Origin: Bacteroidia bacterium
GTDB taxonomy: Bacteria; Bacteroidota; Bacteroidia; B-17B0; Aurantibacillaceae
Direction: 5' to 3'
Assembly: GCA_025362575.1 (NCBI GenBank)
Contig: JANYIQ010000278.1
Location: 1 to 42,097 of the forward strand
DNA length: 42,097 nucleotides
Part shown: one piece after another, positions 1-42,097 of the stretch
Layout: each line of letters begins with the position of its first letter
Numbering within the stretch: the first letter of the stretch is position 1
The notes under the pieces: generated by a model
The model's input: only the letters and a program-made list of their open reading frames with translations
What the model was told of the DNA's origin: nothing
Databases searched by the model: none
Position numbers and translations under genes: made by a program

Positions 1-150
1 GGCTTGCCGCTGGCCATTACCATTAAGAATTTCCTCACAGGAAAATTCAAATTAAGCGGTGTTCAAATCCCAACAGTTAAAGAAATTTACGAGCCTTTAT
101 TAAAAGAGCTTGAGGAGTATAATATTACCTTTACCGAGGAAGAAGTATAA
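1..150 (+). CDS. Saccharopine dehydrogenase-like protein, C-terminal fragment
   Basis: The window opens inside a gene read in frame 1 that ends with TAA at 148-150, leaving 49 residues. The fragment reads GLPLAITIKNFLTG, then a stretch containing GVQIPTVKEIYEPLLKELEEY. This matches my recollection of the C-terminal end of the saccharopine dehydrogenase (lysine-forming/NADP type) family of Bacteroidota, where a GLP...TGKI..GVQIP..KEIY.P.L.EL motif closes the protein. Members of that family act on the aminoadipate/lysine branch in the cytoplasm. The substrate cannot be judged from this fragment. A strong bidirectional hairpin follows directly, so this is the last gene of its transcript. Confidence 0.6.
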   Translation, partial: GLPLAITIKNFLTGKFKLSGVQIPTVKEIYEPLLKELEEYNITFTEEEV

Positions 151-153
151 AAC

Positions 154-187
154 AAAAAAAGCCTCTTAAAAATTAAGAGGCTTTTTT
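154..187. terminator. Bidirectional intrinsic terminator
   Basis: Perfect 9-bp stem GCCTCTTAA (161-169) / TTAAGAGGC (173-181) with an AAA loop, flanked by an A run on the left and a T run on the right. It therefore works in both directions and separates the convergent genes ending at 150 (plus) and 206 (minus). Confidence 0.9.
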
Positions 188-205
188 ATTATGTTATGTT
201 TCCTT

Positions 206-1489
206 TTATTCAACAATTAATTTCGAAACAGAACGATTCCCGTTTTCATCAATGCAGTTTACAAAATACATTCCTTTAGGGTAATTGCTTACATTCACTT
301 TGGTTATCTCACCTTGATTCAATGAATTCTTAGCACTCACGTTTTTTCCAAGCATATCAAATATCTCAACATCCACTTTCTCGAAATTGTTGTTTTGAAT
401 GCTGATAAAATTATTGGCCGGATTCGGATAAACGGATAACTGCGACACCGTCTCATTCTCTTTAATCCCGGTTGTTCCACTATTCCATTTTGCAATATAA
501 TTAACGGTAATACTATTCGCTTGAGCAAATAAACCACCTGCATACAAGTCGGTATTATAAACACATAATGCGTTAACAAATAAACTGGTTCCTGTTAATA
601 GTGGCGACCAGGCCGCTCCATTCCATTCGGCAATATAATTAGCAGCTGTTGAACCGGCCAAAGTAAATTGCCCGCCCGCATACAGTGAAGAATTATAAAC
701 ACATAAAGCATCTACTTCGCCATTTGTTCCGCCGCCAACTGCCGACCATGTGCTGCCATTCCATTTTGCAATTTTATTCGCTGCAGTTCCTCCGGCCGTT
801 GTAAATTTTCCGCCGGCATATATTTCTGAATTGTAAGTCGCCAATGAATAAACCATTCCTCCCGGATTCATACCGGTAGAGACAGGTGACCAGGTTGAGC
901 CATTCCATTTTGCAATATATTCACCTGGATTAGGTGCGCTGTTAAAAGCGCCTCCAGCGTAAATTTCTGAATTATATACAGCCAATGAAAAAACAGTATT
1001 ATTGAATCCGGCGCCAACAGCAGACCAGGCAGAACCATTCCATTTTGCTATACCATTATTAAATGCACCTCCGACATAAAGTTCTGAGTTGTAAACGGCA
1101 AAGGACATTACCGTGCTGTTTTGTCCGGTTCCCAATGTTGCCCAGCTTGTCCCATTCCATTTTGCAATGTTATTTGCAGGAGACCCCCCCGCTGCCGAAA
1201 AAAATCCACCAACATAAAGTTCATTATTATAAACTGCTAATGCTTTAACTTGTCCTGTTATTCCGGCTCCTAAGCTACTCCAGGCAGAACCATTCCATTT
1301 TGCAATATTACTTACACTAACACCTCCTGCTGTATTAAAACTACCTCCTACATAAAGGTCGCCGTTATATGCTGCGGTAGCAAAAACAGCTCCACCCATG
1401 CCAGTGGTAAGTGCCGACCAAACCTGTGCATGGCCCTTTAGTAAAATTAAATTTAATGCAATTAAAATGATTGTAATTTTTGTTCTCAT
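206..1489 (-). CDS. T9SS-sorted secreted protein with seven propeller-like repeats
   Basis: 427 residues. Residues 1-21 form a signal peptide ending in GHAQ. Residues of about 22-345 are seven tandem repeats of about 42-48 residues, each with a core like AVYNSELYVGGxF followed by IAKWNGSxWS. These are delta-60/kelch-like blades and would close into a seven-bladed beta-propeller. The C terminus (about 350-427) is a typical T9SS type A sorting domain with VYPNPANNF, GMYFV and a final SKLIVE. The protein is expected to cross the inner membrane by Sec and the outer membrane by T9SS, ending up on the cell surface or outside. The repeats give no enzymatic motif; binding is the likeliest role, but that is inference. 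It shares the terminator at 154-187 and is followed upstream by a 213-bp gap, so it is probably transcribed alone. Confidence 0.85.
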   Translation of the reverse strand: MRTKITIILIALNLILLKGHAQVWSALTTGMGGAVFATAAYNGDLYVGGSFNTAGGVSVSNIAKWNGSAWSSLGAGITGQVKALAVYNNELYVGGFFSAAGGSPANNIAKWNGTSWATLGTGQNSTVMSFAVYNSELYVGGAFNNGIAKWNGSAWSAVGAGFNNTVFSLAVYNSEIYAGGAFNSAPNPGEYIAKWNGSTWSPVSTGMNPGGMVYSLATYNSEIYAGGKFTTAGGTAANKIAKWNGSTWSAVGGGTNGEVDALCVYNSSLYAGGQFTLAGSTAANYIAEWNGAAWSPLLTGTSLFVNALCVYNTDLYAGGLFAQANSITVNYIAKWNSGTTGIKENETVSQLSVYPNPANNFISIQNNNFEKVDVEIFDMLGKNVSAKNSLNQGEITKVNVSNYPKGMYFVNCIDENGNRSVSKLIVE

Positions 1490-1645
1490 ATTGACTTACT
1501 ATATAATTATACCCAATTTTTATGGCGTTCAGGTTTGCCCCTGCTTTGTTTCCTGAGTAGGACAGGCCGTTTTTTTCAGTGGGTTCTGGATTCCACTTCA
1601 GATCTTTTATTAGAGAGGCCTTAAAGAAATGATACTCAAAATAAT

Positions 1646-1696
1646 CGGGCCTTATTCATAATTTGTTTTTTTATTGCATGTGGCCCGCTTATAAGC
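1646..1696. repeat. Short inverted repeat with adjoining palindrome between two minus-strand genes
   Basis: In the 213-bp gap 1490-1702, CGGGCC (1646-1651) pairs with GGCCCG (1682-1687) across a 30-base A/T-rich centre, and the perfect palindrome GCTTATAAGC (1687-1696) follows at once. It lies just past the stop codon of the gene at 1703-3400, so it could end that transcript or stabilise its 3' end. It has no clear T tract directly after the stem. Nothing else recognisable is in the gap. Confidence 0.35.
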
Positions 1697-1702
1697 GTGT
1701 AC

Positions 1703-3400
1703 TTAATTCATCTGGTATTTCCCCAGCCAAAGCGTCTTTCCTTTATCCTTGCCAATGTAAATGATGCTCTTATCTTTTTCATTATACATATAAGGTAATT
1801 TTTTGTTCAGCAAGAACTCGCGCTTACCCAGCGACTTATATTCTGTGATCTGATTGGTTGAAGTATTTATCTTTACCATTGATGGGTAATAGTTCGCATA
1901 ATAAGTTGGACGGCCATAATAGGCATCAAAAAATGTTTCATAACCTTTTGTAGCTATCGGTTCCAATAAATTCCAATATAGGGTTTGTCCATCAGTTCCA
2001 TTATAAAAAACCTGCGGCATTTGAAAAATGGTGTTCATTTTATCATCGATCGATTCGGTTTTAATGCCATATTGAGCTTTTATTTCTCCGGTAGGACTGA
2101 ATTGCATACATATTACATCCTTATAAGCGCTTGTGCTTGTTTTTTCGATCATGATCCTGCCTTTTAACTGCCCTGAAACAAAGATGTCGCCGTTTGGTGC
2201 AATGCTGAAATACTGTATTCTCAAACGGTTTCCTTTGTATATGGAAGCCTTTTTCTGATCAGGAGCCGTTTTTAATACTTTCTCAAAATCCTTTATCGGA
2301 TTGTTCTTTACCCACTCCAGTTTACCGTTGTTCAATTTTAAAATGCTGAAATAATCCATCTCGATCTTTTCGGTTTTATTTTCATACGTTTCCATTCTGT
2401 AATTTGACCCTCCGGTATAACACGGATTAACCAAAGGTGAATATTCTTTGTAAAGTTGATCGAATGTTTTATCCAGGTCGTTATAGCTCCCGCATAAATA
2501 AATGGCACCGTCTTTGGTTTGTCCGCAGCCTGAAATGATCAGGTTAGCAGATGGCGCGTCGAATTTCAGGTTTTCTTTGATAACCCCGTTCTTATCAATT
2601 CGCATGTAAGTGTATTTTTTAAAATCCACTCCGCCGTTCTTATTAAAAGAAGGAGCAAAAATAAATATCATGTCGCTCTTGCTGATATCACCTTCTGCCG
2701 ATGAAGCGTTTTCATCTTCTGTATCTGTAGAGTTATTGATACTTGCACAATATACCAATTGCGATGATTCCAAAGGAAGAACGATCTCACGGGTAGACAG
2801 ATCTGTTTTTACTTCCAGCAAAACGAAATCCTTTTTTACTTTTCCTTCGTTCTTTGTTTCCGAAGAAGTAAGCACCATGATCTTTCCTGTTTCCGAATCA
2901 TCAAACGAAGCGTATCCGCTGTAAGCGCGTTTATCATCATTTGCAGGTTTAATTTCAATATCTTCCGTTCTTTTTCTTACATACCCTTTTTTTTCTTTGT
3001 TCCATTTGTATTCATAAGTACGCTTGGTTAAATAAAGTTTTGTGCTCAAAATACTGAACGAGCTGCAGCCTCCAACGGTAGCATACACCATACTTGCAGT
3101 ATAATCGGGTTTATCGGCGATATCCGATTTTAATACCGAACTTTCTTCCTGTTTTATGAAGGCCAGATTCTTATCGAAATAGTAAGTTTCATAAGCTCCT
3201 GTCTCATCACTTGATTTATTCTTGAATTTATAGGTTACTTCTATGTTCCCGGTCTGCGGATCCTGATACGCATAATGGAAATATCCCTTATAGGCTTTTT
3301 TAGAAAGTTCCTGAGACTTTTCTGTAAAGTTTTGAGCCAAAAGGCCGGCTGTAAGGAACATTGCCGCCGTTAAGAATATTGAGATCTTTTTTGTTTTCAT
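1703..3400 (-). CDS. Exported protein of unknown function, 565 residues
   Basis: I do not recognise this family. A signal peptide is clear: KTKK, a hydrophobic stretch, then AGLLAQ at residue 23. The mature part is lysine-rich and made of alternating short hydrophobic strands with many turn motifs (for example NGGVDFKKYTYMRIDKNGVI and APNGDIFVSGQL). This suggests a large all-beta domain, possibly an irregular propeller. No T9SS sorting domain is present: the protein ends in KTLWLGKYQMN. It probably stays in the periplasm or is anchored another way. It lies 83 bases downstream of the response regulator gene on the same strand, so it may be cotranscribed with, or a target of, that two-component system; this is inference from position only. 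Confidence 0.75.
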   Translation of the reverse strand: MKTKKISIFLTAAMFLTAGLLAQNFTEKSQELSKKAYKGYFHYAYQDPQTGNIEVTYKFKNKSSDETGAYETYYFDKNLAFIKQEESSVLKSDIADKPDYTASMVYATVGGCSSFSILSTKLYLTKRTYEYKWNKEKKGYVRKRTEDIEIKPANDDKRAYSGYASFDDSETGKIMVLTSSETKNEGKVKKDFVLLEVKTDLSTREIVLPLESSQLVYCASINNSTDTEDENASSAEGDISKSDMIFIFAPSFNKNGGVDFKKYTYMRIDKNGVIKENLKFDAPSANLIISGCGQTKDGAIYLCGSYNDLDKTFDQLYKEYSPLVNPCYTGGSNYRMETYENKTEKIEMDYFSILKLNNGKLEWVKNNPIKDFEKVLKTAPDQKKASIYKGNRLRIQYFSIAPNGDIFVSGQLKGRIMIEKTSTSAYKDVICMQFSPTGEIKAQYGIKTESIDDKMNTIFQMPQVFYNGTDGQTLYWNLLEPIATKGYETFFDAYYGRPTYYANYYPSMVKINTSTNQITEYKSLGKREFLLNKKLPYMYNEKDKSIIYIGKDKGKTLWLGKYQMN

Positions 3401-3483
3401 AAAGTGTTTTAAATTTAAGATTATGATCCAAAGGTGAACTTAATCCCTTCATCACACAATAACACTTTAGTAGTAATCTGATA

Positions 3484-4107
3484 CTACCTTTTGAAAACCT
3501 TATTTAATGCATCGGTGCGTGAATTCACCTGCAACTTTTCGTAGATGTTACGGATATGGGTACGAACCGTTTCGGTGCTTAAAAAAACCCTATCGGCTAT
3601 TTCTTTATAACGCAATCCTTTAGAGAGGTAGTCCAGTATTTCCTTTTCGCGATTAGAAAGTTTTTCCAGTTCAGGATTAACTTCCGTTTCCTTGAACGAC
3701 ATCACTACCTTACGCGCAATATGACTGCTCATGGGTGAGCCGCCATTATAAACTTCAACAATGGAATCAAGCAATTTAGAAGGTTGAGTGGTTTTTATCA
3801 GATAGCCTGTTGCCCCTGCTTTCAATGCCTTAAAAACAGTCTCAGTATCTTCAAACGAAGTACAGATCAAAAAATTGGTGTTTAGACATTTAGGTTTCAA
3901 CTCGATCACACAATCAATACCGGATTTTGCAGGAAGATTGATGTCAGTGAGCACAACATCCAATCCCGCGCCCGGAATATCCTTAATGGCATCTTCAGCA
4001 TTTGAATAAACTTGGCAACATGTGAATCCCTCACTTCCATTGATGAGTTTTACAAGGTTCTCCCTTATCTCTTTTTCGTCTTCAATGATACCTACCTTTA
4101 TTGTCAT
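3484..4107 (-). CDS. NarL/FixJ-family response regulator
   Basis: 207 residues with the standard two-domain layout. The receiver domain (about 1-120) has acidic residues E9-D10, phospho-acceptor D55 in VVLTDINLP, T83/S84 in the CTSFED region, and K105 in GYLIKT. The C-terminal LuxR helix-turn-helix (about 145-207) starts LSNREKEILDYLSKG and contains LSTETVRTHIRNIYEKL, the recognition helix region. It should bind DNA as a phosphorylated dimer. Its gene starts 39 bases after the stop of the TPR histidine kinase on the same strand, so the two form a kinase-regulator operon with the kinase first. The target genes are unknown; the exported protein directly downstream is a candidate. Confidence 0.93.
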   Translation of the reverse strand: MTIKVGIIEDEKEIRENLVKLINGSEGFTCCQVYSNAEDAIKDIPGAGLDVVLTDINLPAKSGIDCVIELKPKCLNTNFLICTSFEDTETVFKALKAGATGYLIKTTQPSKLLDSIVEVYNGGSPMSSHIARKVVMSFKETEVNPELEKLSNREKEILDYLSKGLRYKEIADRVFLSTETVRTHIRNIYEKLQVNSRTDALNKVFKR

Positions 4108-4146
4108 ATTGCGAAGTTAATCACAAAGTTAAATTTAAATCTACCA

Positions 4147-6108
4147 TTAAAGTAGTATTTTGAGTTTTTCTATGCTCTTTAAAGGCACTTGCATTTCAAT
4201 TCTGCTTCCCTTACCGGGTAACGAAGCAATTTTAATTTCACCATTAATGATCTTCATTCGGTTCATCATGTTCTTAAGACCGTTACCATTACTTTCTTTC
4301 CTGGCATCAAAACCCTCACCATTATCTTCGATCTGAAATTTGAATTCGGTATTCAACTGCAATTTCAAACTGATCTTATCTGCCTTTGCATGCTTGATGA
4401 TATTCTGTAACGACTCCTTAACGATCATTAAAATATTGCGACTGGCTTCTTTGGTAATATCTAATTGTTTTATCTCCTCCGGAAAATCGATACTCAGTTC
4501 GATCGAAAATTCTTCCAGATAATCGCTTGCGTATTCTCTTATTCTCGCAACCAAATTATCCATGGTGGTATTATCCGGATTCATGGCCCAGATCAGATCA
4601 CGCATATTCTCTACAAGATGCTTCGATGTCTCCGAAATGGAATTAATGGCACTTGCTTTTCCCTGATTGTTAGAGTTGGCAAGCTCTGCCAAAAATTTAA
4701 TTTTCGATAAACCCGAACCCAATTCGTCATGAATGTCTTTAGCGATCCGAATACGTTCATTTTCTTCTGTTTCGCTAATAATGCGTTCTGTTTCCAGTTT
4801 TTGACGGATCACATTCTTACTCCGCACAAAATACCCGATTATAAATACCAGTAAAATAAGAATAACCAATCCCAAAATGATAAGTGTTCTTTGTCTGATC
4901 TGCAGCTCGGAATTTTTATTTTTTTCGTCCAGTAATTTTATTTCTGCATCTTTCTTTTCACTGCTGTATTTTGCTTCCGATTCGGCAAATAATTTATTTA
5001 CCTCTTTGCCTCGCAAGCTGTCGTTCAAAGCATCGTATTTTAAGCGTGCGTCAAAAGCCCTCTCGTAATTATTCAGTTCGGCATAAGTATTTGACAAACC
5101 TTCCAGCGACTGCCTCTGCCATTGCTTGTTTCCCAGCTGAAGCGATAATTCGTGAGCTTTCTGATATGCCTCATTTGATCTTTTCAGATCTCTTTGCTGA
5201 TGATAAAGTGCGCCAAGATTCACAAAATTTACAAGATTACTGTTCGCACTTCTGATCTTTTCATTGATCTTTATGGATTCACTGATAAAGTGTATCGCTT
5301 CGTTTAATTTATTTTCGTCTTTGCGAAGTGACCCGAGATTCGCAAAATATTTTGCTTTCAGATAATCATCGGGATAAGTATCAAGAAGTTCTTTTGCTTT
5401 CTGATAATACTGATTCGATTCCTTATATGCTTTTGTATGCTGCTTAACTGTTCCCAGATTAATATAAGTGGCAATAAGTCCTTTTGCATCACCCAGAATT
5501 TCACGAAGTCCAAGCGCTATCAAATGATACTTCTCTGCTTTGGCATATTGCTCTTGCCGGTTAAAGGCATCGGCAATGTTATTCAAAATACTGCATTGGG
5601 CAATGGTGTCTCTTTTGCTTTCAGCGATCTTCAAGGCCATAAAATAATAGTCCACTTCATTCTTATCACCCAATTCCTTTAAAGCGCTGCCAAGATTATT
5701 GTAAGTGCTGATCAAACCTTTTATGTCGTTCAGTTTTGTTCTCACCTCCATGGCACTTTGATGATACTGTATGGAAGTTTTGAAATCGGCATTAAGATAA
5801 TAATACACGCCAAGGGTATTGTAACAATCGCTCAGCGAATAAGGATTCGTTGTGCGTTCTGCAATTTTTAAGGCTTTCTTCGCCAACTTCAATGAGTTTT
5901 CTTTTTCGCCGAACATCAGTTCCCAAACCGCATCATTCATCCATTTTACTTTCAGCGAATCGTTGACCGAGGCATCCGCAAGTTTTATTAAACTATCTGC
6001 CTTGTTTTGAGCTCTATCTGTATTAAAAAAGACAAAGAACAGTAAGGCAATAAACATTGCTTTTGAGTAACCACTAAGGGTTTTGGGCGTTATAAAGTGT
6101 AGATCCAT
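4147..6108 (-). CDS. TPR-containing sensor histidine kinase (HisKA_3 type)
   Basis: 653 residues. An N-terminal signal/anchor segment (about 13-32) is followed by about eight tetratricopeptide repeats (about 50-370) predicted to lie in the periplasm. One strong transmembrane segment follows (about 407-427, TLIILGLVILILLVFIIGYF), then a short coiled coil. The dimerisation box RIRIAKDIHDELGSG has the phospho-histidine at H460, and the HATPase domain carries N and G boxes (NILMIVKESLQNIIKHA and DNGEGFD, then NGNGLKNM). This is the NarX/DesK-like class that pairs with LuxR-type regulators, and such a regulator follows. TPR sensors of this build are common in Bacteroidota; their ligands are mostly unknown. 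A promoter with a perfect TAnnTTTG box lies 34 bases upstream of the start. Confidence 0.92.
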   Translation of the reverse strand: MDLHFITPKTLSGYSKAMFIALLFFVFFNTDRAQNKADSLIKLADASVNDSLKVKWMNDAVWELMFGEKENSLKLAKKALKIAERTTNPYSLSDCYNTLGVYYYLNADFKTSIQYHQSAMEVRTKLNDIKGLISTYNNLGSALKELGDKNEVDYYFMALKIAESKRDTIAQCSILNNIADAFNRQEQYAKAEKYHLIALGLREILGDAKGLIATYINLGTVKQHTKAYKESNQYYQKAKELLDTYPDDYLKAKYFANLGSLRKDENKLNEAIHFISESIKINEKIRSANSNLVNFVNLGALYHQQRDLKRSNEAYQKAHELSLQLGNKQWQRQSLEGLSNTYAELNNYERAFDARLKYDALNDSLRGKEVNKLFAESEAKYSSEKKDAEIKLLDEKNKNSELQIRQRTLIILGLVILILLVFIIGYFVRSKNVIRQKLETERIISETEENERIRIAKDIHDELGSGLSKIKFLAELANSNNQGKASAINSISETSKHLVENMRDLIWAMNPDNTTMDNLVARIREYASDYLEEFSIELSIDFPEEIKQLDITKEASRNILMIVKESLQNIIKHAKADKISLKLQLNTEFKFQIEDNGEGFDARKESNGNGLKNMMNRMKIINGEIKIASLPGKGSRIEMQVPLKSIEKLKILL

Positions 6109-6141
6109 GCTAATATGCTCTTAAAGCTATTGTAAATCTAT

Positions 6142-6172
6142 CAAATATAAGGCGTAAACAGCTCTTTTGAAA
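6142..6172 (-). promoter_or_regulatory. Promoter of the histidine kinase operon
   Basis: On the minus strand, TATATTTG (6142-6149) matches the Bacteroidota -7 box TAnnTTTG exactly. A TTTC at 6169-6172, 19 bases upstream, is a one-mismatch -33 box. Transcription would start near 6135, giving a leader of about 25-30 bases. Confidence 0.6.
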
Positions 6173-6301
6173 TACTACTTTATAGGGATTATGCCCTGTC
6201 GACTAAGGGTAAAAAGACTGTTTCCATCAACAATTGCAGGTTTAAAACTTTGTTTTTGCCCTTATAAGGCCCCCCTTTGCAAAAGCTATCTTTATAGGAT
6301 T

Positions 6302-9061
6302 ATGGCTTCGGAAAAGAAAAACAAATTCAAAGATATTCCCCTCGAAATTGCAAACAATGCTGAGGATGAAACACCCATTCAGGAAATTGAAGAACCCAAA
6401 CTTACTAAACTCAAAAGAAAGCCGGCCGAAGTAGCTTCCAACGAGGGAGTAATGCCGCGCAGAAAAAACAAACCAAGAGAAGTGGTTGAAGAAATTCAAG
6501 ATCCTGAAGACCCTTCGACAAGCTCAGGAGAAGAGACAGAAGAAGTGGAAGAAAAAAAAGTGAAGAAAGTGAAAAAGGAAAAGGCAGAAAAAGTGGAGAA
6601 AGCAGAAAAAATTTCAATCCGTCAACGTGTTGAACAAATAGTTACAATCTATCAGAACGAACGCACTCAAAAAATAATAGGTCTGTGCCTAATGCTTAGC
6701 GCCTCTTATCTTGCCATCGCCTTCACCTCTTTCTTTTTTAGCTGGGATGTGGATCAGGATAAAGTTATGGGACCACTCTCCGAATTATTTTTACCGGATG
6801 TTAAAGTAAATAACTGGCTAGGCAAATTAGGTGCATTGATCTCACATCAATTCATGCACAAATGGTTTGGTGTTTCTTCATTCATTCTGGTGCCGGTTTT
6901 AGCAATGTATGGCTTGCAAAAATTACTGAACAGATCCTTCATCAAACCACAGGCCTTCAATGCTAAATGGCTTTTTATTATGGTGTGGTCGTCGTTGGTT
7001 TTGGCATTTATTTTTCATGACAAACTGTTTTTCTTAGGTGGCGGTTTTGGTTATATTTTAAACGCACAGATTAGTAACTATGTTGGAACAATAGGGTTAC
7101 TGGCTCTTCTGGGCTTCTCCATGCTTACCTTTTTAGTATTAAGCGTCAACATGTCGTTCAGATTACCGGAACGAAAAATAATTCCTGTGCAGGAAAATGA
7201 AGAAGAAGAAATTCAAGAACCTGTTGCCGAAAATAAGATCATTGAACCTCTTGTTGAATTCAACGCTTCTTACAACGAAACCAAAGAACCCGAATTAACC
7301 GAAGAAGAAGAAAAAGCGCTTTTGGATTTTGAAATTAAAGAACGTATCGATAATTTATTCGCTGAAGTAAAACCGGAAGAACCCGTTACGGAAGTTAAAG
7401 CCGAAGAAAAAATTGATCTCGCCCTTGCGAACGAAACTCCTGTGATTGAAAACACGAACGGACCCGAATTTTCGATCGCTAATATTCAAACTACCGAACC
7501 GGTCTTAGAAGAAGAGAATAAAGCGGCACAACTGGTTGAAGAGTTTGGAGAATATGATCCGACTTTAGATCTGGGGCATTATAAATTCCCAACCTACGAC
7601 TTACTTATTGATTACGGTGTAACACATGGTAAAGTAAATCAGGAAGAATTAGTAGCCAACAAAGACCGAATTATTGCTACACTTAAAAATTACGGGATCG
7701 AAATTGATAAGATCATGGCAACAGTTGGACCAACCGTTACATTATACGAAATTGTTCCTGCAGCCGGTGTGCGTATCTCTAAGATCAAGAATCTTGAAGA
7801 TGACATTGCCTTGAGTTTGGCAGCGCTTGGTATCCGTATCATTGCACCTATTCCGGGTAAAGGCACCATTGGCATTGAAGTTCCAAATCAAACACCGGAA
7901 ATGGTACCGATGCGTAATATTTTAGCTTCCGAAAAGTTCAATAATTCCACTTACGATCTTCCTATCGCTTTAGGAAAAACCATCAGCAACGAAATATTCA
8001 TTGCCGATCTTGCCAAAATGCCGCACTTGTTAATGGCCGGTGCTACAGGGCAAGGTAAATCGGTTGGATTGAACGCTGTTTTGGTTTCTTTACTTTACAA
8101 AAAACATCCTGCACAAATTAAATTTGTTTTGGTAGATCCTAAAAAAGTAGAGTTAACACTTTTCAAAAAAATTGAAAGACATTTCTTAGCGAAACTTCCA
8201 AATTCTGAAGATGCGATAATAACCGACAATACAAAAGTAATTCACACTCTGAATTCTTTGTGTATTGAAATGGATAATCGTTACGCCTTATTGCAAGATG
8301 CACAGGTGAGAAACATTAAAGAGTACAATGCAAAATTCACACAACGTAAATTAAACCCTAACGACGGACATAAATATTTACCATACATTATTTTAGTGGT
8401 GGATGAGTTTGCAGATCTCATTATGACAGCCGGTAAAGAAGTGGAAACGCCAATTGCCCGTTTGGCGCAGTTAGCACGTGCCATTGGAATACATTTGATC
8501 ATAGCAACACAAAGACCATCAGTTAACATTATTACTGGAACCATAAAAGCTAACTTCCCTGCGCGTATTGCGTTTAGAGTAACAAGCAAAATAGATTCAC
8601 GCACCATTATAGATAGTGGCGGAGCCGAACAATTAATTGGCCGTGGTGATATGCTATTAAGTACCGGTAACGATCTTATCCGTATTCAGTGTGCGTTTGT
8701 AGATACACCTGAAGTAGAAAAAATTACAGACTTTATTGGCTCACAACGCGCCTACCCTAGTGCGTTTTTATTGCCTGAATATGTTGGCGAAGATGGCGGC
8801 GATGCAAAAGATGATGTTGATCTAAGCGAACGCGATAAAATGTTTGAAGATGCCGCTAAACTGGTTGTACAGTTTCAGCAAGGCAGCGCTTCGTTCCTGC
8901 AACGCAAATTAAAATTGGGCTACAACCGCGCAGGCCGCATTGTTGATCAGCTGGAAGCTGCAGGGATAATTGGTCAGTTTGAGGGCTCTAAAGCCCGCGA
9001 AGTGCTTTGTAAAGATATGGCGCAACTCGATGCGATCATTCAGAAAATTAAGGGGCAATAA
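6302..9061 (+). CDS. ftsK: DNA translocase FtsK/SpoIIIE
   Basis: I start at the ATG at 6302 (919 residues, beginning MASEKKNK). The in-frame upstream extension to 6167 encodes a basic, Cys-rich stretch unlike FtsK. A TATCTTTA box at 6287-6294 is close upstream, implying a very short leader. The layout is a charged Glu/Lys-rich N terminus with a low-complexity VEEKKVKKVKKEKAEK stretch, four transmembrane segments (about 120-280), an acidic linker, an alpha domain starting near GHYKFPTYDLL, the RecA-like motor with Walker A GATGQGKS (580-587) and Walker B VVDE (D701), and a C-terminal winged-helix gamma domain (SERDKMFEDAA to the end) that would read KOPS. It couples septation to chromosome dimer resolution and DNA pumping. 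The linker contains DPSTSSG, encoded by a dispersed repeat motif. Confidence 0.95.
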   Translation: MASEKKNKFKDIPLEIANNAEDETPIQEIEEPKLTKLKRKPAEVASNEGVMPRRKNKPREVVEEIQDPEDPSTSSGEETEEVEEKKVKKVKKEKAEKVEKAEKISIRQRVEQIVTIYQNERTQKIIGLCLMLSASYLAIAFTSFFFSWDVDQDKVMGPLSELFLPDVKVNNWLGKLGALISHQFMHKWFGVSSFILVPVLAMYGLQKLLNRSFIKPQAFNAKWLFIMVWSSLVLAFIFHDKLFFLGGGFGYILNAQISNYVGTIGLLALLGFSMLTFLVLSVNMSFRLPERKIIPVQENEEEEIQEPVAENKIIEPLVEFNASYNETKEPELTEEEEKALLDFEIKERIDNLFAEVKPEEPVTEVKAEEKIDLALANETPVIENTNGPEFSIANIQTTEPVLEEENKAAQLVEEFGEYDPTLDLGHYKFPTYDLLIDYGVTHGKVNQEELVANKDRIIATLKNYGIEIDKIMATVGPTVTLYEIVPAAGVRISKIKNLEDDIALSLAALGIRIIAPIPGKGTIGIEVPNQTPEMVPMRNILASEKFNNSTYDLPIALGKTISNEIFIADLAKMPHLLMAGATGQGKSVGLNAVLVSLLYKKHPAQIKFVLVDPKKVELTLFKKIERHFLAKLPNSEDAIITDNTKVIHTLNSLCIEMDNRYALLQDAQVRNIKEYNAKFTQRKLNPNDGHKYLPYIILVVDEFADLIMTAGKEVETPIARLAQLARAIGIHLIIATQRPSVNIITGTIKANFPARIAFRVTSKIDSRTIIDSGGAEQLIGRGDMLLSTGNDLIRIQCAFVDTPEVEKITDFIGSQRAYPSAFLLPEYVGEDGGDAKDDVDLSERDKMFEDAAKLVVQFQQGSASFLQRKLKLGYNRAGRIVDQLEAAGIIGQFEGSKAREVLCKDMAQLDAIIQKIKGQ
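6512..6528 (+). repeat. Dispersed CCTTCGACAAGCTCAGG motif inside ftsK
   Basis: The motif encodes residues of about 71-76 (PSTSSG) of the disordered N-terminal region of FtsK. Its core TTCGACAAGCTCA (6514-6526) recurs in inverse orientation at 9772-9784. From memory, this CTTCGACAAGCTCAG core is a widely scattered repeat in many bacterial genomes; I did not check this here. Being in frame and in a linker, it seems tolerated by the protein. Confidence 0.6.
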
Positions 9062-9584
9062 TTTTTTTATAGACGAGCAAGAAAATATTTCATATCGCAA
9101 CGCCAAAATTGCTGACGTTGACATCTTAAAAGAACTAGGACTTCTTTCATACGGAATTTTTAAAACCATTTTAACACCGGATAACTGGAAGATCATGGAA
9201 ACGAATCTTAGTAAAACAGAACTTTACCTAGGATTACTTTCCAAAGCCAATTCCTTTGTAGCAGAATGTGACCACAAAATAGTTGGAATGGCTTTTTTAA
9301 TGCCCAGCGGAAATCCAAATCACATTTATGAGGCCGATTGGTGTGTAATACGAATGCTCGGTGTAAACCCTGAATATAACGGTCGCGGTATTGCCAACAA
9401 ACTTACTCAGCTTTGCATTGAAGCAGCCAAACATAATGGCGAAAAAACAATTGCCTTGCACACTTCTCCCGAAATTATGGCCAATGCCATTCGCATTTAT
9501 TTAAAAGCCGGTTTCACCCTTCATAAAAACATTGATCCTATTTTTGGTGTAAAGTATCAGCTTTATAAAATGGACTTGTTATAA
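9030..9584 (+). CDS. GNAT-family N-acetyltransferase
   Basis: I place the start at the ATG at 9030, giving 184 residues and a 32-base overlap with the end of ftsK. No ATG in this frame lies between the ftsK stop and the conserved domain, which starts at about ISYRNAKIADVDILKELG. The acetyl-CoA-binding motif A is clear: LGVNPEYNGRGIANKLTQLC. A C-terminal part with EIMANAIRIYLKAGF follows, the usual shape of motif B. The substrate could be a small amine or a protein N terminus and cannot be told from the sequence. The overlap suggests translational coupling to ftsK, although a functional link between the two is not implied. Confidence 0.85.
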   Translation: MRSFRKLRGNNFFIDEQENISYRNAKIADVDILKELGLLSYGIFKTILTPDNWKIMETNLSKTELYLGLLSKANSFVAECDHKIVGMAFLMPSGNPNHIYEADWCVIRMLGVNPEYNGRGIANKLTQLCIEAAKHNGEKTIALHTSPEIMANAIRIYLKAGFTLHKNIDPIFGVKYQLYKMDLL

Positions 9585-9591
9585 TTTTATG

Positions 9592-9763
9592 GAACACAGA
9601 TCTAAAAGTATAAGGAGGATTTAAAAGGATCTTTATTTCTTACTTAATGGAGTTATGATAGTTTTTAATGGACCATAGCTTTAAAAAGGTCTTCGATTCT
9701 TTATTTATCAATGTCACTGCACTTATCTGTGCAAATACCTTTAATCCTTCTAACTCTGCGTTC
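9592..9763. repeat. Imperfect inverted repeat, probable remnant of a mobile or dispersed element
   Basis: The left arm 9592-9622 and the reverse complement of 9733-9763 agree at 22 of 31 positions (both begin GAACxCAGA). A second, perfect CACAGAT / ATCTGTG pair lies at 9596-9602 and 9725-9731. The centre of about 110 bases holds no open frame of note. The element fills most of the 297-base gap between the acetyltransferase and the siaB-like gene. It ends just before a copy of the TTCGACAAGCTCA motif. Confidence 0.5.
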
Positions 9764-9771
9764 TGTTACAA

Positions 9772-9784
9772 TGAGCTTGTCGAA
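9772..9784 (-). repeat. Second copy of the TTCGACAAGCTCA motif
   Basis: The plus strand reads TGAGCTTGTCGAA, the exact reverse complement of the 13-base core at 6514-6526 in ftsK. It lies at the right edge of the imperfect inverted repeat. Confidence 0.6.
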
Positions 9785-9826
9785 CTAGCCTCTAAATATG
9801 AGGCCAGTTAACATCTCCAGGGCAAA

Positions 9827-9857
9827 TTTGCGAATTCACAAATAAAGTGTATTTTTA
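9827..9857 (+). promoter_or_regulatory. Promoter of the Sia-like operon
   Basis: TTTG (9827-9830), a 19-base spacer, then TATTTTTA (9850-9857) fit the Bacteroidota -33/-7 consensus with one mismatch in the last base. Transcription would begin near 9863, about 20 bases before the start codon at 9882. Confidence 0.6.
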
Positions 9858-9881
9858 GTAGTCAATTTAAGGGCGTCAATT

Positions 9882-10442
9882 ATGGAGGAAGCACATGAAA
9901 AATCTATATTTCTTTACAACTGGTTAAAGGAATGCGAAAAAGAAAATATTATTTTATGTTTTCAGGGCGATTTTAATCAGGATCTGGTTAACGCCATTTT
10001 ACTGTTAACTGAAAATGGTCCAGATGTACAAAGCAGTTCCACCATGGTTCGTGCACGTGTATTTTCTGTGCTCGTTGAGTGCATGCAAAACATTCGTAAA
10101 TATGGTGCTCCTACAAACGACAGCAACGACCTTAAACCGGGTATTGTAATTGTATGCATGAAAGACGGTAACTATGTTTTAAAAACAGGCAACTTTGTAA
10201 TGAACAATGAAGTTGCTTCTTTAAAAGAAAAATTAGACAAAGTTTTATCGCTCAATAAAGAAGATCTCAAGATCCTGCATAAAAAAGTATTGAACGAAAC
10301 CGAACTCACCGAAAAATCCGGTGCCGGTTTAGGCCTTATCAGCATTGGCCGCAAAAGCGATGGCTTTGGCTACCAATTCAAAAACTTAGAAGGGGGCTTA
10401 TCTTTTTATTCGCTCGATATTACTATTTTAAACAGTAAATAA
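9882..10442 (+). CDS. siaB: SiaB-family protein kinase (DUF6272)
   Basis: 186 residues, cytoplasmic. It resembles the GHKL-fold kinase SiaB, which in Pseudomonas phosphorylates SiaC. The N box is visible as VECMQNIRKYG (E66, N70), and a glycine-rich loop SGAGLGLISIGRKS (146-159) corresponds to the G2 box. The DxGxG G1 box of ordinary histidine kinases is not evident: the corresponding region reads VCMKDGNYVLKTGNFV. This is as I recall for this family. There is no phospho-accepting histidine domain, so it acts as an anti-sigma-factor-like Ser/Thr kinase. The next gene, starting 8 bases later, is the SiaC-like substrate, and the third gene is a PP2C phosphatase, the expected opposing enzyme. 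A promoter lies directly upstream. Confidence 0.85.
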   Translation: MEEAHEKSIFLYNWLKECEKENIILCFQGDFNQDLVNAILLLTENGPDVQSSSTMVRARVFSVLVECMQNIRKYGAPTNDSNDLKPGIVIVCMKDGNYVLKTGNFVMNNEVASLKEKLDKVLSLNKEDLKILHKKVLNETELTEKSGAGLGLISIGRKSDGFGYQFKNLEGGLSFYSLDITILNSK

Positions 10443-10450
10443 TTAAGATC

Positions 10451-10825
10451 ATGACGCCTTTGAAGATCGAAGCTACTGTTGATACTCCCTGCATTATCTT
10501 AGATTCCAAGAATCATCATTTTGAAGTTTCAGGAAAATCCTATCCTGAAGACACAAAAGAGTTTTATGGTCCTGTACTGGCTTGGATGGATCTTTATGCT
10601 GCCGATCCAAATCCCGAGACCTCATTTACTTTCAAATTAAAATATTTCAACTCCTCTTCTTACAAGCCCATTTTTGATATCCTGACTAAACTCAGCAGCA
10701 TCAAGGATCGAAACGGCAAAGTAGAAATTGAATGGTTCTATAAGAACGGCGACACCGATATGCTTGAAGCCGGTGAAGAATTTGCCGAACTTTTTGATGT
10801 TCCTTTTTCTTATCATGGCTTTTGA
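10451..10825 (+). CDS. siaC: SiaC-family regulatory phosphoprotein (DUF1987)
   Basis: 124 residues, a single DUF1987 domain. Typical features are the DTPCIILDSKNHHFEVSGKSYPED opening (residues 11-34), the FYGPVLAWMDLY helix, and the KYFNSSSYKPIFDILTKL segment. In Pseudomonas SiaC the phosphorylated threonine lies in this segment; here a run of serines, S68-S70, occupies it. Family knowledge: unphosphorylated SiaC binds and activates the diguanylate cyclase SiaD, and the kinase SiaB and phosphatase SiaA set its state. It sits between the genes for both enzymes with gaps of 8 and 12 bases, so the three are made together. No diguanylate cyclase is in this window, so the effector it controls here is unknown. 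Confidence 0.88.
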   Translation: MTPLKIEATVDTPCIILDSKNHHFEVSGKSYPEDTKEFYGPVLAWMDLYAADPNPETSFTFKLKYFNSSSYKPIFDILTKLSSIKDRNGKVEIEWFYKNGDTDMLEAGEEFAELFDVPFSYHGF

Positions 10826-10837
10826 TTCAAGAAAAAA

Positions 10838-13800
10838 ATGAAAAGCCATTCCAAAATACAGTTCTTTCTTCTTTTATTTTTTGGAGTATTTTGTTGTTTC
10901 TCTGTCTTCGCTCAACAACAGCATGCACATCTTAAATTTCAACGATTTGGTGTTGATCAGGGATTAACCGTTACCACAGCATTCTCCATTGTTCAGGATG
11001 ATCACGGCTTTTTATGGATCGCTACTATCGACGGACTTCAGCGATATGATGGTTATAAATTTACCGCATACAAAAATAATTTTAATGATTCCTGTTCCGT
11101 TTCAGATAACACCATCTCCTATTTATATAAAGGAAAAGGTAATGTGATCTGGGTTGGCACTTATGCCGGAGGTTTGAATAGGCTTGATATTAATACAGGT
11201 AAGTTTAAGCGTTATCAAAATATATCCGGTGCAAAGAACTGCATCAGCAACAACAGGGTTTGGTCTGTTTACGAAGATAAAATTGGGAACATCTGGGTAG
11301 GAACTGAAAGCGGTTTAGATAAAATTGATATAAAAACCAATCAGATCACATCTTATTTTCATGATGAAAAGAACGAAAAGAGTTTGTGCAATAATGATGT
11401 TCTCAGCATAACACAAGACAAGTACGGTATCCTTTGGATAGGCACTGCCAAAGGCCTAAGCAAGGCTATACTTGATGAAAAAGGCAACATCAGGGAATTC
11501 GTCAATTTCAAGAACTGCCTGGTTGATTCAAGATCCCTTAGCGGAGACATTGTGATGTCGCTACACGAAACAAAAGATGGCAGCATGTACATTGGTACAA
11601 ATAACGGACTAAGTAAATTCATTCCTGCCGATAATTGTTTCAGTACTATGCGCTTCTCCTCGAAAATTGATACCATGTCGAATCAGGTATACTCGTATTT
11701 GAATACATACGGAGATAATGCTGTTCGGGCCATTTATGAAGACAAGGATAATTTGCTCTGGCTTGCCACCGATAAAGGTTTAAAGATATTAAATCAAAAA
11801 ACAGGAGAATACATTTCGCATATTTGGGAAGCAGGAAATCCAATTACTTTGAGCGCTGATCTTCTTTGTGGCATTTGCGAAGACCGTTCAGGCAACCTAT
11901 GGATAGGCACCATTGTTGGCGGACTAAACAAGGTGAATTTAAAATCAAACAAATTTCAATTATGTCAAACACAGAACGGAAATCCAACTAAGCTTTCTAA
12001 AAATAACATTCGCTCCTTTTTTGTTGACAGCAAAAAAACACTTTGGGTAGGAACACTTGATGGCGGGCTCAATCGCTGGAACGCAGAAACCCAAGAGTTT
12101 GAACAAATAAAAAATTCTCTTTTTAACCCGGATATCATTTGGTGCATTAATGAAGATAAGAACGGAACGCTTTGGATAGGTACAAGTATAGGCTTATACA
12201 GTTACGATCTCATTACAAAAGAATTCAAACGCTATGTTTCGAGTAAATCAAATTCAGAAAGTATTAGCGACAATACAGTAAGAAGCATTTTTGAGGATAG
12301 CAAAGGCAATCTGTGGATCGGTACCGAAGGCGGCTTAAATAAATTAGACCGGAATTCGGGAAGCTTTACGCGTTACCTTCACGATGCAGGAAACAAAAAT
12401 TCGATCAGTAATAATACCGTATGGACCATTCGCGAAACCGAAAACACACTTTGGGTTGGAACTGATAATGGTTTAAACAAACTTACTCTTGACGAAAAAC
12501 ACAACCCTATCTTTTTTAAACAATTCTTTCCTGAAAAAGGAAATAAAGGAAGTATCAGTAACAAATCGGTTCGCTCATTTTGGATCGATGCGGATGGTAC
12601 CTTCTGGATCGGAACAAGCAACGGGCTTAATAAATTCAATATCACTAACGAAACTTTTTCGCGCTTCAATGAAGAGAGCGGGCTCGCCAACTCTTATATA
12701 TATGGTGTTTTAGGAGATAATAAAGATAACCTTTGGATCAGCACCAATAACGGGATATCGCGCTTCAATAAAAAAACCATGCAGTTCAGGAACTTTGACA
12801 AGCTAGACGGTTTGCAAAACAATGAATTCAACACCGGTGCATACTACCGCAGTGCAAACGGTGAATTATTTTTTGGCGGTCCTGATGGATTTAATCGCTT
12901 TTTTCCAGACAGCTTAGGAGAAAACAAAGTGCCACCGCCAATTGTGATCACCAGCATCAAAATATTTGGTGTAGATATTATTCGCGACAAGCAACCTTAC
13001 GATATTACTGACATTACATTAAAGCATGATGAGAATGTTATCTCCTTTGAATTTGCCGCTTTGGATTTTACGCTTCCGGAAAAAAATCTTTATACCTATA
13101 AACTCGAAGGTTTCGACAAAGACTGGGTAAAACCCGGTAACAGGCGTTTTGTGAATTATACCAATTTGGATCCGGGTCAATATAATTTTAAAGTGCGTGC
13201 CTGCAATAGTGATGGCGTTTGGAATGAATCAGGGATCACCATTCACCTTACCATAGTTCCGCCCTTTTGGAAAACCTGGTGGTTCAGGATCTCAGCACTT
13301 GCCTTTCTGATCGTTTCGGTAACACTATTTTTTAAAAACAGGATCAATCGTTTACGCAGGGTTCAGAATTTTTTAGAAGAACAGGTATATATTAAAACGG
13401 CTGAGTTGAGAGAAGAAAAAGAATTAGTGGATGAGCAAAACAAACTCATTGAAAAGAAAAATCATAACATTACCTCTTCCATTCGTTATGCCAAAAGAAT
13501 TCAGGAAGCCATTCTTCCCATAAAAGAACGACTCAATGATCTGATCCCGGAAGCTTTCATATTTTTTAAACCTAAAGATATTGTTAGCGGCGATTTTTAT
13601 TGGTTCACTAAACGAAACGACAAGATATTTTTGGCAGCTGTAGACTGCACGGGCCATGGTGTTCCTGGCGCCTTTATGAGTTTGATCGGAAATAATTTAT
13701 TGAACGATATTGTGAAAAGCCAAGGCGTTACTGATCCGGCAAAGATCTTATCCATGGTGCACGAAGGCTTGGTTTTAGCTTTGAAAAAAGGAGAACAGGA

Positions 13801-14212
13801 AAGCGATACCGTGGATGGAATGGATATTACTTTATGTGTGCTTAATGGTAATGAACTGGAATTTTCTTCAACCGGCCGGCCTTTAATTTTAATAAGGAGC
13901 GGCGAGATCAAAAAACACAAGGTTGGAAAACATCCTTTAGGATTGGTAACCAAAAAAGAACTGAAGTTTGAAAAAGAAAGTATTCAGTTACAGGCTAAAG
14001 ATACTTTCTACATTTTTACAGATGGCTATTGCGATCAGTTTGGAGGAGCAGAAGATGAAAAGTATCTCGATAGTAATTTTGAAAACTTCTTACTAAAAAT
14101 TCAGGGTCAGAAAATGCCGGAACAGCTCATAAGCCTTGATAATGAAATGACTGCCTGGAAAGGCCAGCATCAGCAGATCGACGACATGTTGGTGATCGGC
14201 GTAAGGGTTTAA
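10838..14212 (+). CDS. Periplasmic two-propeller sensor fused to a PP2C/SpoIIE phosphatase (SiaA-like output)
   Basis: 1124 residues. It has a signal peptide ending SVFAQ (about 1-25), then 14 Reg_prop blades (motifs such as LWIGTxxGLNK from about residue 62 to 685), enough for two seven-bladed propellers. A Y_Y_Y domain (about 710-805, with YKLEGFDKDW and the NYTNLDPGQYNFKV stretch) and one transmembrane helix (814-832) follow. A coiled coil comes next, then a PP2C/SpoIIE phosphatase (about 880-1124). The metal-binding acidic residues are intact: D919 in VSGDFYW, D936 in DCTGHGVPGAF, D996 in DGMDITL, and D1115/D1116 in QIDDMLVIG. The N-terminal half is the sensor of Bacteroidota hybrid two-component systems; here the kinase is replaced by a phosphatase. 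It follows the siaC-like gene by 12 bases and should dephosphorylate its product in response to an external ligand. Confidence 0.92.
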   Translation: MKSHSKIQFFLLLFFGVFCCFSVFAQQQHAHLKFQRFGVDQGLTVTTAFSIVQDDHGFLWIATIDGLQRYDGYKFTAYKNNFNDSCSVSDNTISYLYKGKGNVIWVGTYAGGLNRLDINTGKFKRYQNISGAKNCISNNRVWSVYEDKIGNIWVGTESGLDKIDIKTNQITSYFHDEKNEKSLCNNDVLSITQDKYGILWIGTAKGLSKAILDEKGNIREFVNFKNCLVDSRSLSGDIVMSLHETKDGSMYIGTNNGLSKFIPADNCFSTMRFSSKIDTMSNQVYSYLNTYGDNAVRAIYEDKDNLLWLATDKGLKILNQKTGEYISHIWEAGNPITLSADLLCGICEDRSGNLWIGTIVGGLNKVNLKSNKFQLCQTQNGNPTKLSKNNIRSFFVDSKKTLWVGTLDGGLNRWNAETQEFEQIKNSLFNPDIIWCINEDKNGTLWIGTSIGLYSYDLITKEFKRYVSSKSNSESISDNTVRSIFEDSKGNLWIGTEGGLNKLDRNSGSFTRYLHDAGNKNSISNNTVWTIRETENTLWVGTDNGLNKLTLDEKHNPIFFKQFFPEKGNKGSISNKSVRSFWIDADGTFWIGTSNGLNKFNITNETFSRFNEESGLANSYIYGVLGDNKDNLWISTNNGISRFNKKTMQFRNFDKLDGLQNNEFNTGAYYRSANGELFFGGPDGFNRFFPDSLGENKVPPPIVITSIKIFGVDIIRDKQPYDITDITLKHDENVISFEFAALDFTLPEKNLYTYKLEGFDKDWVKPGNRRFVNYTNLDPGQYNFKVRACNSDGVWNESGITIHLTIVPPFWKTWWFRISALAFLIVSVTLFFKNRINRLRRVQNFLEEQVYIKTAELREEKELVDEQNKLIEKKNHNITSSIRYAKRIQEAILPIKERLNDLIPEAFIFFKPKDIVSGDFYWFTKRNDKIFLAAVDCTGHGVPGAFMSLIGNNLLNDIVKSQGVTDPAKILSMVHEGLVLALKKGEQESDTVDGMDITLCVLNGNELEFSSTGRPLILIRSGEIKKHKVGKHPLGLVTKKELKFEKESIQLQAKDTFYIFTDGYCDQFGGAEDEKYLDSNFENFLLKIQGQKMPEQLISLDNEMTAWKGQHQQIDDMLVIGVRV

Positions 14213-14238
14213 TACTTAACAATTAAGGCTCACAAGAT

Positions 14239-14694
14239 CTAAAAATCTTCTTCTCTTATCGGATTGAACTGGTAACCATTTTTATTAGGTAATTCCTCCA
14301 CTCGATAGTAAAAAATTCTTGAAATTGCCTTTTGTCCTTCCCTTGCCGGAGTAGAATTATCTATCTTAATTCTATTTAAATGAAACTGATAGGTGCTCGC
14401 GGAATCAATGAAACGAAATCCTACAGGCTTCTCAGCTCCATCCGAATCAATAGTTGACTCAACTAATGTTCTTATTACATAAAGTTTTCCGGTTGAAGGC
14501 AATTTTGCTTTCCAATCGGCATATGATATTGAATCAGATGTCAATGAAAAAGGTTTGTTGAAATAAAAGATCTCATTGCCAAACCAAATTTTATTTTGCA
14601 ATTGCTTCTTTAACTCTTGAGATTTTACAATTAACGAAAAAAAGATCAGAAATACTAACATTAAGCTACTTTGGATATTTTTCTTTACTTTCAT
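14239..14694 (-). CDS. Small exported protein of unknown function
   Basis: I start at the ATG at 14694 (151 residues, MKVKKNIQSS), because it opens a normal signal peptide (KVKK, then LMLVFLIFFSLIVKSQ). The earlier ATG at 14724 overlaps the preceding gene and adds a polar extension. The mature protein of about 127 residues looks all-beta, with strands such as KLYVIRTLVEST and VGFRFIDSASTYQFHL. No cysteine follows the signal, so it is not a lipoprotein. I do not recognise the family. It begins 19 bases after the thioesterase stop and is likely cotranscribed with it. It converges with the phosphatase gene, 26 bases away. Confidence 0.65.
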   Translation of the reverse strand: MKVKKNIQSSLMLVFLIFFSLIVKSQELKKQLQNKIWFGNEIFYFNKPFSLTSDSISYADWKAKLPSTGKLYVIRTLVESTIDSDGAEKPVGFRFIDSASTYQFHLNRIKIDNSTPAREGQKAISRIFYYRVEELPNKNGYQFNPIREEDF

Positions 14695-14713
14695 CAATGA
14701 TCTGGTATATGAA

Positions 14714-15265
14714 CTACATCTCACAAATGATCTTCACATTGGCATTCTTCAATTCTTCGAGAGAATCGGCATCGTAAAAATCCTTCTCTTTAAAGTCTTT
14801 ATTAATTGCACGCAAATGTTCCTTTTGCTTAGAGCATTTTATGAAGCGTCGAATGTCATCTTCAGTTTCCAAAATTAATCCGGGTACTTTTACATTTTTA
14901 CCCTTCTTATCTTTTGCTACCATGGTAAAAAAAGACGAGTTACAATGTTTAGTGGCACGCGTTAAAATATTTTCCGAATCAACTCTGATTCCAATTACCA
15001 TAGAACTGGTTCCAACATAATTCACCGAAGCTTTCATGGTTACCAATTCGCCGATCTCAATGGGATTCAAAAAATCAACTGTGTCAACCGAAGCAGTAAC
15101 ACAATAATTACCCGAATGCTTAGAGGCACAAGCAAAAGCGATCTGATCCATCAGCGACAAAATATAACCGCCATGGATCTTTCCTCCAAAATTAGAATGC
15201 GATGGAAGCATTAATTCTGAAATGATAACATTCGACTCTGCATGATGCTTAAATGGAGTTGTCAT
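14714..15265 (-). CDS. Acyl-CoA thioesterase, hotdog fold
   Basis: 183 residues. The hotdog signature of the YciA/BACH group is clear: NFGGKIHGGYILSLMDQIAF, with N25, the HGG turn at 31-33 and D40 in the catalytic positions. The central strands include SVDTVDFLNPIEIGELV. A C-terminal extension of about 50 charged residues goes beyond the minimal domain. It hydrolyses acyl-CoA to free acid and CoA in the cytoplasm; chain-length preference cannot be read. A perfect 12-base palindrome, GATCAATTGATC (15279-15290), lies 13 bases upstream of the start and could bind a regulator. The small exported protein gene follows. Confidence 0.88.
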   Translation of the reverse strand: MTTPFKHHAESNVIISELMLPSHSNFGGKIHGGYILSLMDQIAFACASKHSGNYCVTASVDTVDFLNPIEIGELVTMKASVNYVGTSSMVIGIRVDSENILTRATKHCNSSFFTMVAKDKKGKNVKVPGLILETEDDIRRFIKCSKQKEHLRAINKDFKEKDFYDADSLEELKNANVKIICEM

Positions 15266-15310
15266 AATTTTGATTTACGATCAATTGATCTTTAAAAATA
15301 TTAGAGAACA

Positions 15311-15345
15311 AAAAACCCTGTCGGTTCAATACCAACAGGGTTTTT
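15311..15345 (-). terminator. Intrinsic terminator of the copper monooxygenase-like gene
   Basis: Perfect 11-bp stem AAAAACCCTGT (15311-15321) / ACAGGGTTTTT (15335-15345) with a 13-base loop. On the minus strand it ends in a T run, 14 bases after the stop at 15359. Confidence 0.85.
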
Positions 15346-15358
15346 ACAATTTTACGAT

Positions 15359-16948
15359 TTAATTTTTAGAAGGCACCAACGTTAGCTTACCATGACTTTC
15401 TCTGCTTCCTGTACGAACCATATATATATAAGTTCCGGCCGGAAGCTGAATTCCCGTATCGTTCCTACCATCCCAGTTTAATTCGTGAACTCCTGGTTCT
15501 TCAATATTATTGAAAACAGTTTTCACTAAAGTTCCGTAAATGGAATAAATTTCAATACTTACTTTAGCTTGGTGATTCAACGAATAACCAATTCTTACCG
15601 AATTGCTGAAAGGATTAGGAAAAGCATAAGCATTTAACGAAGGCTCGAAAGGAGCCAGCTCATTGATACCTATGGTTTTCGCCGGCTGCAACAAAGAATC
15701 GGCTGCATATAAAGCTTGCATATCCAGCGATTCATCACCCGGTTGAGCAACCATAACCATAATACCATCGAACAACATTTCATTGGTAGTATTGAAACCA
15801 AAAGCTGTGTTAACCGGAGAGGCAACGTGCGCAGTGGTATTATCGTAAACGTGACGTGAAAATAATTTATACCCCGGAGGAACGATTCTCATCGTTTTTA
15901 AAGGATAAAAACCCTGGAAGTCAAATTTCCAGTCATTCACTCTTACAATAGGAATGGTATCAGGGGATAAATAAGCAAAGTTTACAATACTCTTGCCAAC
16001 TTTATGCGCATGTGGGAAAGTGGCGACAACCGTTCTTGAATAACTATAAGCCGCTTCATTTGCAGTAAAGGTTTTTACGGTTCCGGCAGGAATTGCGGTA
16101 GCGCTGAAGTTCCAGTATTGCAAAGGTGTATATACATAAACATTACGAACACCTGTTGTTCCAACCGGATAATAATACAAACGGATCTTAGTGCTATCTA
16201 TTTGGCCTAAAGAACCTACAGGATAATGCACCTGCATTACGATCTTTGAACCTGCTTTTAATCTGATACCCATTTTTACCGGCGCACCACCCTGGCCCGG
16301 AAAAATAGTTGGAGAGCTTCCCGGAGCCCATGCACCAATACTATACTGGCCCGGCTCTGAATAGCAACCGCCCGAAAAATCAGAATTAGCTGTTCCGGTA
16401 GTATCAATATTCACCACCACATGATGTACAATTTTAGGATTGCCCGGAATGATCTCGAATGCACGTAATATTCTGTCTTGCGTTAAATTCATTGGAAGAG
16501 AAACGCAGATATAACTATCACTCGCACTTGCTGAACTTGTATACGTTGGTATCTGAAACACCGCGCTGGCTGTACCTGCTAACTGGTATTGCTGATAAAT
16601 AGGTTGAAAAGGAGCCTGAGTAGTATCACCTTTTTGGCAACCCTGAGTGATCCAGTTTAAAATAGCAGTTTTTTCAGAGGGCATAATTCTATGTTCGTTC
16701 ACATAACGCACATAATTTGTGTCCGGAGGCCAAGGCGGCATGCGGTCAATATTAAGATCGTACTTGATCTGAGTGGTCATTGTTTTTGTTGAAGTATAAT
16801 TCAAGAAAGAGATGCCATTTACGTTCGGGTTGTGGCAACTGGTGCAACGTGAATAAAAGATCGGAGCTACGTCTTTATAATAAAGCGTTTGTGCAGAACT
16901 TGCGAATGCGCACAGTATAAATACTAAGGGTAAAAATAATTTCTTCAT
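15359..16948 (-). CDS. Heme c-containing copper type II (PHM-like) monooxygenase family protein with T9SS sorting domain
   Basis: 529 residues. It has a signal peptide (1-19), then a small cytochrome c-like domain with the heme motif CTSCH (C35, C38, H39) and a nearby M70 in RMPPWPPD as a possible axial ligand. Residues of about 130-415 show the ligand pattern of copper type II ascorbate-dependent monooxygenases: H175-H176 (IVHHVVV), H241 (MQVHYP), H313 and H315 (FPHAHK), and M391 (TTNEMLF). These correspond to the CuH and CuM sites of peptidylglycine alpha-hydroxylating monooxygenase. The C terminus (about 435-529) is a FlgD-like T9SS sorting domain (AFPNPFSNSVRIGYSL and LPAGTYIYMVRTG). The protein should act outside the cell as an oxidative enzyme; its substrate is unknown. 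It has its own promoter and terminator, so it is monocistronic. Confidence 0.87.
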   Translation of the reverse strand: MKKLFLPLVFILCAFASSAQTLYYKDVAPIFYSRCTSCHNPNVNGISFLNYTSTKTMTTQIKYDLNIDRMPPWPPDTNYVRYVNEHRIMPSEKTAILNWITQGCQKGDTTQAPFQPIYQQYQLAGTASAVFQIPTYTSSASASDSYICVSLPMNLTQDRILRAFEIIPGNPKIVHHVVVNIDTTGTANSDFSGGCYSEPGQYSIGAWAPGSSPTIFPGQGGAPVKMGIRLKAGSKIVMQVHYPVGSLGQIDSTKIRLYYYPVGTTGVRNVYVYTPLQYWNFSATAIPAGTVKTFTANEAAYSYSRTVVATFPHAHKVGKSIVNFAYLSPDTIPIVRVNDWKFDFQGFYPLKTMRIVPPGYKLFSRHVYDNTTAHVASPVNTAFGFNTTNEMLFDGIMVMVAQPGDESLDMQALYAADSLLQPAKTIGINELAPFEPSLNAYAFPNPFSNSVRIGYSLNHQAKVSIEIYSIYGTLVKTVFNNIEEPGVHELNWDGRNDTGIQLPAGTYIYMVRTGSRESHGKLTLVPSKN

Positions 16949-16967
16949 AGATTGGTTTTATGTAAAC

Positions 16968-16999
16968 CAAATATACAAAAGAAAGCTTAGAACGCCAAA
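16968..16999 (-). promoter_or_regulatory. Promoter of the copper monooxygenase-like gene
   Basis: On the minus strand, TTTG (16996-16999), a 20-base spacer and TATATTTG (16968-16975) match both Bacteroidota promoter boxes exactly. It lies in the 57-base gap after the DUF3999-like gene, with a start site about 12 bases before the ATG at 16948. Confidence 0.75.
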
Positions 17000-17005
17000 A
17001 TCGGC

Positions 17006-18256
17006 CTATTCCCCGCCCTGACCAGGCTTCAGGAGCTTAATGGTAAACAAGCCAATAATGGAAATGCAGGCAATAAGGGCGACCCAGATCCACTTTTGGT
17101 TGCTAATTAGCGGTTCAATTACAACAGTTGGGGCTTGTGGAATGATGTTTTCAGTTCCGAGTTCAACCTGAGGCAAATGAAAGGGAATGGAATTTTTGAA
17201 ATTTTCCATATCGTATTGCGGTTCTGTATCTTTCGATTTCCCATAAGCTATAACGTATTTTTTACCGGTCTCCAGTCTCAATTTTATCTTTTCATCGTGA
17301 GTGTAAACTTTGATGTTTAATTCTTTTAAAGGAACATCATCCAGATTATCGATCGTTATTTTTATTTTATCGGTTTTAAAAGCACCATCGTTGAGCGAAT
17401 AATTATTCAAAATAAGATTGTTATCGGTATTGGAATGCAAAAGTCCGTCTCCAAAATACACCCAATTTTCCTTGGTACGGGTGTTATCCAGCAAACTTAC
17501 GTTATACGTTCTTTTATAGTTAGGAGTGCTGTGCTTTATCGAAAAATTCAAAATTGTAATGAGGTATTTACGCCCAAGAGTATACTCTAAAATGGTCTTC
17601 TTGTTCTTGGCGTCTTCAGTTCTTTTCAGTGTTCCCTGGATCAGTTCACCGGTAGTAATATTGTACTGCTTATCAATTGGAATGTACGCACCCTCAAGAG
17701 CAATTTTTAGCGACTTTGAATCATCGAATTTTAAACGAAGGTATTTGTAAGAAATATCTTTGAAAGCTATTTTGTTGCGGTAATAATGTTCATCGTTTCC
17801 TTTGTAATAATTGAATATTTTCTCGTTCTCAATAATGGTCTTCCACGATTTATTATCATCACTCCCTTCAATGGTCACATCCTTAAAAAAATCGGTTCCG
17901 GCTGTATTCAGGTATACCGAATTGTAAACCAAATTGGTATCGAGTACCAGAGTTGCGTACGAACACTTATCCTTTTCGAAACTTTCGTTTATTATTTTTA
18001 CGGTTTTAAAATACCGGTTATCATACGAATAAAATACCTGGTCTTCTTTAATGTATGGCAGCTCAACCGTATCTTTGGCATTCACTTCATAAATACGATA
18101 ATGCCCCTCGCGATCTATAATCCCGGAACCGATCTTTACCTCATAAAGATCATTCTTAGCTACCGGTTTCAATTCTCTGAAATAGGAATAGCTTCTTAAT
18201 TGAGCACTTACCGTCATTGGAAGTAAAACTCCTATGATTAATTTTATCGATCGCAT
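17006..18256 (-). CDS. DUF3999-like exported, membrane-anchored protein
   Basis: 416 residues: a signal peptide (1-18, ending VSAQ), a long beta-rich periplasmic region, and one C-terminal transmembrane helix (about 389-408, WIWVALIACISIIGLFTIKLL). Within it, about residues 125-190 read like a discoidin-type module (VTIEGSDDNKSWKTI, then YKYLRLKF), as in DUF3999 proteins. Those proteins are typically encoded beside DUF2339 membrane proteins, and here the DUF2339 gene lies directly upstream, its stop separated from this start by a single base. The two are almost surely translated together and probably form one envelope complex. Its function is not established. Confidence 0.75.
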   Translation of the reverse strand: MRSIKLIIGVLLPMTVSAQLRSYSYFRELKPVAKNDLYEVKIGSGIIDREGHYRIYEVNAKDTVELPYIKEDQVFYSYDNRYFKTVKIINESFEKDKCSYATLVLDTNLVYNSVYLNTAGTDFFKDVTIEGSDDNKSWKTIIENEKIFNYYKGNDEHYYRNKIAFKDISYKYLRLKFDDSKSLKIALEGAYIPIDKQYNITTGELIQGTLKRTEDAKNKKTILEYTLGRKYLITILNFSIKHSTPNYKRTYNVSLLDNTRTKENWVYFGDGLLHSNTDNNLILNNYSLNDGAFKTDKIKITIDNLDDVPLKELNIKVYTHDEKIKLRLETGKKYVIAYGKSKDTEPQYDMENFKNSIPFHLPQVELGTENIIPQAPTVVIEPLISNQKWIWVALIACISIIGLFTIKLLKPGQGGE

Positions 18257-18257
18257 A

Positions 18258-20669
18258 TTAATTTTCAGGATTAGAATTTAAGGTTTCGGTTTTCTTTTCA
18301 CCTTCTTCACCAAATAAAAGTGGTTTGAATTTTTGATACATGAATGATACGATCAATAAAATAATTCCGATCGAAATAAATACGATCAATTGGTAGCCTC
18401 TACTCATGCTTAAAGCGTCAATCGCCAGTTTCACAATCGTTAGCCCGAACAAACAAAGTGAAATAATGCGCAGGAGTTTATTCTTTCTGATGATACCGTA
18501 AATGATCAGGAACATGGAATATAATCCCCATAAAATAGTGAATCCCATTCGTCTTGCAACTTTTTCGAAACGCACATAATCATCCAGATGTGTTACAGTT
18601 AAGAGATGATACAACTCGTTGCTAAGCACGATCAATATGCAAATATGGAACAACCAGGTGTTGATCTTCTTCAATTTTGGAAGGAGTTCAGTGTTCCTGT
18701 ACTTATAGATCATGCCTATTAAGAGCGCCACGAAAGGAAGAAATACATATCTGAAATTATAATTCCAGGTGGTAAGATCATTGCTTACATCATAATAAAC
18801 AGCTGAATTCATAAGGTCATTCAGCATTACAAAACCCGCGCTTATGTTTATAAAAAATGCAAGCAAAGTAACACCCCATCCTATCCAGGCCAATAAAACA
18901 TTTTTGAGTTTAACAAGATTCAGTAATCCCAAAACCGTAACAAAAACCGAGGTATACATGAACATCCATAATGAACTGTAGGTTCTCCACGAATAATCAT
19001 AGTCTTTCCAGTCGTAACCATAATCTCCGGCCTTAGTAGTTTCTGAATTATAATATTGAATATCAAAATACAGAACGATCTCGTTCGCAAAAGTTACATA
19101 GGCCACCATGATGAAAAGCACCAAAAAAGAAACATTGGCAATTTTACTTACTGAATCTGAAACAAAATTTTTATTGAGTTTCCATGCTCCAAAATACGCC
19201 GCAATACCAAACAATCCGGTTAAAAAATACTGATTCATTAAGGGTTTAAATCCATAGTTATTGGCGTATCGCATAATATCCATGTAATCGGTCCAGTCGT
19301 GAATTAAACTGCAAAAGGCAAGTACTGAAATACCGTAACCCAATTTTTTGTAGGTGTCTTCTCCAAACTTATTGGCCATCCACAATAAAATAATGATCTC
19401 ACTTAACCAGGTAAAGGTTACATAATTTCCATCCAATTGCACCGGTATGGCAATGGTTAAAAAAGTAATGATCATGGCAATAATAAAATGGAACAAGGTT
19501 TTGTCGCCAATGTTCTTTTTCTTGCAATACAAAGCAAATCCTAAATGGAACATGGCATTCAATACACAGAACAATCCCTGATATTTTTCGTGATCAGCGT
19601 CATTAAGCGCATTGTAACCTATTCCGAAATAAATGAAACTATTGGTTAGAACTAAAATTACATCCCATGGACTAAAAGTTTTATTCCTGATGATCTTATA
19701 CGAAATGAAGGAAGCATAAAAGATCAGATAAAAAGCAGTAGCGAAAAACATGGTGCGATTCAAATAGGTCTCAGCATTATAAGATGCTGCCATCCACGAG
19801 GCAAAAATTAACCAGGTTAATGCATAGGCCACATGATTTACAAAACGCCAGTATTTAATAAAAGACAAAACCAAAATTCCTGAATTTAAAATAAGCATGA
19901 AGCCAAACATGTATTCAACCTCACCACTGCCGGTACTTAACAAGGGTGGCACGGCATAACCGCCAACCAAACCAATGAGAGCAATGATCTCTTTGTTATA
20001 AATGTGTGCCGCGTAAACCGTAAAACCGGTAAAGATGGTCATAATCAAAAAAGCCACCGGCGCTGTATAAAAATGGTAGAAAGAATAACCCACAAACGTG
20101 GTAAAATACATGACTGCCATGGCACCACTTAATAATATGGCACTGAAGAGTTCGTATTTCTTTTTGTAAATAACCGCACATCCTAAAATTATGGCGCCTG
20201 CTAAATAACCTAATACCAATCGTGTGGTTTCGTTTATCAGATCTTCGTCAATGGCATACTTAACACCAATGGCAATACCAAGAACAAGTGTTATGATACC
20301 TACAATGCTTAACCATTTGGAGCCAACCTTCTCTTCAAAACTGATCTTATTGATCTTAGTTTGTGGAGGCGTATTTAATGTTTGAAAGCTTTCCTGAACT
20401 ACATTCTCTTTTATTTCGGGAACAATTTCTTCTACCGGCTTTTGTAATTCAAGCTGCGGAGTTTTTATTTCCTCAACAACAGTTTGCTCTATCGGTTTTT
20501 CAATTACTGGCTCAGTCGATCTGGCCGTTTTAGCGGAAATATTTTTTTCTGACTGTAGTGCATTCAGTTGAAACTTTAAACTCTCTAATTCTTGTTTATA
20601 CTTATCGAGGTTATTCGAAAGCAAAACAATTTTTTGCCCGATGAGTTGAATTTTTTCGTCTACTGTCAT
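18258..20669 (-). CDS. DUF2339 polytopic membrane protein
   Basis: 803 residues. The N-terminal coiled coil (about 1-45) is followed by a Glu/Pro/Val-rich linker with repeated IEKPIEQ/VEEI-type motifs. From residue 115 on there are more than twenty hydrophobic segments. Characteristic features are KVGSKWLSIVGIITLVLGIAIGVKYAID at the first membrane segment and a GLVGGYAVPPLLSTG loop. The length fits the family. No transport or enzyme motif is evident, and the family's role is unknown. It is paired with the DUF3999-like gene downstream (one-base gap). A promoter with TTG-N18-TAATTTTA lies just upstream. Confidence 0.87.
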   Translation of the reverse strand: MTVDEKIQLIGQKIVLLSNNLDKYKQELESLKFQLNALQSEKNISAKTARSTEPVIEKPIEQTVVEEIKTPQLELQKPVEEIVPEIKENVVQESFQTLNTPPQTKINKISFEEKVGSKWLSIVGIITLVLGIAIGVKYAIDEDLINETTRLVLGYLAGAIILGCAVIYKKKYELFSAILLSGAMAVMYFTTFVGYSFYHFYTAPVAFLIMTIFTGFTVYAAHIYNKEIIALIGLVGGYAVPPLLSTGSGEVEYMFGFMLILNSGILVLSFIKYWRFVNHVAYALTWLIFASWMAASYNAETYLNRTMFFATAFYLIFYASFISYKIIRNKTFSPWDVILVLTNSFIYFGIGYNALNDADHEKYQGLFCVLNAMFHLGFALYCKKKNIGDKTLFHFIIAMIITFLTIAIPVQLDGNYVTFTWLSEIIILLWMANKFGEDTYKKLGYGISVLAFCSLIHDWTDYMDIMRYANNYGFKPLMNQYFLTGLFGIAAYFGAWKLNKNFVSDSVSKIANVSFLVLFIMVAYVTFANEIVLYFDIQYYNSETTKAGDYGYDWKDYDYSWRTYSSLWMFMYTSVFVTVLGLLNLVKLKNVLLAWIGWGVTLLAFFINISAGFVMLNDLMNSAVYYDVSNDLTTWNYNFRYVFLPFVALLIGMIYKYRNTELLPKLKKINTWLFHICILIVLSNELYHLLTVTHLDDYVRFEKVARRMGFTILWGLYSMFLIIYGIIRKNKLLRIISLCLFGLTIVKLAIDALSMSRGYQLIVFISIGIILLIVSFMYQKFKPLLFGEEGEKKTETLNSNPEN

Positions 20670-20691
20670 AAAACTGTTTGGCTTTGATAAC

Positions 20692-20720
20692 TAAAATTAA
20701 TACTTTTTTTGTTACCACAA
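20692..20720 (-). promoter_or_regulatory. Promoter of the DUF2339-DUF3999 pair
   Basis: Minus strand: TTG (20718-20720), an 18-base spacer, TAATTTTA (20692-20699). This is one mismatch from the -7 consensus. The start site would be about 15 bases before the ATG at 20669. Confidence 0.5.
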
Positions 20721-20732
20721 GGGTATATAAAC

Positions 20733-20763
20733 AAAAACCCCGTCACGACTCGTCGCGACAGGG
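20733..20763 (-). terminator. Intrinsic terminator of the coiled-coil lipoprotein gene
   Basis: An 11-bp GC-rich stem with two mismatches (20738-20748 / 20753-20763, 4-base loop), followed on the minus strand by TTTTTGTTT. It lies 23 bases beyond the stop at 20787. Confidence 0.8.
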
Positions 20764-20786
20764 CGTTAAAAAAATTAAATTATTGA

Positions 20787-21647
20787 TTAATCAATGATGA
20801 TCACCAGATATTTTGAAGCTCCCCAGAATTCTTCTGGGTTTGTAATTTCAAGTTTCTCAACCGTTTTCTCACCAATTAATTTATAAGAACTGCTTGGGTG
20901 TGTAGTTAATATTTTTGCTTTTTTAGCACCAATGCTAATGGTAGTGTTTTTTGTAATATCCACTTTTGTAAAATAATCTTTATTAAAGTCATCTTTTACT
21001 TTTGTAGATTTACCTAAACCAATGAAACCACCTTCTTTAGTGATAACACCTTTTTCTTTTAATTCTTTGCTTGTTCCGATAGCATAAAAAGCTGAATTTA
21101 ATTTTTCAGTTTTAACTTCGGTTTCCTGCTCCATTTCCTGGTAGTTGGTATTTAAATTGCTTAACTCAATATTCAGTGCTTCTACAGTTGATTTCAATTC
21201 AGCGATGGTGTTGTCTTTATCAACTAACTGCGCTTCTAAGCTCGCGATCATTGCTTCTAAACCTTCGATCTTAACCTTACTGTTCTTTAATTTTTTGCTT
21301 AAAGAGTTAATACGATTCTTATTTTTTCCTAAGAGGTCATAAATTGCCTGTAGGTCTTCTTTGATCTGATCTTCTTTATTTTTTACATCTACGCTTTTTG
21401 CTGAGTTGGTTACAATTTTTTCCTTTTCCTTAATTGTATTTAAGTTTTCCTGGATCTCGTTAAAAGAAGTTACGAATTCCTGGATCGCTGCTTTTTGCTG
21501 TTCAACAGTTCCGCTTAACTGACTGTTTACGCCACCTAAACTATCTGCTAATGGATTTGGTTCTTTTTCTTTGTCGCCGCATGACGATAAGTTTACAAGC
21601 GATAATGACATTGCAAGAGCTGCAATAAATATTTTTACTTTTTTCAT
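20787..21647 (-). CDS. Coiled-coil lipoprotein
   Basis: I start at the ATG at 21647 (286 residues, MKKVKIFIAALA); upstream in-frame codons to 21728 give an unrelated hydrophobic extension. A lipoprotein signal ends NLSSC, with C23 the lipidated cysteine. Residues of about 35-180 are a long coiled coil rich in Glu, Lys, Asn and Leu (EALNIELSNLNTNYQEMEQE). A compact C-terminal domain of about 100 residues starts SAFYAIGTSKELKEKG and contains FIGLGK. This arrangement recalls Bacteroidota proteins annotated as Cbp1-type adhesins, but I hold that weakly. It should be anchored in the periplasm or on the surface. It has its own terminator and is probably transcribed alone. Confidence 0.75.
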   Translation of the reverse strand: MKKVKIFIAALAMSLSLVNLSSCGDKEKEPNPLADSLGGVNSQLSGTVEQQKAAIQEFVTSFNEIQENLNTIKEKEKIVTNSAKSVDVKNKEDQIKEDLQAIYDLLGKNKNRINSLSKKLKNSKVKIEGLEAMIASLEAQLVDKDNTIAELKSTVEALNIELSNLNTNYQEMEQETEVKTEKLNSAFYAIGTSKELKEKGVITKEGGFIGLGKSTKVKDDFNKDYFTKVDITKNTTISIGAKKAKILTTHPSSSYKLIGEKTVEKLEITNPEEFWGASKYLVIIID

Positions 21648-21733
21648 CTTAAAATTTTTTTGGTTAGTTAATGTAACTATTAATACCAAAAAAGTCGATA
21701 GGTAACCTGTTTTGCTAAAAAAAAGCAATGTCC

Positions 21734-21768
21734 AAAAAAAACAAAAAGGCCCTGATTAAGAGCCTTTT
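21734..21768 (-). terminator. Intrinsic terminator after the DUF5689 gene
   Basis: On the minus strand, AAAAGGCTCT pairs with AGGGCCTTTT (21759-21768 with 21744-21753, loop 5, one G-T pair), followed by a long T-rich tract. It lies 22 bases after the stop at 21791. Confidence 0.8.
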
Positions 21769-21790
21769 AGGTGGTATTTTAGCATAATTT

Positions 21791-23074
21791 CTAGTTTTCC
21801 TGAACAATTATATCGTCCAGTTCGTAAGTTGCAGCTGCTGCCGTGGTACTGGTGTACTTAAAGGCAATTCGTGTATTAGCTGTTTTATAAGCACTTAAAG
21901 AAACGGTTCCGGAAGGTGTCCAGGCATAACTTGTAGTTGTTGGCGAAAGAGCCGCGCTTAAGTTTACCCAGGTAGCCGAACTTGGCATACCGCTTGTATA
22001 ATTAGTTGACACTACTATTTCTAATGGATTTCCGGCAAAAGTAGCCGCTGCTGTTTTAAAATATAGGTTAGGATTTGTTGCCGCTGAAAGATCGATCGCC
22101 GGAGAAATTAACCAGATCTCTGTGTTCTTATTTCCCGCTGAATAACCACTTACTTTTGCAAAAGGTGTTGGTGTAGTTGAAAATGTAGAGGTGCTCCATT
22201 TTAATGTTCCAATTACCATAACTGTATCCCAACCACCGGTGATCAAACTGTTATCATCGAAATTTTTTGAAATATATGTTGTAGAGGAAGTACTGCTTGA
22301 AGAACATAAAGGTCCTGTCAAATTTACTTCAGTATGTTTTCTCAAAGTCAATTCTGTTTTTCCTGAATACAAACTCATGATCCCGATAACACTTCCGTTT
22401 CCGCTTGGTGTTAATTGCCCGGCAAAATTAGAATACCCACTCGTATAAACCGTAATTGTACTTCCGCTGCAAGATTTAAGAGCGCGGTTAGCAGAGGCCT
22501 GTGTTGCAGGATAAGCGTATGTTACATTTTGATCTGCTGTTGCAAATTCCACATTTGTAATTTGCACTAACTGACCAACTAAAGAAGATGTACTTGCTGT
22601 ATTCAGATTTAAATTAGCAAGTGTTGTTACAATAGGTTGAGGATTTAATCCGCTTTTTTGTTTTACAACCATTTTATCTACGTCAATGGAATCTAACTCA
22701 AAATTACCGCTGCTCTTTACCAAAACAGCACCGTTCAAATTAATGCGAAGTGAATCTCCAATGTATAATCCGCCTGATGAATTCAATCTTAAGCAAATTG
22801 CTCCACTTGCATCACGAACATAAGATGTTTTGTAAAAGTTACCACCTATTTCATCGGCAATAACAGTACAATACAAATTAACATCGTTGGTGAATTTATA
22901 AGACACCATCGTGGTTCCTGTTAAAGAGGCTTTAACTCCGGCCACGGTTAAACGGCTCGACTCAGGAATTTCGTGAGTTGGCGGCTGGTCGTATTTCTTT
23001 TTACAAGACGTAACAAACATAAACGACACTATTAATGCGCTTATTAAAACTGATGTAATTGCTGCTTTTTTCAT
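21791..23074 (-). CDS. DUF5689 domain lipoprotein
   Basis: 427 residues. The lipoprotein signal ends FVTSC (C24), followed by KKKYDQPP. Residues of about 40-255 match my knowledge of DUF5689, an OB-fold-like domain: DVNLYCTVIADEIGGNFYKTSYVRD, then GDSLRINLNGAVL, then LVGQLVQITNVEF, each a separate strand set. A second, Ser/Thr-rich beta domain (about 270-427, with FDDNSLITGGWDTV and EIWLISPAIDLS) is a choice-of-anchor/jelly-roll type binding module. It lies 24 bases downstream of the TonB receptor and is most likely its surface-exposed lipoprotein partner. The ligand is unknown. Confidence 0.85.
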   Translation of the reverse strand: MKKAAITSVLISALIVSFMFVTSCKKKYDQPPTHEIPESSRLTVAGVKASLTGTTMVSYKFTNDVNLYCTVIADEIGGNFYKTSYVRDASGAICLRLNSSGGLYIGDSLRINLNGAVLVKSSGNFELDSIDVDKMVVKQKSGLNPQPIVTTLANLNLNTASTSSLVGQLVQITNVEFATADQNVTYAYPATQASANRALKSCSGSTITVYTSGYSNFAGQLTPSGNGSVIGIMSLYSGKTELTLRKHTEVNLTGPLCSSSSTSSTTYISKNFDDNSLITGGWDTVMVIGTLKWSTSTFSTTPTPFAKVSGYSAGNKNTEIWLISPAIDLSAATNPNLYFKTAAATFAGNPLEIVVSTNYTSGMPSSATWVNLSAALSPTTTSYAWTPSGTVSLSAYKTANTRIAFKYTSTTAAAATYELDDIIVQEN

Positions 23075-23098
23075 TTTATCTTAAATCAAATTTACAAA

Positions 23099-25678
23099 TT
23101 AAAATCCAAAGTTTAACTGAGCCATGTAGGTTATGCCTTGCGCATAAGAATACTTATTGGGAAATTTATTAGGATCATTAATATCGAATCTCAATTGTTC
23201 AATACCACCATTTCTAAATTTCTGGTTATTGGTTAAGTTAGTTATTGAAACATTTAGGCCGATCGAATACTTACTTTTTATGCGCCATGATTTTCCTGCA
23301 TTAGCATCAATAGTGTAATTATTTGGCAATTTTTCCTGATCAATGATCTGATGGAATTGAGGATCGCTTTCCATGTATTTAGCCACCGACTCTTCAGTTC
23401 GTCTGTCAGGATTTGGCTCCATATATATTTCTCCAAAATAATTCGCGTAGATACCAACATTCCAGAATTTTTTGCCACTGTATCTTAAACCAATGGTACC
23501 AACTGTTTGAGGCATGTTGCCGATCTTATAATTTTTCAAATACACGGTTCTGTTGTCAAACAATTGAGTAGCCGAATTGTTTTGCCACAACTGAGCTGTT
23601 GGTCGGCTTGTGTAAATATATTCACCGTAACAAAATGCACCGGTTACCGCTAATGCGGTTGTAACCTTACCTTCCACTCCAAGTTCTACACCTTGATTAG
23701 ATGTGTTTACTCCCGTCATTATATAATTTACATTGGTATTATATACGTCGTGATAATAGGTTTTTAAATAGATCTGATTTTTGATCTGTGTATTGAAATA
23801 GGTCAACCGTATCTTTAATCTTGGGAATTTAGCAACGTAATTAATGTCGTAAGATAAAGCTTCTTCATTTTTAATCGTGTTGATCATGTCGTTGCGCGTA
23901 GTTGGCGAAGTAAAAATATAAGTTGCTTCAGGCGGCCGTGTAATAAATGCCACATTGGCTGTGATAAAATTGCGCCCGTTCAATTTATAAGTAGCTCCAC
24001 CTTTAACAGAATAGTTTATGAAATTCTTTTTCGCCGATTCACCTTTTGATGTTGTCGGGAATTTTCCATTCGCCATGAATCCTTCTCTCCAGATCGAAGT
24101 AGCCACTAAACTTACCGCACCATATATATCCAGTTTACTGAAAGAATGTTCTGCCTGGATCCAACCTTCGTAACGGTTAATATTGATGTTATAATCGTAA
24201 CCGAACTTATCGCCAACTTTAATGAGTTTGTTGGTGGCTTCTAAATTATTTTGAACTATGTTCTGATCAACTCCTAAACCTTCTGCAAAACGATCATAAT
24301 CCAACCAAAAATCACCGCCTAAAAGATCCAGTACTTTTTTGTAATGGTGACTCTTAAAAATGTTTCCATTTACGCCTGCTGTGATAAATGAATTCTTAAC
24401 GCGCGTATTATAAACCGAATTAAATCCGTAAGACTTTACATCGGTACGTTGGTCTTCCAAAATATATTTAGAGCGGTTACCTTCGAAACTTTTTCCTGCT
24501 TCGCCATTTACATTTTGAACCGTGAATAAATTTTTGCTGTTGGCCATATAAAATTTATCCCAATTAATTTGTCTCGTATTCACATCATCATGCCACATTT
24601 GAGTTAACTGCGCGGCATAATCGTTATTGTAGTCTTTATAATAACTTGGTAGATACTTATAGTAATCAGGGCGAGGCATGGCATCATCATAAAAACTTAA
24701 ACCACTTAAACCACTGCTGCCAAAAGTATAAAACGCCGAAGTGGTTAGTTTTGAATTGGTATTCACATTAAAAATATGCGATAACATGAACATGGGTTTA
24801 TGCGAAGTACTCACCTTTGCATTTCTTACTTTTCCATTCTGATAGCCCCAATACGAATTATAATAGTTACTTCCTGCAAGATCATAGGCTTCTTGTGTTT
24901 CTAAAGCTTTGCGGCCTTGCTCTATCGAAGCACCAAAACCAGTGAACGATATCATGTTTCTGTCATTGAGCCTTTTATCAACCGACATGTAATAACTGTA
25001 AGCATTAAAATAAGTTCCCGGAGAATACATCTTAGGCGCCTTTTCTGCATCGGCATAACGGAAAGATCCGGATAAAGTCATTGCCCAGCCTTTACTGTTC
25101 ATTCCTGTTGAATGCGTTAACATTACTCTGTCTTGAAACGCTCTGTTAGCACTGGCATAGGAAACACGGGTTCCTTTTTTAAAGGAAGATGCTTTGCTAT
25201 CAATGTTCGTATAACCTCCAACACTTCCAAAAGTTAAGCGCGACGCATTAACACCTATTCTCGTTTCAACATAACGTGTAACATCATTCAATCCGCCCCA
25301 GGCCGACCAGCTTGAAAATCCGGTCTCGAGATTGTTCACGTTAACACCATTTATTAAGATCACCTGATTTTCGGCGGCGTATCCTCTGAATCTGAAATTA
25401 CCCGGACTTAAATGAAAGCTTGCGGTATTAACGAATACATCTTTTGACGATTGCAATAATGAAGAAACATCCTGAGAACCAAGATCAGAATCAATATCTC
25501 CTGCACTGGTATTAAAAACCGGTAATTGAAAAGTAGCTTCTTTTGAAGCAGTATCCTTAGCCAAACCATCGATCACGGTGCTGTCCGTTTGCAAAATATT
25601 TTTAGAGGTACTATCCACTTGAGCATGGCCCGCAAACAGCACAAATACAAAAATAAAGGTGAATAATTGTTTTATCAT
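23099..25678 (-). CDS. TonB-dependent outer-membrane receptor
   Basis: 859 residues. After the signal peptide (1-19) there is a short linker, then the plug domain (about 50-170, with DVSSLLQSSKDVFVNTA and FRFRGYAAENQVILINGV). It continues into a long 22-strand-type barrel and ends in YMAQLNFGF, whose terminal Phe is typical for BAM insertion. The N-terminal carboxypeptidase-regulatory-like domain seen in SusC proteins is absent, and no SusD gene follows. It should import a substrate across the outer membrane using TonB energy. Its partners by position are the DUF5689 lipoprotein 24 bases downstream and the divergent secreted nuclease. I infer uptake of a product of that nuclease, for example a nucleoside or phosphate ester. 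Confidence 0.9.
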   Translation of the reverse strand: MIKQLFTFIFVFVLFAGHAQVDSTSKNILQTDSTVIDGLAKDTASKEATFQLPVFNTSAGDIDSDLGSQDVSSLLQSSKDVFVNTASFHLSPGNFRFRGYAAENQVILINGVNVNNLETGFSSWSAWGGLNDVTRYVETRIGVNASRLTFGSVGGYTNIDSKASSFKKGTRVSYASANRAFQDRVMLTHSTGMNSKGWAMTLSGSFRYADAEKAPKMYSPGTYFNAYSYYMSVDKRLNDRNMISFTGFGASIEQGRKALETQEAYDLAGSNYYNSYWGYQNGKVRNAKVSTSHKPMFMLSHIFNVNTNSKLTTSAFYTFGSSGLSGLSFYDDAMPRPDYYKYLPSYYKDYNNDYAAQLTQMWHDDVNTRQINWDKFYMANSKNLFTVQNVNGEAGKSFEGNRSKYILEDQRTDVKSYGFNSVYNTRVKNSFITAGVNGNIFKSHHYKKVLDLLGGDFWLDYDRFAEGLGVDQNIVQNNLEATNKLIKVGDKFGYDYNININRYEGWIQAEHSFSKLDIYGAVSLVATSIWREGFMANGKFPTTSKGESAKKNFINYSVKGGATYKLNGRNFITANVAFITRPPEATYIFTSPTTRNDMINTIKNEEALSYDINYVAKFPRLKIRLTYFNTQIKNQIYLKTYYHDVYNTNVNYIMTGVNTSNQGVELGVEGKVTTALAVTGAFCYGEYIYTSRPTAQLWQNNSATQLFDNRTVYLKNYKIGNMPQTVGTIGLRYSGKKFWNVGIYANYFGEIYMEPNPDRRTEESVAKYMESDPQFHQIIDQEKLPNNYTIDANAGKSWRIKSKYSIGLNVSITNLTNNQKFRNGGIEQLRFDINDPNKFPNKYSYAQGITYMAQLNFGF

Positions 25679-25972
25679 TTTAATTTAAGCCTTAACGAAA
25701 TTATTAAATATTGGGTTTTGAATATCTTCGTTTAAAAAATATTGAAAAGTCACGCAAGCGCTGACAAGACAAGAATTGTTTACTGAAATTTTGGATATTA
25801 AGCCCTTCATTTTGTTGCACCTTTTCACTTAATTTATCTAATTAATATGAAGCGGCTTTGGTAATGGATTACCTCAAGGGTGTTCACTTCGTTTTTTTAA
25901 GAACGGTCAAATGTAGAAAAAATTAGAGATTGACTTATTAACGAATTGTAAACAAAACATTATTTTATTTTA

Positions 25973-25991
25973 ACCTAAAACGTTTTTAGGT
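25973..25991. promoter_or_regulatory. Candidate operator, inverted repeat ACCTAAAA-CGT-TTTTAGGT
   Basis: Perfect 8-base arms (25973-25980 and 25984-25991) around CGT, about 70 bases upstream of the nuclease promoter and 295 bases from the receptor start. The symmetry suits a dimeric regulator that serves one or both divergent genes. There is no T tract after it and no gene end nearby, so a terminator is unlikely. Confidence 0.45.
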
Positions 25992-26062
25992 GGCTGAAAA
26001 GCCCGATCTCACTCACAAATATTATAAAATTACTATTCGTGCTCCTGATAATTTTATTTGAT

Positions 26063-26070
26063 TATTTTTG
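26063..26070 (+). promoter_or_regulatory. -7 promoter box of the secreted nuclease gene
   Basis: TATTTTTG is an exact match to TAnnTTTG. A degenerate -33 box (TTCG at 26036-26039) is 23 bases upstream. The leader would be about 10 bases. Confidence 0.5.
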
Positions 26071-26086
26071 ACACTCATAAAATATC

Positions 26087-27136
26087 ATGGTTTTAAAATA
26101 TAAAATATTTGCGCTTTTCATTTTATTGGATCTTTTTTCAAACGCTCAGGTTCTTGAAAAAGGAAAAAATTATTTCATTACCGGAATTGGATTCTGGAAT
26201 GTTGAAAACCTTTATGATACCATTAACGATCCTCAAAAACAGGATGAGGAATTTACTCCTGAAGGAACCAACGTTTGGGTGGGCAGCAGATACCGCACAA
26301 AAATAAATCATTTGGCAAAAGTAATTTCTCAGATGGCTACCGATGTTACTCCAGACGGACTTGCTATTATTGGTTTATGCGAAATAGAAAATAAAAATGT
26401 ATTGAAAGATCTTGTTGCAGATACACAACTAAAAGCCCGCAATTATCAGATCGTACATTTCGACGGACCTGATGCACGTGGTGTAGATCCGGCTTTACTT
26501 TTTAATCCGAACTATTTTAAATTAACCAAAGCCGTTCCTTATCGGGTAACATTGATCACAGACAGCGCTCACAAAACACGTGATCAGTTATTAGTTACAG
26601 GCTCTTTGTATGGTGATCCGGTTGCCATCATTGTTAATCACTGGCCTTCGCGCCGTGGTGGCGAAATGGCAAGCCGTCCAAACCGAATTGTTGCAGCTAA
26701 AATGTGTCGCCACATTGCCGATTCAATTACAAAGGTTAGTCCCGACACAAAAATTATGATCATGGGCGATCTTAACGATGATCCCACCAATGAAAGTGTA
26801 AAAAAACACATTAAAACCTACGGCGACATTCATCGCACTCGAGATGATGAATATTTCAATCCTATGGAATCATTATTCAAACAAGGCATTGGTTCTTTAG
26901 CCTGGGAAGATGCGTGGAATTTATTTGATCAGATACTCGTAAATAAAAATTTATTGCCAACCGGATACAGCTCGTTCCAATATTATAATGTGAGAATTTT
27001 TAATAAACCCTATTTAAAGAGTGATTATGGTAACTTTAAAGGGTATCCGTTCCGTACTTACTCCGGCGGGGCTTATACAGCCGGTTACAGCGATCACTTT
27101 CCGGTATTTATTTTGCTCGCAAAAGAGAAAAAATAA
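26087..27136 (+). CDS. Secreted endonuclease/exonuclease/phosphatase family protein
   Basis: 349 residues. The signal peptide ends at about NAQ (21). The EEP fold's catalytic residues are all present: FWNVENLYD (N38, E40), metal-binding E99 in LCEIEN, the DARGVDPALLF motif, N184-H185 in VNHWPSRRGG, G227-D228-L229-N230 in MGDLNDDP, and the final D336-H337 in YSDHFPV. Such enzymes cut DNA or phosphate esters with a divalent metal. The signal peptide puts it in the periplasm or outside. It is divergent from a TonB receptor and DUF5689 lipoprotein; from memory this trio recurs in Bacteroidota. I infer a role in using extracellular nucleic acid or phosphoesters. It ends five bases from the convergent LRR gene, with no visible terminator. 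Confidence 0.9.
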   Translation: MVLKYKIFALFILLDLFSNAQVLEKGKNYFITGIGFWNVENLYDTINDPQKQDEEFTPEGTNVWVGSRYRTKINHLAKVISQMATDVTPDGLAIIGLCEIENKNVLKDLVADTQLKARNYQIVHFDGPDARGVDPALLFNPNYFKLTKAVPYRVTLITDSAHKTRDQLLVTGSLYGDPVAIIVNHWPSRRGGEMASRPNRIVAAKMCRHIADSITKVSPDTKIMIMGDLNDDPTNESVKKHIKTYGDIHRTRDDEYFNPMESLFKQGIGSLAWEDAWNLFDQILVNKNLLPTGYSSFQYYNVRIFNKPYLKSDYGNFKGYPFRTYSGGAYTAGYSDHFPVFILLAKEKK

Positions 27137-27141
27137 TTGAT

Positions 27142-29871
27142 CTAGTTCTGGTATGCCGGTTCGTAATCATAAACCGTACAATTGGGAAGTGCCTTTTTTA
27201 GTTTCAATAATTGTTGGCGGGGCATTGAAGCTACATAAAGTGTTTTCAGGTTTTTAAGACCATATAGCGGCGAATAATCTGCCATTGTCATGCCACTTAA
27301 ATTAAGCTCCTCGAGCTCCTTCAAATTTTCCATTCCTGCAATGTTCTTAATAAGGTTATTACTCAAATTAAGACTTTTGAGTTTGGTCATATTCTTAAAA
27401 ACCTCAATGCTTTTTATATTATTATTCGACGCGTTTAAGTTTTGAAGCGAACCAAGTTTAGCAATGAAGGCGATGCCTTTTCCAACATAACAAGCCGAAA
27501 GATCAAATGTTATGAGATCCTTCAGGTTCTCTACACCTTCAATGTTATCAATGTTATTTCCCCTAATACTAAGGCTTTGCAAATCAGTTAAAGAAAACAC
27601 CTCTGTAACAGATCTTATTTTGTTGTTCGAAACATCAAGTTGTTTAAGGCCCTTATAATTTCCAATACCAATTAAAGTGTACAAAACATTGTTTGACAGA
27701 TCAAGCGATCGAAGTGTCGGAAAATTAAACCGCGATGAATCTTGCTCTGACCTATTTGACGTATTGTAAAGTAGTTCGTGTATGTTCCCCAAATTACATC
27801 TTGAAACATTTATTGAACTTATGTTTCGGCTTGCTCCTATTTTTTTGAAAATTTCACCGGCATTATTCTGGCTTATTACATTATCACTCATATCAAGCGA
27901 ACTAAGCTTTTTCATTTCCGGAAAAGCGATCAGATTTCCTCTGAATGTATTTTCAATGTTAAGCGTTGTCAGATCAGGATAATTACCAAGCGGTGAGAAA
28001 TTATTTATAGAGTTTTCAGACAGATCGAGTGTTTGCAATTTTTTGAACTCGGGCAGATCTTCTATTTGTATCAAGCCCATCGCGCTTAGTTTGAGATCCA
28101 ATAATTCACTTGCACTTTTTAGGGGCTCCAGGTTGGTTATAATATTATGACCAAGATCTAATACCTGCAGTTGCTTTAGTTCAGGGAACTTATTTATAGA
28201 ATCTAAAGAATTAAAACTTAGGTTCAATTTTTTTAACTTCGGAAAAAAAGAAAGTTCTTCAACATTCTTCAAATTGTTCTGCTGCAAATTCAGGTCTTCA
28301 ATGCCATTCAGATCTTTTATCGATTCAAGCGAAGATAAAACACCATATCTGCTCAGATCAATGCTTTTAATTTTACCTTCTGCATTTAGCCTTATCAGTT
28401 CCTTATACACGCGTGATTTTTCACTGCACCACGATCGCCAATCGGCCTTATGCATGTCTTTCATGAACCTGAACAGTTTACTGTCCAATCCCGATCTGAA
28501 ATCATAAAAGTATGTTCCTCTCGACGAATAATAATAATCCCTCACACCAAAATCATCGCTGCTTTTAATGGTATCGTTGAGTTGTAGCAGCTGCGGTAAA
28601 TTTTTAAAACTCAGATCAGCTAGATAGTATTTTTCAAGTTTTTTGTTTTCGTTTAAGGCTTTTCTGATGTTAAAATCGGTAATGATCACATCCCAGTTAA
28701 AAACACAGCTTATCATTAAAATAACAAAGTAACACCAGGTATTTACTCTTACCAGATACCAATTACTCTTGAGTTTTGTTACTTTAATAAAGGTTGTTAT
28801 TAATCCGATCAGGGTCAATCCCAGATAAACATAAACCCCTATCTTTTTATAGCTTATCCCATAATCGGCAATGTACATGTTGGTTCTGTAGGCCGAAGAA
28901 AAGATCATGAATGCATTTTGAAAGATCCAGAAACAGGCAAGCCATCTTAAATATTTTGTTTTCGGATCAAAATTCAATCTTCCTCTGAAATAAAATAAAA
29001 TGATGATAATGGCAAATATTATAGACGTGATGAGCATGCCAATACCATCATGAACAAACTCCTTGTAATCCACGTCCTCCGGCAATTTCCCGTCGAACCA
29101 CAAATAATTCAGATCCAAAATATTCAACAGAAGCAACATTAAATTGAGTATCACAAATAATATCGACCCGGTTAGATATTCTGTTTCTAGTTTGAATAAA
29201 CGATTTAGGAAATTACTTTTTTTTGTTTGATCCTCGATAAGAACATTCGAGGCGTTCTCATCCAGCTCAATAAAATAGCCGATCCTCCTTGGGTAATAAA
29301 ATCCGTACAATAACAGCAAACCCCCAAGTGTAAAGAACATCCAGGGAAAAGAAATAAAATCGAGGTTAATGTTCTTTGTAAATTCTTTAAATGCAGGATT
29401 TGAAGACTGATACATTAAAAAGAACAAAATAGTAATGATGGAGATGAAAAAGAACATGATGATCACTACATACAAAGGGCGCGATTTTTCCTGACTGCGA
29501 TCCTTATTGCGCCTTACCCAATCTATGAACATGAAAACCACAGAGGAGCTAATTGACAAACCCGACATAAATAGAGAAAGAAAAACAGATGATCTTGGAG
29601 CAATACTTAAAAACGACAAAAGCATTAAAGCAATCACATTGGCTATTATTGCCAGCGGGCTCGTATAATACATGATGCAAGTTGATGAGATAAGAGCACC
29701 TGCAACAGCTACCATCCAACTTCTGTCCTTTAAACTCCCAGGGTTTCGAAGCAGTAAAAAAACAACAAGTGCCAGATTAAAGATCAGGAAATTTATTCCT
29801 GCAAATTGCTCATAAAATAAATAGCTATATAAGAGAACCGAGGCAAGAAGTAACCAGTCATTTTTTTTCAT
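27142..29871 (-). CDS. DUF4173-like membrane protein fused to an SDS22-type leucine-rich repeat domain
   Basis: I start at the ATG at 29871 (909 residues, MKKNDWLLL); the longer frame from 29925 adds a basic stretch that does not fit a membrane protein start. Residues of about 1-410 hold eleven or so transmembrane segments with DUF4173 hallmarks, including LNLMLLLLNILDLNYLW, IFQNAFMIFSSAYRTNMYI and VNTWCYFVILMISCVFNWD. Residues of about 415-515 form a polar connector. Residues of about 515-905 are some sixteen leucine-rich repeats of 21-24 residues (LxxLxxLNLSxNxI type) typical of SDS22/internalin folds. The LRR part follows the last membrane segment. It should be a scaffold for protein binding at the membrane. 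Which side it faces, and the partner, are unknown. Confidence 0.82.
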   Translation of the reverse strand: MKKNDWLLLASVLLYSYLFYEQFAGINFLIFNLALVVFLLLRNPGSLKDRSWMVAVAGALISSTCIMYYTSPLAIIANVIALMLLSFLSIAPRSSVFLSLFMSGLSISSSVVFMFIDWVRRNKDRSQEKSRPLYVVIIMFFFISIITILFFLMYQSSNPAFKEFTKNINLDFISFPWMFFTLGGLLLLYGFYYPRRIGYFIELDENASNVLIEDQTKKSNFLNRLFKLETEYLTGSILFVILNLMLLLLNILDLNYLWFDGKLPEDVDYKEFVHDGIGMLITSIIFAIIIILFYFRGRLNFDPKTKYLRWLACFWIFQNAFMIFSSAYRTNMYIADYGISYKKIGVYVYLGLTLIGLITTFIKVTKLKSNWYLVRVNTWCYFVILMISCVFNWDVIITDFNIRKALNENKKLEKYYLADLSFKNLPQLLQLNDTIKSSDDFGVRDYYYSSRGTYFYDFRSGLDSKLFRFMKDMHKADWRSWCSEKSRVYKELIRLNAEGKIKSIDLSRYGVLSSLESIKDLNGIEDLNLQQNNLKNVEELSFFPKLKKLNLSFNSLDSINKFPELKQLQVLDLGHNIITNLEPLKSASELLDLKLSAMGLIQIEDLPEFKKLQTLDLSENSINNFSPLGNYPDLTTLNIENTFRGNLIAFPEMKKLSSLDMSDNVISQNNAGEIFKKIGASRNISSINVSRCNLGNIHELLYNTSNRSEQDSSRFNFPTLRSLDLSNNVLYTLIGIGNYKGLKQLDVSNNKIRSVTEVFSLTDLQSLSIRGNNIDNIEGVENLKDLITFDLSACYVGKGIAFIAKLGSLQNLNASNNNIKSIEVFKNMTKLKSLNLSNNLIKNIAGMENLKELEELNLSGMTMADYSPLYGLKNLKTLYVASMPRQQLLKLKKALPNCTVYDYEPAYQN

Positions 29872-29969
29872 TGCAATTCGTTTTATAGAACAACGCCATT
29901 TTAAAGCAAATAGTATTCTACTCACTTAAATTTGTGATTTTTTTGCAAATGCAATAAGTAAAGATGAGT

Positions 29970-31133
29970 TTATTTTGTCTGTTTTCTTCTCTCTTTTTCT
30001 TTAATGATCAGAGATAGTTCGCGGCCCGTTTGACCTTTTACGCTGGTGTTTTCCTGTGCACGGCGTATCAAATACGGCAACACTTCTTTAACCGGACCAT
30101 AGGGCACATACTTGGCCACATTATATCCGGCTTGTGATAAATTATAAGAAATATGATCGCTCATGCCTAAAAGCTGAGAAAAATAAATTCGTGTATCGTT
30201 ATTGGCTACTTTGTTTTGTTCCATCAGTTTTACCAGATGCAAACTGCTGTTCTCATTATGCGTACCTGCACATAAACCCATTTGAGAAATATGCGTTACG
30301 CAAAATTCCAAAGCGGCATTATAATCTTTATCAGAAGCTTCTTTTGTGTCTTGTATTGGTGAAGGATAATTTTTTTCAATGGCACGTTTGCGTTCTTTCT
30401 CCATGTAAGCGCCACGCACTAATTTAGCACCTAAATGATAATTTGCTGCTTTCGCTTTTTCAAAAGAAGATCGTAAAAAAGGCAGTCTGTCTTTCCGATA
30501 CAATTGAAAGGTATTGTAAACTATTGCTTTTTCTTTATTGAATAAAGCCATGTTCTCATCCGCTAAGTCATCGATCGCTAGCTGTATCCAGCTTTCTTCT
30601 GCATCTAAAAACAAAGGCTTATTGGCAGCATGTGCTTCCTTGCAAATTTGATGAACGCGGTCTTTTACACGTTGATATTCTTTTTGTTCTTCAGTACTTA
30701 AAGTTTGTTTCGCTGTTACTTTTTCTAACAGATCAAAACGTGCTAAACCTGTTACTTTAAAAACACAGAACGGAATATGTTTATCGTTTTTCGCACGGTG
30801 AATCGTCTCTATGGTTTCCTTACAACATGCATCAAAATCTTTTTCGCTTTCTTTTCCTTCAACACTGTAATCTAAAATTGTACCGATATTATACTTGCCT
30901 AATTCTTCAATGGCTCTTGTACAATCCTGAATATTCTCTCCGCCGACAAATTGTTTGAAGATGGTGCTTTTTATCAAACCTTTGAATCCTAATTGCAAAC
31001 CCAAAGGCGCTAAACCTCCGCCATACTTAACCAGCATGGGGTAAGAAATAAGTTTAAATAATAAGAAAGATTTTTTTAGGTCAGAATTGCTTTTAGCAAT
31101 GAACGCGATCTGTGTATTATCAAAAGAAACCAT
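29970..31133 (-). CDS. putA: Proline dehydrogenase
   Basis: 387 residues, monofunctional; no P5C dehydrogenase domain is attached. The FAD-binding TIM-barrel motifs are plain: LFLDAEESW, GAKLVRGAYMEKER, CAGTHNENSS, YFSQLLGMSDHISYNL and YVPYGPVKEVLPYLIRRAQEN. The last contains the RRxxEN sequence that binds the proline carboxylate. It oxidises L-proline to pyrroline-5-carboxylate at the membrane face, passing electrons to quinone. It lies 52 bases downstream of the PDH E1 beta gene on the same strand and may share its transcript. ETF genes are also close, but no direct coupling of proline dehydrogenase to ETF is implied. Confidence 0.95.
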   Translation of the reverse strand: MVSFDNTQIAFIAKSNSDLKKSFLLFKLISYPMLVKYGGGLAPLGLQLGFKGLIKSTIFKQFVGGENIQDCTRAIEELGKYNIGTILDYSVEGKESEKDFDACCKETIETIHRAKNDKHIPFCVFKVTGLARFDLLEKVTAKQTLSTEEQKEYQRVKDRVHQICKEAHAANKPLFLDAEESWIQLAIDDLADENMALFNKEKAIVYNTFQLYRKDRLPFLRSSFEKAKAANYHLGAKLVRGAYMEKERKRAIEKNYPSPIQDTKEASDKDYNAALEFCVTHISQMGLCAGTHNENSSLHLVKLMEQNKVANNDTRIYFSQLLGMSDHISYNLSQAGYNVAKYVPYGPVKEVLPYLIRRAQENTSVKGQTGRELSLIIKEKERRKQTK

Positions 31134-31163
31134 AATTTTTATTTATCCACTGCGATTCTACGA

Positions 31164-31191
31164 ACTCTTAACTCCGAACTCGCGACTAACT
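31164..31191. repeat. Degenerate 7-base tandem repeat in the pdhB-putA gap
   Basis: ACTCTTA, ACTCCGA, ACTCGCG and ACTAACT run in phase (starts 31164, 31171, 31178, 31185), just after the pdhB stop. From memory such ACTCnnA repeats are scattered in Bacteroidota gaps. No function is assigned. Confidence 0.5.
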
Positions 31192-32166
31192 AACGTACAT
31201 TACTTCTTTTACAATCTTCACAACCTTAGCAACATTTGGCAAACTTGCTTCAATTAAAGTTGGCGCATAAGGCAATGGGGTATCTGCTGTAGTAATTCTT
31301 CGTATCGGTGCATCCAGATGATCAAATGCATCTTTCTGAACTCTGAACGTAATTTCGCTGGAGATACTTGCCAAAGGCCATGCTTCTTCAACAATTACCA
31401 AACGGTTTGTTTTTTTAACTGAGTTGATCACCGTATCGTAATCAATTGGGCGAACCGTTCTCAGATCAATAACCTCAGCTTTAATGCCTTCTTTTTCTAA
31501 TTCAGCGGCAGCCGCCAAAGCTACTTTCATTATTTTTCCAAATGAAACAATGGTTACATCGCTTCCTTCTTTTTTAATATCTGCAACTCCGATCGGAATG
31601 ATATATTCTCCGTCAGGAACTTCTCCTTTATCACCATACATTTGCTCACTCTCCATAAAAATTACAGGATCGTTATCGCGAATGGCCGATTTTAAAAGGC
31701 CTTTGGCATCGTAACCATTGGATGGTACCACTACCTTTAAACCCGGGCAATTGGCAAACCAGTTCTCAAAGGCCTGCGAATGCTGAGAACTCAACATACC
31801 TGCACTTGCGGTTGGTCCGCGAAAAACAATGGGAACATTATACTGACCACCACTCATGCTAAGCATTTTAGCCGCGGCATTTATGATCTGATCAATGGCA
31901 ACTAATGAAAAATTAAAGGTCATAAATTCAATGATCGGACGTAAGCCGTTTGTTGCTGCGCCCACACCAATACCTGCAAAACCAAGCTCTGCAATAGGCG
32001 TATCAATAACGCGCTTAGGGCCAAACTCAGCCAGCATGCCCTTACTAACCTTATAAGCACCGTTGTATTCGGCAACTTCTTCCCCCATTAAAAAAATGTT
32101 GGGATCGCGGCGCATTTCTTCGTTCATGGCTTCGCGTAATGCCTCTCTAAATTCTATTACTCTCAT
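31186..32166 (-). CDS. pdhB: Pyruvate dehydrogenase E1 component, beta subunit
   Basis: I start at the ATG at 32166 (326 residues, MRVIEFREALREAM), the standard length of this subunit; the longer frame from 32238 crosses its promoter. Conserved features are FLMGEEVAEYNGAYKVSKG, VIDTPIAELGFAGIGVGAA, the AGMLSSQHSQ cofactor-site region, and the RDNDPVIFMESE segment. With the alpha subunit it binds thiamine diphosphate and decarboxylates pyruvate, passing the acetyl group to E2 lipoamide. The alpha subunit and E2 genes are not in this window. A matching promoter lies 19 bases upstream, and putA follows downstream. Confidence 0.95.
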   Translation of the reverse strand: MRVIEFREALREAMNEEMRRDPNIFLMGEEVAEYNGAYKVSKGMLAEFGPKRVIDTPIAELGFAGIGVGAATNGLRPIIEFMTFNFSLVAIDQIINAAAKMLSMSGGQYNVPIVFRGPTASAGMLSSQHSQAFENWFANCPGLKVVVPSNGYDAKGLLKSAIRDNDPVIFMESEQMYGDKGEVPDGEYIIPIGVADIKKEGSDVTIVSFGKIMKVALAAAAELEKEGIKAEVIDLRTVRPIDYDTVINSVKKTNRLVIVEEAWPLASISSEITFRVQKDAFDHLDAPIRRITTADTPLPYAPTLIEASLPNVAKVVKIVKEVMYVS

Positions 32167-32184
32167 AGTCGATTTTAAGCTCAA

Positions 32185-32214
32185 CAAAAATAGCTGTTTT
32201 ATGTTTAAAACAAA
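32185..32214 (-). promoter_or_regulatory. Promoter of pdhB
   Basis: Minus strand: TTTG (32211-32214), an 18-base spacer, TATTTTTG (32185-32192). Both boxes match the Bacteroidota consensus exactly. The predicted start site is near 32178, about 12 bases before the ATG. Confidence 0.78.
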
Positions 32215-32277
32215 GGATAAATGCCAGAAAAAGCTCAAATAACGGCCCTAAATTTCTGATAAAGTTTTTTTTGCCAA

Positions 32278-32311
32278 TCCCGATGATATCGGGACTAAAT
32301 TTTTATCTTTG
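32278..32311 (+). promoter_or_regulatory. etfB promoter -7 box with upstream inverted repeat
   Basis: TATCTTTG (32304-32311) is an exact -7 box, 24 bases before the etfB ATG. The perfect inverted repeat TCCCGAT-GAT-ATCGGGA (32278-32294) occupies the place where a -33 box would be; the nearest TTTG (32270-32273) is too far, at 30 bases. The repeat could be an operator for a repressor or activator. It is also like the TCCCGATxxxATCGGGA palindromes I recall as common in this phylum. Confidence 0.5.
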
Positions 32312-32335
32312 CAATCCTCTTTAATTATACATAAA

Positions 32336-33079
32336 ATGAAAATATTAGTAGCCATAAGTAATGTTCCCGACACTACTACAAAGATTGCGTTCAGCGATGG
32401 TGATACCAAGTTTAACACAGCAGGTGTTCAATTCATTATTAACCCATACGACGAGTGGTACGCCCTTGTTCGTGCTCTTGAGTTAAAAGAGGCCGGTAAA
32501 GCCGAAAAAGTAACCCTAATTAACGTAGGTTTAGCCGATTGCGATGCTACCATTCGTAAAGGTTTTGCTTTAGGAGCTGATGATGGGGTAAGAATTGATG
32601 CTGAAGGTCCGGATGCTTATTTTGTGGGCGAGCAAATTGCCGCTTATGCAAAAACAAATGGTTATGATCTTATTTTGGTGGGTAAAGAAACCATCAACTA
32701 TAATGGTTCGTCGGTTGGCGGCATGATAGCAGGTTTCATGGATCTGCCGTATGTTTCTTTAGCTACAAAATTAGATATTGAAGGAAATAAAGCTACAGTT
32801 GAACAAGATGTTGATGGCGGAACTCAAGTTGTAGAGTGCGAATTGCCAATGGTAATTTCTTGTGCAAAAGGAATGGCCGAACAACGCATTCCAAACATGA
32901 AAGGGATCATGGGAGCACGTACAAAGCCTTTAACGGTTGTGCCCGCAACTAATGCCGATAAATTAACCAATGTAAAATCATTCACATTATCTGCAGGAAG
33001 AACAACTTGCAAAATGATCGATGAAAATAATTTGGACGAGTTAGTTGGATTATTGCATACGGAAGCAAAGGTGATTTAA
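32336..33079 (+). CDS. etfB: Electron transfer flavoprotein subunit beta
   Basis: I start at the ATG at 32336 (247 residues, MKILVAISNVPD), as usual for EtfB. The longer frame begins inside the promoter. Typical sequences are FIINPYDEWYALVRALELKE, the GADDGVRID segment with LILVGKETINYNGSSVGGM, and PMVISCAKGMAEQRIPNMKGIM (shown here in its two halves, PMVISCAKGM and AEQRIPNMKGIM). Beta holds AMP and, with EtfA, forms the FAD-bearing carrier that takes electrons from acyl-CoA and other dehydrogenases to ETF-quinone oxidoreductase. EtfA follows after 91 bases that hold an inverted repeat. Confidence 0.95.
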   Translation: MKILVAISNVPDTTTKIAFSDGDTKFNTAGVQFIINPYDEWYALVRALELKEAGKAEKVTLINVGLADCDATIRKGFALGADDGVRIDAEGPDAYFVGEQIAAYAKTNGYDLILVGKETINYNGSSVGGMIAGFMDLPYVSLATKLDIEGNKATVEQDVDGGTQVVECELPMVISCAKGMAEQRIPNMKGIMGARTKPLTVVPATNADKLTNVKSFTLSAGRTTCKMIDENNLDELVGLLHTEAKVI

Positions 33080-33080
33080 A

Positions 33081-33170
33081 AATGATGAATTTTGAATGAT
33101 GAATTATAAATGAAGATCGTTCAAAGTAATTATGAAGCAATTTAAAATTTAACATTAAGAATTCAACATT
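33081..33170. repeat. Imperfect inverted repeat filling the etfB-etfA gap
   Basis: The left arm 33081-33111 (AATGATGAATT...) and the reverse complement of 33140-33170 (AATGTTGAATT...) agree at about 25 of 31 positions. Within the left arm, AATGATGAATT is itself repeated directly. The right arm ends exactly one base before the etfA ATG at 33171. The A/T-rich stem would form a weak hairpin in the mRNA. I recall similar TTCATAATTCATCATTC-type repeats between Bacteroidota genes, unchecked here. Confidence 0.65.
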
Positions 33171-34151
33171 ATGATTTTAGTTTACACAGAAATAAACAAA
33201 GGCAAAGTAAAAAAAGCTTCGTTGGAAGCAGTAAATTACGGTGCAAAAATTGCAGAGTTAACAGGTACTTCTGTTACCGCAATTGCCATCAATGCCGATG
33301 CGGCTCAATTGGAAGAAATTGGAAAAGCCGGCGCTAAAAAAATATTATCCGTAAAAAACGATGCTTTAGCAGGTGCCGATAGCATGCTTATTTCAGCGGC
33401 AGTTGAACAAGCTGCAAAAGCAGAAGCTTCAAAGATCATTATTTTTTCGTTTGATATCATGGGCAAAGCGGTTGCTCCACGTTTAGCTGCCCGTTTAAAA
33501 GCAGGTTTAGTTGCCGGTGCCGTTGATCATCCTACTGTAAACGGAAACATATTAGATGTAAAGAAAAATGTTTTCTCAGGTAAAGCAACTGCAACATATA
33601 CCATCAATAGCGATATCAAGATCATTTCTTTGTTACCAAATTCTTTTCCGGTTAAGTTAGGAGATAATTCTTCGTCTGTTTCTGATTTTGCAGTTGATCT
33701 TTCTTCTGTTAAGTCAAAAATTGTGATCAAAGAAAAAAAATCGAACGATGTTGGTGGCATGATCCCATTGCCGGAAGCAGAATTAGTTGTTTCTGCAGGC
33801 CGCGGATTAAAAGGTCCTGAGAACTGGAAAATGGTTGAAGATCTTGCTCAGTCTTTAGGCGCTACTACCGCATGTTCACGCCCTGTTGCCGATATGCACT
33901 GGCGTCCGCATCACGAACACGTTGGTCAAACCGGCGTTGCTATTCGTCCGAACTTATACATTGCCATTGGTATTTCCGGTGCAATTCAGCATTTAGCGGG
34001 CGTTAACGGCAGTAAAACCATTGTAGTAATTAATAACGATAAAGAAGCTCCGTTTTTTAAATCGGCCGACTATGGTATAATTGGCGATGCGTTTACCATT
34101 GTTCCAAAACTGGTTGAAGCCGTTAAAAAATTTAAGGCGAATCAGAATTAA
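33171..34151 (+). CDS. etfA: Electron transfer flavoprotein subunit alpha
   Basis: 326 residues. The N-terminal ETF domain begins MILVYTEINKGKVKKASLEA. The C-terminal FAD-binding domain carries the diagnostic sequences VVSAGRGLKGPENW, TTACSRPVADMHWRP, HEHVGQTGVAIRPNLYIA and GISGAIQHLAGV, followed by VVINNDKEAPFFKSADYGI. It forms a heterodimer with EtfB and carries one FAD. It lies 91 bases downstream of etfB and is presumably cotranscribed. Its start codon abuts the inverted repeat, which could tune the EtfA:EtfB ratio; that is inference. The nuclease gene follows after 30 bases. Confidence 0.96.
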   Translation: MILVYTEINKGKVKKASLEAVNYGAKIAELTGTSVTAIAINADAAQLEEIGKAGAKKILSVKNDALAGADSMLISAAVEQAAKAEASKIIIFSFDIMGKAVAPRLAARLKAGLVAGAVDHPTVNGNILDVKKNVFSGKATATYTINSDIKIISLLPNSFPVKLGDNSSSVSDFAVDLSSVKSKIVIKEKKSNDVGGMIPLPEAELVVSAGRGLKGPENWKMVEDLAQSLGATTACSRPVADMHWRPHHEHVGQTGVAIRPNLYIAIGISGAIQHLAGVNGSKTIVVINNDKEAPFFKSADYGIIGDAFTIVPKLVEAVKKFKANQN

Positions 34152-34181
34152 TCCAAATTTTTTGTAAATTGTTCTACTATT

Positions 34182-34790
34182 ATGGGAATGAAAAAAGTTA
34201 AGCTCGAAATTGTTGGTTTGTCATACAGTCAAACTCAATCGGGAGCATACGCCTTAGTTTTAGGCGAAAGTACAGGCACTCGCCGCCTTCCCATAATTAT
34301 TGGCGGTTTCGAGGCTCAGGCCATTGCCATTGAACTCGAAAAAATGACACCAAGCCGGCCTCTTACCCACGATCTTTTCAAAGCCTTTTCAGAAACATTT
34401 GATATCACCGTTAGCGAAGTACTTATTTACAATTTAGTGGAAGGCATTTTTTATGCTAAACTTATTTGCCACGACAGCACCCGAGATGTTGAGATCGATG
34501 CAAGAACCAGCGATGCCATTGCATTAGCGGTGCGCTTTAACTGCCCGATCTTTACTTACGAATTCATTTTAAAATCGGCAGGCATTGTATTGGATGATGA
34601 AACGGCAGGCATTACAAGCAATGTAGGACACGAGCCTGAATTAAAAGAAGAGGAAGTTAATAAAGAAGAAGGTTACAAAGGCAAGAGCACCGAGGAACTA
34701 AAAAACCTTTTGCAAACTGCATTAGACGAAGAGCAATACGAAACTGCCTCCAGAATTCGTGATGAGTTAAACAATCGTAAAAAATCTTAA
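34182..34790 (+). CDS. Bifunctional nuclease family protein (DUF151) with UVR motif
   Basis: 202 residues. The bifunctional nuclease domain (about 1-150) shows its usual features: LGESTGTRRLPIIIGGFEAQAIA, RPLTHDLFKAF, and the acidic IDARTSDAIALAVRF strand-helix. A short acidic linker leads to a C-terminal UvrB/UvrC-type motif (about 165-200, LKNLLQTALDEEQYETASRIRDEL), a two-helix protein-binding hairpin. The fusion is the common form in Bacteroidota. Family members cut DNA and RNA in vitro; their cellular role is not settled. ATG at 34182 and a second in-frame ATG at 34188 are both possible starts. It lies 30 bases after etfA and 34 before the PASTA gene. Confidence 0.88.
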   Translation: MGMKKVKLEIVGLSYSQTQSGAYALVLGESTGTRRLPIIIGGFEAQAIAIELEKMTPSRPLTHDLFKAFSETFDITVSEVLIYNLVEGIFYAKLICHDSTRDVEIDARTSDAIALAVRFNCPIFTYEFILKSAGIVLDDETAGITSNVGHEPELKEEEVNKEEGYKGKSTEELKNLLQTALDEEQYETASRIRDELNNRKKS

Positions 34791-34824
34791 ACCTAAAGGA
34801 AACCCTTAATCTTAACTTATTATT

Positions 34825-35439
34825 ATGAAGGGATTTTTTGCCTTTATCCGATCAAAACAATTTTTCATCCATTTGGGCTTGGCTATACTTACCATCAGCA
34901 TCGTGCTTTGGGTTCTGGTAAGAATGCTGAACGTTTATACCCAGCATGGCGAAATGGTGGCAGTACCCGATTTTAAAGGCAAAACCATTCCCGAACTAAA
35001 GGACTTTGTTAAGGATGAAGATGTGCGTTTTCAGATAATTGACAGTATTTATGCCCCGAAAGAGAAGCCGGGCACTGTAATTCGACAAGATCCTGAAGCA
35101 AAAACCATGGTTAAACACAATAGAACCATCTATTTGTACGTTACAGGCATGTTGCCTCCTCAGATAATTATGCCTAAATTGATTGACCGCAGCGAACGAC
35201 AAGCTACCTCAATGATCGAAAGCTATGGATTAAAAGTTGGCAAGGTAACTCAGGTGGCAGGTGATTGCAGTGGTTGTGTGCTGAGTCAGTCCATAAAAGG
35301 AAAAAATGTTGAACCCGGTGCAATGATAAAAAAAGGAACAGTAATAGATATTGCTGTTGGTAAAAAAGAAAATTATGTGGCGCCTCCGGATACAAGCAGT
35401 AAACATGGCGGACCAAATTTTGACGAAGAAAAAGAATGA
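34825..35439 (+). CDS. Membrane-anchored PASTA-domain protein
   Basis: 204 residues. A short cytoplasmic N terminus is followed by one transmembrane helix (about 15-37, HLGLAILTISIVLWVLV). Two to three PASTA domains follow outside the membrane (VPDFKGKTIPELKDFV, then MPKLIDRSERQATSMIESYGLKVG, with IRQDPEAKTMVKHN and VEPGAMIKKGTVIDIAVG as the closing strands). PASTA modules bind peptidoglycan fragments or act as rulers in wall proteins; no kinase domain is present here. In Bacteroidota a PASTA gene commonly sits next to an rluD-type gene, as here after one intervening gene. Its stop overlaps the next start as ATGA (35436-35439), so translation is coupled. Confidence 0.88.
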   Translation: MKGFFAFIRSKQFFIHLGLAILTISIVLWVLVRMLNVYTQHGEMVAVPDFKGKTIPELKDFVKDEDVRFQIIDSIYAPKEKPGTVIRQDPEAKTMVKHNRTIYLYVTGMLPPQIIMPKLIDRSERQATSMIESYGLKVGKVTQVAGDCSGCVLSQSIKGKNVEPGAMIKKGTVIDIAVGKKENYVAPPDTSSKHGGPNFDEEKE

Positions 35440-37376
35440 TAAAGTATCTTAAAATAATCACAATTTTATTGCTGAGCAGTTTCAATTTGCTTGCGCAGGA
35501 AAAATTGATGCCTCTGAGTGGAAACATGCATCTGCAGAACTTAGATCTTCCGACAACAAATTTGTTTAGTCAGAAAACAGCAACGGTTACTTCTGATTCG
35601 CTGCCATTTTTTGAGGATTTTTATTATGCACCAACTTCACCATACCCAAGTATAAATCATTGGGTAGACTCGAGTGTTTATGTGAATACCGGTTTTGCAA
35701 TTGCTCCGCCAAGTATTGGGGTTGCTACTTTTGATGGCTTAAACAAAAAAGGATATCCTTACAATCCCTCTGCTACTTCTGTGGTATCAGCAGGTGCTGA
35801 TACACTGATATCACGACCTATAAACCTTTACTCAAAGGGAACTCAAACTTATGTTCCTTCTGATAGCATTGGCTTTTCGTTTCTATACCAGTCAGCGGGT
35901 TTCGGTGATAACCCTGAAACAAACGATTCTTTAATTGTTGAATTCTTCAAACCTCTTGCTCCGGTTATGTCAGGCACAACTATTGCGTCATATGGCAAAT
36001 GGGTTTCGGCCTGGGGCACAAGAGGCGTTAACTTTCCAACAAGCGGCGACAGCACATTCAAACGTGCATTTGTTCAGATAAAAGATACCGCCTTTTTTCA
36101 CGATGGTTTCAAATTAAGATTCCGTAACAAAGCAACTACCAGTGGAAGTTTAGATCATTGGAATGTTGACTATATTACCCTGAAAAAAAATTATGTAAAA
36201 AAAGACACTGTAAATCGTGATGTGGCTTTTGGATATGTGCCCCGTCATCTTCTTAAAAGTTATTCGGCAATGCCATACAGACAATATAATTCTACAGAGA
36301 TGGGAATTAAGTTCTCGAACTTCATTCGTAATAATGATACCATTGCCAAGAACGGAATTTACGGTTATACAATTTGCGCTTCCAACAATGCACCTTTAGA
36401 TGTATACAATGGAGGTTCTCAAAAGATAGTGAAATTCAATCCACGCGGCTGGGATAGCATTCCAACGCATTGTCACCCTTCCATTAATTACACCATCACT
36501 CCGCAAACCGCTCCAACTTATTTCATCATTAAACATTCCGTAAATACAACTCCTGACGATTGGCGCTATAACGATTCGGTAACACAAATTCTCACTCTTG
36601 ATAATTATTACGCTTACGATGACGGAAGTGCCGAAGCAGGATATTATTTAAATACTTTTGGTGCCAAATGTGCTTTGCGCTATACAATTAATGTTACCGA
36701 TACGTTGCGCGCCATGGATATTTTCTTTGATCCTATTAAAGAACTTAATTTATTAACCAGTCCAAGCGTTTCCGATTTCAGAATGTGTGTATGGCAAGAT
36801 CAGGCCGGACAACCCGGTACATTGCTTTTAAAAGACAGTGTAATGAATCCTAAATTCTTCCAGTTCGGATATAATAAAATTCCGCGCTATGTATTTACTT
36901 CGCCACTGGTATTAGGTCCGGGTACTTATTATTTTGGTTTACAACAAAAAACTTCTCAGGCTTTAAATATTGGTTTCGACAGGAATGTAAATCATATGGA
37001 CGCGCTTTTTTACGATATCAGTGGTTCGTGGACGCAATCTACCATTCCGGGTTCATTAATGATCCATCCTGTTTTTGGCGGAACAGCAACAGTAATTGGG
37101 ATAAAAGAAAATCTCAATGCGATCAGCAATAGTTATTTGAATCTGTATCCTAATCCTGCATCTGATGTTTTGTTTGTTCAGAATAAATCACAGGATGCGA
37201 ATTCAGTATTTACTTTAGAAATTTACTCTACGCTTGGCGAAAAAGTAAAAGAACTTCAGCTTAATCAAAACCTAAGTCAGATCAGCACAAGCGATATTGC
37301 CTCCGGTTTATACTTTGTTGTTTTAAAGAACAATTCAGGTATTGTTTCGCAGCAAAAATTAATCATCAGTAAATAA
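35436..37376 (+). CDS. T9SS-sorted secreted protein of unknown function
   Basis: 646 residues. It has a signal peptide ending LLAQ (21), then a large beta-rich region without recognised catalytic motifs. An early segment (SLPFFEDFYYAPTSPYPSINHW) looks like a choice-of-anchor/jelly-roll start, and a later one (YAYDDGSAEAGYYL to GTYYFGLQQ) like a second jelly-roll. The C-terminal 80 residues are a T9SS type A sorting domain (LNLYPNPASDVLFVQNKS, then ASGLYFVVL and KLIISK). It should be released or attached at the surface. Its start overlaps the PASTA gene by four bases and the pseudouridine synthase follows after 10 bases, so it is embedded in a housekeeping operon. Confidence 0.87.
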   Translation: MIKYLKIITILLLSSFNLLAQEKLMPLSGNMHLQNLDLPTTNLFSQKTATVTSDSLPFFEDFYYAPTSPYPSINHWVDSSVYVNTGFAIAPPSIGVATFDGLNKKGYPYNPSATSVVSAGADTLISRPINLYSKGTQTYVPSDSIGFSFLYQSAGFGDNPETNDSLIVEFFKPLAPVMSGTTIASYGKWVSAWGTRGVNFPTSGDSTFKRAFVQIKDTAFFHDGFKLRFRNKATTSGSLDHWNVDYITLKKNYVKKDTVNRDVAFGYVPRHLLKSYSAMPYRQYNSTEMGIKFSNFIRNNDTIAKNGIYGYTICASNNAPLDVYNGGSQKIVKFNPRGWDSIPTHCHPSINYTITPQTAPTYFIIKHSVNTTPDDWRYNDSVTQILTLDNYYAYDDGSAEAGYYLNTFGAKCALRYTINVTDTLRAMDIFFDPIKELNLLTSPSVSDFRMCVWQDQAGQPGTLLLKDSVMNPKFFQFGYNKIPRYVFTSPLVLGPGTYYFGLQQKTSQALNIGFDRNVNHMDALFYDISGSWTQSTIPGSLMIHPVFGGTATVIGIKENLNAISNSYLNLYPNPASDVLFVQNKSQDANSVFTLEIYSTLGEKVKELQLNQNLSQISTSDIASGLYFVVLKNNSGIVSQQKLIISK

Positions 37377-37386
37377 GTTCCCCCAC

Positions 37387-38454
37387 ATGAGTTCAGAAAT
37401 TGATATTGATCTTCCTGATGAGGAAAGCGAACTCTATGAACATCACAACATAAAAGTAGATAAGGGTCAGGTAATGATGCGCATTGATAAATTTATCATG
37501 ATCCGCATTTCAAATACCACACGCACAAAAATTCAGAATTGCTGCGAAGCCGGAAGTGTATTGGTAAATGGCAAACCCGTCAAATCCAATTACCGCATAA
37601 AACCTTTTGATGAAATTTCCATTGTACTTAGCGTTCCGCCTCGCGATGTAGAAGTTGTGCCCGAGAACATTCCTATTGATATTGTTTACGAAGACGAGTA
37701 CATTGCCCTCGTCAATAAAAAACCAGGCATGGTAGTTCACCCCGGTTACGGCAATTACAGAGGCACTTTGGTAAATGCCCTGGCTTATCACTTTCAGAAT
37801 TTACCAACTACTAAAACAAAGATCGGCCACGATGTAAGTTTAGAACGTCCGGGCCTAGTGCACCGCATCGATAAAAACACTTCGGGTATTGTGATCATTG
37901 CTAAAACCGAATTAGCGATGACCCGTTTGGCGAAAGATTTTTTTGATCATACTATCGATCGTAAATATGTGGCTTTAGTTTGGGGAAATGTAAAAGAAGA
38001 TGAAGGTACTATTACCGGCCATGTTGGTCGCGACTTAAAAAACCGAAAAGTAATGCATGTATTTCCGGATGGTTCGTATGGTAAGCATGCCGTAACACAT
38101 TATAAAGTAGTAGAGCGTTTTGGTTTTGTTACTTTGGTGGAGTGCAAATTAGAGACCGGAAGAACACATCAAATTCGCGTGCACTTTAAATATATTGGCC
38201 ATCCATTATTTAATGATAACGAGTATGGAGGCGATATTATTTTAAAAGGATTGAATACAAATACCTATAAACATTTCATTAATAATTGTTTTAAAATGTT
38301 GCCGCGCCACGCTTTGCATGCTAAAACTTTAGGCATCACTCATCCCATTACAAAAAAACAAATGTTCTTCGACAGCCCGATCCCTGACGACATGCAAAGT
38401 GTAATTGATAAGTGGAGAAAGTACGCTGCGACTAAAGAGTTTGATGTGGAGTAA
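37387..38454 (+). CDS. rluD: RluA/RluD-family 23S rRNA pseudouridine synthase
   Basis: 355 residues. An N-terminal S4 RNA-binding domain (about 29-90, RIDKFIMIRISNTTRTKIQN and VLVNGKPVKSNYRIKPFD) is followed by the catalytic domain (about 95-350). The signature GLVHRIDKNTSG carries the catalytic D162, and GRTHQIRVHFKYIGHPL completes the active site. By domain order this is an RluD-type enzyme, which modifies helix 69 of 23S rRNA; RluC specificity cannot be excluded from motifs alone. It lies 10 bases downstream of the T9SS gene and ends the PASTA operon; no D-Ala-D-Ala ligase gene follows in this window. Confidence 0.93.
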   Translation: MSSEIDIDLPDEESELYEHHNIKVDKGQVMMRIDKFIMIRISNTTRTKIQNCCEAGSVLVNGKPVKSNYRIKPFDEISIVLSVPPRDVEVVPENIPIDIVYEDEYIALVNKKPGMVVHPGYGNYRGTLVNALAYHFQNLPTTKTKIGHDVSLERPGLVHRIDKNTSGIVIIAKTELAMTRLAKDFFDHTIDRKYVALVWGNVKEDEGTITGHVGRDLKNRKVMHVFPDGSYGKHAVTHYKVVERFGFVTLVECKLETGRTHQIRVHFKYIGHPLFNDNEYGGDIILKGLNTNTYKHFINNCFKMLPRHALHAKTLGITHPITKKQMFFDSPIPDDMQSVIDKWRKYAATKEFDVE

Positions 38455-38480
38455 CATTTCACTTATTGTGTTTTAAATTA

Positions 38481-38573
38481 GCACGGATGATAAATCCATC
38501 TTGCCCATTACATTATTTATCCATAAAAAGATTTTAATTTTTTGAGAATCGTTGATGGATTTAATATCCGCGC
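38481..38573. repeat. Long inverted repeat between rluD and the STAS-like gene
   Basis: The left arm 38481-38500 (GCACGGATGATAAATCCATC) and the reverse complement of 38554-38573 differ at 3 of 20 positions. The centre of 53 bases is A/T-rich. The repeat lies between two convergent genes and has no T run directly after the right arm. From memory, the GCACGGAT...ATCCGCGC arms resemble a repeat family common in Bacteroidota genomes. Confidence 0.6.
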
Positions 38574-38620
38574 CAACAGGTTTTATCTTAGATCGTGGTA
38601 ACGCTTTTACCTTACAAAAA

Positions 38621-39004
38621 CTATTTGCTTTTAAAACTCAATAACCAGGCATAAGCCTCGTCATAATCGGTGAACACCTGAGAGGGTGCGTTGGGTGCAT
38701 TTAAGGTATAATAAAAATTCAATAATAGTTTTTTGGTTTGCGACCGCACAACAAATGCTCTTGCTTTAGTTGTATTTCGCATGCTCTTTCCTTCCATATA
38801 ACGTTTCGCTTTATCGTCAATGGTCCAATCGGCCCTGCTGTCAATTAATTTTAAAAGTTGTTTGCTTTTGCTGAACTGCCTAACCACTAAAAAATTGTCC
38901 AACGCATCTTCATAATCCAAATGAATTCCTTCTGTCATTCTTACCAGAACGATCTCGTTTGCATCGATGGAAATTGCGGCCGTGCGGGTGGTGATCTCTT
39001 TCAC
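38621..39004 (-). CDS. Small STAS/SpoIIAA-like protein (DUF7793-like)
   Basis: 127 residues when started at the GTG at 39004 (MKEITTRTAAIS); a TTG at 39028 would add eight hydrophobic residues, and no ATG is available near the N terminus. The sequence alternates strands and helices: EIVLVRMTEG, DYEDALDNFLVVRQ, KQLLKLIDSRADWTI, ARAFVVRSQTKKLLLNFYYTL, then FTDYDEAYAWLLSF. This matches the small STAS-fold family I know from Bacteroidota (DUF7793-like), with the LIDSRAD strand-turn in the place of the SpoIIAA phosphoacceptor loop. The likely role is protein-protein regulation in the cytoplasm. The gene stands alone, with a triple direct repeat 44-94 bases upstream of its start. Start choice is uncertain. 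Confidence 0.6.
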   Translation of the reverse strand: MKEITTRTAAISIDANEIVLVRMTEGIHLDYEDALDNFLVVRQFSKSKQLLKLIDSRADWTIDDKAKRYMEGKSMRNTTKARAFVVRSQTKKLLLNFYYTLNAPNAPSQVFTDYDEAYAWLLSFKSK

Positions 39005-39047
39005 ACCTGATATTACCAATAAAAACAACTCATTTAAAGAAAATGCA

Positions 39048-39098
39048 TTAAGTGGTCGGTTTTGGCTTTTAAGTGGTGCGAATTTGGAAATAAGTGGT
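39048..39098 (-). promoter_or_regulatory. Three 9-base direct repeats at exact 21-base spacing, candidate LytTR-type binding array
   Basis: On the minus strand, ACCACTTAA (39048-39056), ACCACTTAA (39069-39077) and ACCACTTAT (39090-39098) recur every 21 bases, two helical turns. Nine-base direct repeats with 12-base spacers are the known site layout of LytTR-domain regulators. They sit upstream of the STAS-like gene and point the same way. Confidence 0.6.
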
Positions 39099-39140
39099 TA
39101 TCTGCCTTGTAACTAAGGCTTTCATTTAAGAGTTCAGGGC

Positions 39141-39167
39141 AAAAAAAGGCCGGAAAGATCCGGCCTT
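39141..39167 (-). terminator. Intrinsic terminator of the NHL-repeat T9SS gene
   Basis: Perfect 8-bp stem AAGGCCGG / CCGGCCTT (39146-39153 / 39160-39167) with a 6-base loop. On the minus strand it is followed by a run of seven Ts and lies 21 bases after the stop at 39189. Confidence 0.9.
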
Positions 39168-39188
39168 CATTTTTAATTCAATTATCTC

Positions 39189-41006
39189 TTATTCTTTCAC
39201 TATTTTCTGAACTCTCATTACTTGAGTTCCATCTAAAATTTTCACCAAATAAATTCCGGGTTTTTCGTTCAAAATAACTTTGGTCTCAACCGGATTCATT
39301 TCATCTTTCGTAACCAATTGTCCTAAACCATTATAAATTTCGTAATGCATGTTAGCGCCTAAGCTGCCATTTATGATCACAAATTCTCCTTTGTTTGGAT
39401 TTGGATAAATAGTTGATTCTGTATTTAAACTAAGGTTAGGAACTCCAACGCAAGTTGAAACTGTAACAGCAATGGTACTTGTTTTAGTACAAGAGTTAGC
39501 ATCTATAGCAGTAGCAGTATAAATTGTAGTTGCAGTTGTTGTAACCACAGCTGTATTTGTAGCTCCACCGCTAGGGCTCCAGCTATAAGTATAACTTGGA
39601 GTTCCGCCTGAGGCAATTGTTGTTAAAGTTGAAGTTCCGCCTGCACAAACAGTAAGCGGATTACCAAAAATTGTTGTGATCATTGGAGACGGCTGTGTAA
39701 TGTTTACCGTATTTACTGCCGTGTTACCACAAGAATTTTTTGTAATCACAGTGTAGCTTCCTGCTGCTAAACCAGTCACAACCGAAGTTGTTTGTGCTCC
39801 CGGAATCCATGTATAAGTAAATGGTCCGCCACCAACAGCATTAACAGTTGCGCTTCCGTTAGCCGAACCATTACAGGTTACGCTGCTTGATGCAACAGTT
39901 GCTGTTACAGCTGTGGTACAAGATGAAGAAGTTAATAGACGGATACGGTTATTCAAATATTCTGCTACATAAATTTGATTCGGTGCAATTGCCTGAGCTA
40001 GTTGAAACGGACCATTGATCTGTGCTGCAGTAGCTAAACCGCCATCGCCGCTAAAACCACCAACACCGGTACCAACAGCAGTGCTTATGATGCCGGCCGC
40101 GTTAACGCTTCTTATTCTTGCCCCTGTGTACTCGCTAACCAAAATATTTCCACCTGCATCAATTAACATACAACCTGCCTGGTTAAGCGTAGCAGCTGTT
40201 GCCAAACCGCCATCGCCTGTTGAACTTGCAACACCGGTTCCAATTATAGTACTAATAATACCGCTTGTATTTACCTTACGAACTTTGTTACCAATTAATT
40301 CGCAGATGTACATATTACCTGCAGCATCAAAATAAAGACTCACCGGAAAATTTGTAGTTGCAGCACTTGCCAAACCACCATCGCCGGTTGAAGTAGCTGT
40401 ACCATTTCCAACAATTGTACTGATGATACCGCTTGTGTTTATTTTACGAACACGGTTTCCTGAACCTTCAACAATATAAACATTACCAGCCGGATCGATC
40501 TTTACATCGGTAGGTGCATTTAATTGCGCTGCAGTACATAAACCACCATCACCTGCAGATCCCGGAACACCTGTACCTGCAATTGTTGTAATAGTTCCTG
40601 TTGGAGTAATTACCCGAACACGGTTACCAAGATATTCGGCAATATATAAATTACCTGAAGCATCTAATGCAATACCTGTAGGTGCATTGAACTGAGCAGC
40701 AGTAGCAGGACCGCCATCACCACCAAATCCGGCAACACCGGTTCCGGCGTATAAGCTAACAATACCGGATGAATTTACTTTACGGATCTTGTTTCCACCG
40801 AATTCAGAAATGAAAACATTACCTGCAGCGTCAGTAGTTACACCATGCGGCGCGTTAAAAGTAGCAAGCGATACGTTACCGCCATCTCCTGTGGAAGAAG
40901 CAACGCCTGTCCCTCCAAATGTGCTGATCGTAAAAGTTGTTTGCGCATCAAGACTTCCGATCAGCGTAGCAACAATAAGTAAAGAAGAGTAAAATTGTTT
41001 TTTCAT
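39189..41006 (-). CDS. NHL-propeller and SprB-repeat secreted protein with T9SS sorting domain
   Basis: 605 residues with a signal peptide (1-21). Residues of about 25-365 are six NHL repeats of about 55 residues, each with GDGGxATAAQLNAPxxxxxDAxGNxYIxExxGNRIRxV and an intervening GIISTIVGTG turn, forming one six-bladed propeller. The next 80 residues match a SprB repeat (SSVTCNGSANGSATVNAVGG and TYTWIPGAQTTSVVTGLAAG), followed by a PKD-like domain (about 440-520). The C terminus is a T9SS type A sorting domain (TIYPNPNKGEFVI, then PGIYLVKI). It should reach the surface or medium. NHL/SprB combinations suggest binding or adhesion rather than catalysis. A strong terminator ends the gene, and it appears monocistronic. 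Confidence 0.88.
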   Translation of the reverse strand: MKKQFYSSLLIVATLIGSLDAQTTFTISTFGGTGVASSTGDGGNVSLATFNAPHGVTTDAAGNVFISEFGGNKIRKVNSSGIVSLYAGTGVAGFGGDGGPATAAQFNAPTGIALDASGNLYIAEYLGNRVRVITPTGTITTIAGTGVPGSAGDGGLCTAAQLNAPTDVKIDPAGNVYIVEGSGNRVRKINTSGIISTIVGNGTATSTGDGGLASAATTNFPVSLYFDAAGNMYICELIGNKVRKVNTSGIISTIIGTGVASSTGDGGLATAATLNQAGCMLIDAGGNILVSEYTGARIRSVNAAGIISTAVGTGVGGFSGDGGLATAAQINGPFQLAQAIAPNQIYVAEYLNNRIRLLTSSSCTTAVTATVASSSVTCNGSANGSATVNAVGGGPFTYTWIPGAQTTSVVTGLAAGSYTVITKNSCGNTAVNTVNITQPSPMITTIFGNPLTVCAGGTSTLTTIASGGTPSYTYSWSPSGGATNTAVVTTTATTIYTATAIDANSCTKTSTIAVTVSTCVGVPNLSLNTESTIYPNPNKGEFVIINGSLGANMHYEIYNGLGQLVTKDEMNPVETKVILNEKPGIYLVKILDGTQVMRVQKIVKE

Positions 41007-41073
41007 GTTTATGATTTTATAGTTTATAATTAAAAATACTAAAAAGAATGGAGCGCCTCACGGGTACCGAAAA

Positions 41074-41730
41074 CTAAATTTCGGCAATTACAGACTGAGA
41101 ACCTTTCACCACATCGCCAATTTTTACTTTAAGATTTGTATCCAAAGGCAAAAAAAGATCGACACGCGAACCGAATTTAATGAAGCCCATTTGCTCACAC
41201 TGAGCGGCAACATCGCCTTCCTTGCAATACCAAACAATGCGACGAGCCAACGCGCCGGCAATCTGACGAAACAAAATTTGTTTGCCGTTCTTGTGTTCTA
41301 CCACAACCGTAGTACGTTCGTTATCTGTACTCGACTTTGGATCCCAAGCCACTAAAAATTTACCGGGATGGTATTTGAAAAATTTTACAATGCCCGCGAT
41401 CGGATAACGGTTAATGTGAACGTTTGTGGGTGACATAAAAATACTTACCTGCAAACGCTTGTCTTTAAAATATTCTCCTTCATTGGTTTCCTCTAACACC
41501 ACAACTTTGCCATCGGCCGGTGCAATTATTAAATTATCGCCGGTAACAAAAATGCGTTTCGGGTCTCTGAAAAATTGTAGAATAACGATAATTAAAAAAG
41601 CACTTAGTAAATAGGCGAACCAATGCGCAATTGCAAATGTTGGAAAAAAATGATGCGCGATAAAAGTTATGATAGCAGAAAAAACTAAAACTATGAATAA
41701 ACTGGCAATCCCTTCTTTATGAAATTTCAT
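41074..41730 (-). CDS. psd: Phosphatidylserine decarboxylase proenzyme
   Basis: 218 residues, the short prokaryotic form. Two N-terminal membrane segments (about 9-29 and 34-52) are followed by RDPKR, the PADGKVV motif (71-77), NVHINRYPI with H105, and the self-cleavage site FGSR at G187-S188, where S188 would become the pyruvoyl cofactor of the alpha chain. It converts phosphatidylserine to phosphatidylethanolamine at the inner membrane. No phosphatidylserine synthase gene lies next to it here. A TATCTTTA box (41747-41754, minus strand) 17 bases upstream of the ATG is a probable -7 element, without a clear -33 box. The stop codon lies in the loop of a CCGAAA/TTTCGG hairpin. Confidence 0.93.
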   Translation of the reverse strand: MKFHKEGIASLFIVLVFSAIITFIAHHFFPTFAIAHWFAYLLSAFLIIVILQFFRDPKRIFVTGDNLIIAPADGKVVVLEETNEGEYFKDKRLQVSIFMSPTNVHINRYPIAGIVKFFKYHPGKFLVAWDPKSSTDNERTTVVVEHKNGKQILFRQIAGALARRIVWYCKEGDVAAQCEQMGFIKFGSRVDLFLPLDTNLKVKIGDVVKGSQSVIAEI

Positions 41731-41746
41731 GAACTTAATTTGGCTC

Positions 41747-41754
41747 TAAAGATA
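41747..41754 (-). promoter_or_regulatory. Probable -7 box of psd
   Basis: TATCTTTA on the minus strand is one mismatch from TAnnTTTG and would give a leader of about 11 bases. The same octamer precedes ftsK at 6287-6294. No -33 box is convincing. Confidence 0.35.
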
Positions 41755-41829
41755 GGAATTTATATTTTTATGAGAACTATAACACCGAAACAATACTTAT
41801 TGGCACTATTTTACTGAAAGCGCTGAGGC

Positions 41830-42097
41830 TTAACGGGTACTGGAGCTAAAATCAGTTGAATACTTGAACACATAACCCAGTTTAAAGGAAATAAGATGGG
41901 TTTTTGTTTTATCGGCAATGATATTATAATCGAACTGAAATTCGGTAAAAAAGATCCGGTTTCCCAAATAAAAACTTCTATTTACTCCAACATTCAAATA
42001 ATAATCGCTGTGCAGATCTTGATTTATTTTTTTTGCAATGTCTTTTTTGGCATAACTCGAATTCTCTTCGCCAACATCCACCGCTTGAAAAGTAGAG
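41830..42097 (-). CDS. Probable outer-membrane beta-barrel protein, C-terminal fragment
   Basis: The frame is open from the right edge of the window (the first residues read STFQAVDVGEENSS) to the stop at 41830, giving about 88 residues of a longer protein. The apparent GTG start at 42081 is therefore not needed. The visible part alternates polar and hydrophobic residues in amphipathic strands of barrel type: YYLNVGVNRSFYLG, FFTEFQFDYNII and HLISFKLGYVFKY. It closes with a short Ser-rich tail. This pattern fits the last strands of a small outer-membrane porin-like or PorT-like protein, without enough sequence to name a family. It lies on the same strand as psd, 99 bases upstream. Confidence 0.6.
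   Translation of the reverse strand, partial: STFQAVDVGEENSSYAKKDIAKKINQDLHSDYYLNVGVNRSFYLGNRIFFTEFQFDYNIIADKTKTHLISFKLGYVFKYSTDFSSSTR

Follow-up and report, generated by a model that had tools for sequence, protein, structure and literature searches.

A 42,097-nucleotide contig of a Bacteroidia bacterium from a little-studied group of Bacteroidota, referred to here as the window, carries a 9-base sequence repeated three times in one orientation upstream of a small gene. Is this array an operator, which regulator would bind it, and which other genes would come under the same control? An earlier reading of the letters alone (the sequence-only reading) proposed a LytTR-type operator array controlling a lone STAS-like gene, which it placed in a regulon with other such sites. 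We examined this proposal by comparing the source genome (G000) with its relatives and with public genomes.

Three direct repeats upstream of a DUF7793 gene

The array lies on the minus strand and reads ACCACTTAT (copy 1, the distal half-site, 39098–39090), N12, ACCACTTAA (copy 2, common to both overlapping pairs, 39077–39069), N12 and again ACCACTTAA (copy 3, the promoter-proximal copy, 39056–39048). The sequence, coordinates (39090, 39069 and 39048) and 21-base phase given by the sequence-only reading are exact. LytTR operators consist of direct repeats of about 9 bp with 12–13 bp between them, and the array has this geometry (9 + 12 = 21-bp period). The LytTR half-site consensus is [TA][AC][CA]GTTN[AG][TG], with which ACCACTTAT agrees at seven of nine positions in register; in a shifted register, the G of the consensus is mostly C here, with G in 12 of 142 first copies. 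This departure of the half-site from the consensus at one or two positions counts against the explanation that we favour below.

The word ACCACTTAW occurs five times in the window compared with 0.75 expected, a count reached in 0 of 100 shuffles, and the array accounts for three of the five. A 29-position matrix built from paired sites was run over both strands of the window (84 kb); the array pairs scored 33.9 (copies 1 and 2) and 35.3 (copies 2 and 3) and the runner-up 9.9, both array pairs being among the matrix's own 142 training sites. The spacers, described earlier as unrelated, do differ within the window and do not repeat, but across the family the description fails: the spacer centre is A-rich (A in 70–78% of the 142 sites at positions 15–17) and position 20 is mostly C (63%). 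Conservation in columns not fixed by the search extends to a T after copy 1, found in 82% of the sites in the matrix.

The gene downstream (38621–39004, minus strand) encodes a DUF7793 protein (PF25056, profile match 73 bits) of 127–135 amino acids, depending on the start codon. The mechanical start is a TTG at 39028; a GTG at 39004 is favoured because of the N-termini of homologues and the promoter geometry described below. The predicted model of the protein (pLDDT 92) matches the SpoIIAA-like/STAS structures 2q3l, 1tid and 4xs5, so that the label “STAS-like” is correct. Among DUF7793, DUF3478 and SpoIIAA-like (STAS) proteins, the window gene is thus a DUF7793 member with a predicted SpoIIAA-like fold, but it differs in having no partner kinase or phosphatase gene adjoining. 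The gene is also alone, as had been claimed. The upstream neighbour on the same strand (39189–41006) encodes a secreted NHL-repeat protein with a type IX sorting tail. Beyond its end at 39189, a terminator-like stem and T-run (39139–39167, minus strand) separate this gene from the array; the gene on the other side converges. The palindromic stem itself spans 39146–39167 and was listed by the program on the plus strand only, while the T-run is on the minus strand.

The paired motif recurs in front of genes across the family

In the source genome, 11 ACCACTTA-N13-ACCACTTA pairs were found at one mismatch or fewer, against none for the reversed pattern, and the 37 genomes of the family hold 155 pairs against 18 for the reversed-pattern control (summed by hand). 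The repeat is thus not confined to the window. Nor does it fall at random inside genes: 147 of 154 sites lie outside open reading frames of at least 120 amino acids, and in 123 of these 147 the next gene has the same orientation as the site. The sequence-only reading had named two outcomes as refuting it, a repeat present only here or one scattered at random inside genes. Neither was observed, LytTR regulators are encoded (see below), and the LytTR reading is supported. A full-text literature search for the word ACCACTTA returned only unrelated papers among the matches listed.

The exact triple pattern is found in public genomes mostly as 7-bp or 21-bp satellites. Such ACCACTTA-containing satellites mimic the triple pattern in unrelated bacteria (L133, L161, L164, L197, L127, L152, L158 and others). 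Other operator-type triple arrays number four (L121, L123, L174 and L175), two of which are possibly identical to contigs of G008 and G023 already found. The source genome has an ATCACTT 7-bp satellite at a contig end (G000:C77:1-114), with similar runs on contigs C85 and C203.

One LytTR regulator follows the motif

Eight LytTR genes are encoded in the source genome, in keeping with the earlier reading, and one orthologous group tracks the motif. The candidate regulator, L009 (G000:C217:5643-6392), combines a receiver domain (Response_reg, 75 bits) with a LytTR domain (66 bits), and directly upstream lies a histidine kinase gene with Reg_prop, Y_Y_Y and His_kinase domains, the arrangement of a LytTR two-component system. 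When the LytTR proteins of 12 genomes were all placed in one tree, the L009 group was present in each of the eight motif-bearing genomes sampled and missing from the motif-less genomes G009 and G036. In 60 relatives, scores against a profile of the group separate orthologues, at 360 bits or more, from paralogues, at 309 bits or less; 30 of the relatives have an orthologue. Of these 30, 25 carry at least two motif pairs, compared with 2 of the 30 without an orthologue (Fisher p = 1e-9, phylogeny ignored). Class-wide, the corresponding figures are 15 of 23 genomes with the orthologue versus 11 of 224 without it, and 8 of 15 versus 11 of 224 when the source organism's own family is left out (both tallied by hand, phylogeny ignored). 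These associations are confounded by shared ancestry. Five genomes have an orthologue yet no more than one motif pair (G015, G022, G027, G028 and G031), and family f38 has few pairs; the orthologues in G028 and G015, which lack the motif, depart from LytTR-domain residues that are conserved elsewhere, a feature that fits but was noticed post hoc.

The motif also stands in front of the regulator's own operon. In 13 genomes a same-strand site ends 50–55 bp before the kinase start codon (about 51 bp at the candidate regulator's own operon), and several of these sites fall outside the training set of the matrix. In families f16 and f44, a same-strand site lies about 10–250 bp 3′ of the regulator in nine genomes. 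The core claim of the sequence-only reading, a LytTR-type operator array within a regulon and a LytTR regulator encoded in the genome, is well supported as a prediction by comparative evidence.

Sites stand at a fixed distance from putative -7 boxes

Promoters of Bacteroidota carry the -7 element TAnnTTTG (PMC7366714). Counted from the end of the site, the commonest offsets of boxes resembling it (at most one mismatch) are 33, with 26 of 117 oriented sites, and 34, with 27, against a background of 1.7 per offset. The box starts 32–35 nt after the site in 65 of the 117, whereas other 4-nt windows have a mean of 7 and a maximum of 22. At the kinase promoters inspected, including that of the source genome, a -7 box with one mismatch was present at offset 33–35 in 10 of 10. 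With a box that begins near -11, sites would have their centre near -60, which would be the known geometry of LytTR activators: the AgrA repeats are centred near -60 (PMC4227749), and the RgaR repeats at the spoZ small RNA promoter have a critical G at -51 and at -72, 21 bp apart (PMC10602386).

In the window, the putative -7 box is TAAATGAG (39029–39036, minus strand), a poor match with two mismatches to TAnnTTTG, which lies at offset 33 from the pair formed by copies 1 and 2, the family-wide distance. The second DUF7793 promoter of the source genome, on contig C15, has the box TAATATTG with one mismatch, also at offset 33. Most three-copy arrays have their promoter-proximal pair (copies 2 and 3) at the right distance from the -7 box, with copy 1 as an addition farther upstream. 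The two DUF7793 promoters differ: there the distal pair (copies 1 and 2) is in register, and copy 3 occupies the -33 region on the way from this canonical pair to the box. Cooperative binding, which the earlier reading said three copies would allow, is therefore not the sole reading; copy 3 could provide an extra activating contact, or could act as a brake at high regulator levels.

Protein-coding targets of the predicted regulon

Clustering of the genes next to the sites revealed several recurrent types. They include secreted or repeat proteins, of which several carry type IX sorting tails (the source genome holds at least 150 genes with such tails); operons of kinases and further Reg_prop-like proteins; ExbB-like proton channels, followed in the source genome by two ExbD-like genes and a TonB-like gene; a TonB-receptor-like protein that has a carboxypeptidase-regulatory and a plug domain; TonB proteins; a small protein of 81–111 amino acids; and, in the source genome only, two DUF7793 genes. 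The ExbB-ExbD-ExbD-TonB-like operon of the source genome (L471, G000:C317) has its site in front of ExbB, and a site with ExbB is likewise found in about 15 genomes. The 81–111 amino acid protein (MKTLIQI..MFGIEICSPFF..) is conserved, belongs to an unassigned family and is encoded behind a site at L406, L410, L413, L418, L430, L016 and L415; in the source genome it lies between phosphoserine aminotransferase-like and phosphoglycerate dehydrogenase-like genes.

For the STAS-like protein itself, regulon membership needs to be stated more narrowly than it had been. Two DUF7793 genes of the source genome have their own upstream site, out of 18 paralogues, and a third is divergent from a site; among the homologues scanned in relatives, none had an upstream site of its own. 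The STAS-like gene is thus predicted to be a lineage-specific accessory (peripheral) target and not part of the core. The source genome shows a large expansion of this family (18 members by profile, L071–L088), and other genomes of the bacterial family have between 0 and 17 DUF7793 relatives in a single-sequence search.

A conserved structured RNA behind the probable operator

Some sites have no near downstream gene. At these, the -7 box is followed immediately by a conserved 5′ ACGUUCUUU and next by GGUUUUGUUUAGUU; a terminator hairpin whose loop is rich in G completes the element, suggestive of a small RNA of about 80–100 nt. The candidate in the source genome (L316:542-635, on G000:C217, minus strand) lies between the regulator gene and a convergent FKBP-type isomerase gene. 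Further copies were found at L314, L317, L319, L320, L047, L051, L053, L058, L064, L068, L276 and L339, as well as L353 (two), L362, L365, L385, L396 (two), L402, L423 and L427. The terminator stem changes completely between copies while the GGGGAU/GGGGAG loop is kept.

Twenty-one copies were aligned, and single copies fold with z-scores of -2.4 to -6.5. Because direct MAFFT alignment of all 21 misaligns the hairpin arms, covariation was counted on the seven copies that align unforced. In these, 98.8% of stem cells pair, compared with 33–52% when the arms are slid, and in 9 of the 12 pairs both partners have changed. A model built from the seven copies recovers most of the others, all in the expected place, with the weakest E-values near 0.05, and adds new copies, for example 3′ of the regulator in G034 (L339:5417-5499). 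No Rfam family matched over the RNA in seven of the eight source loci scanned, and none scored above threshold; the window gave no Rfam match. A sub-threshold match to AaHKsRNA82 (36 of 51 bits) partly overlaps the copy at L402 and was taken as chance. A Flavo-1 RNA (RF01705, 47.6 bits) is present close to a small RNA copy, at L064:1210-1294 (plus strand). Predicted regulator sites thus stand directly upstream of a conserved structured RNA, which would presumably be transcribed, the arrangement of LytTR–small RNA circuits of the AgrA-RNAIII and VirR-VR-RNA type.

Proposed mechanism and alternative explanations

Computation yields the motif and its distribution, the fixed -7 distance, the co-occurrence with the regulator, the own-promoter sites and the covarying RNA; binding by the L009 regulator, activation as its effect and the role of copy 3 we infer. 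We propose that a dimer of the L009 regulator would bind a pair of adjacent copies, which share one face of the DNA at a distance of 21 bp and have their centre near -60, and that it would recruit RNA polymerase to a -7-type promoter. The regulator would activate its own kinase-regulator operon along with type IX-secreted surface proteins, the ExbB-ExbD-ExbD-TonB operon, the TonB-receptor-like protein and the small structured RNA, and in the source species the two STAS-like DUF7793 genes would have been additionally recruited. In the window, the two distal copies would form the activating pair, and copy 3, over the -33 region, may supply a further contact or, at high levels of the regulator, hold expression down. 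On the comparative evidence taken as a whole, the array is very probably a binding-site array for the L009 response regulator, activating through a -7 promoter. Besides the half-site, the poor -7 box of the window, the lack of a site at DUF7793 genes of relatives, the genomes that have an orthologue but hardly any motif pairs and the confounding by ancestry count against this explanation. We hold it to be fairly likely that the conserved output of the system is a new small RNA family, and that this is a Bacteroidota LytTR system with the protein-to-RNA logic of AgrA-RNAIII and VirR-VR-RNA, in which a Reg_prop kinase is the sensor, TonB and type IX surface proteins are controlled alongside the RNA, and copy 3 makes the STAS-like response self-limiting.

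Several other explanations deserve weighing. In both DUF7793 arrays, unlike most three-copy arrays, copy 3 overlies the -33 region, inside the stretch that leads from the canonical pair to the -7 box. Such a position would suit a regulator that represses the DUF7793 gene at the window promoter; both arrays nevertheless keep the canonical activating pair at exactly the family-wide distance, and we regard repression as unlikely. The sites could be LytTR sites that serve a different paralogue, or several paralogues jointly, given that a genome may contain up to 46 LytTR genes and that the close paralogues of L009 have much of the recognition region in common. Against this, the L009 group alone follows the motif, the other near-universal group (L007) being present also in the motif-less G009 and G036; a site stands before the L009 operon itself; and in G051, a genome of another family, L009 is one of just three LytTR genes, a second of which is partial. 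Involvement of another paralogue consequently seems quite improbable.

Regulators other than LytTR proteins also use direct repeats in activator position, and an OmpR-type or AraC-type activator, for example, co-resident in these genomes might be imagined to bind here. We give this very little credence, as a 21-bp period with half-sites of about 9 bp near -60 is the geometry of AgrA and RgaR, and the co-distribution and operon sites indicate a LytTR gene. The prevalence of satellites among exact triple matches in public genomes could suggest that the array is a functionless tandem-repeat remnant or a chance occurrence, but the differing, non-repeating spacers in the window, the excess over the reversed pattern, the orientation and the intergenic placement speak against this, and the -7 phasing contradicts it, making it extremely improbable.

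Relation to known LytTR systems

LytTR regulators abound in Bacteroidota, with up to 46 per genome in this set, and our literature searches found no described binding site or regulon for one of them. The analysis links one operator word to one regulator and its sensor, adds the promoter geometry and the targets that go with them, and brings to light a small RNA absent from Rfam; because of this link, the signal, the targets and the function of the RNA become directly testable. It also suggests a wider occurrence of LytTR-to-RNA circuits, which are described from Gram-positive bacteria.

The sites share with the sigma-ABfr promoters of Bacteroidota the TAnnTTTG -7 box downstream (PMC7366714), and differ in having a predicted activator site upstream, with its end about 33 nt from that box. 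The agr P2/P3 promoters of Staphylococcus aureus resemble the system predicted here in having a LytTR response regulator, AgrA, direct-repeat pairs near -60 and an autoregulated operon (PMC4227749). A regulatory RNA is among the AgrA outputs (RNAIII, as cited in PMC10602386); here the RNA is predicted from sequence and is unrelated to RNAIII. The half-site is different, a Reg_prop/Y_Y_Y kinase replaces AgrC with no peptide system seen adjoining, and the targets are TonB and type IX-secreted proteins. Compared with VirR-VR-RNA of Clostridium perfringens and RgaR-SpoZ of Clostridioides difficile, the system described here belongs to another phylum, with another promoter type (the -7 box TAnnTTTG), another half-site and a small RNA without recognised sequence relation. 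It nonetheless resembles them in its LytTR-type regulator and its two repeats, with a 21-bp period at spoZ, in having a small RNA as well as protein genes as direct targets (here predicted ones), and in a variable regulon with few core members (PMC2838878, PMC10602386).
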